Below, piece by piece: positions 1 to 64,000 of a stretch of DNA of 64,000 bases (the stretch's first letter is position 1; each line of letters starts with the position of its first letter). The notes beneath the pieces are model-generated. The model had not been told where the DNA came from and made no database searches. It was given only the letters and a program-made list of their open reading frames with translations. This stretch comes from Periplaneta americana. Taxonomy: Eukaryota; Arthropoda; Insecta; Blattodea; Blattidae. The stretch spans positions 123,537,914 to 123,601,913 of the forward strand of contig NC_091130.1 of NCBI RefSeq assembly GCF_040183065.1, given 5' to 3'. A program made the position numbers and the translations under genes.

Positions 1-671
1 AGCAATTTTTACATCGAAAAGAAAGCAAAAACGAGAAAAATTGTATGAATTTTTTTGTTTGAAATATCTCAAAGAATAACCTACTGAAGGTAATGACATT
101 TCAGTAATTACGGTTCAGAATGATTATGCTCCTTGTGGACGGTCGTGCGAAATTGTTGCCTACATACAGGTAGATTCCCGTCAAGATTTGTTCCAAATTT
201 AAATCTTTATCTGGACTTAATTATTTATACTTCTGCGTGTGTAATTATTTTAATGCTATTTAATCGGAAATATGACATTCAAAACTTACTCTATGAAACA
301 AGCCTTGCTATTTATTTGTAAGAATATTCGAGCAATAAAACACCAAGAAAATATAATTTTGAAGTTTTACATGCGGCTGACAATGACAGTTCTTAGCTTC
401 AGTACATAATCTATGTTTTTTGAGTTTGAATTAAAAATTATTCATACTATATAATCTTAAATTTTTTTTTCAGCAACCGTTTCTATTAATTGTACATTCA
501 TCGACGTATATTTCATAAGTTTTATAAATTAAGATACGAAGATTTCTCTGTGAAACATCCAAAATATGTCACACTTTTTGTAATGTATTGTATTGTATTT
601 ATTAACAATCCATGGTATTCGTACATTACTTCACAGCTAGAATATAGAACAAGTAACAAAAAACTTAATAC
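1..671. other. A+T-rich DNA, nothing recognised
   Basis: No conserved coding pattern, RNA gene or clear repeat is visible. The short open frames here have no recognisable motif and sit in low-complexity A+T-rich sequence. Confidence 0.5.
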
Positions 672-1265
672 TACTGGGTGTTCAGTTCAAAGTGTGTCAT
701 GGCTCGCTGTATGCCGTCATGTGGCTAGCCGATTAGCCTAGAGAATTCAATCTTCCTACACTTCCGCAGAGGTGTATAACCTATGAGGTAGAGAAGTTGT
801 CTACCAAGTACGGCGTTCATTCTGAAGAGTACTTACCGATACGTACGGTAACGCCGGTAGTGGCAGGAGTGTGAACTGTTTGGAAATACGTACTGTCGGG
901 ATATAGGAAGAGGGTTAAGACGATTACTTACGTATTTGTTGACATTAACTTCGACGGTCAACATGGACACGGAGCATTTGATTTGTGTTGTGGAATGTTA
1001 CCGTACGCAACCGATGATAACAAATACCCTGCGTACGACTTACTGGCGTAAAACACAGTTCGAAAGAGGTTATGGTAGCACACAGACCGTACAGACCGCC
1101 ATCTGTTGCTACGACGTTCAAGTTATACCGTACAAGTTCTCAAGTTCAGATTGAAGAACGCCTTAAATAATAGGCAACTTCTCTAACATATAAGCTGAAA
1201 CTCGCTTCAAATCTGTGACCCAACAACAGTGACGTCATGACACACTTTGAAATGAACACCCAGTA
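672..1265. mobile_element. Short TIR DNA element with long imperfect inverted ends
   Basis: The left end TACTGGGTGTTCAGTTC and the right end, read on the other strand as TACTGGGTGTTCATTTC, match over about 35 nt. Weaker inverted similarity continues inward: GTAGAGAAGTTG near 790 pairs with CAACTTCTCTAA near 1171. Between the arms, 963-1060 (+) can encode MDTEHLICVVECYRTQPMI, which recalls the N-terminal helix-turn-helix of IS630/mariner-like insect transposases. That similarity is from memory and weak. The catalytic part is missing, so this is probably an internally deleted copy. A clean target duplication was not found. Confidence 0.55.
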
Positions 1266-2310
1266 CTGTAAAGTCTAAATTTATAGTCACAGTCTAGTTG
1301 AATATATACAGAAGAGATTTACAATATAGTCTACTAGTACAATACAAAGTTTTAGTATCAATTTCATGAAGCGTTGTTGAATGTCATGAATTCACCTACA
1401 GAATAGAAGGCGTGAGAAATTAGGTATTTCTTTAATTTGGCCCTAAGTACAGTAATTTTATGTTTTGAGTTTCATTTTTTATATTGATCGAGAGGCTATT
1501 AAAAAATTTTACTGCCATATAACGCACTCCTTTTCGATAGCACGATAGACTTGCTGATAGAATATGAAAGTCATTTTTTGACGCGTATTTATGCTATGAA
1601 CTGTTGAATTAGTTGAATTAGTTACAAAGTTTTCATGATTACATACGAGGAAGATTATTAATGAGAAAATACACCGACAAGCCATGGGCATTATTTGTAA
1701 TCTTTTAAAAATAGTTCTAGTCCTACACGATTCCCTATATTTGGCTCCTACTATTATTCTAATGACTTTTTTTTTGTAGTAGGAATATACTGTTACCTTC
1801 TGTGGAATTTCCCCAGAATATTATTCCAAAACTCATTACCTAGTGGGAGTATACAAAAATATTGATATTTGCTATCTTTTGCATATATCTAATACCAAAA
1901 CATGCTGAATTTAGTTGGGGGTATTTTCATTAATATGGTATTTCCAATTTAACATATTATCGATTTAAGCCAGGAAATTTGGTTGTTGTTTCTAATAGGG
2001 ACATATTGATAATTATTGCGCTTGAAATTTGCGAGGTTGAATTTGGACAGGATTTAAATTGAATTATTCTAGTTTTGTTAGAATTTAATAATAATTTACT
2101 GAGAACCAGTCACATAATTTGAGAAGAATTTCCTCTGTTGAAGATTGGAATGTGTTGGAGTTATTGGCTGTAATTACTATACTTATGTCATCTGCTAATA
2201 ATATTAATTTGTTAATTATTTCTAATTTCATGATCATGTATATTGGCCACTAATGAGTAACTGTCGATTTTTTGTCGAGTATAAAGTATTGGGTAGTATA
2301 TATTAGTACA
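1266..2310. other. No recognised feature
   Basis: A+T-rich intergenic sequence. Short open frames on both strands show no motif. Confidence 0.5.
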
Positions 2311-2434
2311 TTATGCAACGAGCCTATAATGAAGGTAATTAAGAAGTGAGTATGGATATTTATGAAACGAGCGCAAGCGAGTTTCATAATTTTCATACGA
2401 GCTTCTTAATTACCATTATAGGCGAGTTTCATAC
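2311..2434. repeat. Hairpin element 1 (nested inverted repeat)
   Basis: Left arm 2311-2354 (AGCCTATAATG, GGTAATTAAGAAG, TATG) pairs with right arm 2393-2434 (CATACGAGCTTCTTAATTACC, CATTATAGGC). Inside lies a second palindrome, TATGAAAC...GTTTCATA, at 2361-2388. The design resembles the hairpins at 6527-6609 and 9088-9206. It may be the terminal hairpin of a non-autonomous element, since a tyrosine-recombinase scrap lies about 300 bp away. That link is inferred. Confidence 0.65.
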
Positions 2435-2689
2435 GACTTTTTATTCTCGACCATGTTTCTAACTTGATATTATTAATTTTCTTTGTATCTGACCTTGACC
2501 AATGTCCCGTATGTTGTGAGATGTGCGCAGACGCGAAAGTATTGATTGTTTCCGAGGAACAGATGTCCACAGTGACCTTGCTAGGCCATAAGAACCTACA
2601 GAGATAACATTGAAATAAAATTAGACATTGAAAAACGAGATGACAAATTGAATTTATTTGAATATTATTTACAATTAACGCTAATTATT

Positions 2690-2948
2690 ATAGTAACAGA
2701 ACATAATCTTCTGCGACAGTATTGGATTTCCAGCCTCCGTGACTTTTCGCTAATTCTCTTTCGATTGCATATCCGAGAATAATCGATACTTGCGGTTTTA
2801 TAACGGTAGAAAGCTGACCTGTCATTGGCTGAACAGTTGTAACCTGAGTCGTCATTGGCTGAAAGACCTGACCTTTAATGAGTAGGTATACTTTAATGAC
2901 ATGCATTAAAGGTCTGCTACCAGGTGTATAATTACTGCATTTCGGCAT
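2690..2948 (-). pseudogene. Tyrosine-recombinase C-terminal scrap
   Basis: An 86-residue open frame ends in KSHGGWKSNTVAEDYV. This recalls the 'HGGW(K)S.TVAEGY' signature around the last histidine/tryptophan and the nucleophilic tyrosine of tyrosine recombinases carried by insect DIRS/Crypton-like elements. The upstream half contains an internal direct repeat (QPMTTQVTTV / QPMTGQLSTV) and does not look like the rest of a recombinase. Only the end of the catalytic domain survives. No arginine or H-x-x-R box is visible. Confidence 0.45.
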
Positions 2949-3429
2949 GGTCGAGCATAAACAAATTTATGATTGTTAAAATCTGTGATTATCTCAAAAG
3001 TGGCCAACAGTGTTCCAGATAGTTTGATTTACGTACAATTGTAATGGCTTTCTTTTGCAAAATCAAGACACTTCCAGTTTTGGTTACATTTCCGCAGAAA
3101 ATTGGGGCATATCGGATTATCGACTGAAAGAGAGAAAACTAGATATATCTTAAATAATTTTGAGAAATGCAAGTAGTTAATTTCTTAAACAAGTATAAAA
3201 CTCTTGATAGCTTTGTGGTTATGTATTCGATATGGTTATCCCATATTAAAGTGGAGTCTATGAAAAGTCATAGAAATTTTGTATAGTTGAAACTGTTGTC
3301 CTTAGCCTATTTGTTAGATAATTTAGTCTAAAAGTTATGTCGATGGCTGATTTACGAAACCAGATTCGCTACCATTTGTACTTTCCTAAATTCATCACTA
3401 TGCTGGGTGGACATCTATCCCATAGAGTG
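2949..3429. other. No recognised feature
   Basis: A+T-rich spacer between the recombinase scrap and a minus-strand SINE head. Nothing supported. Confidence 0.45.
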
Positions 3430-3550
3430 GCGAAAATTCATTAAGAGAAATTTTTCCCCATGAGGAATCGAACTAGCGCTCATTCCGAATACGAGTCCAA
3501 GCACGTTACCTCAGAAAGTGTTAGGCCACGAATCTACGGCGTGGGAGAAT
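3430..3550 (-). mobile_element. SINE-2 head fragment (tRNA-derived)
   Basis: Read on the minus strand this gives a tRNA-like head ending in a box-B-like GTTCGATTCCTCATGGGG followed by a short AAATTTCTC run. It matches the first about 110 bp of the full SINE-2 copy at 50091-50483. The body and (ATT)n tail are absent, so it is a truncated, older copy. Confidence 0.6.
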
Positions 3551-4232
3551 TCTTAAAAAATAGGTTTGAAAATACACTTAGATTATATTTTAAGAGATTG
3601 AATTTGTTGTCGTTTATTATAAAATTAACAGAGGTGGTATACATATAGTACTTCAACAAATTCTATTAAGTACCAGTATTCCAAGACATAATTAATTTCT
3701 TTCAGCTGAATTCAATTTTAATCTTCTTTTGTTTCTCATAATGTAGTACAATGTAATATGGTAAAGGATGTATAACTGATTCCGTTTCACCGAAGTGGGT
3801 TTAGTATTGCGGTTAGTTTTGTTCAACCAGGCAGTCATGCCAGCATGATCACAGACCCTCGTCTCTTAATGGAGTATTCCTGAGAACTCAACAACCACAG
3901 TCGCACCCTCTGCTCCACCCAGAAGATGTGCTTCACTGTAAATGTTTCCTGTGCTGTTAAGTGAGGCTTTAGTAACGACAGGATTCTCTCGTGTGATATA
4001 ATGGCGAATCAATATGGAATTCAGTACTTACATCCGAATAACTGCACATCGAACACTAGAAGTTCAGATATTAATAGCGTAATGTTCAATAAATACACTC
4101 AGACTGAAGGTCTACCCATGTGATCACCCATTTCCAGCATCCTAGCCGAAATTTTCATACACAACACAGAACAGATACACATTCTAAACAAGGATAACAG
4201 CAAACACGTGACATCATTATTTACTGGCACAG
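3551..4232. other. No recognised feature
   Basis: Mixed-composition spacer without a motif, tRNA or inverted repeat that I can support. Confidence 0.4.
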
Positions 4233-4624
4233 ATAGGTAAAGTTTGGTAATATTGTGATACCAATAATATAATGATAGTTCTCATTATTTATTCGAGAAA
4301 AATTCGTTCCGGCACCGGGAATCGAACCCGGGACCTCTCAGCTCTGCACGCTGAGTGCTCTTTCCAACTGAGCTATGCCGGGACACGATCCACGGTGCCG
4401 ATCGAACTCCTCTCGTTGTAATGTTGTAGTTCTTTTTGAGAATTGTTTACAATTTTACTGAGCGAGAGGAAGATCGGTTTTTTGCGTCAAAGTATTAAGG
4501 GAATGTTCATGGACAAGTTTCTGTACAAAACCTGTCTTTCTCTCACTCAGTAAAATTGTAAAAAATTCTCGAAAAGTACTATCATAACATTATTAATATC
4601 ACAATATTGCCAACCTTTACCCTA
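4233..4624. mobile_element. Foldback element carrying a tRNA-Cys-like sequence
   Basis: Left arm 4233-4306 (GGTAAAGTTTGGTAATATTG, GATAGTTCT, CGAGAAAAATTC) is repeated inverted at 4560-4624 (GAAAAGTACTATCATAAC, CAATATTGCCAACC). A second inverted pair, AATTGTTTACAATTTTACTG at 4441 and CAGTAAAATTGTAAAAAATT at 4548, extends the arms inward. The single tRNA-like body at 4308-4382 lies inside. Either two copies of a tRNA SINE inserted head to head and one lost its head, or the element captured a tRNA. Confidence 0.6.
4308..4382 (-). tRNA. tRNA-Cys(GCA)-like sequence, possibly a SINE head
   Basis: On the minus strand this folds as a cloverleaf. The acceptor CCCGGCA pairs with TGCCGGA (first pair mismatched). 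The D arm is GCTC...GAGC and the anticodon stem TCAGC/GCTGA. The 7-nt loop GTGCAGA has anticodon GCA, which would read Cys codons. The T arm CCGGG-TTCGATT-CCCGG is perfect. Box B is intact (GGTTCGATTCC). The 3' side continues into AACGAATTTTTCTCG, a tail resembling that of the SINE-1 copies at 23.5 and 23.9 kb. A SINE origin is therefore more likely than a cellular tRNA gene. Confidence 0.6.
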
Positions 4625-4870
4625 CGTAAACAACATACTAATTTTCTTCCCATTTCTCTGACGCAGTAGTTCCCAAATTTTTGAAGGCGCAATCCACTTT
4701 TGGACGAGACTTATGTGAACTCCACTACCGAACTGGTAGGGGACGTTTTAACCCCATTCAAAAAATAAAAATTCCTGTAAAATTGAAAACAAAAATAATT
4801 TTATACAAGATTAGTGAATACCACACGAAGAACTGCCAAAATAGAAGAATATATTTTCATTCACTCATAA
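4625..4870. other. Spacer with a single hAT-like end
   Basis: CAGTAGTTCCCAAATTTTTG at 4666 resembles the terminal inverted repeat of hAT elements (CAGTGGTTCCCAAACTTTTT type). No partner end or transposase was found before LINE A starts, so this is at most a solo end. Confidence 0.35.
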
Positions 4871-5238
4871 TGTTTTGACCAAGGGCAGGTCTTTCACTGC
4901 AAACCCAGTCTTCTCTAGTCTTCCCTATTTTCTTCCTTTCTCTTTGTCTCTTCATATGACCCATATACCTTAATGTCGTCTATCATCTGATATATTTTTA
5001 TGCCCCGAACTCTTCTTCCGTTCACCATTTCTTCCAGTGCATCAGAAAACAGTTTCTTTTCAACCAGTGACCCAGACAATTCTTTTCCTCTTTCTGATCA
5101 GTTTCAGCATCATTCTTTCTTCACCCACTCTTTCCAACACAGCTTCGTTTCTTACTCTGTCCATTTCACACTCTCCATCCTTCTCCATATCCACATTTCA
5201 AGTGCTTCTATTCACTTCTCTTCACTTCGTCGTAATGT

Positions 5239-6086
5239 ATGTATTTATTTACACTGCAAGTGGGCAAGCACCCGGTGGCAGTGGTATATACAATATTAAC
5301 AATACACAATAAAATGATAAGCAATACACAATAAAATCTACAATACACAATACAATTTACAACACATATACAATTTTATACACAATACAATAAGAATACA
5401 CCATACAATTTAACACAATAATAATAAAACATAAAATAAAATACCTAATTTTACAACACAACCTACATAATTATGTATAGGTCCTACATAAGTTTTAATA
5501 GTCTTTCACTTTACTCTCATCTCATTCCCTGTAGTGGCACTATGACGTATTTCACTGACACTCTGTAACACATTTCACTGACACTATAGAACACATTTCA
5601 TTGACGCTATAAATTATCACTGATCGGAACTGTTCACTGCACTGTAAAACCATAACTTCACTGACTCACCTCGCTTCACTGATACAACAGTTCAAATAAG
5701 TCAAATAATTACATCCTTATGCATACTTATAAACAGAACTACATTTAAACTAAACATTTCTAGTCTAAGGCCCTCTTACACGCTATTTTTAAATAATTTA
5801 CAATTCAAACCAAGGAAGTAAACTCGTCAGGCTAGATAAATACATGTCACCTTAAAAAATTAAATGTTGAATGTCACCTTAATTTTAATTTTCACTTTAT
5901 ACACAACTTTTTAAATTATTCTTGAATCTCCTTAAGGAAGGAGAGCCCTCAAAGCCCGCTGCAGGTATGTCATTCCAATCATTTATAGTTCTATTTAAAA
6001 ATGAGGATTTACCTACATCCGTTTTCTGTTTCCTACATTTGATTTTAAAATCATGATCGTTCCTACCATAAAAGCAAAATAAACAT
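5239..6086 (-). mobile_element. LINE family B, 5'-truncated copy inside LINE A
   Basis: The insertion sits between two copies of GTAATGT (5232-5238 and 6087-6093), a 7-bp target duplication that restores LINE A when one copy and the insert are removed. The coding part at 5897-6086 ends KCRKQKTDVGKSSFLNRTINDWNDIPA...FKNNLKSCV, the usual C-terminus of Jockey/CR1-like reverse transcriptases. After it come about 600 bp of 3' UTR, a terminal stem-loop (CACTGC...GCAGTG) and an AATAAATACAT tail. The other copy, at about 24936-26078, has the same 3' end. Confidence 0.85.
5897..6086 (-). pseudogene. LINE B reverse transcriptase C-terminal fragment
   Basis: About 60 residues, beginning at the 5' truncation point with FCFYGRNDHDFKIKCRKQ and ending FKNNLKSCV-stop. 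The block 'QKTDVGKSSFLNRTINDWN.IPA' is the conserved tail found after the thumb of many insect non-LTR reverse transcriptases. No catalytic motif is included, so it is non-functional. Confidence 0.75.
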
Positions 6087-6318
6087 GTAATGTCCATGTT
6101 TCTGCCCCATACAATGCTACACTCCATACGTAGCACTTTACTAGTCAATTCCTTATTTCTTTCTCCAGAGGTCCGCAGAAGATGCTCCTTTTTCTATTAC
6201 AAACTTCCATTGTCATTGCTATCTTCCTTTTGACTTCTTGGCAGCAGCTCATGTTACTCGTTATAGTACATCCCAAGTATTTGAAAATGTCCACTTGCTC
6301 TACTCACTCATTTAGAAT

Positions 6319-6519
6319 TCACAAGTTTACCTTCTTTACTTTTCTTCGTATGACCACGGTCTTCGTCTTGTTGGCATTTTTCTTTATTCCATACTGCTCA
6401 CAGCTGTCATTTAGCTCCAATAGCATATCCCTTAGTAACATTTCCTCTTCCGCTAACAACGCCATATCATCAGCAAATCTTACACACATTATTCTTCTTC
6501 CCATGTTCTGAAAACAATA
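6319..6519 (-). pseudogene. LINE A reverse transcriptase palm fragment
   Basis: Encodes RIMCVRFADDMALLAEEEMLL followed by LNDSCEQYGIKKNANKTKTVVI. F-A-D-D is RT motif C, which holds two catalytic aspartates; the KTK block is motif D. Frame and order match the copy at 45361-45545. The upstream part is cut at about 6520 by a hairpin element. Confidence 0.8.
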
Positions 6520-6526
6520 ATAGTAA

Positions 6527-6609
6527 TATGCGTTACAAGAGCGGTATGTTGATGTTTTCATGTTCGAGGAAAAGATTGAAAACAAACATACCGCTCTTGT
6601 ATCGTACAT
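6527..6609. repeat. Hairpin element 3
   Basis: ATGCGTTACAAGAGCGGTATG at the left pairs with CATACCGCTCTTGTATCGTACAT at the right; GATGTTTTCA pairs with TGAAAAC inside. It lies at the broken edge of LINE A and probably marks the end of the element that interrupts it. Confidence 0.65.
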
Positions 6610-7217
6610 TATTTTGTACGAAGATCGTTTATTACATACCTGAAAGACGAATTTCTAATTAGTTGCAATGAAATCTCCATCTTGGTTTCTGTTCAATGAC
6701 AGCAACTTTTAAAAACAAAAATATCTATCTTCAACATTGTTGCTATAAAATTGTTTCTGTGTTTACTATATTCCAGCAGGCCGTGATATACGTCTGTCTT
6801 TTTTTCCCCCCAGTCTATAAATGCGAACTTAAAACAAACGGTAAGGTTATGTAATGATTTATTTTTCATTTTAATATTTTAACAATATTATTTATATAAC
6901 ATACTGCAGCAATAACATCGGCATCTGGAATCTTATTGATTCTTTTCACGGCTTCCTTAATGTTACTTGCATCACGAATCCAGTAAGTTTAGTGGAGTTT
7001 ACTTAATTTTTGCAAATATTTAAAAACAATAATTAACAGTGCAATTTAGGTGAAATTGCAGTGGTAAGTTTCCAATTTATAATTATTACTATGTTAAACG
7101 TCTCTAAAAATAATATGTTAAAAGCCTAAAGCAGTAAAATGAATTTGGCGCTTAAGCGGTAAGAAGAGGGAAATTGTTGTGTGTGTTACGTTGGGAATAC
7201 TGAATGTGGTATTTCAC
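6610..7217. other. Body of the element interrupting LINE A, unassigned
   Basis: A+T-rich DNA with no long open frame. On the minus strand near 6905-6965 a short stretch reads KEAVKRINKIPDADVIAAV, which looks coding but which I cannot assign. It may be a relic of the gene once carried by the hairpin element. Confidence 0.35.
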
Positions 7218-7677
7218 ACTTACCCCCTTTGATTTGATTACCTGGTTGGGTTTTTCCGAGGTTTCCCCCACCGAAAAGGCAAATGCCGGGTAATATTTTG
7301 GCGAATCCTCGGACCTCATCTCATCTCACTACATCTCGCCAAAATGTAAAAAAAAAATGTAAAAAAATTGTACAAAATTGTAAAAATTGTAGAAAATTAC
7401 TAAATTGTAAAACTATAAAAATTTGTAAAAATTGTAATTGTAATATTGTAAAATGTTGACATGTTCCACATCTTAAAGCTTCATTGCTCATGTAAGATCT
7501 ATGGAATAAAATGAATGAATGAATGAATGAATGAATGAATGAATGAATGAATGAATGAATGAATGAAGGAATGAATGAATGAAGGAATGAATGAATGAAT
7601 GAATGAATGAATGAATGAATGAATGAATGAATGAATGAATGAATGAATGAATGAATGAATGAATGAATGAATTGGTT
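7218..7677 (+). mobile_element. SINE-3 core joined to a LINE-type tail with (GAAT)n
   Basis: GATTACCTGGTTGGGTTTTT then TCCGAGGTTTCCCC is the core shared with SINE-3 copies at 26868, 31075 and 54500. It runs into CTCATCTCGCC-type sequence, A/T-rich TGTAAAAATTG repeats and ATCTTAAAGCTTCATTGCTC, and ends in about 40 copies of GAAT (7511-7671). No tRNA head is seen. The long GAAT run creates spurious open frames (IHSF repeats) on the minus strand. Confidence 0.65.
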
Positions 7678-7727
7678 TTGTGCGGAAAGCAAGCAAATAC
7701 GCACGATCTCGCACAAAATTATTTGCT

Positions 7728-7813
7728 GAATCCTCCAAGTAGATGTTGAACAGGGTAGGTGATAAAGGGCATCCTTGTCGTACTCCTCTCCCTATTTCAC
7801 TTCTTTCTAACAT
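7728..7813 (-). pseudogene. LINE A reverse transcriptase motif B fragment
   Basis: Encodes RSEIGRGVRQGCPLSPTLFNIYLED. The block G-V-R-Q-G-C-P-L-S-P is the reverse-transcriptase motif B region that contacts template and incoming nucleotide. The sequence then breaks into an unrelated stretch with TTTTGTGCG...CGCACAAAA inverted ends (7676-7720). Confidence 0.75.
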
Positions 7814-7830
7814 TTCTTCTACTATCTTGA

Positions 7831-8245
7831 CTTAGACTAGTTCCATATAAAGCAGGCGTGGTAAAATCGTATAGTAAACAGAGCAGTCGGTATATGATAC
7901 CCTAGTGGACCAAGAATTTGGAGGAACACCGGTGTTCATAAGAAGACTATTCAACAAAGGCAGAGGAGATTAATGCACTGGGTCCAGCAGCAAGAGTAAA
8001 TGAATACCCGTGCTACAGCAACTGTAGCGGGAAAACCTAAGCGCTCTGAGAGCGGACTTTTGCCAGGCCTGATATAAAGGTTACTGAACAGCCCCCTCTC
8101 TTTCCAATCCACGTAATGCAAAAATGCAACAAATATTTCATGAGAAACATTTCAAGTAGCCTACTTTGCTGACATTTTCGAACACATAAATATATTGAAC
8201 AGTACGAGTTTACAAGGCGAAAATGTTAGTATAATAACAGCCAGG
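7831..8245. other. No recognised feature
   Basis: Mixed-composition spacer. No coding motif or repeat that I can support. Confidence 0.4.
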
Positions 8246-9240
8246 GATAAAATCAAAAGATGTATAAATAATCTTTATCCATGACCATAACGAAAAACAT
8301 GTCTTTATTAAATACTTTTGCGTTTGTAAAGTAGGCTTTTATTCAACATTACTTTATTCCACTAGTGAGATAAAGACTTTACCTCACAGTTTGAACTTTA
8401 TCTCACAGTTCATTAGTATTTTCCTAGTACCCGGGCAAGCACGTATACTTTTCCATTGAACTATTACTCAAGAAGTTAATATATTAGTTACTAGATGTCA
8501 CTACCTGAACTTCTTTATCGCCATTTCTCAAATATTCACTCAATCTCCTTCTATTTTCTCTATCTACTATGTCGTAATTTGTGCAATGAATTCATATCTA
8601 ATACATATTTTTTTTTTTAATTTGTAGTAATTTACCTTTTGGGAGGCGAGGAGACTTGAACCTACGAAGTTTCATTTATAGTTTATAAGATTTTATAACA
8701 ACACGTTAACTGAGCTAAACAGACACGATGATTAATTACGTTTTAATATTCCTCTTAAGTTTACAGAAGTAAAACGTGAAATTATTTTAATCACATTAGT
8801 CCCGTGAACACTTCTAAATAATCCATGAATGTTGAAAAAGACGAAAATACACGTTTAAAATTGAAAAATATATATTAAAATTATATAATTAATTATAATT
8901 TGTTATTTATCCAACGCCTTAGGTACCATTCTTCACTAATCTTGGCCTCCTACATCGTAACCTATCTAATACACGTATCGACTCTAAAATCATTGCCATG
9001 ATATTATGTGATTATATGAGGACATATTTTCAACATATTTTCTTTTATAAAACATAATTTTTCGTTATGGCCATGGATAAAATTACGTATGGTACTTGTG
9101 AGCGTGATCTTTATTGCGCTCGTGTAATTTAAGCACTCGGCTCACGCCTCGTGCTTAAATCTTTCCACTCGCGCAATAAAGATGCACTTACCTCACAAGT
9201 ACCATAAATAATCTTGATTTCAGTTCATTACTTGACAAAA
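8246..9240. mobile_element. Hairpin element 2 with inverted flanking motif
   Basis: A strong hairpin at 9088-9206 pairs TATGGTACTTGTGAG, ATCTTTATTGCGC and TTTAAGCAC with their complements on the right arm. The motif TTTTTCGTTATGGTCATGG, on the minus strand near 8280-8303, recurs on the plus strand at 9058-9075, giving inverted edges to an 800-bp interior. The interior is A+T-rich and has no coding motif. Probably a non-autonomous element of the same kind as hairpin elements 1 and 3. Confidence 0.5.
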
Positions 9241-9595
9241 ATGAACGTTATGCATCTGAGTGCATGAAATGACTCGTGAAAAGTTTAGTTACGTAAAGTG
9301 CAGAGTTCGCTTTTGCGAACATGCAATTAAGTTTGCACAATTTTAAACAACAGCTTTTTCAGTATTTTCCGGAAGATTTAAAAAACCAAAGCAATTAAAT
9401 TTGCACAATTTTAAACAATAGGTTTATTCAGTATTTTCCGGAAGTAATAAAAAACAATGATAGTCACAGATGGATACTCAATCCACTTTTAGACAGTTGC
9501 GTTCAATTTGCAATGATTTCGGTACACGTTGTGCTAGTCATCAATGAATAACTTATCAATAATAGAACAGAATGGAAACATTTTCTTACAACATA
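9241..9595. repeat. About 67-bp tandem pair and flanking spacer
   Basis: Two adjacent units at about 9325-9391 and 9392-9455 share TTTGCACAATTTTAAACAA and TCAGTATTTTCCGGAAG. Nothing else is recognised up to the Helitron edge at 9595. Confidence 0.6.
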
Positions 9596-9904
9596 CTAGC
9601 TGAAAGTACCCGGCGTTGCCCGGGTTTTCCTCTCTGCTTCTGTTTTCAAATGAACTGGTTGATAAATTTTCGGAAATCTCGGAAACTCAACTATAGACAA
9701 CCAAAACGAATTGTCTTTACTAAGCTTTCCTCGCACATAAAGATGTATCTTTACTTAACTTTACTTACATGAATTAATACTCCTTAGCCAAATGCCTGCC
9801 AGGTTTAACTAAATTTAAAACAATTATAGATCAGGCACCGAAAAGAAAACATTTCATCGTGTGCCAGACGTTCAACTTTGTTTTAAATGTATATATATAT
9901 TTTT

Positions 9905-9990
9905 CTTTATTTAATTTTATTCTGGTGTAGTTAAGGCCATTAGGCCTTCTCTTCCACACCGCCAGAAATACAAATAAAATAATAGAAATA
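9905..9990 (-). repeat. LINE-like 3' tail hairpin inside Helitron H1
   Basis: On the minus strand the sequence reads GAAGGCCTAATGGCCTTAAC then ACACCAGAATAAAATTAAAT. The palindrome AAGGCCTAATGGCCTT followed by an AATAAA-type tail also occurs in H2 (19340-19410) and, on the plus strand, at 23115-23155 with an (ATT)n tail. It is probably a retroposon 3' end captured by the Helitron ancestor. Confidence 0.5.
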
Positions 9991-11019
9991 TCAAACTATA
10001 GACAAAGTACAACTCAACGAAAATATATACAGGCTACAGTCACACAACCTTTAAATAAGTTAGCATTGTCTTGAAGTTCAGCAGCACAAAAACACACCCT
10101 TCGATCTCTATACGCCCACTTAGTGTTGACTCAATGTTCTACAGATCTTACATTTTATCTCTACCAGTCGGTTACCACTAAATTTCAAGTGCTTTTTCAT
10201 AGTCGTGGCTGTCAGCTTATTAAATAACATTAATTTTTCTGCCGTCTCCTTTCCTCCCCACCACAAATGTGACGTTGTACAGAGGCAGAGAAAAAATAAT
10301 TATAAGATCTGTACATTTAACTGAAGCTGTGCTGACATACATTTCACGTAATTTCATGTCTATGTGTATTTTCACTTGAATTTCAGAGAGAACTGATGGT
10401 AATTAGAGAATTCCCTTGTTCCCAGTCTGAATTGTTGGGTTGCCATCGTGAGCCGAAATTTATCTATCGGTCGTATCAAAAAATCAATATATACGTATGT
10501 AATTCAATTTATATTGGATTATTTTTTACCCCTTGACAGCTGTACGCCCGCTTATATCATACCCGGGCTTTTTTAAATATGACTTGAAATATTATATCTA
10601 ACAAATTCAGAACATATTAAATATATTACTTTTTATTTTATATACAGAATGCAGATAGAGTATAATTTTGCAAGAAGTCATTGTTCAGCATAAATAATAA
10701 TATTCTGAAAGACAGTATGTTATAGAAAATGAAGCGACCGTTCTTTCCACAACGCTTAACATACTACACTGGCAACATGATTACACAGGTAAAATTTCGA
10801 ATAACACATTATTGAACATGGGCAATAATATTTTGAAAGATATATATTTTATAATTAAGTAGTATATCGAAATTATAGCCGTCCAAATCTTGGATTTAAA
10901 ATATCGGCATCCTAATCAATTCAAATGAACAAAAATAAAGAAAATGTAAATTAATGTCTTATTTTCATTGGACTTACGTATATTCACATACTACATTAGG
11001 AACATGACAAAAGTATCAT

Positions 11020-11520
11020 TGATGAGATTACAATTCGTTTTCCCCTCTTTTGTATAAATGTGTATATATGTTTAGGTGTGCTCACTCGAAAGCAAGTTAC
11101 GCAATTATTGACAATGTGAAAAACACGAAGTTTTTAAGTGAATGTCTGCAACTTCGAGCGACTATCCTGGAGCTTTATTGTACTATGGTCATTACGAATG
11201 CTAGTTGCACTGAAATGTCAGTTGCTTAAAATCGAATGGCATGTTACTGGCTATCATAGAAATATGTGGGATAAAAACATCTTTTCCTTTTGTTGCCAGT
11301 TAATACTGTCACTTCTATTACGTTAGGCATGAGTTTTTTTAAACCAATTCCTGTTCCACTGCATAATTCTTGTGGGTCAGTATTTCGCAATAGTACTATT
11401 GGTGATTCAATATTAAGTATTAAATTATGTGTTGCCAATCCTTGTGATTTCAAAGAATTTAAGAATTCAATTTGATATAACAAATTCTGCTCACTATCTA
11501 CAACTGTCTCGAGAAACACA
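11020..11520 (-). pseudogene. Helitron Pif1-like helicase C-terminal relic
   Basis: The frame at 11519-11244 reads QIEFLNSLKSQGLATHNLIL, then ESPIVLLRN..PQELCSGTG and KKLMPNVIEVTVLTG. These match the remembered late domains of insect Helitron/Pif1 helicases ('EFLNSL..SGLPPHNL', 'PIMLLRNL.P..LCNGTR', 'VIEATILTG'). Past a stop and frame changes, VQLAFVMTI and then VTCFRVSTPKHIYTFIQKRG continue the same domain ('LAFAMTINK.QGQ', 'ACSRVS.P..IYV'). The Rep/HUH nuclease and the helicase Walker motifs are missing, so the copy cannot move itself. Confidence 0.75.
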
Positions 11521-11704
11521 TAATACTGTTCTGGATTGCATAAGGATACTTATTCCATGAATTGTCTAGATTTTGGCCTTTATGATGTATCAACAATGTT
11601 ATTTTATATCGTTTTGCTTTTTCCATGGCCTCATGAAAGTCGATGTTGAATACAACAGACAATAATAAAAAACAATTGACAGTAGAAGATTGCATTTAAT
11701 GTTA

Positions 11705-12852
11705 TCTATACTAATAATAAATCTGTAGCCGAAATTTTTCTGGTAATTTTCAATTTTCCAAAAATAATTGGTCCTAACATAACCGAAAATCGCTTTTTTG
11801 AAATTTTTATTTGTATGTCTATCTGTCTATCTGTCTGTATGTTTGTTACCTTTTCACGCGATAATGGCTGAACGGATTTCGATGAAAATCGGAATATAAA
11901 TTAAGTTCGTTGTAACTTAGATTTTAGGCTATATGGCATTCAAAATACATTATTTATAAGGGGGGTTATAAAGGGGCCTGAATTAAATAAATCGAAATTT
12001 CTCGCTTATTATTGTTTTTTGTGAAAAATGTTACATTACAAACGTTTCTTCAAACATGATTTGCGATAAATTTTATTCCTTGAAAAATTTTGATAGGACT
12101 GATATTTAATGAGATAAATGAGTTTTAAAATTAAAATAACTGTCATCTAAGGCCGTGTAATGAATTAAAAATACACAAATGACTTCGTCTATAAGGGGCC
12201 TGGGACAGCAACAATCGAAATCTATGAAAGATAGCCTACAGAGAATGTTTCTGTGTTTGTATGAAGTAATATTGGAAGCTAAATTAACCGATTTGTATAA
12301 TTAATTATTATTTCACCATTGGAAAGTGTAGTTTCTCTAGATGGACATAATGCTATAATGTTATTACAGTAACTTCTTATATATAATATAATATATAACA
12401 TAATATAATATAATATAATATAATATATAATTTAATTTAATTTAAGTAATTTGAAGGGTTCAGAACCATAGTGGGCCAAGCTCCATTTACAGAATACGTA
12501 GAAAACAATGGTTAAAATTAAGTTATTACCATAATTCAATGGAAACCTATAACAAGTAAAATAAAATATACACATTAAATCTAAATGATGTCAATCTTCA
12601 TTAAACTATGGTTGCATGTAATAAAAATATTAAGAAACATGTTAAAGGAATTGTCTTTGCACCAAATGAGTGTCTCTGGACCAAAATGATCGCATTTTAA
12701 TTATTTAGATGCAATTTAAATTAAGTAACATATTAAACGATTTATCCTTCTATCAAACACGAATGTTCCCTGGATCAAATGTCCTATTTTAATTATGTAA
12801 TTACTTTATATTTATTTCTAACGGGTGCAGCGGAGCGCACGGGTACGGCTAG
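11705..12852 (+). mobile_element. Small non-autonomous Helitron H3 inserted in H1
   Basis: It starts TCTATACTAATAATAAATC and ends GTGCAGCGGAGCGCAC-GGGTACGGCTAG, with a short GTGC/GCAC stem just before CTAG. It sits precisely between A (11704) and T (12853). The sister Helitron H2 shows the empty site TTAATATTA|TACAT at 20542/20543. An exact A|T insertion without duplication is diagnostic of Helitrons. It has no coding capacity; the middle holds an ATAATAT microsatellite at about 12380-12430. Confidence 0.85.
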
Positions 12853-12961
12853 TACATTAATATTTGATCGTATATATTTTTGTTTCTTTATCTTTTTAAT
12901 AAATTTAACTTCCATTTGTCCGATTTTAATGTAGCCTATGTTCTTCTCCTGGTTATGAAGG

Positions 12962-14017
12962 TGAGACGGTTCCTCGTATAGGATGAGGAGATTTTCATTA
13001 GATTAGTATTTCGTGTTAATATTCTTATATGGATAGGATGCGCGGACATGTAAGTTAGTTTCAAAATCTGAGACGGAAGTAACAGGTGGACAGGAAGACC
13101 GAACCCAAGCTAGGGGGACAGGAAACATGTGTCCAGGCGTGGAGTTGACTGATGAGGGAATGTATGGACTTTGCCTGCGGGTGGTCAGTAAGATGACGCC
13201 AAGCCAGGTTTCAAAAAGAGATGATCTGGTATATGTCAGAGGATTGTCAGGACGCCGGAAGTAGGAGATGTTCTAGTTAACGAACAATTTTTGAAGAACG
13301 CGTCTTAAGTGACGTAAGTGTAATCATGGCCAATCAGGATTCTTAATAGAGACACGTGATATATAGATAGGAGGGCGAAAGTTTATGTTTGGTGGTTGAA
13401 AGTAGAGGATAGATTTGGCAGATGGACAGAAGGCAGAGAGAAGGCAGACAGAAGGCAGATAGACAGTGTTCGGAGAGGTCGAACTCCACATATTCTCGGC
13501 AAACCTAACTCGGAAGTATAACAATTTACGGACTTAGAATTTTTTTTAGTGGGTGTAGTAAGAAGTCGTGTGTTGCATTATTATTATAAGTCTGAATTCT
13601 TTCCTCTCATCACGTTATCAACTGTCCGTTATATTACTGGTGTTTTATAGTACAAAAGATATAATTACGTGAACTCAGAAATTAGTATACCAACTTGCGG
13701 GAAATGAGAGCGAGATATTATACACTTGGACGCGCATTTCTGCTAATCTGAAACGAACACTTAATAATAAGAATAAACGTTTTCATAGTTCTTACCAACA
13801 ACTTCTGGTGTGCGCCCACATCATTTCAACCTACGAGCACGTCTCCCAAACCCCATGTCCCGACCGTTTTGCAGCTGACCTGGGAACCTCATCCTCTACC
13901 GGAGTAATCTCGAGGAGGCTGGCGCCCAAATTAATCAGTGTATATAATTAATTATTGACATCGACGTGTCATCCTCGAGATACTTTCCATATACGACTGA
14001 GCTGGCAGCCGAGGGCA
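12962..14017 (+). repeat. 5' LTR of the coiled-coil LTR element
   Basis: Nearly identical to 17764-18821. The differences I could see are a 5-bp indel (GATATTATACACTT versus GATATTAGACTATACACTT) and a changed stretch near the end (TATACGACTGAGC versus TATTTCGGAGC). After CCGAGGGC the two copies diverge: this one continues into AAGGAAAGGCG, the 3' LTR into GACGTCGACCCGCATCA. So the last 17 bases of U5 and the primer site may have been lost or replaced here. A standard TGG-starting primer-binding site is not obvious. Confidence 0.85.
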
Positions 14018-14129
14018 AGGAAAGGCGTCGTGGGCAACGACGACGACTCCAGACGACCGTCGCAGACATGGCGACCCCGACGACGAAGGCCGGCCGCTTC
14101 ATATTTTGGCGTCCCAACGTCGGGCACGA

Positions 14130-14330
14130 GATGGCAACAATGACCACGGCGGGGATCGACGCGAGAGCCGACAGCCGACGCAGGGTTAATGCGCCTGATG
14201 GCAACAATGACCACGGCGGGGATCGACGCGAGAGCCGACAGCCGACGCAGGGTTAATGCGGCTGATGGCAACAATGATCGCAGCGGGGATCGACGCGAGA
14301 GCCGACAGCCGAAGCAGTGTTAGTAGAGCA
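14130..14330 (+). repeat. 67-bp tandem repeat in the LTR element leader
   Basis: Three units begin with GATGGCAACAATGA at 14130, 14197 and 14264, giving a 67-bp period. The first two are nearly identical; the third is diverged. The sequence is unusually GC- and CpG-rich (GGGGATCGACGCGAGAGCC) compared with the A+T-rich surroundings. It lies between the 5' LTR and the ORF, where packaging or translation signals would be expected. Confidence 0.85.
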
Positions 14331-14619
14331 GCTTGCAGTATCATGCAGTGTCAACGACCGACAGCCACAACACCATGCAGACCCCAAACAGCTGAGAACA
14401 ATGATGGACGGTGGGGGAGACGATCAACCAGGCGTAACCTAGAAGACGGCGATACGTAAGCATAAAGGGTTTCATTTCAATTGTTGTGTCCATATATATG
14501 TACATGTGTGTAATTCATTTTGGTAGGGTTTATTTTGTTTTTTGTGTTTAAGGGGAATTGTTGAGGATATATTATATATTACATGTTGCTAAGGAGCCAG
14601 ACTAGAAGTAAAAAAAAAA

Positions 14620-16683
14620 ATGGAGACTACAGCAGGGACGAGTACTAGCCAAGATAAAGAAAGTTCGCGAGGTTCGGACAATGCCATGTCGAATAATGTG
14701 TTAGAGCGGATATTGGAGCAGATGAATCAGATGAGGAACGAAATGAGAGAAACTAGTAATAATTTGAAGAGTGAGATGGCTGAGTATAGTAGCAGGCTAG
14801 AGAGCCATAGTAGCAGGCTAGAGAGCCAGTTCGGTAATTTGAAGAGTGAGATGGGTAATTTGAAGAGTGAGATGGCTGAGTATAGTAGCAGGCTAGAGAG
14901 CCATAGTAGCAGGCTAGAGAGCCATAGTAGCAGGCTAGAGAGCCAGTTCGGTAATTTGAAGAGTGAGATGGCTGAGAATAGTAGCAGGCAGTTCGGTAAT
15001 TTGAAGAGTGAGATGGCTGAGAATAGTAGTAGGCTAGAGAGCCAGTTAATGGAAAGTTCTGACGTATATCAAGAGCAAATTGGTCAATTAAGAAATATAA
15101 TGAACGAGAGATCTAATAGATTGGGAAATATGATAGAAGAGAGCTATAATAGATTGGGAAATGTACTAGCCGAGAATAGTAATGAGGTGGAAAGTAAATT
15201 AATTGAGGATATTAGTGAATTGAATAATAAGATAGCCCAGAATAATAAAGAAGTGGAAAGTAAATTGATTGAGGATATTGGTGAATTGAATAATAAGAGA
15301 GCCGAGAATAGTAATGAAGTGGAAAGTAAATTAATTGTGGATACTAGTGAATTGGATAATAAGATAGCTGAGAATAGTAATGAAGTGGAAAGTAAATTAA
15401 TTGAGGATATTAGTGAATTGGATAATAAGATAGCCGAGAATAGTAATGAAGTGGAAAGTAAATTAATTGAGGATACTAGTGAATTGAATAATAAGATAGC
15501 CGAGAATAGTAATGAAGTGGAAAGTAAATTGATTGAGGATACTAGTGAATTGAATAATAAGATAGCCGAGAATAGTAATGAAGTGGAAAGTAAATTAATT
15601 GAGGATACTAGTGAACTGGACAATAAGATAGCTGAGAATAGTAATGAAGTGAGAAATAAATTAGCTGTGGATATTGATGAATTGGGAGATAATCTAGATG
15701 AAAATTGTAATGTATTGGATAATAAATTAGAAGAGAATATTGATGAATTGAATAATATGGTAGCCGAGAATAGTAATGAAGTGGAATTTAAATTAGCTGT
15801 GAATATTAATGAGTTGAAAGAGAAACTAGTTAAAAATAGTACTGAACAGAAAGATAAGTTAGCTAAGAATGTCAATGAATTGAGTAATGAACTAGCTGAG
15901 AGTTGTAGCGAAGTGGAAATTAAATTAGCTGTGAATATTAATGAGTTGAAAGAGAAACTAGATGATAATAGTACTGAACTGAAAGATAAGTTAGCTGAGA
16001 ATATTAATGGAGTGAATAATAAGAAAGCAGGAAACAGTAATGAAGTGGAGAGTAAATTAGCTAAGGATATTAATGAGAATATTGGGGAATTGAATATTAA
16101 GGTAGCCGGAAATAATAATGAGGTGGAAAGTAAAATAAATATGGATATTAATGGATTGGACGATAATCTCGATGAGAATAATAATGAATTGCAGTATAGA
16201 CTAGCCGAGGACAGTATCAGGTTAGAGAGCCAGGTGTTAGAAAGTTATGGAGCATTCAGGGAGCAAGTAAATAGAGTAATCGAAAAGTTTGATGTGTTTG
16301 GGAGCGAGAAAGAGAATGCTAAAACCATCACAAACATGGGGCGGAGGGCAGAAGAAGCCTTCCCACCCCACAGAGGGTACAATAGCAATGACCATAATGA
16401 CGGTTGGAGCAGGGACCGGCCACACAGTGCTGGCGGTCATGGTTTACAACCCTACAATAATGACAGGCGGTACTGCGACGATCAAAGGAGTGAATATAGG
16501 AAGGGATATTGGAGGCCTCATTTTTCTGCAGGAGGAGAAAAAGTTACGTGGAAGCATGCTGGTAGATTTAATGTGAGGAGTAGTGTGTCTCCACGTGTAA
16601 ACTGTCAATTTAAGAATGGCACAATGACGTATGAGGAAGGCCGCATGATTCATGATAGACATCCAGGCGACGTACCAGGTTAA
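14620..16683 (+). CDS. 687-residue repeat coiled-coil protein of the LTR element (Gag-like position)
   Basis: The only long open frame of the LTR element. The start ATG follows an A-run and has A at -3 and G at +4. Residues 1-45 are Ser/Thr/Asn-rich. Residues 46-140 hold short repeats (SSRLESH, FGNLKSEMAE). Residues about 184-539 are sixteen modules of the form AENSNEVESKLIEDISELNNKI, 22 residues (66 bp) each with one of 26. Each module is two 11-residue units with hydrophobic residues at regular places, so an extended hendecad coiled coil is predicted. Residues about 555-687 are Gly/Arg/His/Tyr-rich and basic, possibly nucleic-acid binding. No CCHC zinc knuckle, protease or capsid homology motif is visible. 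Its position suggests a structural, Gag-like role; that is inference. I do not recognise a named family. Confidence 0.75.
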   Translation: METTAGTSTSQDKESSRGSDNAMSNNVLERILEQMNQMRNEMRETSNNLKSEMAEYSSRLESHSSRLESQFGNLKSEMGNLKSEMAEYSSRLESHSSRLESHSSRLESQFGNLKSEMAENSSRQFGNLKSEMAENSSRLESQLMESSDVYQEQIGQLRNIMNERSNRLGNMIEESYNRLGNVLAENSNEVESKLIEDISELNNKIAQNNKEVESKLIEDIGELNNKRAENSNEVESKLIVDTSELDNKIAENSNEVESKLIEDISELDNKIAENSNEVESKLIEDTSELNNKIAENSNEVESKLIEDTSELNNKIAENSNEVESKLIEDTSELDNKIAENSNEVRNKLAVDIDELGDNLDENCNVLDNKLEENIDELNNMVAENSNEVEFKLAVNINELKEKLVKNSTEQKDKLAKNVNELSNELAESCSEVEIKLAVNINELKEKLDDNSTELKDKLAENINGVNNKKAGNSNEVESKLAKDINENIGELNIKVAGNNNEVESKINMDINGLDDNLDENNNELQYRLAEDSIRLESQVLESYGAFREQVNRVIEKFDVFGSEKENAKTITNMGRRAEEAFPPHRGYNSNDHNDGWSRDRPHSAGGHGLQPYNNDRRYCDDQRSEYRKGYWRPHFSAGGEKVTWKHAGRFNVRSSVSPRVNCQFKNGTMTYEEGRMIHDRHPGDVPG

Positions 16684-17763
16684 TAAACGAGAATTTGTGT
16701 GAAGTTGAAAATAATATGATTTTAATTATAAGAAAAATAAGAATGTGTTTGTTTTGTGCATGTAGTATTTGAGCGGTATAAGCAACTAGAACCAAGAACT
16801 AATGTCAGTGCTGAAAATTTTAACCTTGTGAAAATTTTGTTACTTTTGTTTTCTTTTTGCCACCTTCAGAATTAGTTGTTTTTGTGTGTTTTCTTATAAG
16901 ACCATGCGATAAGTAGTATTCCCTGTGGCAATAATTTAAAGATGATATTAATAAGAACTAATAATGATTAATAATAATGATAGAATATTTTTTTTAATTA
17001 ACTTCATTTATGTTCATTTATCTGCAGAGGTTGAATGATTCCATTTGAATATGTATCCATTTTTTTAGAATCAATATTAAGTGCCAGACCATCATTTTTA
17101 GTTCGAGACATAAAGTTGTCCTCTATATTGAGGGGACGTTATTCGAGATGTGTATTCAAGGTTGCAGCTCATGTATGAGACAGGATAAATAGAGTCAGTT
17201 AGTATTTCAGAAGTATTATGTATCGTTTGGTATAATTTTGATTCTGGTTAATAATTATTTCGGTTTTATGGACGTAAATGTGTTTTCAAGGTTTCAGATA
17301 ATATATGAAGTATGATATAAAGGGTTAATTGGTATTTTAAAATGTATTATGTATTATTTAGCGTATATTTTTTTGTGGTTCATAATTCTTATTTCTATGT
17401 TATAAGTATAAGTATGTATCAAGGAACCGATCATGAATGTGAGTGAGAGAGCGCCATTGTATTCGGATGTGCCCTGAATGTTACGATTGGATGCTGTATA
17501 TATGTCAGGTAGAAGTCAGTTAAACTGACGTGTGAGGTGTAAGTAGGCGTGAGGTGTGTATATAGATTCATACATGTGAATAGTTGTAAATATGTAATAA
17601 TTGTAAGTGTAAATTTGTACATTGTTTATAAGCATAGCAAAAGGTGTATCCAAGTGTGACTAATTAGGGGACACCGGAGACTAGTAGCGAAGGTATTTTT
17701 TTTTGGGACGTCTCATAACAACAAATATTCCCTTGGGAATATTCTTTGTTATGAGAGGGCATT
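16684..17763 (+). other. Noncoding 3' interior of the LTR element
   Basis: A+T-rich region after the ORF with two imperfectly repeated stretches (GTGTATTCAAGGTTGCAG near 17150, GTGTTTTCAAGGTTTCAG near 17280; each followed by a GTATT...GTATTATGTAT block). No coding motif. The polypurine tract expected before the 3' LTR is poor (ATGAGAGGGCATT). Confidence 0.5.
17712..17755. promoter_or_regulatory. Stem-loop just upstream of the 3' LTR
   Basis: CTCATAAC and AATATTCCC pair with GGGAATATT and GTTATGAG around a TT turn, giving about 17 base pairs with small internal loops. It ends 8 bp before the 3' LTR, overlapping the place where a polypurine tract should lie. Function unknown. Confidence 0.75.
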
Positions 17764-18838
17764 TGAGACGGTTCCTCGTATAGGATGAGGAGATTTTCAT
17801 TAGATTAGTATTTCGTGTTAATATTCTTATATGGATAGGATGCGCGGACATGTAAGTTAGTTTCAAAATCTGAGACGGAAGTAACAGGTGGACAGGAAGA
17901 CCGAACCCAAGCTAGGGGGACAGGAAACATGTGTCCAGGCGTGGAGTTGACTGATGAGGGAATGTATGGACTTTGCCTGCGGGTGGTCAGTAAGATGACG
18001 CCAAGCCAGGTTTCAAAAAGAGATGATCTGGTATATGTCAGAGGATTGTCAGGACGCCGGAAGTAGGAGATGTTCTAGTTAACGAACAATTTTTGAAGAA
18101 CGCGTCTTAAGTGACGTAAGTGTAATCATGGCCAATCAGGATTCTTAATAGAGACACGTGATATATAGATAGGAGGGCGAAAGTTTATGTTTGGTGGTTG
18201 AAAGTAGAGGATAGATTTGGCAGATGGACAGAAGGCAGAGAGAAGGCAGACAGAAGGCAGATAGACAGTGTTCGGAGAGGTCGAACTCCACATATTCTCG
18301 GCAAACCTAACTCGGAAGTATAACAATTTACGGACTTAGAATTTTTTTTAGTGGGTGTAGTAAGAAGTCGTGTGTTGCATTATTATTATAAGTCTGAATT
18401 CTTTCCTCTCATCACGTTATCAACTGTCCGTTATATTACTGGTGTTTTATAGTACAAAAGATATAATTACGTGAACTCAGAAATTAGTATACCAACTTGC
18501 GGGAAATGAGAGCGAGATATTAGACTATACACTTGGACGCGCATTTCTGCTAATCTGAAACGAACACTTAATAATAAGAATAAACGTTTTCATAGTTCTT
18601 ACCAACAACTTCTGGTGTGCGCCCACATCATTTCAACCTACGAGCACGTCTCCCAAACCCCATGTCCCGACCGTTTTGCAGCTGACCTGGGAACCTCATC
18701 CTCTACCGGAGTAATCTCGAGGAGGCTGGCGCCCAAATTAATCAGTGTATATAATTAATTATTGACATCGACGTGTCATCCTCGAGATACTTTCCATATT
18801 TCGGAGCTGGCAGCCGAGGGCGACGTCGACCCGCATCA
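17764..18838 (+). repeat. 3' LTR of the coiled-coil LTR element
   Basis: 1,075 bp starting TGAGACGG and ending GCATCA, followed by the AAGG target duplication. It carries the same identical stretches as the 5' LTR. The 66-codon minus-strand frame present in both LTRs is probably incidental. The high LTR identity implies a recent insertion. Confidence 0.85.
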
Positions 18839-18896
18839 AAGGTTAAATGTGCAAGCTTTGACGCATATCGGTCAAAGCGTGTAGATTTGTATAGAG

Positions 18897-18990
18897 AACA
18901 TACATACATACATACATACATACATACATACATACATACATACATACATACATACATACATACATACATACATACATACATACATACATA
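18897..18990. repeat. (CATA)n microsatellite in Helitron H1
   Basis: About 23 copies of CATA. The same place in H2 (20705-20730) has a short, impure version, so the array expanded in H1 after the two copies separated. Confidence 0.95.
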
Positions 18991-19016
18991 ACCACGTTCA
19001 ATTTTATATATTAAGA

Positions 19017-20758
19017 CTAGCTGAAAGCACCCGGCGTTGCCCGGGTTTTCCTTTCTGCTTCTATTTTTAATTAAACTGGTTATTAAATTTTCGGAAATCT
19101 CGGAAACCTAACTATACACAACAAAAACGAATTGTCTTTACTAGGCTTTCCTCGCCCATAAAGATGAATCTTTACTTAACGTCACTTACATGAATTAATG
19201 AACTCCTTAGCCAAATGCCTCCCAGGGTTAACTCAATTTAAAACAGTTGTAAATCACGCACCGAAAGGAAAACATATCATGTGCCTGACGTTAAACTGTT
19301 GTTTTAAATGTATTTATTTACTTGTTTTTATTTATTTATGTATGTATTTATTTATTCTGATGTAGTGAAGGCCATTAGGCCTTCTCTTCCACAGCGCCAG
19401 AAATACAAATAAAGTAATAGAAAAATCAAACTATTAACAAAGTAAAACCCAACGAAAATATAATTCCTTCTCCTCTTTCTGATCAGTTTCAGCATCGAAT
19501 CAATATACAGTATACATATATATTTATAATTTAATTTATATTGGAAGATTTTTTTACCTCTTGACCGCTGTACACCCACTTATATCATACCCCGTTCTTT
19601 TTTTTTTAATATAACCTTAAACTATGTCTCATAAATTCAGAACATCTTATATTTTTTCTAATTTTATCCACACAATACAGATATAATATAAACTCGCAAT
19701 AAGTCACTTTTTAACATAAAGAGAAACATATAGGTCTACCGATATTTTATAAATTAAGATATTTTCATTGCCACAACGCTTAACACACTAAATTTGCTAC
19801 GTGAACAACAATATTTTGAGAATTAATACGTTATTTTCAGTGGGCTTATGTACATTCACATACTATATTAGCAACATGAGAAAAGTATCATTGAATTGCT
19901 TATTGATATGTGTAAAATATTTTTTTTCCACTTCTTTGTATAAAATATAGTTGAGGACGTGAAAAACACGCAGTTTTTAAGTTAACGTCTGCAACTTTGA
20001 GCGACTGTCCTTGAGCTTCATTTCAATATGGCCATTACAAATGCTAGTGGCATTGAAATTGCAGTTGCTTAAAATTGAATGAGTATCCTAGCAATACGTG
20101 GAATAAAAACATCTCCTTTTATTTTTGCAGTTAATATTGCCAATTCTATTACGTTTCGTATGAGTTTTTCACACCAATAATTCTTATTCGTGCATAATTT
20201 TGGTGGGTCAGTATTTCGCAATAGTAGTCTACTATTGGTTATTCATTATTAAGTAAATTATGTGGTAGCAATCCTTGTAATTTCAAAGAATTCTAGAATT
20301 CAGTTGTATAAAACAGTTTGCTCATTATCTACAGAACTGCATCGAGGAATTCATAATACGATCCTGGACTGCGTAAAGATACTTAGTGCATGAATTATCT
20401 AGCTTTAGCCTTCGCGATCTGTAACAACAATGTAATTTAATTTCGTATTAAAATTTCCAAGGCCTCGTGAAAGTCGATGTTGAATACAACAGACAATAAT
20501 AAAAGAACAATTGACTGTGGAAGATTTTGTATTTTAATATTATACATGAAGATTTGATCTATTTATTTTTATATTTTATCATTTTAATTAATTAACTTCC
20601 ATTTGCACAATTTTAATGTAATCTATGTTCTTCTCCTGGTTATGAAGGTTAAATGTGCAAACTATGGCACATATCGATCAAAGCGTGTAGATTTGTATAG
20701 AGAACATACACACATACATACATATATACATACCCATATTCAATTTTATATATTAAGA
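19017..20758 (-). mobile_element. Helitron H2, tandem partner of H1
   Basis: Same family as H1. On the minus strand it begins TCTTAATATATAAAATTG at 20758, preceded by A, and ends CCCGGGCAACGCCGGGTGC then TTTCAGCTAG at 19017. The next minus-strand base is the first T of H1, so the two copies are joined with no host DNA between. It is 1,742 bp and holds a more decayed helicase relic (about 19950-20350). It preserves the empty sites for H3 and the LTR element. Confidence 0.85.
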
Positions 20759-21065
20759 TAAAGAAATACTGACAAGAAAAATTGTGTCATATAAGATTCG
20801 GAAAGAAAAAAAACAAGGACATCTACCGCAACATGGGAAGACCGTGAACTCCTTGAGGTCGGAATGTGTCTTGGAGATCCGACCCATGAATGTGGTTGTG
20901 GTAATGGTAGTGATGTAGGTAATTAGGATGATGATGATGATGATGATGAGGACGATATTTGGATATTATAAGTTATTAAAGAAAGTAAGTTAATTATATT
21001 AATGAATTATGCAGCAATAGACGATTTCATAACGCACGTTTAAAACATTCTTATATCTTACTCTC
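20759..21065. other. Spacer with a (GAT)n run
   Basis: (GATGAT)n at 20929-20955. Otherwise no recognised feature. Confidence 0.5.
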
Positions 21066-21335
21066 CTCAACCTCCTTTTATAACCGACTTACACACCACT
21101 GCGGTTAGAGGAGGGAGATTTTTTAGATCCTACACTAGACAGCTCACAAATGCTGCCTCCCTAGTCATAGGATTGGTATGACGCAGGACCACTGCTGAGA
21201 CATCACAGGGCAATCACGAAACAACGGGCAAACACCCAGTCCCGTGGGCGAAAGAAAAATTTCTTCCATTGCCCATGCCGGGATTCGAACCTCGGAAACG
21301 CTATCCAAATAGCACAGCAGCAGACCACATCTAAA
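21066..21335 (-). mobile_element. tRNA-derived SINE, minus strand
   Basis: On the minus strand GATGTGGTCTGCTGCTGTGC leads to a perfect box B, GGTTCGAATCC, then GCATGGGCAATGGAAG and GAAATTTTTCTTTCGCCC. A body of about 180 bp containing GGGCAAACACCCAG (plus strand) follows. The tRNA-like head plus AAATTTTTCT link resembles SINE-1 and SINE-2, but the body is different. Confidence 0.6.
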
Positions 21336-22150
21336 TCGAAAATTATAAATGGTTTAAATGCGGCAGAAATGGATTTCGTAAGTTACGCAAACAGTTGTTT
21401 TTAAAGTTGCAATTGGTTTAACATTTTTCACAGAATTCACTACGGACTGGAAGTCAGCCACGTTAAAAAGAATAGCAGGTGGACTAATTGCCTTTTTTAA
21501 TAGAAGCTCTCTGTTAACGAGGGTCTCACTTGGTCGCAAATTAGATTGACCGCTTTACGTAATCTCGTTTCTAAAACGAAATACATGTGTTCTGTACGCC
21601 AGACGTCTCTTATGCATACCAGAAGCATGAAAATTCATGATTTCGGAAGCCCTTGTTACCCTTTAATTTAAAGGGAATACTTTACATTTTAAATTGTGTT
21701 ATGTTGAAACTAGTGAAAGTACACTTAGACTTATTCGTTGAATCTATTATAGATGGCAATAGCAGCTTGACAACTCAAGAGTTAATTATTGTAATAACTA
21801 CTAAGACAACTTTAAATACCCAACTACTCGTATATCAGTGTTTACTTATTTCGTCAATATACGAAGTAAAAACAAAACATATTTTGTAACTGTAAAGATA
21901 TTTACTTTGACATTTTCACAAATTTACAAGTTTTCAGCTACATTTATACTGAAGAAGTGGTTTTGATCAAGTCGTACGGCTATTTGTCCGTCCGTCTTTG
22001 TACAGGGTGGGCACAAAGGTCGTTACCCCTATGCAAATACCTCAAATATACACACTATTTATGTAATTCCGGTCATAGTGAAGACATAAATGGTAAGTTT
22101 ACAGGACTGAAGATACATCCATTCACTAATTTTCCTATATCGCATCATCA
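21336..22150. other. Unassigned DNA with one mariner-like end
   Basis: TACAGGGTGGGCACAAAGG at 22004 looks like a single TA-CAGGGTG terminal repeat of a Tc1/mariner-type element. No partner end is visible. The rest has no recognised feature. Confidence 0.3.
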
Positions 22151-22159
22151 ATACTTCTT

Positions 22160-22397
22160 CGCCTAACTATCTCTCGGTGCTTTTTAATTGCTTGTCCTCT
22201 TATCACAGCCTGGTACTCGTTCTAAAAATGACCCTTTATTATCTATGCCTTGCCATAAAACAGCTCACTATTCTTCCTCTTTCACAGTATCAGCAATTCA
22301 TTTCTGGAACTCCCTACCCTGCTCCCTCAGGAACTGTCGAACGATATTGCAATTTAAAAGTGAATTGTTTAAGCACTTGACCAGTATTCAGGTTTAA
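22160..22397 (+). pseudogene. LINE reverse transcriptase C-terminal fragment (family F)
   Basis: The frame at 22188-22397 reads KNDPLLSMPCHKTAHYSSSF, then TVSAIHFWNSLPCSLRNC and FKSELFKHL. This matches the remembered C-terminal block of insect and chordate Jockey/CR1-like elements ('R..LL.VP...T..Y.NSFTVSS..LWNSLP..LR....FK..L'). No catalytic motifs remain. Confidence 0.7.
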
Positions 22398-22945
22398 TTC
22401 TCCTTTGTGTGCATATGTGTGTATATAATATGTAATTTTCCTCAGTGTTGTATAGTTATAATTTACATTTGAATTTGTTATTCTTGTAATTTGTAATATT
22501 GGTTCACTTATCGCTTGCATATTCATTGATAATAATAATAAATTTAGCTTCCCTTATGAAAAGGTTGCCAGATTTGACAACGCGTATTACATAATTTGGA
22601 AATACACCTAAAAGGTAAAATGATATAAATTTGAAACGGTTAGGGAATCGAATATACAAAATGTCAGAAAAATTTACACCTAAGTAGCGTTTGTGCTCAT
22701 TTACAGTTAAGAAAAAGGGGGGGGGAAATATCATCAAATAGGTTAGAATGATTTGAACGCCATATACCGCGAGAAAAATAATAGTACGGGTTTGTTGGCA
22801 TTTGAATCTAAACCAATCAACACCCATCGGTTAAGATAAATTCAAATTTCCATTATCACTCCCATACAAGTGATTTCTCAATATCAGAACCGATCCTTTG
22901 AGGGCACTAATGGCTATTTCCTTCACAATGCTGTGTGTTAGCCCC
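22398..22945. other. No recognised feature
   Basis: A+T-rich sequence with a G9 run at 22718. The first part may be the 3' UTR of the LINE fragment before it. Confidence 0.4.
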
Positions 22946-23155
22946 AGGTTTTTACATTTGTTGGCGTTATTATTATTTTGTAATTGTTATTTAGTATGTT
23001 CGCATTATTTTACTCGACTTGTGCTGGTATAACTATATAAATTGTAATTCGTTTTTTTTAATATTAGTCTGTAGAATTGTATCAGCTTCTTTTGTTCCTG
23101 GCAAAGTGGAAAAGAAAGCCTGATGGCCTTAACTTCGCCAGAGTAAATAAATAGA

Positions 23156-23187
<32 letters not shown>
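22946..23187 (+). mobile_element. LINE 3' UTR with palindrome and (ATT)n tail
   Basis: The sequence GCCTGATGGCCTTAACTTCG ending in AATAAATAG and (ATT)9 is the plus-strand counterpart of the tail captured in Helitrons H1 and H2. The hairpin plus microsatellite tail is a typical LINE 3' terminus. Confidence 0.55.
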
Positions 23188-23188
<1 letters not shown>

Positions 23189-23257
23189 ATCCACTTTACA
23201 CTGTCCGAAGTGTCCAAAGGATTAGTATGTCCCCCATTATTACTCTCACATAAAATA

Positions 23258-23515
23258 ATGCGTCGCTAGGTTCCGTGTTACATTCGCCTAAGCATTTCTG
23301 GTTTAATCTGTTGGAAAGCGCATCGCACGACGTCCTTCAATTCATCATTGGTATCATACCGTTCTTGTGCAACAATGCTCTTGATGAAACCCCACAGCGC
23401 ATTGTCACAGGTCGTGAAGTCAGGACTGCTAGGTGGCCAGTCGAGAGGAGCTGGTAAGATTGATGACCCATTATGTTATTTCCGTTCGAGTATCTCAATT
23501 AGATGTTCCCAGAAC
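23258..23515 (-). pseudogene. Tc1/mariner-type transposase C-terminal fragment
   Basis: The minus strand gives LDWPPSSPDFTTCDNALWGF, then IKSIVAQERYDTNDELKD and CAFQQIKPEMLRRM. The WP..SPD..P.D..LWG block carries the last catalytic acidic residue of DD34D/E transposases, and the downstream helix block is typical. The first two catalytic aspartates and any terminal repeats are missing. Confidence 0.75.
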
Positions 23516-23532
23516 GATGGGTTGGGCATGGG

Positions 23533-23720
23533 CCACCCATCTTACCAGCGCTGTGGTTTAGTTTGTAAAGCGCCTGCACGTAAAGCTGGAAACCCGTGTT
23601 CGAGTCCCGGTGCCGAAGAGAATTTTTCTCCGTTCTACCGATTCTTCACCATAAGGAAACGCAGAATTACTGTACTGAAACTCCATATGTACTTCGATAC
23701 ATCATAGTAATATGATACAG
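23533..23720 (+). mobile_element. SINE-1 copy a (tRNA-derived)
   Basis: A tRNA-like head (GTGGTTTAGTTTGTAAAGCG, box B GTTCGAGTCCCGG) is followed by GAGAATTTTTCTCCG, TTCTACCGATTCTTCAC and a TACTTCGATACATCATAG tail. A second copy 370 bp downstream shares head end, body and tail. Confidence 0.75.
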
Positions 23721-23904
23721 TTTAAGTAATCATTTGTGATTCAAGAGGGCGTCATGTTCCGTCGGACCCCGGCCACTTAGTCACAAAATGAGTGCACCTC
23801 TGTACTTGTGGTTAGAAATTGTGCCTACTGCAACACGGTACACGAGGGTAGGCCAACAAAGGGGAACACAGCAGGTAGAACTTATTCAATCCGGCATCGG
23901 AACT

Positions 23905-24075
23905 TGAATCCGGTGTGGTTTAGTGCCAGCATGTAAAACTCTAATTCCAGTTTCGAGTCCCGGTGTCGGAGAGAATTTTTCTCCGTTCTACCGATTCTTC
24001 ACTATATGGAAACGCAGAATTATTGCACTGAAACTTCATAATATGTACTTCGGTACATCATAGTAATATGATAAG
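23905..24075 (+). mobile_element. SINE-1 copy b
   Basis: Same body as copy a (GAGAATTTTTCTCCGTTC to ACATCATAGTAATATGATA). The tRNA head is shortened and mutated (GTGTGGTTTAGTGCCAGC). The two copies in the same orientation may reflect independent insertions or a local duplication. Confidence 0.75.
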
Positions 24076-24154
24076 AAACAATTGGCAGGAAGGTGATGAT
24101 AACAGAAGAAAATGTATAAAGATTAGAAGAAATAAAGCCACATTAAACTCCTTC

Positions 24155-24290
24155 TCCTGTTGTTGTTGTTGTTGTTTTTATTGTTGTGTTGTTATTGTTA
24201 TTGTTATTGCCTCATGAGTGATACCTTATTGGAGACACTTAAGGTTCCAACCAGTCTTCGGACTGCTGACTGAACATAAACATAATGATA
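24155..24290 (-). repeat. Interspersed repeat, minus-strand copy
   Basis: On the minus strand GTCCGAAGACTGGTTGGAAC, then GGTATCACTCATGAGGCAA. This is a diverged match to 37885-38070 (+). The (GTT)n run beside it resembles a retroposon tail. Origin unknown. Confidence 0.45.
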
Positions 24291-24935
24291 ATTCCATTAC
24301 CCTAATTTTAGTATAGATGTTACATACAATCCTCATATCCCTGTCACTTTCCTCATCTCGTCTTCTTCCTTCCCTTCGTGCAACAACAGATGGGCTCTTG
24401 TCAGATTTCCTTGACAAGACGTAAACAACACCAAATCTATTCCATAATACATAAGGCTCATATCCTCTAACATTCCTTCATTTCATCTTACAATGTTCGT
24501 CTTAACAGCATCACTTTCCCACAACACGTGTTTGCTCTAATATTATGAATTTAAGGAGGAGAGAGAAAACCATTTATGCATAGCATCCCATAAGAATAAG
24601 TTATACAAATTAGAAACATTATTTTGAATTTAATTAGAAACAACTAGTCTAATCTTGATAGATATTAATAATACATTGATGTATAAGAGCGTAGAAGTTG
24701 TTGGGTACGCAGATGATTTGGACATCATGGGTAGATCAAAAGCCAAAGTAGAAGAGATACTTAAAGACCTTGAAAAACAGCAGGAAAAATAGGATTGAAC
24801 ATTAATAACAGCAAGACAAAGTGGATGATACAGTCCAGAAATAACCTGATATCCAATCAACAGATAGGTTCAGAAAGATTCGAAACCACGGAGGATTTTA
24901 AATATCTTGAGTCAGTAATAACCAATGATAAAAAA

Positions 24936-26078
24936 TAATGGACAGATATACTGGGCTGGGGGGAACACGTTACAGACACAGCGGGAAAAGCATGGAGAGC
25001 GTTACACTTTGTGATGAGGGTACTAAGAAAAGGCTCTGATAAATCCAAAGACATTGCATATAAATCACTAGTACGTCCAGTAATGGAATATGGTACTGTA
25101 TGTTGGGATCCTTACAGATTATAACATATTAAGACACTGGAAAAGATTAAAAAACGGGTTCTCAAGTGTTGTCGGAAAAATTCACCATTAAAATGGGACA
25201 CCCTCACGGACAGGAGAACGCGAATTCGATTATGCGCACTGTTCAAAACATACAGAGGTGAGCCTGCCAGGAGAGAAATAAAAAAATACGTTGCAACCGC
25301 CAAATCACTCTTCAAGGAATGACCACTCTTATAAATTGAGGGAAAGAAGACAGAGAACGGACACTGGAAAGTTTTATTTTCTCAATCGTACTATCAGGGA
25401 CTGGAATGCTTTACCTGCAGACATGCTAAAGGCTTTACCAACAACCAAAAACGTATTTAAAAATAGGCTTAAGGACTTTACTAATAGACGGTAATTATAC
25501 ACAGTATGTAAAGGGTGTAAATGTTAATTTGTTATTGAAGTGTTGTATCAGTGAAGAATTATGTTGTCAGTGAAGTGTGTTGTGTAAGTGAAACGTGTTC
25601 CTGTCAGTGACGCTTTATAGTTTATAGTGGCAGTGCAAAGTATTTGAACAGTGAAATGTTTTTGAAGTGTTAGTGAAATCAGGATAGAATCAGTGAAGTG
25701 TGTCGTAGTTCCAGTGCAGTGAGTGAGTTAACAGCGAAATAAGTTTAATGTGGAAAGGCACTTGTGCAGATATGAACATATCATACTCCTGGGTTCTAGT
25801 TCGAACTTAGGTTTAAGTTACAAATTATATTTATTTTAAATGTTATTTTAAGTGATGGTGCTCATTTAATTTAGGATATTCCCTATTATTATTAGTAGTA
25901 GTAGTAGTAGTGGTAGTGGTAGTGGTAGTGGTAGTGGTAGTTATTGGTATTAATTTTTGGTATTATTATTAACTGTATTTTAATTAATAATTTTATTATT
26001 GTCATTATTGAGTGTAATTAGTTACCACTGCCACCGGGTATATACCCATTGCAGTGTGAATAAATACCACAAACACAC
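24936..26078 (+). mobile_element. LINE family B copy inside LINE C
   Basis: 5'-truncated. It encodes WGEHVTDTAGKAWRALHFVM, YKSLVRPVMEYGTVCWDPY, KCCRKNSPLKWDTLTDRR and finally QRTDTGKFYFLNRTIRDWN (25291-25494 is open). The 3' UTR has GTGAAGTG-type near-repeats and ends TTACCACTGCCACCGGGTAT...GCAGTG then AATAAATACC, matching the LINE B copy at 5239-6086. A target duplication is not clear (ATGATAAA versus ATGACGAA). Boundaries are approximate. Confidence 0.75.
25291..25494 (+). pseudogene. LINE B reverse transcriptase C-terminus, copy 2
   Basis: A 67-residue open frame, NDHSYKLRERRQRTDTGKFY to FKNRLKDFTNRR, homologous to 5897-6086. The block before it (24940-25290) is the same protein in broken frames. 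Confidence 0.7.
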
Positions 26079-26612
26079 ATGACGAAGGGAAATAAAAAAT
26101 ATTTTGCATTATTGGGTATCCTGAAATCAAGATTTGTACATAAGAAAACTAAATTTCGAATCTATAAAACAATAATTAGAACAGTACTCTGTTATGGATG
26201 TGAAACTTGGGTAATGAATAATAAAATAGAATCAGCCTTAGGTGTATTCGAAAGAAATATATTGAGGCGGATAGTTGGACCAGTTAATGAATATGGACAA
26301 TGGAGGATAAGGTATAACCAGGAAGTAATGGAACAATATCGAGATATGGATGTAGTGACACACTTCAAACTCCGAAGATTGGAATGGGCTGGGCATATCA
26401 ACAGAATGGAGAACCAGAGGATACCTAGGAAAATAATGGAGGGAAGGATTTATGATAAAAGACCGATAGGCAGACCGAAGGATAGATGGGCCGACGCAGT
26501 GAGAGTGGATGCTAGACAAGTTTTGGGAGTAACGGCATGGAAGAGAAAATCACTGGACGGATCTGATTGGAAGAGGAGAATAGAGGTGGTCAAGGCCCGA
26601 TTTGGGCTGTAG
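26079..26612 (+). pseudogene. LINE C C-terminal domain (177 residues, open)
   Basis: It reads KFRIYKTIIRTVLCYGCETW, then ERNILRRIVGP and RRLEWAGHINRMENQRIPRK, GRPKDRWADAVRVDA. These are the thumb and post-RT blocks of insect RTE/Jockey-like LINEs. The frame is intact over 177 codons, but the element is split from its palm domain by LINE B, so the apparent start is not a real initiation site. A (GAA)n tail follows. Confidence 0.8.
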
Positions 26613-26626
26613 TACCATAGTAGAAG

Positions 26627-26657
<31 letters not shown>

Positions 26658-26867
26658 CTAATCTTGGATTTATTTGCTTGTGTCCAAGTTAAAATATCTT
26701 TCGAACTTAAGTAGCTATGGAAATAATGGGAAATGGTAAAAACGTGCTTCTAAGAAGTGAACGCGATATCTTGTAGGAAATCTAATCTTCCATCATAAAT
26801 CTTACATAATGCTTTAAGGGTACGAGGCGTTGACATTTTATGAAAAGCCGTCAGTTCTATTTGGGAC

Positions 26868-27060
26868 AAGTTACCTGGCTGAAGTTTTTCCTGGGGTCCC
26901 CCCCCCCTCCAACCCAGCCCAATATGATTAAATGCTGGGTAACTTTCGGCTCTGGACCCTGGACTCATTTCGTCGGCATTATCATCTTCATATTATTCAG
27001 ACGCTAGATAACACAGCAGTTGATAAAACGTCGTAAAATAACCCACTAAAAAAAGCAGTC
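26868..27060 (+). mobile_element. SINE-3 copy (core type, headless)
   Basis: GTTACCTGGCTGAAGTTTTT, then AAATGCTGGGTAACTTTCGG, GACCCTGGACTCATTTCG, CATTATCATCTTCATATTATTC and GTCGTAAAATAACCCACTAA. It aligns over its length with 31075-31262. No tRNA head is visible. Confidence 0.75.
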
Positions 27061-27874
27061 AGTGGAGTAAACTTTTTTATACTGATGACGCCATTTTAAC
27101 AAATAAGACACAAACTTGCGACTTTTTCGAGAAACAGTCTACTTCTATTTCATGAGAATAACAGTAATATAATACAATTAGTACGAAGATGTTTTTAACA
27201 TTACGTTGCATATTTCATATTTTGTTTACAAATATACGTAGACTTATAGCTTGTCATACTTACAGTTTTCACAAATGTATATTTCACGAGGTAGAGAAAA
27301 TGAAATGTCTTAAATAAGATGTTTTGGGACACATTAAAACCATAGGCAGGAAGTTCGTACCGAAACTGTTAATTTGTGTGAGCTAGGAGTATATCTCTAC
27401 CAAATGAAATATAGTAGCGCAGCTCTCAATGTGCAGAAATCAGAGACACCCACACTGAATGGTTGAAGTGTAGGCAATCTCGTTTCCATGGAAGGGGAAG
27501 TTTCATCACTAGTTATAATATACAGGGTGATTCATGAGGATTTACCGTCACTTACGGAGCTTATTTCCGAAGATATTCTGAGCAAAAAAGTCATATAAAC
27601 AATTGTCCTAATTTCTTGTATTTTCAGGGATACTGTCTGTAAAATACAGGTACCATTATTCTTGGATTTTAAGGGTTAAAGGATATTACAGATAAAGAAC
27701 TGACTATTCAGGAGTATCATTTATTTAATTAGCTAGTATTCTGAAGTTAAAAATGTGTACTTGCTTCGTACAAATTTTTTTTTCCGATTTTTAACTTAAA
27801 ATATTACATTTTCTTACGCATTTATCACAACAATTATTACAAATCACACCACTCTTGTAAATTCTTCAAGACTA
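27061..27874. other. Unassigned DNA with a single CAGGGTG end
   Basis: TATACAGGGTGATTCATGAG at 27522 resembles a terminal inverted repeat of TA-targeting transposons. No inverted partner was found. The remainder shows no motif. Confidence 0.35.
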
Positions 27875-27876
27875 TA

Positions 27877-28276
27877 CAGTAGTGGCAAAAAAAAAAACCG
27901 GACCGACCCTTGTAGCTGATTTCAGAGCCTTCTTCACTCCAGAGCACGATTGACTGGTAACTAAGACTTTCGTGGTTTGAATCCTGCCTAGAAAGGAAAA
28001 TTTTTTTATTCCTTATACAAATTTATTCCCTATACTTTTCGATTGCAGCGATATTTTACTACTTAATTAACGTATTATTCCCAGAACATGAATTTTACCA
28101 GCAATCGAAAAGTAGTGGGAATAAATTTGAATAAGGAACAAAAAAAAGTTTCTTTCCCAGGCAGGATTCGAACCACGAAAGTCTTAGTTACCAGTCTATC
28201 GTGCTCTGGAGTGAACAAGGCTCTGAAACCAGGTACAAGGGCCGGTCCGGTCCGGTTTTTTTTTTTGCCACTACTG
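27877..28276. mobile_element. Palindromic TA-flanked element with tRNA-like arms
   Basis: Left arm 27877-28047 and right arm 28100-28276 are inverted copies with a loop of about 52 bp. The ends are CAGTAGTGGCAAAAAAAA, flanked by TA on both sides (27875-27876 and 28277-28278), which points to a Tc1/mariner-type or pogo-type MITE. Each arm contains AGAGCACGATTGACTGG, then GGTTTGAATCCTGCC (left) or GGTTCGAATCCTGCC (right), a tRNA-like box B. Oligo-A next to CCGGACCG marks each outer end. Confidence 0.75.
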
Positions 28277-28906
28277 TATTTATTTTTCAGCTATCTTTAT
28301 TGCAATAAGACACTAAGAAACTTCATCATAAATTGTATAAGTTCATATTAAGAAATGAAAGTGAAGACAAGGTAAAGTTCTTTTGATATGAAAATGGCTA
28401 GATGAGATTGAGCCCCAGTATTACATATTCCAGTCTCATCCATAACGTATAGGGGTCAGACACGACTAGAATCTGGTCCTAATCCGGGACAAGCGTTGTG
28501 CCCCGTGGTGCCGCCAGTGACTACCTGTTTGTTCGGGATTACGTAACCGCGATATGGGGTACAACGTGAAGTTACTTTAAATGTTGCCCTATTATCCAGA
28601 GGAAGGAGCCCAGCCGTAAGCACTGCAACACAAACCACAAACGGCTTATTAATGAAATTTAACGGGACACGGCGGATGTATAGAACACTGGTTCACCCAT
28701 GAAATGCAGTCACAGCTGCAAATAGATTTCCGGTAACTTTGTTCGGGCCACGGATTCAATGTGCGGATGTTGTAATTGGGATACCTAATATACAAAACAA
28801 TAATTAGGCCTATATTCAAAGTTTCACAGGTAGGCCTAATATATAGTTTTCCTTTCTTTCTTCTTATTCCACTTAATCTCCTAGTTTCATTCGACTTCCA
28901 CATCTT

Positions 28907-28910
<4 letters not shown>
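28277..28910. other. No recognised feature
   Basis: Spacer between the palindromic element and the triplet-repeat block. One moderately GC-rich stretch (28450-28640) has no motif. Confidence 0.4.
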
Positions 28911-28959
<49 letters not shown>

Positions 28960-30975
28960 CGTCACAACAAGAAGAAGAACAACAAAAACAAGAAGAGGAA
29001 AAAGAAGAAGTAGAAGAACAAGAAGAACAACAAGAATAAGAACAAGAAGAAGAACAACAACAAGAATAAGAACAAGAAGAAGAAGAACAAGAAAAAGAAT
29101 AACAAGAACAAGAAGAAGAACACAAGTAGAAAAGAAGAAGAAGAAGAAAAAGAAGAACAAGAACAAGAAGAACAACAAGTAGAAAATAAGATGAACAAGA
29201 AAAAGAAGAAGAAGAATAAGAACAAGAAGAACAACAACAAAAACAAGAATAGGAACAAGAAGAAGAAGAACAAGAAAAAGAATAACAAGAACAAGAAGAA
29301 GAACACAAGTAGAAAAGAAGAAGAAGAAGAAAAAGAAGAACAAGAACAAGAAGAACAAGTAGAAAATAAGATGAACAAGAAAAAGAAGAAGAAGAATAAG
29401 AACAAGAAGAACAACAACAAAAACAAGAATAGGAACAAGAAGAACAACAAGTAGAAAACAAGAAGAAGAAGAAGAAGAAGAAAAAGAACAAGAAGAATAA
29501 GAACAAGAACAACAACAAAAACAAGAACAGGAACAAGAAGAAGAAGAACAAGAAAAAGAATAACAAGAACAAGAAGAAGAACACAAGTAGAAAAGAAGAA
29601 GAAGAAAAAGAAGAACAAGAACAAGAAGAACAACAAGTAGAAAATAAGATGAACAAGAAAAAGAAGAAGAAGAATAAGAACAAGAAGAACAACAACAAAA
29701 ACAAGAATAGGAACAAGAAGAAGAAGAACAAGAAAAAGAATAACAAGAACAAGAAGAAGAACACAAGTAGAAAAGAAGAAGAAGAAGAAAAAGAACAAGA
29801 ACAAGAAGAACAACAAGTAGAAAATAAGATGAACAAGAAAAAGAAGAAGAAGAATAAGAACAAGAAGAACAACAACAAAAACAAGAATAGGAACAAGAAG
29901 AACAACAAGTAGAAAACAAGAAGAAGAAGAAGAAAAAGAACAAGAAGAATAAGAACAAGAACAACAACAAAAACAAGAACAGGAACAAGAAGAACAAGAA
30001 GAAGAAGAAGAAAAAGAACAAGAACAAGAAGAAGAAAAGAACAAGAACAAGAACAAGTAGAAAACAAAAAGAAGAAGAACAAGAAGAAGAAGAACAAGAA
30101 TAAGAACAAGAAGTAGAAGAAAAAAAACAAGAACAGGAACAAGAAGAACAAGAAGAAGAAAAGGAAAAAAATAAGAAGAAGAAGAAAAAGAACAAGAACA
30201 AGAAGAAGAACAAGTAGAAAACAAAAAGAAGAAGAACAAGAATAAGAACAAGAAGTAGAACTATAAAAACAAGAACAGGAACAAGAAGAACAAGAAGAAG
30301 AAGAAAAAGAAGAACAAGAAGAACAAGTAGAAAACAAAAAGAACAAGAAAAAGAACAAGAAGAAGAACAAGAAGAAGAAGAAGAACAACAAAAACAAGAA
30401 CATGAACAAGAAGAACAAGTAGAAAACAACAAGAAGAACAAGAATAAGAATAAGAACAAGAACGAGAACAAAAAAACAAGAACAGGAACAAGAAGAACAA
30501 GAGAAAGAAGAACAAGAACAAGAAGAAGAAGAAGAACAAGAACAAGAAGAAGAAGAAGTAGAAGAACAAGAAGAAGAAGAAGTAGAAGAACAAGAAGAAG
30601 AAGAAAAAGAACAAGTAGAAGAACAACAAGTAGAAGAACAAGAAGTAGAAGAACAAGAAGTAGAAGAACAAGAAGTAGAAGAACAAGAAGTAGAACAACA
30701 AGTAGAAGAACAAGAAGTAGAATAACAAGAAGAAGAGGAACAAGAAAAAGAACAAGAACAAGAAGAATAACAGCAACAAGTAGAAGAACAAGAACAAGAA
30801 GAACAAGCAAAAGAAGAAGAAGAAAAAGTACAAGAACAAGAAGAAGAAGAAAAAGTACAAGAACAAGAAGAAGAAGAAAAAGAACAAGTAGAAGAACAAG
30901 AACAAAAAGAAGAACAAGGACAAGAAGAGGAAGAATAAGAAGAACAAAAAGGAGAAGAAGAAAAACAAGAATAAA
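28911..30975. repeat. Two-kilobase purine-rich triplet repeat block
   Basis: It starts with (AAT)15 (28911-28957). About 2 kb of AAG, AAC, AAT and AGT triplets follows with almost no T on the plus strand. There is higher-order structure: AAAATAAGATGAACAAG begins at 29184, 29364, 29642 and 29822, giving 180-bp spacing within pairs and 458 bp between pairs. A 180-bp unit was therefore doubled and the roughly 360-bp result copied again. Very long minus-strand frames (Leu/Phe/Ser-rich, up to 710 residues) are by-products of the composition. Confidence 0.95.
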
Positions 30976-30984
30976 AATAGCTTC

Positions 30985-31817
30985 TGTGTGATGCTTTTCC
31001 AATTCACTGCGGGATAAAGCAAGGAGGTGTACTATCACCTTTCCTTTTTAACTTCGCTCTAGAAAATGCTACTAGGGTTACTTGGTTGAGATTTTTTCCG
31101 GAGTTTTCCCTCAACCCATTACGAGCAAATGCTGGGTAACTTTCGGTGCTGGACCCCGGACTCATTTCACCGGCATTATCACCTTCATATCATTCAGACG
31201 CTAAATAACCTAGATGTTGATATATCGTCGTAAAATAACCCAATCAAATTAAAAAAAAACATGGCATTAGGAAAGTTCAGGATAACAGAGAGGGCTTGGA
31301 ATTGAACGGGTTACATCAGCTTCTTGTCTATGCGGATGAATATGTTGGGAGAAAATCCACAAACGATTAGGGAAAACACGGAAATTTTACTTGAAGCAAG
31401 TGATACGATAGGTTTGGCAGTAAATCTCTAAAAGACGAAGTATATGATTATGTCTCGTGACCAGAATGTTGTACGAACAAAAATATAAGTGACACGCTGG
31501 AGGAAATTAAACATAGAATAAATATGGGAAATTCCTGTTATTATTCAGTTGAGAATTTTTTATCATCCAGTCTGCTCTCAAAAAATCTGAAAGTTAGAAT
31601 TTATAAAACAGTTATATTACCGGTTGTTCTGTATGGTTGTGAAACTTGGACTCTCACTTTGAGAGAGGAACAGAGATTAAGGGTGTTTGAGAATAAGGTT
31701 CTTAGGAAAATATTTGGGGCTACGAGGGATGAAGTTACAGGAGAATGGAGAAAGTTACACAACTCAGAACTGCACGCATTGTATTCTTCACCTGACATAA
31801 GGAACATTAAATTCAGA
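30985..31817 (+). mobile_element. LINE family E, copy 1, with a SINE inside
   Basis: It starts with RT motif B GIKQGGVLSPFLFNFALENA (30999-31075). SINE-3 follows. It continues ELNGLHQLLVYADEYVG (motif C altered, A-D-E instead of A-D-D) and a 105-codon frame (31524-31841) with LKVRIYKTVILPVVLYGCET and LRVFENKVLRKIFGATRDEV. The match stops at KFRR, about 31817, where hAT sequence begins. The 5' side abuts the triplet-repeat block. Confidence 0.75.
31075..31262 (+). mobile_element. SINE-3 copy inside LINE E
   Basis: GTTACTTGGTTGAGATTTTT to GTCGTAAAATAACCCAATCA and an A-rich end. The LINE sequence ATGCTACTAGG before and ATGGCATTAGG after is an imperfect target duplication, consistent with retroposition into LINE E. 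Confidence 0.75.
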
Positions 31818-32029
31818 CGGTATTGGTGCCGAATAAACTAAAAAGAAATTTAAAACTGTCATTTTCAACGTCATACATGTGTGAATCTGCATTTCCTACC
31901 ATGAAAATAGTGAAATCGAAACAAAGGAACAGACTGCTGCATCGTGAAGATGATTTACGTGTCCTGTCAAACATAAGGGCACTTATAGACAAATTCTGTA
32001 CAACCCACCAAGCGCAGACTTCACATTAA
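31818..32029 (+). pseudogene. hAT transposase C-terminal fragment
   Basis: A 68-residue frame reads SFSTSYMCESAFPTMKIVKS, KQRNRLLHREDDLRVLSN and IRALIDKFCTTHQAQTSH. The T-S-Y-x-C-E-S-x-F block and the 'K..RNRL..E.DLR' helix are the conserved hAT dimerisation/C-terminal region of ZBED-like families. Only the end remains. A possible right terminal repeat of this element is GGGTTGGGAACCACCG, ending at 33931. Confidence 0.8.
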
Positions 32030-32740
32030 TTTAAATAGACGAGTTTTCAAAAACGATATTAAATGTCTTTTATCGGACTTCCAACACACTGTAGATAGAT
32101 TGAAATTTTTGACACATAAGTTAGTTTTTCTAATTCCACTCAAGTTGCTGCTTATCTTTTTAGAATTTTCGATTGCCTGTTAACATCGATCTATCTACAA
32201 CACGATGGCTGAGAACCAGACTGTTCTAAGTCCAACTTTTGGATAGAAAGAAATCTCTGTTTCATTGTGTTCCAGTTCTTGTCTGCATATATGAATCGAA
32301 CGAAATTATAAATATTCCTTTCCATTGCTTTGAAGCTATTCCAAATTGTTTCATGAAGCTTTGAATGTCAGGAGCTTAAAATAGCTCTTCTGAAAAAAAG
32401 TAATAAAATAAAATGGACTTGGAACAGTCTGGTTCTGAGCCATCGAACAGTAGATATCTGACACTACATAGAAGTTATCAGTACTTTTTTTTTCCTAGCG
32501 AAACGCGCTAGAAAGGCGTTCCGGCACTTTTTCTTGCATTTTTCATCATGCAAGGGAAATATATGTGAATAAATATGTTTTTAATATGTTTTCTTTGAAT
32601 TCCACTTAGACCTTGAAAGTCTTAGTTGGACGAAAAGAAGGATTAAAAACAACAAAATTCTCGTGCGGTGAACAGTAATCATCTTCCCGTCCGCTGTAGA
32701 ATAATCTACATAGATTTCCACCACGTTTTTATCAACAGCA
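32030..32740. other. No recognised feature
   Basis: A+T-rich DNA, possibly the 3' part of a decayed hAT copy. No motif. Confidence 0.4.
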
Positions 32741-32795
32741 GTCTCACTAGAAGTTTTGATTTATCTAGAGAAAATCAAAACTCTAGTGGGATTTA
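32741..32795. repeat. Short hairpin CACTAGAAGTTTTGATTT / AAATCAAAACTCTAGTG
   Basis: Arms of about 18 nt around TATCTAGAGA. The downstream AGTATATAAAGATTAG motif recurs at 24110-24126 (AATGTATAAAGATTAG). Looks like an element end near the recombinase scrap at 33253. Confidence 0.55.
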
Positions 32796-33252
32796 ATTGG
32801 TTATTACACGATTAGAAGAAAGTATATAAAGATTAGAAATAATGAGGTACTCCAATACAATAAAATATTAATTGACTTACGAAAATACAACTGTCTTCAA
32901 TTAATGTATTATTGTACCATCTGAACATTACAAATATTACGCTAGATGCATGCTAAATGGCAGTGGTGTGTTAGAATTATATGATATCAGGTGTGCCAAC
33001 TATGGAATCTTCATTGAACTCTGTAGACGGTTACTAGTCAAGAAGGCTTTGATGATTCAGTTTCATTTTCATTAAAACAGTTGAATTCCACTTCAGTTAT
33101 CCGAATCCCAGTAATCAATGCCACTTGACAGATGATTTTCAATAAATCTTAGTATTAAACAATCTCTGATACGTGACTATCCATAATATCATATAGCAGA
33201 AGCTATAACACACACAACCTAAATAATATAAACAAGTGTTTAATTAAAAGTT

Positions 33253-33580
33253 TTAATTAGGGATGATGAAATAAACAAGAAAAGTTTTAATTAACGATGA
33301 TGACATAAAATAATCATGAATAATTTTAAAAGAAACAATTATTGAAAATACAATTTTCAAATTTGAATGTATTAGTCGTTGGTGTTTTATATTAGAAGTG
33401 TGCGTAAAAGAAGTGCAACTCGTTGATGTACATGGTGTATTCCTCAACTTATTTAGGATTTCCGAATGGTGCTCTTCATTTATTTGTAAATAGGATTTCA
33501 GGCAAGATGCATAGGTATGACCAGTGATCTTTATTAATTCTTGTTCTTGAATGCCATTGCGAGTCATATTTGAAACTGCT
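33253..33580 (-). pseudogene. Tyrosine-recombinase C-terminal fragment
   Basis: The frame reads TRNGIQEQELIKITGHTYAS, then CLKSYLQINEEHHSEILNKL. A helix, then G-H-T and a tyrosine nine residues later fit the last catalytic histidine and nucleophilic tyrosine of tyrosine recombinases (Crypton/DIRS-like). The N-terminal catalytic arginine region is absent. The remaining residues after NKLRN are not conserved. Confidence 0.5.
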
Positions 33581-33597
33581 GTGCATCGACTGGAGTG

Positions 33598-33722
33598 TTT
33601 TTTTTTTTTTTTTTTTTTTTTTTGACGTCCAGGCCAGCGCAGTTTGAAATGTTGGCAAACAAAGAAACAAATGCTAGGGACGCGATAAAATTAAACAAAT
33701 GCTAGGGACGCGATAAAATTGT
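33598..33722. repeat. Poly-T run and 30-bp tandem duplication
   Basis: T26 at about 33598-33623. Then AAACAAATGCTAGGGACGCG, with ATAAAATT, occurs twice in tandem (about 33663-33692 and 33693-33722). Confidence 0.8.
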
Positions 33723-34483
33723 GCAATAAGCAGCCATGATTGGTTGAAATATGTCCTTTCATACAGTTTTATTGGTCAAAAGTAGTATGACGTAGTAAAA
33801 GTGTAATAGTCCAAAATAAAATCACTGGTTGTTGTTATTATATTATTATTAATAAAAACAAATAAGTGTATCGCGATATCGTGGGCGTTTAGTAAAGTGT
33901 GTCGTCAGTCAAAAAGGGTTGGGAACCACCGATCTAATTTATTCCCGTTGCTCTTAATATTGTCTTTAGAAGTTAGATACCTACACAATGACAAACGTAC
34001 CTATGAGGTTTTTATTTGTATTTGACCTATTTAGCTGTGGTAATCATTATTGGCAGCTGTAAATAAAGTTACATCTATTTAGTACGTACCAGTGTTACGT
34101 TCCAACTTCCGCTTTAGAATCGACAACGGCTTTCAGATTAATTATGAAAAGCCTGAGTCGTGACTTGCTAGTTAATCGGCTTCTGGTTTTAATTAGTTTC
34201 AACAAGAGTCACCTCTGCACAATTGCTTTAATAACGGTAAGTCAAGTCTGCGCTTCAACTTTATAAATAACTCAAAACGCTCAGGTAATTACTACAGTCA
34301 CAGAAAGGGCCACTCAGTGTCAATTTAATAATCTCTGGCGGAACAATGGAACTGCTAACGTTTCAAACAGACGTCTCTGGATGGAATTCTAAATGTCTCC
34401 TCTGATGTAAATAATGCTGGAAATTCTAACAGAAATAAGTACCAAGTTCCTTCAATAACTTCCCATCCTTTCGTTTCAAAAGG

Positions 34484-34540
<57 letters not shown>
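33723..34540. other. Unassigned DNA with a hAT-like right end
   Basis: AAAAAGGGTTGGGAACCACC to 33931 is, on the other strand, CGGTGGTTCCCAACCC, a typical hAT terminal repeat. No partner end was identified. (ATT)n occupies 34484-34540. Confidence 0.4.
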
Positions 34541-34764
34541 ATGCACTTATACTTTTGAGACAAATCTAAAAATTAACATGGATACAGTTTTAATAAGTTC
34601 TCTTCCCTTTATCTATTGAATCAGTGCTGGCAATCCCTGTATATAGCTCGACCAAGGCCATTCTATACTACCCCTTTCGTCTGTCTCTTTCCTTTCCGCT
34701 GTAAAGCGCTCAGGTTCTCCTGAGCTCTAAAGAGCGCGCTTGCTCCTATGGGCATCAATTGACC

Positions 34765-34828
<64 letters not shown>

Positions 34829-35050
34829 GCACTTATACTTTTGAGACAAATCTAAAAATTAACATGGATACAGTTTTAATAAGTTCTCTTCCCTTTATCT
34901 ATTGAATCAGTGCTGGCAATCCCTGTATATAGCTCGACCAAGGCCATTCTATACTACCCCTTTCGTCTGTCTCTTTCCTTTCCGCTGTAAAGCGCTCAGG
35001 TTCTCCTGAGCTCTAAAGAGCGCGCTTGCTCCTATGGGCATCAATTGACC

Positions 35051-35091
<41 letters not shown>

Positions 35092-35315
35092 ATGCACTTA
35101 TACTTTTGAGACAAATCTAAAAATTAACATGGATACAGTATTAATAAGTTCTCTTCCCTTTATCTATTGAATCAGTGCTGGCAATCCCTGTATATAGCTC
35201 GACCAAGGCCATCCTATATTACCCCTTTCGTCTGTCTCTTTCCTTTCCGCTGTAAAGCGCTCAGGTTCTCCTGAGCTCTAAAGCGCGCGCTTCCTCCTAT
35301 GGGCATCAATTGACC

Positions 35316-35366
<51 letters not shown>
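34541..35366. repeat. Triple tandem of a 224-bp unit with (ATT)n spacers
   Basis: Three near-identical 224-bp units lie at 34541-34764, 34827-35050 and 35092-35315, each starting ATGCACTTATACTTTTGAG and ending GGGCATCAATTGACC. (ATT)n runs separate and flank them. Each unit has a GC-rich palindromic stretch (AAGCGCTCAGGTTCTC, CTGAGCTCTAAAGAGCGC). A fourth, more diverged copy lies alone at 48077-48297. The units are noncoding. Read on either strand they could be a short retroposon with an ATT tail, but no tRNA head is evident. Confidence 0.9.
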
Positions 35367-35368
<2 letters not shown>

Positions 35369-36289
35369 CTTCAATGTGACATTAATTCAGTCGCTAAATG
35401 GTCGGAAGACAATGGTATGAAAATTAATGTATCCAAAACTAATGTAATAACCTTTTCTAGAAAAACTTCTTCACCCAAATTTAATTATTATCTAAATAAT
35501 GTACTAATTAACAGAACGGATTGCGTAAAAGATTTGGGAATATTCTTTGACAGTAAATTGTATTTTCATAGTCACGTTGATTACATTTACAATCACGCAA
35601 TCAGAATGCTAGGAATAATACGGTCAATAACTTATTCTTTTTCCACGCCCGATTCTCTTTTAATGCTATACTATACATTGGTGCGATCGAAACTCGAATA
35701 TGCATCTGTAGTTTGGAACTCGATTACAACTACGGACTCGGCTAAATTAGAAACTATACAAAGAAAATTTATATCCTTATGTTCATTCAGATTTCTGCCC
35801 ATTAATTCCGGGTATAGTTATGAGAGAAAATGTGAATATTTTAATTGTCAAAATCTATATGCTAGACGCCATTAGCTAGATTATCTGTTCTTTTGTAAAG
35901 TCCTCAAAGGTGATATGTCCTGTGACTCTTTCTTAAACAATATTACCTTACGTATTCCAACAAAAGATATGAGAGCCCACAAACTTTTCTATATTAGAAA
36001 TTCGAAATTTCTTTCACCAGTCTCCAGATGCATTAAAAATGCCAACATGCATGGCTGCGAATTCGATCCCTTCAATGTATAGACTTTGTTTGCTCTTGGC
36101 AAAGATTTATCATTTATGTATTCTTTTAGGCATTATACTCAATTAACATTGTCTCATAGTATTCTTATTTATCCATTCATCGTCGTTATTGTAATTGTAA
36201 TTATATTTATGTGTAATAATTATTTTTGTTTTATGTTTTTGTTATATTTGTGCTGAATTGTAATTGGCCACTGGCTGTTGTACAGCACA

Positions 36290-36369
<80 letters not shown>

Positions 36370-36371
36370 AT
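35367..36371 (+). mobile_element. LINE family G, 5'-truncated, with (AAAT)n tail
   Basis: It encodes the RT region after motif C and the C-terminal domain, then a 3' UTR ending ACAGCACATTAAATAAATA with about 19 AAAT repeats (36294-36371). The (ATT)n at its 5' edge belongs to the tandem 224-bp repeat. LINE E copy 2 is inserted at the end of the tail. Confidence 0.8.
35417..36082 (+). pseudogene. LINE G reverse transcriptase C-terminal part, one stop
   Basis: A single frame of 222 codons interrupted by one TAG at 35873. It reads GMKINVSKTNVITFSRK (motif D), CVKDLGIFFDSKLYFHSHVD, YYTLVRSKLEYASVVWNS and ETIQRKFISLCSFRF, then HKLFYIRNSKFLSPVSR. The DLG..D..L.F..H and S.LEYAS..W blocks are typical of Jockey-like LINEs. 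Confidence 0.8.
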
Positions 36372-37035
36372 TATACTTATTGGCTTGTAAGGAACCCGGA
36401 GGTTCATTGCCGTCCTCACATGAGCCCGCCATTGATCCCTATCCTGAGCAAGATTAATCCAGTCTCTACCATCATATCCCACCTCCCTCAAATCCATTTT
36501 AATATTATCTTCCCATCTACGTCTCGGCCTCCCCAAAGGTCTTTTTCCCCCCGGCCTCCAAACTAACACTCTATATGCATTTCTGGATTCGCCCATACGT
36601 GCTACATGCCCTGCCCATCTCAAACGTCTGGATTTAATGTTCCTAATTACGTCAGGTGAAGAATACAATGCGTGCAGCTCTGAGTTGTGTAACTTTCTCC
36701 ATTCTCCTGTAACTTCATCCCTCTTAGCCCCAAATATTTCCTAAGAACCTTATTCTCAAACACCCTTAATCTCTGTTCCCCTCTCAAAGTGAGAGTCCAA
36801 GTTTCACAACCATTCAGAACAACCAGTAATATAACTGTTTCATAAATTCTAACTTTTAGATTTTTTGACAGCAGACTAGATGACAAAAGCTTCTCAACCG
36901 AATAATAACAGGTATTTCCGATATTTATTCTGCGTTTAATTTCCTCCCGAGTGTCATTTATAGCCTATTTGTTACTGTTGCTCCAAGATATTTGAATTTT
37001 TCCACCTCTTCGAAGAATAAATATCCAATTTTTAT
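36372..37035 (-). mobile_element. LINE family E, copy 2
   Basis: On the minus strand, EEVEKFKYLGATVTN leads to SSLLSKNLKVRIYETVILLV, GCETWTLTLRGEQRLRVFEN and, after a frameshift near 36740, SRRLRWAGHVARMGESRNAY, GRPRRRWEDNIKMDLREVGY and GRDWINLAQDRDQW. It ends at AACCTCCGGGTTCCTTACAAG. 5'-truncated. Confidence 0.85.
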
Positions 37036-37050
37036 ATTTTATTATTATTA

Positions 37051-37116
<66 letters not shown>
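37036..37116. repeat. (ATT)n microsatellite between two inverted LINE E copies
   Basis: About 24 ATT units separate the truncated starts of a minus-strand and a plus-strand LINE E copy. Confidence 0.9.
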
Positions 37117-37120
<4 letters not shown>

Positions 37121-37832
37121 TTTGAGAATAAGGTTCTTAGGAAAATATTTCGGGCTAAGGGAGACGAAGTTACAGGAGAATGGAAGAAGTTACACAACGC
37201 AGAACTTCACGCATTGTATTCTTCACCTGACGTAACTAGGAACATTAATTCAAGGCGTTTGAGATGGGCAGGGCATGTAGCAAGTATGGGCGAATTCAGA
37301 AATGCATATACATTGTTGGCTAGGAGGCCGAGACGTAGATGAGAAGATAATATTAAAATAAATTTGAGGAAGGTGGGATATGATGGTTGAGACTGGATTA
37401 ATCTTTCTAAGGATAGGGACCTATGGCGAGCTTGTATGAGGGCGGCAATGAATCTCCGGGTTCGTTAAAAGCCATAATAATCCGTGGCGCTACAGCCCAC
37501 GAAGGGCCAAACCGACCAGCCGGCTGCTGGCCTCACGGCCATATGCCGAAGCAGAGGTGGACGATCATCCAACCAGAATGGAGGTATCGTGTGGTTAGCA
37601 CGATGAGCCCCCCCCCCCCAGCCGTTTTGGTTGTTTTGCGTAACCGGATTTCGCGACCTATCGTAGCTCCCCAAGTGCATCACGATGCCGGGTAGGTACC
37701 GGTCCCATACACTGGCCGAAATTTCATGAGAAAATTTCTTTCCCCATGAGGACTCGAACCAGCGCGCATTCCGTAACGCGAGTCCTAGGCAGGATGCCTT
37801 AGACCACGACGACACGGCGTGGGACTAAAAGC

Positions 37833-37887
<55 letters not shown>
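37117..37887 (+). mobile_element. LINE family E, copy 3, with a SINE-2 in its tail
   Basis: It encodes NVFENKVLRKIFRAKGDEVT, SRRLRWAGHVASMGEFRNAY and, with stops, the WEDN-like and DRDLWRA region up to 37465. SINE-2 (37476-37825) then interrupts the tail. The (ATT)n tail continues at 37834-37885. Confidence 0.8.
37476..37825 (-). mobile_element. SINE-2 copy with 10-bp target duplication
   Basis: A full-length minus-strand copy of the family at 50091-50483 (head GTTCGAGTCCTCATGGGG on the minus strand; body with GGTACCTACCCGGC; end CACGGATTATT). TAAAAGCCAT flanks both sides (37466-37475 and 37826-37835). A C10 run occurs at 37609-37618. Confidence 0.9.
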
Positions 37888-38079
37888 GTTGTTGTTTAGT
37901 CAACTGTTCGAAGACTGGTATGAACTCACAAGTGATACTAAGAAGGCACCACTTATTAGACAACTAGGCCAGGAGATAATGGGGTAGGTTGGCCAGTTGC
38001 TTTCCCCCTCCATTCCATACAACGCCGACTAGCTACATATTACACTAGTCAGAATGCAGATATAATAATAATGATGATG

Positions 38080-38110
<31 letters not shown>
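37888..38110 (+). repeat. Interspersed repeat (TCAACTGTTCGAAGACTGG family)
   Basis: TTAGTCAACTGTTCGAAGAC to GGCCAGTTGCTTTCCCCCTC and CTACATATTACACTAGTCAG, ending in AAT/GAT repeats. A diverged inverted copy is at 24155-24290. Probably a SINE or LINE 3' end; head not found. Confidence 0.5.
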
Positions 38111-38118
<8 letters not shown>

Positions 38119-38559
38119 GTAATAATATTAGTAGTAGCAGTGATACTATTTACTTGTTTATAAGTTTATCTGTATATTAGTTTACGTGTTTACCTATATA
38201 TCTATTTATGTATTTATTTACTTATTGGTATGGAGAAAAATGGACCGTCTCAATTGGATAGCCAAATAACAAATAAAGCTGTGCTAACAAGAGTGCGTGA
38301 AAAAAGAATAATGCTGAAACTAATCAGGATGAGAAATTAGTTGGGTCACCGGTACATATAATGCTGCCAATTTCTCAACATTTAAATAAACAGAACTTCA
38401 CTAAAATCAGAATTAGACTCCAAAATTATTATAAGAGTCGAAGAAAGAACTAGTAGAATGTGAAATATATGGCACAGTTCTTCAATTGATTTTTACTTTA
38501 AAAAGTGTCCTAAAATTATTTATCTGAAGTTAGTAGGCCTTAATTTTGGATAATAAACT
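38111..38559. other. No recognised feature
   Basis: A+T-rich spacer. TGCTGAAACTAATCAGGATG near 38311 resembles the LINE A C-terminal region (compare 45915), so a tiny LINE A scrap is possible. Confidence 0.35.
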
Positions 38560-38876
38560 CTCACGCAGTGACGTCGTTGTCTAAGCCATCATGCCTAAGA
38601 TTTGCATTCCGGAATGCGCAGTGGTCCGTATCCTCATGGGGGAAGAAATTTTCTCACGAAAATTTGTTCAGTGTATGTGACAGGTGCCCACGCAGCATCT
38701 TAATGCAGTTGGGATTGGGGACTACGATAGGTAGAGAAATCCTGTTATGCAAGCTAGTTATAACTGCTGGGGATCATCGTGCTAACAACACGATACGTCT
38801 GGTTGGATGATCGTCCACCTCTGAGACTAGCAGCCGGTTGGACGGTCTGAGTCCTTGAAGGGCTGTAGTGCCACGG

Positions 38877-38928
<52 letters not shown>

Positions 38929-38929
38929 G
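38560..38929 (+). mobile_element. SINE-2 copy (diverged)
   Basis: Head GTGACGTCGTTGTCTAAGCC, then TCATGGGGGAAGAAATTTTC, GGGATCATCGTGCTAAC, TTGGATGATCGTCCACCTCT and GTAGTGCCACGGATTATT, followed by (ATT)15. It matches the 50091 copy throughout but with many substitutions. The tRNA box B is destroyed (GTGGTCCGTATCCTC). Confidence 0.85.
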
Positions 38930-39975
38930 AAAAGAGAAGAGAATATAATCTTCCAATGTATATTGGCTTTATAGATTATGTAAAAGCCTTTGATAATGTA
39001 CAAAGGAACCTATTATGTGATATACTAAAGGGCAAAGGTTTTCCACTACATCTCATAAGAGCTATTCAGAGCCTTTACGCAGAAACAAAAATACAAATAA
39101 CAAGTGGGACAAGAAGAAGTAAAGAAAACATTTTAACAAACCTAGGAGTAAGACAAGGGTGTCCGCTGTCGCCCGCATTGTTTAATTTATATTATATTGA
39201 CGAAGTCACACAAGACTGTATAGAATCTACAAAGAAATTGTACAAAACAGATTTAACAACTCTTTTATTTGCAGACGATCAATTAGTAATAGCTGCTTCA
39301 GAGGATGGTCTTTAGAAATTAATATATGAATTACAGATCACAGCCTCAAGCTATAATTTAACAATATCTCCGGCAAAAACAAAAATTTTAGCTTTCCAAG
39401 GGAAAACACAGGTACGATGTAAAATTTTAATTAACGACAATATAGTAGAGCAAGTAAGAGATTTTAAATACCTGGGCTGTGAAATTGGAAACACAAGAGA
39501 ACTAGATCAACAAAGAAAATTACAAAATTTTAATCAAATATGTGGAACGATTAAAAGAACGCTATTAAAAGAAACAAGGAAAGAAACCATTTTGATGTTT
39601 TATAAAGTCTTGGCAGCCCCATCTCTCTTATATGGCTCAGAATGCTGAACCCTAACAGAAAACCCATAACACAAAATAGAAGTATCAGAAATGAGATTTT
39701 TGAGATCGGTAGCTGGATACAGAATAACAGACACACAATATAATGAAACAATAAGAGACGAACTGAACATATTCAACTTAAACAATAAAATAAAAGAATA
39801 CCAAGAAAAATACTATGAACACGTACAAAGAATGCCAGAATACCGTATCCCTAAAAAGATTCTAGAGTACAAACCTAAAGGCAAGAGAGACAGAGGAAGA
39901 CCTACAAAGAGATGGAGAGAACAATTTCTTGAGAGGACGGAACAGGTCGAAAGGCCTAATCCCTATGGATTATGA
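38930..39975 (+). mobile_element. LINE family D, 5'-truncated
   Basis: It begins within RT motif A (GFIDYVKAFDNVQRNL) and runs to the C-terminus, followed by GATGATGATGATG and (ATT)n (39976-40033). Only the endonuclease and the start of the RT are missing. Confidence 0.85.
38956..39975 (+). pseudogene. LINE D reverse transcriptase, three in-frame stops
   Basis: One reading frame of 340 codons holds motif A (FIDYVKAFDNV), motif B (LGVRQGCPLSPALFNLYYID), motif C (TLLFADDQLVIAAS), motif D (SPAKTKILAF), RDFKYLGCEIGN, LAAPSLLYGSEC, RMPEYRIPKKILEYKPKGK and RDRGRPTKRWREQF. Stops are TAG 39313, TGA 39646 and TAA 39667. No frameshift was seen, so the copy is young. Catalytic aspartates of motifs A and C are present. 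Confidence 0.85.
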
Positions 39976-39989
39976 TGATGATGATGGTG

Positions 39990-40033
<44 letters not shown>

Positions 40034-40034
<1 letters not shown>

Positions 40035-40202
40035 GTTATAAGCTTATTGAATAAAAATGACTTTTCAAAGGATGTAAAGTCAATCGCTATAAATATCAGG
40101 AAATGCCTATTTCGTGGATCGTTCTCCAATGATACATGTTGTCCAGCCGTCTATTAATTAATGCATAAAATTGTACGTACATAAACTGGGTATTACGAAT
40201 TA
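40034..40202. other. Short spacer
   Basis: No recognised feature between the LINE D tail and the mariner-like element. Confidence 0.5.
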
Positions 40203-40320
40203 TACAGAGTGATTTATATAGAACTGACACATTTCTTTCAATAATTGTTTCAAAACGAATTGTGCTAGCGACAACTCATTATACCTAAAATGTAGAGGAA
40301 TTTTGGGAGATTATTTACCT

Positions 40321-41250
40321 CTATAGCAAATGTTGAAAATGTCCTCCATCCTGCATAAGGCACAACTCAACACGTCGTTACATGTTACTGGCCACTCGTT
40401 GGAGGACTCTGTTGTCAATAGCTTGAATCTGTGTGATGTTGTGCTTCAGCTCGTCCAATATCTGTGGCGTAAATCCTGTCTTTTAAGTAACCCTATAGAA
40501 AGAAGTCCGGCGTTGTCAAATCCGGAGATCTCGGTGGCCACAGGTTCTTGGAAATTATTCGGTCGTCAAAGAAACTTGCAATTGGTTCCATGGGTTCATT
40601 TGATGTATGGCATGTAGAGCCATCTTGCTGAAAATATCCTTGACTCAGCTCTACATCGTCCAGTTGCTCAACAAACTCCATGAAGATCACTCGGTACTCT
40701 GCAGTGTTCACAGTCTGGTTAAAATAATTGGCCCCACTATTCTCTGTGCGGATATTGCGCACCAAACCCCGATTTTAACCGGGTGCATAGGTGCCTCATG
40801 GATGACATGTGGATTTTCGATGGCCCAATGGCGTGAGTTCTGTGAGTTCACATAACCGGATAAATGGAACCATGCTTTATCTGCGAACCATGTGATGGAC
40901 AATATGGCAGGATTTTGCACAATGAACGTCTGAAACCAATAATTCAATCTTTTATCCTTATCTGGTTCCTGTAGCTGATGAACAACCGTAACCCTATATG
41001 GCTTTAGGCTCTCTGACACATTGAGTAGGTGTATACCCTGTCTCCTGCGACAAACGTCTTAATGATTTTTTGGGTGACTGCTCCAGTCGTGCTCTTACGT
41101 CAACAACAACCTTGTGAAGCCTATATGAACGATGCTTGCTTTTTTCACTCACCAGAGATCCAGTTGTTTCCAATTTGTTTACCAGTCCCAGTATTGTGTT
41201 TCTTTTGGGAGGATAGCGAACACCAAATTCTCTCTGGTATGCCCTTTGAG
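40321..41250 (-). pseudogene. Tc1/mariner-type transposase, broken by frameshifts
   Basis: In order on the minus strand: an N-terminal HTH region (NTGTGKQIGNNW-like, then a second HTH RLEQSPKKSLRRLSQETGYT), YRVTVVHQLQEPDKDKRL, ITWFADKAWFHLSGYVNSQN (first catalytic D), GVWCAISAQRIVGPI, GYFQQDGSTCHTSNE (second D) and LWPPRSPDLTTPDFFL-stop-GYLKDRIYATD (third acidic residue in SPD). The catalytic residues survive, but at least two frame changes and several stops inactivate it. Frames 41019-40708 and 40765-40493 are the longest intact parts. Confidence 0.85.
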
Positions 41251-41361
41251 TAGCTGTAATTGAATTCGTAATCCAGTGTTACTTCACAAGGAAGAGTCGT
41301 TGATTGAATGTGCACTGCATTTTCACGTTGACACAAAATGTCGAAAACAGCTGCCAAAAAT

Positions 41362-41609
41362 AGGAATAAAACATAAACATCTGCGCATCTAGTGCTGACA
41401 ACACTAGGAATAAAACATAAACATCTGCGCATCTAGTGACAAGGAATCGAAACTCCAGAACATTCTGCTTAATTTTGTGCTAAAATTGGGTCAATGCTGC
41501 CAACAATAGGAATAAAACATAAACATTTGCGCATCTAGTGACAAGGAATCGAAACTTCAGAACATTCTGCTTAATTCGGTGCTAAAATTGGGTCATTGAA
41601 TGAATTTCC
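41362..41609. repeat. Tandem duplication inside the mariner-like element
   Basis: AGGAATAAAACATAAACAT begins at 41362, 41406 and 41508. The last two head nearly identical 102-bp units (41406-41507 and 41508-41609); the first is a 44-bp partial unit. Confidence 0.85.
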
Positions 41610-41661
41610 AACGGAATAATTAAAGAAAGAAATGTTTCAGTTCTATATAAATCACTCTGTA

Positions 41662-42466
41662 TTAGCCTAACCGTCTTTCTACCATGCGGAATGTTATTTC
41701 GAAATGATACGGGAAATGGAAGGAAAAGATTAAAAGCTATATTTCCACGTTTAATTTAGTGACACTTCCATTTCTGAAATTTTCATTAAATAATATGTCT
41801 TCAATTTCAACGGGAGGGAAACGAGATCTTTCCCAGCAGCACACTTCTAAACAAATGAAGACTCATGAATAAACAAAAGCAAAACGAGAATCGTATTTGG
41901 ACAATGCTTTCCACTCAGTATACATAAAATTAAAATTACGTTTTTTAACGTAGAACTTTTGGTGGAATGATGACGAAGGTTTGGGAAGTGTAAAGGAAGA
42001 GAAAGATAGCAGAACATGACAGGAGGGATAGAGATAGCGATAGATAAAGAGAGAAGAGTTCCTGAGTAGAGAGAAGAAAACTCCCACGTGTTCAAAAACT
42101 TTGCTTTCAACTCATGGAAAATAGCTTGTGGGAAGGAAACCGAAACTATGTTAACCCGGAGTTTTCGTCTGCCTTGTTACTTCTAATTTTCTTTCTCTCT
42201 TTTCATGCTTCTTTCTTTCTGCAAAATAATCAAAATTCTTTCATTTCGATCGGATTGACCCCAGGCTAGTTATGTTCTGTAAGACGGAAACACAAAACTT
42301 ATTATGAAATTGTATATCACAGGGATACCGAAAATTTTATTCTATTGACTTGGTCTTAAATCCAACGAAAGATAAAAAAATATTAAATTCCTATGTACTG
42401 TTGAAGACTCTAATCTTGGAACCTGACAGAAAAGCGACGAAAACCCTACAGTTCGCGATAGTGACC
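41662..42466. other. No recognised feature
   Basis: Spacer between two DNA transposons. Open frames on the minus strand around 41850-42110 show no motif. Confidence 0.45.
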
Positions 42467-42474
42467 CATATTAG

Positions 42475-42815
42475 CAGCCGTGGCGAAAATGTGACTCGAA
42501 AGCACATTGTGGCTCGCAATGATAGTTATGCATTTCTCTTGCTTCCTACCTTCCCCAACCCCCATCCTCACACTCACTGGAGTCAAACTCCGTTCCATTT
42601 GTATTTGTCTCTAACCTGCGAGTGGCGTATCGTCGCAATGTCTCTCTCGAAACCATGTACCTCTACAAAAACGCATTTTTTTTGCTGCCAATATGATGCG
42701 AATATTAAATGTATAATTTGTTCACAAGGATTATGAGGAAAACGGTTGTATAATATAAAACGGTATTATACTACATGTCACTCATGAAAAATTAAAAGGA
42801 TAAGTGTTATTATTA

Positions 42816-42849
<34 letters not shown>

Positions 42850-43507
42850 CATCATCATCTTCATCATCATCATCATCATCATCATGATCATCTCTGTACG
42901 TCGATCCTTTTTCAGCAAATTTACGAATAATGCGGTTAGATCTTCAATTTAAACTCACAGATTTACAATGTGATGTTAAATGAAAGCTCGATGTAAGGAC
43001 TTGACAAATGTTGAATTTTTCAAATCTTCGCCAAAAAATAAATATCCGAAGCTTCCTTCTTTCGCTTGCTCTGTTGAAGCCATGTTCGCTATAACTTACG
43101 TTTGTGAAAAAAATATTTCCAACAATGAAAACAGTAAAAACCAAATTTAGATCACGACTGACAGATAAATACTTTCGTAATGAACTACGACTGGCAGTAA
43201 GTGACATAATTCCTGATTTTGAAACTCTGTCGCAGAGACATTCTGAAGACAGTTAATTTTAGGTTGTGATAATGTGTCCTATGTTCTCTTATTCATGTCT
43301 TTCTTCGTTACACATACTAAACATTAATTTGTAACCTGATACTGTATAAAGCCATATTTAAGTGCTTGACGTAAATAAAATGAAAATCCGTTAATACGTC
43401 AGACAGTTGGTTCACTTCCCCTTCGGGTGTCCGCCGCCTCCATAGGTGCTATGCACGTTGCAGGTTACACAGTGGCTCGGCGCACGATCACATTTTCGCC
43501 ACGGCTG
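42475..43507 (+). mobile_element. hAT element with 8-bp target duplication (7/8 match)
   Basis: The left end CAGCCGTGGCGAAAATGTGA and the right end TCACATTTTCGCCACGGCTG are perfect 20-bp inverted repeats. CATATTAG (42467-42474) and CCTATTAG (43508-43515) are the duplicated target, one mismatch. The interior keeps only the transposase C-terminus and an (ATT)/(ATC) microsatellite (42815-42885). Internally deleted, non-autonomous. Confidence 0.9.
42930..43255 (+). pseudogene. hAT transposase C-terminus (GTF2IRD2/ZBED-like), frameshifted
   Basis: LQFKLTDLQCDVK, then FAITYVCEK, a one-base insertion in an A-run near 43111, and FPTMKTVKTKFRSRLTDKYF, then NELRLAVSDIIPDFETLSQR, ending HSEDS-stop. The pattern 'YVCE..F..MK..K...RSRLTD..L...LR.A' is the hAT C-terminal dimerisation region. 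The catalytic DDE core is absent. Confidence 0.8.
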
Positions 43508-43515
43508 CCTATTAG

Positions 43516-44261
43516 TAATGCCAGCTTGTTACCAGCTGTCTAAAAATTTTGTTACCTACCTCATAGCGGAACCTTTTGAGCAAGTACCATGTCAGCGTCA
43601 CATTCAGGTGCGGTGTCACTGTTTCCACTACTCCCAACTGCCATCACCGTCATCAGTGTTATTAATGTTATCAGTTATCACTATCACTACCGCTGTCGTA
43701 AGCCCCCTTAAATTTATAATAATTAGACTTGTAATGTTGGAGACCGATAGGATTTTCAAGTTGGCTATCCGTTCACCAGTCAGTACTCTAGCATGCATAA
43801 ACAGCGTACTTGTTGAATAATAATACCCAAGGTTGAAGGTTTTCAGGCGCATATTTTTTCAACGGGATTTGGTGAGTATTTTGAAGTGAATGACGGGATT
43901 ATTATATGTAAATTATGTCATACAAACATACGAGGTTACAAGCGATATTATACACAGAGATATTGTAGCACAAGAAAATCAAGGCGAAAACTCAAACCCA
44001 CAAATAATTCTACAGTATGATAGTTCTTGTGCACATAACGAAAGGTACGTAAAAATATATCTTTGTAATGCTATGTAGTGTATATTTATTTTTAGAGTTG
44101 TCCAGATTTGTTTACATGCACCTTGTTATTCGTGTAATTCGTAAAACCAAGTCAATGTCCTCGTACTAGCTCAAAACCCTGGCCTATGTACCATGCTGCA
44201 GTCAACTTGTACAATCTGTCCTCAATATTACAAGCCTAATACTTACTACTTACTTACTGGC
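43516..44261. other. No recognised feature
   Basis: Two modest open frames (43446-43820 overlapping the hAT edge, 43890-44078) have no motif, signal peptide or homology that I recognise. Confidence 0.4.
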
Positions 44262-44780
44262 ATTTAAGGAACCCGGAGGTTCATTCCCGCCCTCACATAA
44301 GCCCGCCATCGGTCCCTATCCTGAGCAAGATTAATCCAGTCTCTACCATCATATCCCACCTCCCTCAAATCCATTTTAATATTATCTTCCCACCTACGTC
44401 TCGGCCTCCCTAAAGGTCTTTTTCCCTCCGGCCTCCCAACTAACACTCTATATGCACTTCTGGATTCGCCCATACGTTCTACATGTCCTGCCCATCTCAA
44501 ACGTCTGGATTTAATGTTCCTAATTATGTCAGGTGAAGAAAAAATGCGTGCAGCTCTGCGTTGTGTAACTTTCTCCATTCTCCTGTAACTTCATCACTCT
44601 TAGCCCCAAATAATTTCCTAAGAACCTTATTCTCAAACACCCTTAATCTCTGTTTCTCTCTCAAAGTGAGAGTCCAATTTTCACAACCATACAGAAAACA
44701 GGTAATATAACTGTTTTATAAATTCTAACTTTCGGGTATTTTGACAGAAGACTAGATGATAATAGAAATTGTAGATGTTA
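44262..44780 (-). mobile_element. LINE family E, copy 4
   Basis: The minus-strand C-terminal part at 44578-44264 is open for 104 codons: SPDIIRNIKSRRLRWAGHVE, RMGESRSAYRVLVGRPEGKR, RWEDNIKMDLREVGYDGRDW and INLAQDRDRWRAYVRAGMNL. Upstream, frames are broken (LREKQRLRVFENKVL region). It ends GGTTCCTTAAATGCCAGTAAG. Confidence 0.85.
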
Positions 44781-44999
44781 AATCGAAAATGTTTGGTACT
44801 CGTCTAGGTTCCTACGTGACGACCCAAAAAATCAACATCGCTTTGATTTAATATGCCATGGCTCAAACTAAACCAATGACAGATCTGAATATATAACCAT
44901 ATAATGTTGTGATGGAACGCCATAAACTCTATAAATTTCCACGAGGTTTTATGCAATAAATAAAGAATCAATCATATGATATATGATGTGATGTGAAGA

Positions 45000-46175
45000 A
45001 TGCGGCATTAAAGGGAAGGAATTTATTAAGATTAAGAGTTTAGTGTCGGCAAAAGATACCTACCTAGAGAAGAATAAAGAAGTGTACATGCTATTTGTGG
45101 ACCTCGAAAAGGCTTTAGACAGAGTGGAGTGGAAAAAATTGATAGGGATACTGAAGAAAATTGGCGTGGATTGGAAATAGAGGAGGCTGTAGAGTAAACT
45201 TTTGTAAGAAAAAACGAGTCAAAGTCAGGATAGGAGAAGAAATGTCAGAAGAAAGTGAAATAGGAAGAGGAGTACGACAAGGATGCCCTTTATCACCTGC
45301 CCTGTTCAACAACTACTTAGAGGAATTAGTGGAGAATTGTTTTCAGAACATGGCAATCGTGATTGTAGGAGGAAGAAGAATAAAGTGTGTAAGATTTGCT
45401 GATGATATGGCGTTGTTAGCACAAGAGGAGATGATATTAAAGCATAATATGCTACTAGAGCTAAATGACAGCTGTGAGTAGTATGGAATGAAGATAAATG
45501 CCAACAAGACGAAGACCATGGTCATAGGAAGAAAAATAAAAAGAAGTTAACCTTGCGAATTCTAAATGAGGCAGTAGAGTAAGTGGACAGCTTCAAAAAC
45601 TTGGGCTGTACTATGAGCAGTAATATGAGCTGCTGCCAAGAAGTCAAAAGAAGAAACGCAATGGCAAAGGAAGCCTTTTTAATAGAAAAAGAAGCTTCTT
45701 CTGCGGACTTCTGGAAAAAGAACTAAGGAAGAGACTATTGAAGTGCTTTGTGTGGAGTGTAACATTGTATGGGGCAGAAACATGGACATTACGACGAAGT
45801 GAAGAGAAGCGACTAAGAACATTTGAAAAGTGGACATGGAGAAGGATGGAACGTGTGAAATGGACAGAAAAATAAGAAAAGAAGCTGTATTGGAAAAAGT
45901 GGGTGAAGAAAGAATGATGCTGAAACTGATCAGGAAGAGGAAAAGGAATTTTTTGGTTCACTGGTTGAGAAGAAACCGCCTTCTGAAGGATGCAGTGAAA
46001 GGAAGCTGAACGGGAGAAGAGTCGGGGGCAGAAGAAGATATCAGATGATAGACGACATTAAGGTATATGGGTCATATGAGGAGACAAAGAGGAAGGCGGA
46101 AAATAGGAAAGACTGGAGAATGCTGGGTTTGTAGCGAAAGACCTGCCCCTGGGCAGAACACTATGAATGAATGAA
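45000..46175 (+). mobile_element. LINE family A, copy 2 (uninterrupted)
   Basis: It contains RT motif A (LFVDLEKALDRVEWKKLIGI), motif B (GRGVRQGCPLSPALFNNYLE), motif C (VRFADDMALLAQEE), motif D (GMKINANKTKTMVIG) and the C-terminal block to GRRRYQMIDDIKVYGSYEET and KRKAENRKDWRMLGL. The 3' end has GACCTGCCCCTGGGCAGAAC and GAATGAATGAAAG. Multiple stops and frameshifts. It serves as the reference order for copies 1 and 3. Confidence 0.85.
45161..45545 (+). pseudogene. LINE A reverse transcriptase palm (motifs B-D)
   Basis: Open from 45161 to a TAG at 45479. GVRQGCPLSPALFNNYLEEL and RIKCVRFADDMALLAQEEMI are in one frame, so the F-A-D-D catalytic pair is preserved; the frame then reads on past the stop as YGMKINANKTKTMVIGRK. 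Confidence 0.8.
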
Positions 46176-47802
46176 AGAATTTAGTATGCCACCTGAAATA
46201 CTCTGAGATCTTTATACATTTCAGTTGAATTAAAATAGTGAAAGAAATATCAGTACTGAAGTACTAATGAGAATATTATGTAGACCGAGAATATAATGAC
46301 CAATAAAGACATCAGCAAAATAAAATGATGCGATGTAAAAAATAAATTGCCTGAGAGAAAACGAGTAACAAGGGAAGTTTTTAATTAAGAAACTGAAACA
46401 AAATCAAGAGCCGAAGAAGCTTGGAGACCTAGTAACCCAGTTCCCTGTTTATCTCCAAGCACAAACTCTTCCTTCGACGACTACATACAAAAGTATCGAT
46501 CAATTCTCAATTAAGAACTTCAGCAAAGGGAGACAAGACAAGTGTAGTGGAGGGAATAATGGGGATTAAATGGAGGAAATGTAATTAGCGAACTCTTGTG
46601 AACACGGTAGTATACACACAGGAACAAGTGGTAACTTGGTAAAGGAAAAAGTGAGGTCAATACTGTAATAATCTAAAATATTTTGTAATTAATTATTGAG
46701 CTCCTTTCTGTTACATTATTCTCAGTAGGATTTAATTGGTACCCAGTCTCCGTGGGTAACAATGAAGACAAGAATCCGCTTTAGTTTTCATTTTTTTAAC
46801 ATATCAATTGGATAGTTTTGATTGCTACTTCCTAAGTAATAGTCATGTTGTGAATACGGGTGTCTGAAAGAAGTTTAGGATTGTTTGTGTAATAGTACAC
46901 AATATATTCCAGTCGTGAGACTCTAGAACAGTAATGTCAAAGCAAGCACAATTTTCTGACCTTGGCTTCGTACGCGGGCATCAAGCGCTAAGTATGGAAA
47001 GGGGAAGGGTTGTGTATATGAATAAGCAGCCTGTTGGATTAAGAAAACAGTGGTGCACAAACTTCAGACGGAACATTAAATTTTATGTCGTTATTTTTAT
47101 ATGGCTTCTTTCTGTTTTATATTATCTATATTGTCTCTAAAACAAAAATACTAACACCAATTTCTTAATATTGCAGTTGTGTTTTAAGTGTTAATAACTT
47201 AATAAAGAGATAAGAAGGGATATTCACATAAGTTCCATAATAGTACAACTATACTGTACTAAATGGATGAAACACATCATTCATAAAGGAAGTGATATCC
47301 CCCCCCCCACCAAAAAGATTGAATATGACATGATAAGTTGGAATTGATATTGATGGTACCTTTAGCCTTATAGAAGTAATCAATAAACCAATCAAAACAA
47401 TATTACAGTACAAAGCAAAGTTACCTAGGTGCTGTATATGTTTTAAGTGTAACTAATATTCCATAACAAAACCCTTATCGCATTATGCTTTCAAGGTGAT
47501 ATTGGTGAGCAACTTCCTGTCATCAGAATATTGAATTATTTTCTCGAAATATGCTAAAGCTATAGAGCTGAAATTTTAACAACACATAGGCACGTATTTT
47601 TTGCTTATTATATAACAGTAGTTGCTTTGTTAATTCATTTCCTTACAAGCAATTTCCATGTGAATATTTTCAAAAATTGCAATACACTATCTTCAGTAAT
47701 ACGTATATATACGGTATAGTAGATTTACGAAAACATTCTGTAAGGCTACTAAATAAATAGGCCTATATTTGAAAATTTCACTTTTCTATAAAAAAAACTT
47801 GA
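46176..47802. other. Unassigned DNA
   Basis: A 68-codon frame at 46934-47140 (MSKQAQFSDLGFVRGHQALS, with a hydrophobic C-terminus FYVVIFIWLLSVLYYLYCL) could encode a small membrane protein. It has no known homologue in my memory and no supporting context. A C9 run is at 47300. Otherwise nothing recognised. Confidence 0.35.
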
Positions 47803-47941
47803 ACGGCTGGGGGGATCATCGTGCTAACCACACGATACCTCCATTCTGGTTGGATGATCGTCCACCTCTGCTTCGGCATGTGGGCTTGAGGCCAGCAGCC
47901 GGCTGATCGATCTAGGCCCTTCACGGGCTGTAGCGCCACGG

Positions 47942-47993
<52 letters not shown>
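47803..47993 (+). mobile_element. SINE-2, 5'-truncated copy
   Basis: It starts in the body (ACGGCTGGGGGGATCATCG) and ends CTGTAGCGCCACGGATTATT with (ATT)n to 47993. It matches 50300-50483 almost exactly. Confidence 0.85.
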
Positions 47994-47995
<2 letters not shown>

Positions 47996-48076
47996 AAATT
48001 AAGAAAATATTTCTTTTCAATAAAAAAAATAAAACTTGTGAAAAATGAACATAAAATTAAAACTTACATTCTTATA

Positions 48077-48297
48077 ATGCACTTAGACTTCTCAGACAAA
48101 TCTAAAAGTTAACATGGTTACAGTTTTAATAAGTTCTCTTCCCTTTATCCATTGAATCAGTGCTGGCCATCCCTGAATATAGCTCGACCAAGCGGCATAT
48201 ACTATCTCTTTCGTCTGTCTCTTTCCTTTCCGCTCTCAAGCGCTCAGGCTCTCCTTGGCTCTAAAGCGCGCGCTTGCTCCTATGGGCATCAATTGAC
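48077..48297. repeat. Fourth copy of the 224-bp unit
   Basis: ATGCACTTAGACTTCTCAGA to GGGCATCAATTGAC. About 10-15% different by eye from the three tandem units at 34.5-35.3 kb, with no ATT run beside it. Confidence 0.85.
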
Positions 48298-48614
48298 ATG
48301 ACTGCTCTAGAACAATATGAAATTTACAAACATAAAAAAACACACCTCCATCACATTCTGAATACTCAACTCAATTAAAAAGCACACCCGTTTCTATACA
48401 ATCATGGACACATCTTCCACAACAGGAAACCAAAAGATAGCACGGGACCTTAACTAGGTTTTGGACAATGAAGGATAATACTTGAAACTATTCAGAAAGG
48501 TAATTTCCTAAACAGTTAACACAGTAAAAACGTTACAATTTCATCAGTGTATTTTTCTGATTTTCTTTAGAATGTCCTTGCACCAGAGGGATATAACTCT
48601 TATGATGGAAGGTA

Positions 48615-49445
48615 CAGTGGAGCGTCTCGTTTAGGCACAGTGAAAACGTAAACAAAGTGCAGGTAACGTGTGGGGGGAGGACGAGCCGTACGATAAACAG
48701 GAGGGATGCACAAGGTTTTAGTTACAACATTTATGGCGGAGCATTAATTGAAATTATATTTTCCAGAAACACACAAAACAATAGAACACAAAAAATTACA
48801 TAACGTTATCACATACACATTTTAACAAACAAACACTAAATTGTAACGTTGAAATAATACAATATAACAAATAAAATTTTGCTACTTACATGATGTTGCT
48901 TTCAAGCGGAATTTCATTTTCTGCATGGCTAACATATCATCATCGTCTTCTGTGGACGAATTAACAAAATTACAGTATATTTGTCTGAACTGTATCTGAA
49001 TGAATTGAACTTTGAGAAGGGATAATTATGTTTAGGAAATAGTGTTGTCATTTCAGATCAGTATACTGTAGTTTTGTTAATTCGACCACAGAAGACGGTG
49101 ATATTATGTTAGTCATACAGAAAATGAAATTCGTGGTCGTAAAAATGCTGCTTGAAAGCAACATCATGCATGTATAAGTAGCAAAATTTTATTTGTTATA
49201 TTGAATTATTTCAACGTTACAATTTTATCGATTGTTTGTTAAAATGTATATATGATAACGTTATGCAATTTGTGTTCTATTGTTTTGTGTCTTTTTGGAA
49301 AATATAACTTCAATTAATGTTCGCCATAAATGTTGTAACTAAAACCTTGTGCATCCCTCATGTTTGTCGTACGGCTCGTCCTCCCCCCACACGTTACCTG
49401 CACTTTGTTTACGTTTTCACTTTGCCTAAACGAGACGCTCTACTG
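48615..49445. mobile_element. Foldback MITE with about 370-bp inverted arms, TA-flanked
   Basis: The left end CAGTGGAGCGTCTCGTTTAG and the right end, inverted as CAGTAGAGCGTCTCGTTTAG, lie next to TA on both sides (48613-48614 and 49446-49447). The arms (48615-48978 and 49067-49445) remain alignable over their whole length, with TGATGTTGCTTTCAAGC, CATTTTCTG and GAATTAACAAAA as shared landmarks. The loop is about 88 bp. The CAGTRGA start plus TA target resembles pogo/Tigger ends. No coding capacity. Confidence 0.85.
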
Positions 49446-49447
49446 TA

Positions 49448-50077
49448 TGTCATCATGGAAGTTAGTTTGAAGAATTAATTTTCTTTTAATAAGACTTTCA
49501 TTCTTCAGCTGCAGACTTAAACCTTTAATCGGTATGTTTCGTGCCCATAAATTTGAGTCTAGCATCCTTTCACTTTTTATAATATTATTAAGGTCTTAGT
49601 TACCCTTAACAAACACTACGATATCCTTTCCCTCTTCCAGGAAATATTTAAACTATCAGTGAATCCCCACATTAGCTAGGAACTAGTTCAGAAGTCATGC
49701 GACGATCCCTTGAAGTTGAATTACTTCATGCATTAATTGTTCATTAGCGAAACTGCATTTGATAATTACTACTAATGACCTTCTGCATTAATTTTTTAAA
49801 AAGTTTAGTTTCCTATTTACTTCAACCTGTTCACATGCCGTCGGTGTTTATCCGAAAGCCATCGAACCACTTACAGGAAATTCTAAATAGATTAACTATT
49901 GCTTCTGGTTTCTGAGGTCTCCAAGAACTTTGGAACATCTCTAGAGCCAGCAGATGCCAACTTTGTTGTTTTGCTCTCTTATTAGCAACACCGCTACAGC
50001 TTATGTTTGCTTTAGGGAACAAATCTTCTCTGTTACTGTTTCTAATTCTTCGTAATCTGTATACTTTAATCTTGGAC
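49448..50077. other. No recognised feature
   Basis: Spacer of ordinary composition. No motif. Confidence 0.45.
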
Positions 50078-50090
50078 TATCAAAATACAT

Positions 50091-50436
50091 GTCCCGCGCC
50101 GTGGCGTCGCGGTCTAAGGCATCCCGCCTAGGACTCGCGTTACGGAATGCGCGCTGGTTCGAGTCCTCATGGGGGAAGAAATTTTCTCATGAAATTTCGG
50201 CCAGTGTATGGGACCGGTGCCAACCCAGCATCGTGATGCACTTGGGGAGCTACGCTAGGTAGCGAAATCCGGTTGCGAATACGCGAATACCAGCTATAAC
50301 GGCTGGGGGATCATCGTGCTAACCACACGATACCTCCATTCTGGTTGGATGATCGTCCACCTCTGCTTCGGCATGTGGGCGTGAGGCCAGCAGCCGGCTG
50401 GTCGGTCTAGGCCCTTCACGGGCTGTAGCGCCACGG

Positions 50437-50483
<47 letters not shown>
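50091..50483 (+). mobile_element. SINE-2, full-length copy with perfect 13-bp target duplication
   Basis: A tRNA-like head (GCCGTGGCGTCGCGGTCTAA; box B GGTTCGAGTCC) is followed by TCATGGGGGAAGAAATTTTC, a 250-bp body rich in short inverted repeats (GCTATAACGGCTGG, GGATCATCGTGC, GGATGATCGTCC), GTAGCGCCACGG and (ATT)15. TATCAAAATACAT occurs at 50078-50090 and 50484-50496. Best reference copy in the window, presumably mobilised by a LINE that recognises the ATT tail. Confidence 0.95.
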
Positions 50484-50486
<3 letters not shown>

Positions 50487-50496
50487 CAAAATACAT

Positions 50497-51717
50497 CGTT
50501 TAGATATGGTAACAGATTAATTATTTTCCTTACTAATCCTGGAAGATCTCTCGAATTGCAAGGATACTATAGTCAAAGCATCCTTCAAGTGTATCTGTAT
50601 GGTCAGAAATTCCTTACCGCTTATCCCTTTCTAAAAATATGTTAGGTTCATAAATGATCTCATAAGTAGCTCGAGAAGTAAATTGTAGGCATAGCTTGCT
50701 TTGCTGAAGCTATATGCTTCCAGAAATCCGTCGCCTACACAGAAGTTCTGTTACGGTACATTGTAACTCAATAACATAGGCCTACATATCCGAAAACAGT
50801 AAACAAATGCAGAATGGAAGAGATCCTATTACATTAATTCATAGAGATAACTAAGCTTCGTATTCCATCTGTATACTAAAGACTGAAGTTAAAGACACAT
50901 TGCGTATTTAGTACGTCGAACACAGGTAATGCAACGGATAAGGATATAAATAAACAGGTTGTCGTTGCGTGTTCGTGGAGTACAGTCAACTCCCGACGTT
51001 CTGAGGCTATACCTGTAAACACATGCTTGAGCCGTGATGTTCATTTTCGTTGTGATCTTTGCAGTGAATAGTAACGTGCATTCGTAAGTTACCGTACGGA
51101 ACTTGAAATGATTTCATATTAAAATAAATTCTTTCAATAGCATATGACATTTTTGTTGCATGATATAGTACTCGATATTCTTATTGTCTAACATTTTTTT
51201 CTTGTTTCATTAGGGCATTGCATGTCGCTCATCACTGAAAACTCGGTAATTTTCAATGTAGGCTACTTTTCTAGAAATTCCCTAAAATGTAGATTATTTA
51301 GTTTATTAATTGGGGTCTTGGCACTGAACGTCATGGTAAGCTACATAAATCCACGCTAAAACTCGCTCGAATTAATATCTTCATAATTTTCAGATTATGG
51401 TGGTACCGTACTCTTTCTTTTGGATTACGTTCAACACTTTCTATGCCTTTTATTATTGCAGTGTCTTTCAATGGATTGTTTTTGTGACTTTTACGTTTAT
51501 TTTACACAATGTATATGTAATGATGTCTATACTGACAGTGAAAATATTAGTTCAAATATCCTCAACTATGCTCTGCAATATTACACGCTTGAGGTATTTT
51601 ACCTCTGCAATGAACTTTCAATCAGCCACAAAGATATAGTTACATATTTAAATAATACCATTAGTAACAGCATTGATCGATAGGACTACTCACTATGACT
51701 GCGTCCCGGTTTTGACT
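50497..51717. other. No recognised feature
   Basis: A+T-rich DNA. Overlapping short frames at 51397-51683 have no motif and biased, hydrophobic composition. Confidence 0.45.
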
Positions 51718-51725
51718 TTCTAGAG

Positions 51726-52987
51726 CAGAGGTCTCCAAAAAGCGTATCGTCATTCGTGCTCTCGATGCTGCCCGCCGAACACAGTGTGCTGTAGGACTAG
51801 AAAAGGGGAAGAGACTCATACCTCAACAGATGGGAGCGATCAGTGGGGGATCGCAGTAACGGTCTGCTTAAGTTTACAAAATTAATAATATCAAAAGAAT
51901 AAGAAATATCATACGTTTGTATATTATTTTGACATCCTATGAAGCTGGAGCCCCGTCTGTTGCTATTGACATAAGCCATTGCAAATTCAATCTCTTCTGT
52001 TCTATGGTGCCTTTAGTGCCTGGAAAAGATCTTCTCCAGTTGAATTTTGTAATTACATCTAGAAGACATTCAGACACAGTAAAATGTTCATTAACTCCTC
52101 GGATGAAAATGGCTAGGTGAGCTTTGTCATTTCTATCTGTGCTTTCGTCCAATGCAAGTGAGTAAGCTACAAACTGGTTAATTGTGGTTTCGACTTCAGA
52201 TTCAATTATATTTACAATCTTGAAATTCCTTCTCTGAACTGTAATTGGATACATTTTAATTTTCTTAAACTTTGAGTTTGTTCTGGACACAGTATTTTAG
52301 TAACGTCCTGTATGCACGATTTTACAAATGATTCTTCTGTAAAGGGTTTCATTGATTTTCCAATATTCCAAGCTAAAACATAGCTAACAGAAAGCTTTTT
52401 CTGTTTAAGACTGAGGACACGTGTGTGATTTATCTTTGTATTTTCTTGTTTTATAATGTATTTATCAAAATATTTGTAGGCCTACGCATTTCACCTAAAA
52501 TTAAACGAAAAACTAAATGTTTGTCATGCGGAATTGAGTGTAAACGTATTGTAATATACTGATTATTATGTATAATCAACAGTTATACAGATAGCCCCAA
52601 AATAAATTATTTTCACATGTCCAACATGTCTGTAATTGTATGATATTCTTTGTTAAGAGTCGAGTATTGTCGTCGCATGTTGAATTTTAACACAGCCTTA
52701 AGAAATTTCAAACAAATTAAACATTTCACATTCTCCTCACTAACTCGAAAAAAAATGTCTCTTCCTATTCATCCTTGAATGTACTACGTCCATGATTAGA
52801 AGACATTGTGAAAATGTGGAATGCGGCAACCAACACAATGATAATGGCAGTCCGCCACTGCTCTTCGTTTTCGCATAAACATTGAGTACAGTACAGGTGG
52901 AGATAGGTGAGGCGGAGCGCGCTCATTACGTACTGGCTTCGGTTCCGTTCAGGGGCTTACTCGCGAGTACGCTTTTGGAGACGTCTG
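51726..52987 (-). mobile_element. hAT element with perfect 8-bp target duplication
   Basis: The left end CAGAGGTCTCCAAAAAGCG and the right end, inverted as CAGACGTCTCCAAAAGCG, are standard hAT repeats. TTCTAGAG flanks both sides exactly (51718-51725 and 52988-52995). At 1,262 bp it is internally deleted. A middle piece of the transposase remains on the minus strand. Confidence 0.95.
51937..52290 (-). pseudogene. hAT transposase fragment (GTF2IRD2/ZBED-like)
   Basis: A 117-codon frame contains KMYPITVQRRNFKIVNIIES, NQFVAYSLALDESTDRNDKA, HLAIFIRGVNEHFTVSECLL and LQWLMSIATDGAPAS. The L-A-L-D-E-S-T-D block holds the first catalytic aspartate of hAT transposases, and A-T-D-G-A-P-A holds the second. 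The BED finger, third catalytic acid and C-terminus are missing. Confidence 0.85.
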
Positions 52988-52995
52988 TTCTAGAG

Positions 52996-53278
52996 GAAGA
53001 GCGCAGTGGATGCGTAACTATTTTGTATATGAACGCACCTATACCTGCGCTGTGACGTCACATATACTTCGAATTAGGCAACTTGATCCAGTTTATTTGT
53101 AGCTGGAATGTGGAACCTAGTGATAATACATAAAGTCAATGCGAATAGGTTTTGTCAAATAAGTTTTTTGATACGTCCAATAGTTTTCAGAATACGAAAT
53201 GTTATGTGTTGCAAAGCTGCAACGCTCCTTGAGGTTATTGTTCCGCAGTGAGGATGATTGTAACGCCAAACATTTAAG
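52996..53278. other. No recognised feature
   Basis: Short spacer between two TIR elements. Confidence 0.5.
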
Positions 53279-54388
53279 GCTGCTTCACAATAAATCGGGA
53301 ACGGAAACCAAAACGAGAACGAGAACGGAAATATTGTTAAAATAAATGTATTTAAATGTGAGCATTCACAATACTTAAATTGTGAATGCTCACATTTAGA
53401 TATATTTACTAGTGGCTTGTGCAGCAAATGCTGCAAACTAAGTTCATTAGACGTTCAAATAAACATTTTTCAGATTTATTTTCAGTGAAGAATACCAGAC
53501 ATTCTGAAAGTTATTTGCTTCCATAACAATGAAAGATACTCTCTCTCGAGCCAATACTGAAAAGAACCACGCATATAAATATCTACACCACACCGCCATT
53601 AAATATATGAAAAAGACCCAACCCCACTTGATTAATAACTATAAAAATATTCGATTTTTAATAATATTATTATCTTACGTAAGATTTATAGCTTTCAGTA
53701 AAGTATACTATATATACTATATAGCCGCCACTCAGTAAAATATAGAAATCAAAATCTAATTTAGGTTATTCTCTACATCTACTTATATAACCCCAAAACG
53801 TTTCACTTTCATACCATCAACATAGCATTAATATGTATAATTAATGAAAAATAGTCACATCATGGCATTAACTACAATAATATTTCATTTCTAATGGTAA
53901 TAATGTCATCAAACCACCTCTAGTTTTGTAGTTTTTAATATCCAATACACAGCTGTACCCAGAAAATTACACACCACAGAATTGAAACTATAATATTATT
54001 TTTAGTAAGTTAAGGTTTTAATAACCAATTTAATTTGAGCTCTAAATATGTCGGCATTCTTGCAGATCATGGCCTTCGTGTAAAATTGTTTACTGTAGTG
54101 TGTGTTTTAATTTATTCTGAAATGCAATTAGCTAGTTCTCAAAACTGCCGACAGGTGATTTTTGGAAAATAGGAAAATTATGCTGAAAAATGACATTCCA
54201 ATGAAAACTAATATTTTTCTGAAAAACTTTGAGTTCCAAGCTTCAAAATGAAGGGTCATTTATTAAAATCCGTTCAGCCTTTTTTCGCGTGATTTCCATT
54301 ACCAGTTCAAATTATATATATATATATAAACATTATTTTCGTTCTCGTTCTCGTTCTCGTTCCCGTTCCCGGATTATTGTGAACCAGG
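53279..54388. mobile_element. TIR element with GAGAACG-repeat ends
   Basis: The left end GGCTGCTTCACAATAAATCG, with ACGAGAACGAGAACGG, matches the inverted right end CCTGGTTCACAATAATCCGG, with ACGAGAACGAGAACGAG. Just inside the left end, TAAATGTGAGCATTCACAAT (53353-53372) is followed after 6 nt by its exact inverse (53379-53398). The interior of about 950 bp is A+T-rich and noncoding. The target duplication is unclear, so the superfamily is not assigned. Confidence 0.7.
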
Positions 54389-54405
54389 TTTTACTCCGCA
54401 AGACT

Positions 54406-54408
<3 letters not shown>

Positions 54409-54469
<61 letters not shown>
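54409..54469. repeat. (GAT)n microsatellite
   Basis: About 20 GAT units directly upstream of SINE-3. Confidence 0.95.
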
Positions 54470-54497
54470 ATAAATATTTGCGTTGGGTTACTGAATA

Positions 54498-54722
54498 CCG
54501 GTGTATCTCACGCCGTTGGCGCGTTTGCCTGCTGATCCGGAACTGCGCTCGAGCGTGGGTTCGATGACCGCTTAGATTGATTAATTACCTAGGATTCTCG
54601 GAGGTTTTCCACATCATCTGTTAGCAAATTTCACGTAATTCCTGGCGAGTCCTAGGCTTCATCAGGCCTAATATCTCCTCGCAATCAACAATTCCACCAA
54701 CACTAAATTAATATTAGTGCAT
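54498..54722 (+). mobile_element. SINE-3 with tRNA-like head
   Basis: Head CCGTTGGCGCGTTTGCCTGC and box-B-like GGGTTCGATGACC lead into ATTAATTACCTAGGATTCTC, GGAGGTTTTCC and GGCGAGTCCTAGGCTTCATC. This links the headless copies at 7218, 26868 and 31075 to a tRNA-derived SINE with a shared central core. Confidence 0.65.
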
Positions 54723-54899
54723 TCATCCGTCGTTAAAAAATCCACTTCGACAGAGACTAATCTCCTTTTGGTAAGTGTGGAGTGGCCAGTCTTTGTTTTG
54801 TTTCTGTTGTTTGTTAAGCGGAGTTCTTGTGTCATAGTAACCTTTAATCCAGAAGTCCCGCTATGTTTGGATGTACAGTGTTGATCCAAAATTCTAGGC

Positions 54900-55310
54900 C
54901 AGCGGTGACCAAAACTCGAACGGCAGTGATTACACCAGAGAGACAGTCTATGACAGTCTTGCGATGGTGACTAATATTTGCGGGCGAGAGCTATTTTATG
55001 CCCGCTGCGCGCGCGCGGAGCTCTTTTACCTGTAAACATTGCTAAAGGATGTACAGATCTTAGAACACAGCGCATCATGACGGAACGGAAGCGCTTAAAG
55101 CTTTCAAGGAAGAGTGGAAAATACAATACATTTTATGCTTCGAACATGGTGATGAAGTCCAGTGTTTGTTGTGTAAAAAAAATATCATTTGCAAAAAAAG
55201 CTACATAAAACGGCATTATGAAACGCAACATGAAAAAATATAGGCATTATTCAGGAGAAGAGATAAATAAATTCATTTCGGAATTGACATCGAAGGTAAA
55301 TTAATTTACA
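54900..55310 (+). mobile_element. hAT left end plus N-terminal coding scrap
   Basis: CAGCGGTGACCAAAACTCG at 54900 fits a hAT terminal repeat, preceded by TTCTAGGC. About 180 bp later the N-terminus of a hAT transposase begins. No matching right end was found downstream, so the element is truncated or too diverged. The stretch 54960-55020 is notably GC/CpG-rich. Confidence 0.55.
55077..55305 (+). pseudogene. hAT transposase BED-like zinc finger, frameshifted
   Basis: MTERKRLKLS, then in a second frame FKEEWKIQYILCFEHGDEVQ, CLLCKKNIICKKSYIKRHYE and TQHEK, then in a third HYSGEEINKFISEL. C-x2-C and H-x4-H make a BED-type finger as in GTF2IRD2/ZBED-like hAT proteins. Two frameshifts make it non-functional. 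The catalytic domain is absent. Confidence 0.75.
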
Positions 55311-56515
55311 TTTGGGTCAGGAGATAGTATCTAGATTCCTTTTATTTCTTTATTTTAAATGTATTGTTGATATTTTATTTGTTGCTTGTTTCTGGATATT
55401 TACTTTTATTAGACTGCGTGTTTCTTTAATTTTGAAATAATATTTTATCTTTGATTGCACTTTAACTTATACTATTACTAAACTCAAAATGCTAATTCAC
55501 TTTTATTTCCATAACTATTTTAGGATTTTTATCAAATATGAAGTAAATATTTTGAAATCTTTGATGCAAGGAGCTTTTTTTAGTAACGTAAATATAAAAT
55601 ACACTTAAAAATATAATTTGAAAAATATTAGACCTAATTGCACAAAATTTTGTACAGATGATATTATTATAGATCTGTTTATATAGTTTAAATTTCACAA
55701 ATTTTGGCCCAAATTGTGGAAGTTTTAAAAGTCATACATATCCCCTTAAATTATTGACCCCAAAAATTATGATGGCTCTCAATATCTTAATTTAATCAAT
55801 TACTTTTTTTTCGTGTTACGTGCATCTCACAAATCACTCTAAGAAAACTCATTACATAATCACGACTGGAGAGTAAGGACTACATTTTCACAATCACACA
55901 ATCAATATACCCTATTTCAATCAATATTGCCATTATTATTTTTTCAAAAAATACTCAATAGTACTTAGAGATCACACATGTCGAGCTGGTAGACCCTATT
56001 AGTTTTTCCTAACCAACGAAGTGAAGTATTTACACAATAAATAATTGCTTTTAACAATAAAATGGTTTACATACAATTAACTTTTCCTATTTCTATTTTT
56101 GTTCCTAAAAACCCTTCCCTTTGCGATTTGTTTATATATGTACATGTATATTAAATAACTGAGTAATTAGCCCTATTACATAGCCAGAAATTTAGTAACT
56201 CAAGTTATAATAATTGCTGCCTTTATTCGCTGCATGTGCATGTACATCCCTGTTGTCTATGTTACCGTGAATGCGCTATGCGCTCGTGATCAAGGTCGAG
56301 CTCTTCTACCGTGATTGGGAGTTAATATCGTCTCATTCCTGGTCAATGAAGTAAGGAGACGCGGGAGAGGTACATTTGTCAAAAGAAAAAGTAGCCGTTC
56401 TCATGAAGCAAAGTTCCCTTCGGGTATTTTCGCTACAATTCGGAGACAGGCGATGTTACGTGTTGTTGGACCAAGTTGCATGATATCTATAGTTATGTAA
56501 AGTATTCTGTGTGAT
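55311..56515. other. No recognised feature
   Basis: A+T-rich DNA, perhaps the decayed body of the hAT before it. No motif. Confidence 0.4.
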
Positions 56516-56595
56516 ATTTGTTAGCGAAATGGTAGCGGTCCGGCCTCTTATTCGTGCGGTCCTGCGTTCGAATACAACCCCGTGCTTTTTATGGT
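56516..56595 (+). mobile_element. tRNA-like head, possible SINE
   Basis: GTTAGCGAAATGGTAGCGG and CCTGCGTTCGAATACAACC approximate boxes A and B of a tRNA with an anticodon arm between. There is no clear acceptor stem. A T/G-rich run follows. Weak. Confidence 0.35.
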
Positions 56596-56867
56596 CTTTT
56601 TTGTTTTGTTTTTAAGAGACAAAGACATAATATACATAATTGCTCCTTTCTCTTTTACGATTATTTTAGTAATTAACATCAGGTTCATTAATGTATTATG
56701 CCATGACTTTATCATTATGATATTGTGGCTGCAAATGGAAAGAAAAAATATTTTATTCTCAACAAAAATATCTTTCGTGGCATAAACAAAACAAACTTTC
56801 TGGCGTCTGCCTTAGAACATTCAAACAATTAAGCGTTCAAAAGACAAAACAAAAAGCCACTATTCAA

Positions 56868-56985
56868 TATTTAGTCTATCTTCCCCTTTTCTCGATCACA
56901 TCTTGCAGTCGAGTGAGCATGGAATCGACTAGTCTTTGCAAATAGCGACTATTCTTAGACACGACATTCCAGGCATTCTGAACAT
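56868..56985 (-). pseudogene. Tc1-type transposase C-terminal fragment
   Basis: The minus strand reads QNAWNVVSKNSRYLQRLVDS and MLTRLQDVIEKRGR-stop-TKY. 'W..I.......LV.SMP.R...VI...G..TKY' is the usual end of Tc1 transposases. Only the last 35 residues remain. Confidence 0.7.
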
Positions 56986-57392
56986 ACATACATAAGAGTT
57001 CCGCCCATGGGCAGGTCTTTCATTGTAAACTCAGCATTCTCCAATCTCTCCTATTTTCTGTCTTCCTCTTAGTCTCCACATATGATCCACATAGTCTAAT
57101 GTGGTCTATTATTCTTATTAAGCAGAGACCCTACCAATTCCTTTTTCTCTTTCTAATTAGTTTCAGCATCATTCTATATTCACCCACTTTTTCCAACACA
57201 ACTTCTCCGTTCTTCTCCACATCCACATTTCAAATGCTTCTATTCGTTTCTCTTCATTTCGTCGTAATGTCCACGTTTCTTTCCCATAAATACTACACTC
57301 CACACAAAGCACTTCACTACCTTAGTTCTTTTTTCAGAGGTCCGCAGAAGATGCTCCTTTTTCTATTAAAAGCTTCCTTTGCTCATGTTTGC
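56986..57392 (-). mobile_element. LINE family A, copy 3 (3' end only)
   Basis: It matches 4871-5238 plus 6094-6190: AAAGACCTGCCCATGGGCGG end, ACATTACGACGAAATGAAG and the CATCTTCTGCGGACCTCTG region on the minus strand. The open frame on the plus strand is antisense to the LINE. Confidence 0.8.
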
Positions 57393-57744
57393 AGTTTTTC
57401 TTGGGAAGGATAAATGCGGTAGCTTCCCGTTGCTTTCCGCACACTATTGTCTCTTTTGCATCTTATTAGACCCCAGGGAGCCCAAGCCCGTAGATGAGGA
57501 GAGTGGATTTGACTAATTGGGCCCTCTGGACTTCACCGAAATTCATCGGAAGGGTTAAATATTAGTTGTATCAGGATGTTTGACCCGATTAGAGGCTGGG
57601 AAATCCCAATTAGCCTTTGCCCCCCGCATCCTGGACGACTTTCTACAAATCATCAGAAAATCTTGGAGGGGGATTGGGTCATTTTTTCCGCAAATGTTTC
57701 TATACTGGTGCCCTCGTATTTCAATCGGAAGAACGTCATGTCAT
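57393..57744. other. No recognised feature
   Basis: Mixed-composition spacer beyond the LINE A truncation point. Confidence 0.45.
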
Positions 57745-58300
57745 TCTTTTAGCGAAATAAATAATTTTCCAATTATAATTTTTTGTGTTCTGTTATCGTT
57801 CTTTAGAGATATAAATAATATTCAAGTCATCATTTGTATTCTGTTATCGTTCTTTAACGATATGAATAATATTCACGTTTTTTATATTCTGTTATCGTTC
57901 TTCAGCGTTAAAAATAATATTCAAGTTATATTTTATATTCTGTTTTCATTCTTTAGCGTTATAAATAATATTCAAGTTATTTATATTCTGTTATTGTTCT
58001 TTCGCGTTATAAATAATCTGTATTTTATGTAAGTAATTATTATAACGCAAATGAACATTTTTCTTTGTGAAATAGGTTATATTATTTAAACAATTAAATA
58101 TATTAGGTCTGTATAATATCTTATATTAATTAAACAAACCGATATTTATCATTTATATTATGTTAGTGTTCTTTAGTGATACTGTATAAATAATACTCAA
58201 GTTATTTATATTGTTACCGCTCTTTAGCGATATAAGTAATATTCAAGTTATCATTTATATTCTCTTACCTTTCATTAGCGACATAAATAACATAAATTTA
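57745..58300. repeat. Minisatellite, about 48-60-bp imperfect units
   Basis: About eight to nine units of the form TATTCTGTTATCGTTCTTTA, then GCGATATAAATAATATTCAAG. The first part is open for translation on the plus strand (FYILLSFFSVINNIQV repeats). That frame is a by-product of the repeat and has no supporting homology. Confidence 0.85.
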
Positions 58301-59740
58301 AAATTAGGTTTTGAACAATACAGTCGCATAATACTGGTGTTAGTTTTTTATATTATTACTTACATTATACTATATTGAAACACAATAAAATGAAAAGGAG
58401 TGACGAGGAATTGAAGCTGAGACGTTGACCTCTGGAGACCAGGCCAAGAGATAGCTGCTTCTCGTACTGGGTTTCGCCTGAGACCTCCTGCATGTCTTTT
58501 TTAATACAGAACCTGTTTCTAAAAATGTTCGATACCACAACATTATGGAATCGTATTTAGGTACATTACGTACACCTTACAGACATCGAAATTCCCTTTG
58601 AACTCTTTGAACACTTTCAAATTTAGCATAACAAAGAACATATTGTGTCCGCTGTTGATTTTTAGTAGTCATTTTAATCATCTAAGATTTTCATTTGTCC
58701 TTTCAGATCATGCATTGTTGATTGTCATATATGGAAAGTCCCATCTTTTAATCATAATATAACCAGTAAGAAATTTTTTCTATTATCATAATAGCTTTAT
58801 AATAATAAAAATATATTATCCGTACCCTAACGGATCAGATTGTGTTGCTGTAAAAATTCTGCATTAGGAAAATTACTGAGAGGTTTGTTTGTTTAAATTA
58901 TATATACATACATTTCTTGACATGTAGATATTTGCATTGTATGCTGATCAGTACCGCATATGTTGTATGTGATCTCTCTGAAGGAGAAAAGTAAATAATG
59001 ATAATAATTAGCTAGCAATAATGACAGATAATAGACATGCTTATTGACTGTGGGAAGTGTGGGCTGTGCACATCGGACAGGTGAACTATCGAATTTGACG
59101 TTCGATAGACCGCGGTTCAAATTTTACCGGAGGCCTGGAGATTGACGTGCAGATTTTTTCGTTATGCTCCATCATGCTATCTCATTAGCTGCCGCAATCA
59201 ACCACAAGCGTAGGTGTTTACAAATAGAGTATGTCGAGAAACATGTTGTCGTGACATGCCTGATTGTACACGCAAATACCACGAGATGCTGTATTGCTTT
59301 TTGAAGGTAATGAATTGGGTGGTTCCATTACTAGCTGGATTTTATACCTCGTTGGTTATTGAGCCAATAGTAAAGCTTTTATTGACAGAATTCAGTACTT
59401 GTTAATATTTAAATTATCAGAAAACCGAAGTGAAAAACTAAAAGAACCTTCGTGTGCATAACAATTGAGGATCGGGTTTAGTGTTGTCTGTAAACTGTAG
59501 ACATGAGTCTAAAATCCATTACGTAAATGTTTATTCAATTTAAATATGTGATGTTTTTAAACTAAGGTCCAGAGTCGTACATCTTCAAACATTTGAAAGT
59601 GTGACCACATTCTGTATCTGTCGTTTGCCCTTCATATTGCATGAATTAACTGCAATTGAAGAATTCTTAAGAAAAAAGTGTTGAGAAGAAAAGGGAAAGA
59701 GATGTGAAAGGAGTGAGAAACATGTGTGAAGGAGGACATA
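58301..59740. other. Unassigned DNA with one weak tRNA-like stretch
   Basis: Near 59070-59135, CTATCGAATTTGACGTTCGATAG is an anticodon-like stem-loop followed by GCGGTTCAAATTTTACC, a box-B-like segment. No complete tRNA fold. The rest has no motif. Confidence 0.35.
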
Positions 59741-60640
59741 GATCGAGATAGTAAAGAAGGAAGATAGAAAAAGATGGGGAGAGATTATAGAGGAGAGATG
59801 GGAAAGAGATTAGAAGTAGGGAAGAGCTTAGACAGGTAGGGATGGGAAAAAGCTTAGAAAGGTAGAGATGGGAAAGAGCTTAAAGAGGTAGAGAGGGAAA
59901 AGAGATTAGAAAGGTAGAGATGGGAAAGAGCTTAAAGCGGTAGAGAGGGAAAAGAGATTAGAAAGGTAGAGATGGGAAAGAGCTTAAAGAGGTAGAGAGG
60001 GAAAAGAGATTAGAAAGGTAGAGATGGGAAAGAGCTTAAAGCGGTAGAGAGGGAAAAGAGATTAGAAAGGTAGAGATGGGAAAGAGCTTAAAGAGGTAGA
60101 GAGGGAAAAGAGATTAGAAAGGTAGAGATGGGAAAGAGCTTAAAGCGGTAGAGAGGGAAAAAAGATTAGAAAGGTAGAGATGGGAAAGAGGTTAGGGAGA
60201 TAGAGATGGGGAAGGGCTCAGAGAGGTAGAAATGGAAATGAGCTTGGAGAGGATGATATGAGAAAGAGATTACAAATGTAGAGGTGAGGAAGAGCTTAGA
60301 TAGGTAGAAATGGGAAGGAGATCAATGAGGTAGAGATGGAAAAAGAGATTAAAAAAGGTAGAGGTGAGGAAGAGCTTAGATAAGTAGAAATGGGAAGGAG
60401 ATCAATGAGGTAGAGATGGAAAAGAGCTTGGAGAGGTAGAAATGGGAAGGAGATCAATGAGGTAGAGATGGAAAAGAGTTAGTGAGGTAGAGATGGAAAA
60501 AGAGATTAGAAAGGTAGAGGTGAGGAAGAGCTTAGATAGGTAGAAATGGGAAGGAGATCAATGAGGTAGAGATGGAAAAGAGTTAGTGAGGTAGAGATGG
60601 GTAAGAGAATAGAGAGGGAGACATTGGAAGGCAGTTATAT
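59741..60640 (+). repeat. Purine-rich minisatellite, 52-bp unit
   Basis: The core array (about 59850-60190) repeats AGAGATGGGAAAGAGCTTAA, AGCGGTAGAGAGGGAAAAGA, GATTAGAAAGGT every 52 bp, with A/C alternation at one position (AAAGAGGT / AAAGCGGT) giving a 104-bp dimer. Flanking units with AGATGGAAAAGAG and GAAATGGGAAGGAGATC are looser. It leads directly into the purine-rich 5' side of the CR1-like LINE and may be its 5' UTR. Confidence 0.9.
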
Positions 60641-60940
60641 TGAAAGATGTGGGGAAAAAGGGAAGGAAGAACGCAATGGAAAAGAAACGTGAAATGGGAG
60701 AGAAAAGAGAAAAAGATGGGAAAAGAGATAGGAAATAATGAAGAAAGAAAGAGGTGGGAGAGAATGAAGATAGAAAGAGACGCGAAAGAAAATAAAGAGA
60801 AAGAGCTGGTAAAGAAGGTAAAGAGAAAAAGCTGGGAACGAAGACAGAATAAAGTGGGAAATAAGAAAGAGGGAAAGTAATAGTAACAGGTCGGTGGAGA
60901 GGAAGGACGTATTTTTCGCAGCGGAGAAAAGGTTAGAACA

Positions 60941-62101
60941 ATGGGCTGTGAGTTGGAGTTGTACCGGGCAAGGATAGGCGGCTGGGCGGCCAGGTCAAGG
61001 ATGCAGCGGAGCGTGAAAGGGACAGCTTTGGCAGGTCTGGCTGAGTGTCTCTTCTTTCACATAGTGATCGCGATATTACTAATTATTGGTGGTATCGAAC
61101 TGAATCCAGGACCTGCAAGCGACAACGATGCTACCAGTATCAAATGTGGAAGCTGCAGAAAGAATCTACGAGTAGGCGTGCTGTGCAACCAGTGCGAGAA
61201 GTGGTTCCATCTGACTTGTCAGAAGATCAAAAGGGAACAGATAGTAGAAGAAACGTGGCTGTGCAAGGACTGCGGGAATGAGGCAGGCAACAGGGAGCTC
61301 ATCGGTCTTCGGAACGAGGTGAAGAAGCTACGGGAGAAGCTAGAGACGGCGGAGCAACGGATCAAGTTTCTGGAGGACGAAAATAAGTTGTTGCGACGGG
61401 AAAAGGAAAATGGCGAAGAGAGGGAGGAGAAGAAGAAGCATGGTACGGCAAGTGTTATCATCGGAGACTCCATCATTCGACACGTAGGGAATCTACAACC
61501 GGAGCTGGCGACAGAGTGTTACCCTGGGATTAGAGTGAAAGAAATGAAAAGCGTGATCGAGAATCAGGAACGAGGGGACCCGAAAAACATCGTCCTTCAC
61601 GTAGGAACAAACGATTTGCGAAGAGGTCTTGATTATATCATGGCAGATGTATATGACTTGGTGATGGAAACGAAGAAGAAATATCCGGCAGCTGGGATTG
61701 TCATCAGTGGAATCGTCAGACGGAGGGATGTGAACTGGAGAAAAGTGGGTCGTGTGAATAAAGCTTTCGAGTGGGTAGCGGAGTGTCTTGGTGCGCGTTT
61801 CGTCGATCCAAATTCCTGGATAGACGACAGATGCTTCGGAAGAGACGGAATCCACCTAAATCGGAGGGGAGCTGCAGACATGGGATCCCTCTTCGCGCGG
61901 GTAGTTACTACAACATGGCGGGGCGGGATCGAGGATCCAACAGCGGGCAGCGGCACCGAAGGACCATCAGTGGACGGCGGGGGCGTGGGGCTACCAGCGG
62001 TCAGCGGGAGTGAGAGTCTACCTGCGGGAGGAGGGGTCGAGGGACTACCAGCGGGCGGTGCGGTCGAAGACCTATCCGCGGGCGGCGTAGACCTGCAGTG
62101 A
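60941..62101 (+). CDS. CR1-like LINE ORF1: 2A-like peptide, PHD finger, coiled coil, SGNH esterase
   Basis: 386 residues, intact. Residues 36-50 are hydrophobic and lead into GIELNPGP (51-58), a 2A-like sequence with break point G57/P58; the canonical D before I/V-E is replaced by G. Residues 69-111 are a C4HC3 PHD finger (C69, C72, C82, C85, H90, C93, C108, C111). Residues 119-165 form a charged coiled coil. An SGNH/GDSL esterase domain follows: GDS 175-177 (nucleophile S177), GTND 222-225 and DGIH 302-305 (D302, H305), so the catalytic residues are present. Residues 320-386 are Gly/Pro/Val-rich repeats. ORF1 proteins of CR1-type elements with PHD and esterase domains are known; they bind RNA or lipids. 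The frame ends CTG-CAG-TGA-CGG. Confidence 0.85.
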   Translation: MGCELELYRARIGGWAARSRMQRSVKGTALAGLAECLFFHIVIAILLIIGGIELNPGPASDNDATSIKCGSCRKNLRVGVLCNQCEKWFHLTCQKIKREQIVEETWLCKDCGNEAGNRELIGLRNEVKKLREKLETAEQRIKFLEDENKLLRREKENGEEREEKKKHGTASVIIGDSIIRHVGNLQPELATECYPGIRVKEMKSVIENQERGDPKNIVLHVGTNDLRRGLDYIMADVYDLVMETKKKYPAAGIVISGIVRRRDVNWRKVGRVNKAFEWVAECLGARFVDPNSWIDDRCFGRDGIHLNRRGAADMGSLFARVVTTTWRGGIEDPTAGSGTEGPSVDGGGVGLPAVSGSESLPAGGGVEGLPAGGAVEDLSAGGVDLQ

Positions 62102-63325
62102 CGGCGAGGTGCCACGGGGATTCAGAATGTACAAGTAAGGACAGGCCTACTAAGACTACTGCAGGTTAATTGCCGAAGTATTAGAAATAAACTTATTCCG
62201 TTTTGGAACTTGGTCGATGTTTATAATCCAGATGTAATAATTGGGACGGAATCATGGCTTAGGGAAGACATAAATGACTCGGAAATTTTTAGGTCGGATT
62301 ATAGAGTCTTCAAAAAGGATAGAAGTGAAAAGGGAGGGGGAGTGTTCGTTTGTACTAAGATAGAAATAAGTAGCAATCTTCTGTGGATACATGAGGAAGT
62401 TGAAATATTGAATGTTCAGATAAGAAATGGGCGGGAAACCTTAGATGTAATAGCATGTTACAGACCACCCAGTGAATTAAACAATTTAACTTTGCACAAA
62501 CTAAATGAATATCTTAATACAGTATCAGAAGACCGAAACGTAGTAATTGCTGGGGATCTAAACCTCCCGAAAATTAACTGGAACGGGATTCAGGTACAAA
62601 TTCAGATGCACAGACCCTTGTTAATGAATTGATCTGGCGTAAAGTTTTCACGCAGGTAGTAAATGGTCCGACGCGTGACAATGCCCTCTTAGATTTACCT
62701 ACTAAGACCTGTCTCTCTCTTTGTCAACTCTGAAATTCTTCATAAAATAAGTGATCACAATAGCGTCTTAATAGAAATCTTCTGGGAAAACACAGTAAAT
62801 CCGAGGTCAAGTCCACTGTCTGTCTGGAATTTTAACAAAACCGATGTCCATGAATCACAAACGTTTCTACGACAAAAGCATGATGACTTTCTAAGGACTG
62901 AAGGAAATATGGAAAATGTGTGGCATAAATTTAAGAGTATAACTTTCGAGGCATTAGTAAAATGTGTACCTTCTAAAATAATTAAGAAAAATCCGGACCC
63001 AGAATATTACACTAATTATATTCGCTACTTAAAGAAGAAGACAAGGCGCGCATTTAGCAAACGTAAACGAAGCCATGAGCATTGGGAAAAATATGTCGAA
63101 TTAATTAAGAAACTTGAGTGTGAAAAAAGGTTAGCTCAGGAAAATTTTCTAAAAACTATTTTAAAAGAAGATGAAAGTAACAATTGGAGACAGTTTTATA
63201 ATTATGTACGCAGGAGAAAAGGAAAAAACGAAGGAGTAGTGCTTTTACGAAATCAGAACGGTGAAAGTATAACTGATGACAAAGAAAAGGCCGACTTATT
63301 AAATTCCTATTTCATTTCGGTTTTC

Positions 63326-63358
<33 letters not shown>

Positions 63359-64000
63359 CCCGCTGATAGGAGTGGTTGCGTCACAGACCGTGAATGTGAA
63401 CCAAATTCGACTTTCAAAATAACTTCCAAAGGGGTTAGAGAGAGAATAACGAAATTAAAAAATCGGAAGTCTCGAGGACCAGATAGTATTGCTACAGAGA
63501 TTCTTAAATTAGGTTCCGAGGCCATAATTCCATACTTAATGCGTATATTTCATGTTTCCATAAACAATGCAGCTATTCCATGTGACTGGAAATCAGCTAT
63601 AGTGGTACCCATACATAAAGGTGGAAATAAATTAGATGTCGGAAACTACAGACCGATTAGCCTTACATCTGTCGTATGTAAAGTCATGGAGCATTTGATA
63701 TCGGATTATATTCGTCATGTTCTAACTGCGAAAGACTGGTTTTACAACCGCCAGCATGGTTTTAGGGAAGGCTTCTCATGTGATAGTCAAATTACGTCGC
63801 TGGTTCAGGATCTAGCTGAAGAGGTAGATAGAGGCGGAAGAATCGATGCAGTTGTGATCGATTTTTCGAAAGCATTTGATTTGGTGCCACATGACATATT
63901 AAGAGATAAGTTAAGTAGGCTAGGAATAGATAAAAAAAGTGGTGCTATGGATCCAAGAATTCTTAAAAGGTAGAACCCAGAGAGTTAGAGGAGGTCATGA
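62102..64000 (+). pseudogene. CR1-like LINE ORF2: endonuclease and reverse transcriptase (partial)
   Basis: It is in frame with ORF1 after one UGA and shows no ATG before the endonuclease. Endonuclease motifs: LLQVNCRSIRNK, VIIGTESWLRED, GGGVFVCTK, VIACYRPPSE, VVIAGDLNLPKINW and, after a -1/+1 pair of frame changes (about 62592 and 62695), ISDHNSVLIEI. Reverse transcriptase: LKNRKSRGPDSIATEILKLG, IPCDWKSAIVVPIHKGGNKL, NYRPISLTSVVCKVMEHLIS, QHGFREGFSCDSQITSL and motif A VVIDFSKAFDLVPHDILRDK. An (AAT)n run adds 11 Asn before the RT (63328-63358). The frame shifts again at an A-run near 63936 and the gene leaves the window. Confidence 0.85.

Follow-up and report, generated by a model that had tools for sequence, protein, structure and literature searches.

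At positions 12962-18838 lies a young insertion that belongs to a non-autonomous LTR retrotransposon family with many copies in the Periplaneta americana genome. Within the 64-kb window, by which we mean the whole stretch of DNA analysed, it lies between 4-bp target-site duplications (TSDs), and its single long reading frame encodes a coiled rod followed by a unique tail. The reading that we prefer, to which we assign a probability of about 0.6, is that the family is mobilised in trans while retaining one protein of its own that acts in cis on the element's own RNA.

Assignment to the LTR retrotransposons is secure, being based on the LTRs, their TG...CA ends, the TSD and a primer-binding site (PBS) after the 5' LTR. 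The features that delimit the insertion are as follows.

12958-12961, no strand: left TSD, AAGG (flank comparison).
12962-14101, forward strand: 5' LTR of 1140 bp, consisting of a core (12962-13992) and a long "tail B" (13993-14101) ending in CGCTTCA (copy comparison).
17764-18838, forward strand: 3' LTR of 1075 bp, consisting of the common core and a short "tail A" ending in CCCGCATCA (copy comparison).
18839-18842, no strand: right TSD, AAGG (flank comparison).
20639-20658, forward strand: GTTATGAAGGTTAAATGTGC, the empty site, within a related repeat (exact joined flank).

Both the AAGG duplication and the empty site in another repeat, as claimed in the initial annotation, are present. Allowing up to three mismatches, the window contains a single match to the joined 20-base flank pattern, where 0.02 would be expected, and the repeat that carries it is 86% identical to the left flank of the insertion and 92% identical to the right, the overlap being AAGG itself. 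The same annotation described nearly identical LTRs of about 1 kb with TG...CA ends. This holds for the cores (1031 and 1036 bp), which are identical over 1031 positions and differ solely by one 5-base gap, and for the ends, since both LTRs start with TG and end with CA; it does not hold for the tails, because the 5' LTR carries the long tail B and the 3' LTR the short tail A, a difference between the two 3' ends that had been missed.

A search of the genome with the LTR, in which 40 of 900 candidates were scored, yielded at least 41 places at 89-100% identity. Nine further full copies share the layout of the window element (L009, L010, L011, L012, L014, L015, L016, L019 and L023/L047), with L013, a tandem second unit carried by L012, not counted separately. 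Other loci are incomplete: L028 is 5'-truncated or deleted, and L020/L029 and L046 are 3' parts. In six other elements the paired LTR cores differ by 0-4 mismatches per ~1010 positions, figures that exclude L012, L013 and L016, which the script could not measure, and L023/L047. A 4-bp TSD was identified by script in six of seven elements (the window copy, L009, L010, L011, L014 and L015); none was found by script for L019, which sits tail to tail with another LTR.

The coding part of the element comprises the following features.

14620-16683, forward strand: single long open reading frame (ORF) of 687 aa, in which no Pol, CA or CCHC signal was found (ORF list, profile and motif search).
15139-16062, forward strand: main hendecad array, residues 174-481, with 28 eleven-residue units in register (periodicity analysis).
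16228-16680, forward strand: unique C-terminal tail (residues 537-687), for the most part unstructured in the model and mildly basic, its last part having the lowest dN/dS among copies (model, copy comparison).

The ORF agrees with the sole long frame of 687 residues reported initially; apart from it, the element has just one frame that reaches 150 aa, a 243-aa antisense frame inside the repeats. The hydrophobic periodicity of the protein peaks at 3.665 residues, equal to 11/3, so that we read the rod as a straight hendecad coil. By a criterion that we set ourselves, 28 of 29 consecutive 11-residue units from residue 174 qualify, with less regular repeats on either side. Of the sixteen 22-residue modules of two 11-residue units described earlier, about fourteen stand in one register by this criterion. 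An AlphaFold2 model built from two sequences places helices at residues 19-227, 235-462, 477-560 and 566-580 and leaves the remaining tail largely unstructured; with a mean pLDDT of 60.6 and a pTM of 0.20, its helical nature alone is trusted. The net charge of the tail is small, at +5 for residues 546-687 and +8 over 172 residues in L010.

Consistent with the reported absence of capsid and CCHC motifs, the 687-aa protein contains no CCHC motif, and a Pfam search of the tail after the coil gave no profile match at E<=10. Pfam matches to the ORF are mainly of coil type, and the best, Apolipoprotein, is the sole one above its cut-off (144 bits against 90); a PDB search likewise matched apolipoprotein A-IV (E 3.9e-15). 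These matches could be taken to favour a captured host gene, an apolipoprotein-like or cytoskeletal coil carried as cargo, as had been suggested. Apolipoprotein 22-mer repeats, however, are punctuated by proline, and residues 26-545 of the cockroach protein are proline-free. We accordingly reject apolipoprotein membership and attribute the profile match to the common 11/22-residue periodicity. Moreover, in searches of 5.8 billion proteins, which considered candidates sharing short words, the C-terminal part found a single relative at E<=1, itself from P. americana, and the N-terminal part none at E<=0.01, so that host capture appears very improbable. No relatives were confirmed in IMG/VR and GTDB contigs, and no paper was found in the literature that links hendecads with Gag and retrotransposons.

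Random stops in other copies had been named beforehand as the sign against a selected frame, and the copies read otherwise: from METT to GDVPG, the frame is open in nine of the ten full copies read. Its length is 687 aa in the window, 566 in L009, 661 in L010 and L012, 553 in L014, 749 in L015 and 711 in L016 and L019; the frame of L023/L047, which was read in two in-phase pieces, is open, and only that of L011 is broken, by a stop after 277 codons. Repeat number varies between copies, and the frame stays open nonetheless. From start to end, the length of the frame is divisible by three in each of the nine copies measured, although in eight of them this is so because the frames are open, which leaves L011 as the only independent case. 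Across 36 pairs of copies, 256 of 421 gaps in the ORF (61%) are multiples of three, compared with 46 of 300 (15%) in the 3' UTR; the pairs are not independent, repeats make the placement of ORF gaps ambiguous, and UTR gaps are mostly short (140 of the 300 are single-base), so that the contrast is partly one of sequence type.

Substitutions in the unique parts of the ORF point in the same direction. The dN/dS ratio, whose pairwise counts carry common ancestry, is 0.37 (nine sequences) or 0.48 (eleven sequences) for the C part, 0.66 for the first 50 codons (ten sequences) and 0.30 for the last ~72 codons, from EYRKGYW (eleven sequences). An N-terminal value of 1.52 over 56 codons was set aside, as it included misaligned repeat ends. 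When distinct changes were counted for the C part across ten sequences, 18 were synonymous (11.4 expected, P 0.024 for the excess), 32 non-synonymous (36.5 expected) and none a stop (2.1 expected, P 0.11 for their absence). These comparisons make weak-to-moderate purifying selection likely in the unique parts of the ORF, together with selection on the frame.

The repeats themselves behave differently, and it is here that the frame might be viewed as a passenger, a stop-free 66-base tandem repeat that is open by chance in young copies that have not yet decayed. Eight of the window's repeat modules, at residues 185-360, show no synonymous excess (8 changes where 8.75 would be expected; P 0.69), nor is their lack of stops notable (P 0.43); pN/pS over 13 modules is 0.82. 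Such a repeat stays open unaided, as the antisense repeat frame does for 243 codons, so that frame length by itself is weak evidence, and the near-identity of the LTR pairs is what young copies would display. Against this, the unique N and C parts are likewise open, dN/dS outside the repeats is 0.30-0.66, and the frame survives many indels in copies ~3.5% apart in the UTR. The difference in gap lengths between ORF and UTR appears largely to contradict the passenger account, which we consider quite improbable. Selection is thus seen on the frame and on the unique ends, and none is seen on the repeat sequence. The earlier claim of a selected frame is supported, though through the frames, gaps and dN/dS of other copies rather than through the youth of the window copy.

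The non-coding parts of the interior, together with a short sequence inside the LTRs, carry the following features.

13920-13929, and also 18727-18736, forward strand: TGGCGCCCAA inside the LTR, an exact match to the start of the family PBS (0.03 expected in the window) and possibly the oldest buried PBS.
14107-14125, forward strand: PBS TGGCGTCCCAACGTCGGGC, 5 nt past the LTR end, of what we take to be the tRNA-Lys type, a variant of the TGGCGCCCAACGTGGGGC of other copies (copy comparison).
14126-14619, forward strand: leader with a 67-bp repeat, in three copies at 14130-14330 (repeat search).
14583-14619, forward strand: upstream ATG, MLLRSQTRSKKK..., sharing the frame of the ORF in six of nine copies and out of frame in the window.
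16684-17752, forward strand: 3' UTR, 91-97% identical in other copies.
17709-17758, forward strand: predicted RNA hairpin adjoining the polypurine stretch, -30.3 kcal/mol for the folded 101 nt, z -3.2 (predicted fold).
17753-17763, forward strand: purine-rich stretch GAGAGGGCATT directly before the 3' LTR, a candidate polypurine tract (copy comparison).

The upstream ATG of MLLRSQTRSKKK is frame-shifted by the length of an A run in the window, L011 and L012, and METT is the safer ORF start. The candidate polypurine tract is identical before the 3' LTRs displayed, its unbroken purine run covering only 7 of 11 bases. Elements of the Ty3/gypsy type (Metaviridae) have TSDs of 4-5 bp and a tRNA-Lys PBS; with its 4-bp TSD and tRNA-Lys-type PBS, the family has ends that appear most like these, and we describe them as gypsy-like ends rather than as evidence of membership, which would be defined by Pol.

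In other copies the LTR ends in ...CTACA, CTTCA, TTACA or CATCA; 4-5 nt later comes the PBS TGGCGCCCAACGTGGGGC or a variant of it. This arrangement places the true PBS beyond the tail, and two ideas about the window were dropped for that reason, namely that TGGCGCCCAA at 13920 is the working PBS and that the end of the 5' LTR has been deleted. Ignoring single-base differences, two of the nine elements compared are heteromorphic, the window copy and L015. Both U5 ends of an element should derive from one strong-stop DNA, so unlike U5 ends within one element would imply template switching between two RNAs.

The tails of 16 solo LTRs (15 with a TSD found by script and L024 by eye, with the tail of L037 entered minus its first 77 bases) contain 16 occurrences of a PBS-like pattern, distributed over nine tails, compared with a mean of 0.92 and a maximum of 5 in 500 sets of letter-shuffled tails; the tails share ancestry, and the occurrences are therefore not independent events. 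Twelve, in eight tails, are of a clear GGCGCC type, with up to three in a single LTR (L026). Eleven of these twelve terminate in ...CAACG, which is partly built into the pattern, and the twelfth, in L031, in CAACC. None of the twelve continues into the TGGGG of the working PBS, and all twelve continue into a new LTR end. This suggests, from the sequences compared, that the LTR ends of the family contain buried former PBSs and that the LTRs grow by swallowing their own PBS. In such a ratchet, plus-strand strong-stop DNA would mis-anneal via CAACG to the U5 tail, which would duplicate the LTR end together with the PBS; priming at the downstream PBS in the following cycle would then lengthen the LTR and bury the former site. 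The literature matches listed for PBS duplication include nothing relevant, and the novelty of the ratchet is unproven. Buried primer sites of this kind would let the movement of LTR boundaries be read from the sequence.

Lacking Pol, an LTR element has to borrow one, and we searched for the donor. A tblastn search of the window with 120 proteins (the best 120 of the 5813 matches in the search with protein P0001, P0001 included) gave only matches to the P0001 coil at E 1e-3, and the same proteins gave nothing at 1e-6 beyond that coil in L009-L029; no gypsy-type RT plus integrase was thus found in the window or in L009-L029. Two sets of loci considered as autonomous partners were rejected, as L020/L029 is just a 3' fragment in which no Pol was found, and eight tail-bearing LTRs, considered as 5' LTRs of a partner, are all solo LTRs. 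Near the solo LTRs probed, one weak Pol-like match was obtained, in the flank of L030 (36% over 50 residues, E 5e-4). No enzyme donor was found among the copies read and the eight tail-bearing LTRs probed.

P0001, the one database relative, is the P. americana gene model ANN_22430, which matches the coil and tail at 79% identity over 509 aligned positions and continues into roughly 155 residues of gypsy RT; among the matches listed, its best local identities to gypsy Pols are 37-85%, many of them around 70%. Such a protein is what would be expected if the family were a deletion derivative of an autonomous gypsy-type element, its coil and basic tail being the remnant of a normal Gag from which capsid, zinc knuckle and pol have been lost. 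A spider gypsy polyprotein (P0005, from Trichonephila clavipes), whose N-terminal coil weakly matches the same Pfam apolipoprotein profile and precedes CCHC, protease, RT and RNase H, fits this account, and the upstream MLLRSQTRS is reminiscent of the basic residues with which Gag begins in elements of this kind. P0001, however, departs from the family sequence right after YCNDQR(N), lacks the conserved C-terminus, displays no protease, and has an RT that ends abruptly at residue 817. It may be a chimeric gene model and an annotation artefact, or a trace of the partner, and we do not accept it as proof of an autonomous partner. Within the family, by contrast, conservation of the tail that follows the coil extends to the stop, and this tail matches no Pfam profile. 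Taken together, descent by deletion from a normal Gag appears somewhat unlikely.

Under the preferred reading of a trans-mobilised family that retains one protein, reverse transcription and integration would be supplied in trans by the enzymes of an autonomous element. That the protein is kept in frame while the enzymes are borrowed suggests that it favours its own RNA, and its position, rod and tail together suggest a Gag-like, RNA-bundling role. The straight hendecad rod would oligomerise, the mildly basic, Gly/Asn/Arg/Tyr-rich tail would bind element RNA, and the bundled RNA would be carried into particles built with the partner's Gag, or the protein itself would replace part of Gag. Selection would maintain the frame most simply if copies that make the protein were preferentially mobilised. 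This cis-acting, Gag-like role is a reasoned guess to which we give slightly less than even odds, and a filament scaffold is possible. The composite proposal that a structural protein of an altogether different kind has taken the place of Gag, being a straight hendecad rod whose tail binds RNA and acting in cis to hijack partner particles, in an element whose LTRs grow by the PBS ratchet, is in our judgement unlikely.

To our knowledge, non-autonomous LTR elements usually either have no coding capacity or retain an ordinary Gag. LARD elements are LTR elements without Pol that have a large non-coding interior; the cockroach family shares the lack of Pol and differs in an interior that codes, with an ORF conserved in frame. 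The spider polyprotein P0005 resembles the family in its long N-terminal coil (which matches the Pfam apolipoprotein profile weakly, at 28.8 bits against a cut-off of 90) and differs in the CCHC motif (18.1 bits, cut-off 20.8) and the enzyme domains after the coil, none of which occurs in the cockroach family. The initial statement that Gag normally shows capsid or CCHC motifs needs a caveat, as the Gags of foamy viruses and of the Drosophila errantivirus gypsy function without Cys-His/CCHC motifs, and foamy virus Gag has predicted coiled coils and an Arg/Gly-rich C-terminus that packages RNA (PMC3705263, PMC2577118). The likeness to the cockroach protein is an analogy of layout, with no sequence similarity found, and those Gags come from autonomous elements, which encode a Pol themselves. 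The closest layout is that of the plant TR-GAG elements, such as Arabidopsis AT5TE33540, which are described as having two LTRs, one ORF and no Pol, with recent insertions and mobilisation in trans, so that one-ORF elements do transpose (PMC8704663); a kinship in sequence with the cockroach family was not found for these either. The cockroach family likewise combines two LTRs with one ORF and no Pol, whereas the TR-GAG ORF is a recognisable GAG with a known autonomous relative; judged by its sequence, the family is TR-GAG-like in layout, with the Gag signature (capsid/CCHC) absent from its protein. If true, a capsid-less coiled rod kept under frame-preserving selection would show the least that a retroelement parasite has to gain from a protein of its own, and the family constitutes a natural test of cis-preference.

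In the window element and in another copy with an interior (L015), the U5 tails of the 5' and 3' LTRs differ within one and the same young element, which points to a switch of template from one subfamily to another while the element was being reverse-transcribed. In solo LTRs flanked by target duplications, between one and three former primer-binding sites (PBSs) also lie buried in the LTR 3' tail, and it looks as if the LTR had taken in its own PBS again and again. The tails concerned are:

13993-14101 and 18800-18838: window element
L018, L022, L024, L026, L031, L032, L034 and L037: other genomic places matched by its LTR

A stable RNA hairpin (17709-17758) lies directly upstream of the candidate polypurine stretch of the window element.

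Two other copies are unusually arranged. L012/L013 forms a tandem array in the order LTR-interior-LTR-interior-LTR, with apparently identical units, which probably arose by recombination between copies. At L019:7826-9901, two family LTRs stand tail to tail, a few bases apart; a target duplication was sought for the L019 element and none was found.

Other features of the window are as follows:

4306-4382, minus strand: either a gene for tRNA-Cys or a repeat derived from a tRNA
28649-31038: long stretch of A-rich, low-complexity sequence with four overlapping or adjacent antisense ORFs
60941-63973: LINE fragment, ORF1 followed by a reverse-transcriptase ORF

The four antisense ORFs encode repetitive Leu/Phe/Ser sequence and are probably artefacts. 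ORF1 of the LINE fragment carries a PHD finger, a GDSL-type esterase match scoring slightly under the cut-off, and the 2A-like motif GIELNPGP.
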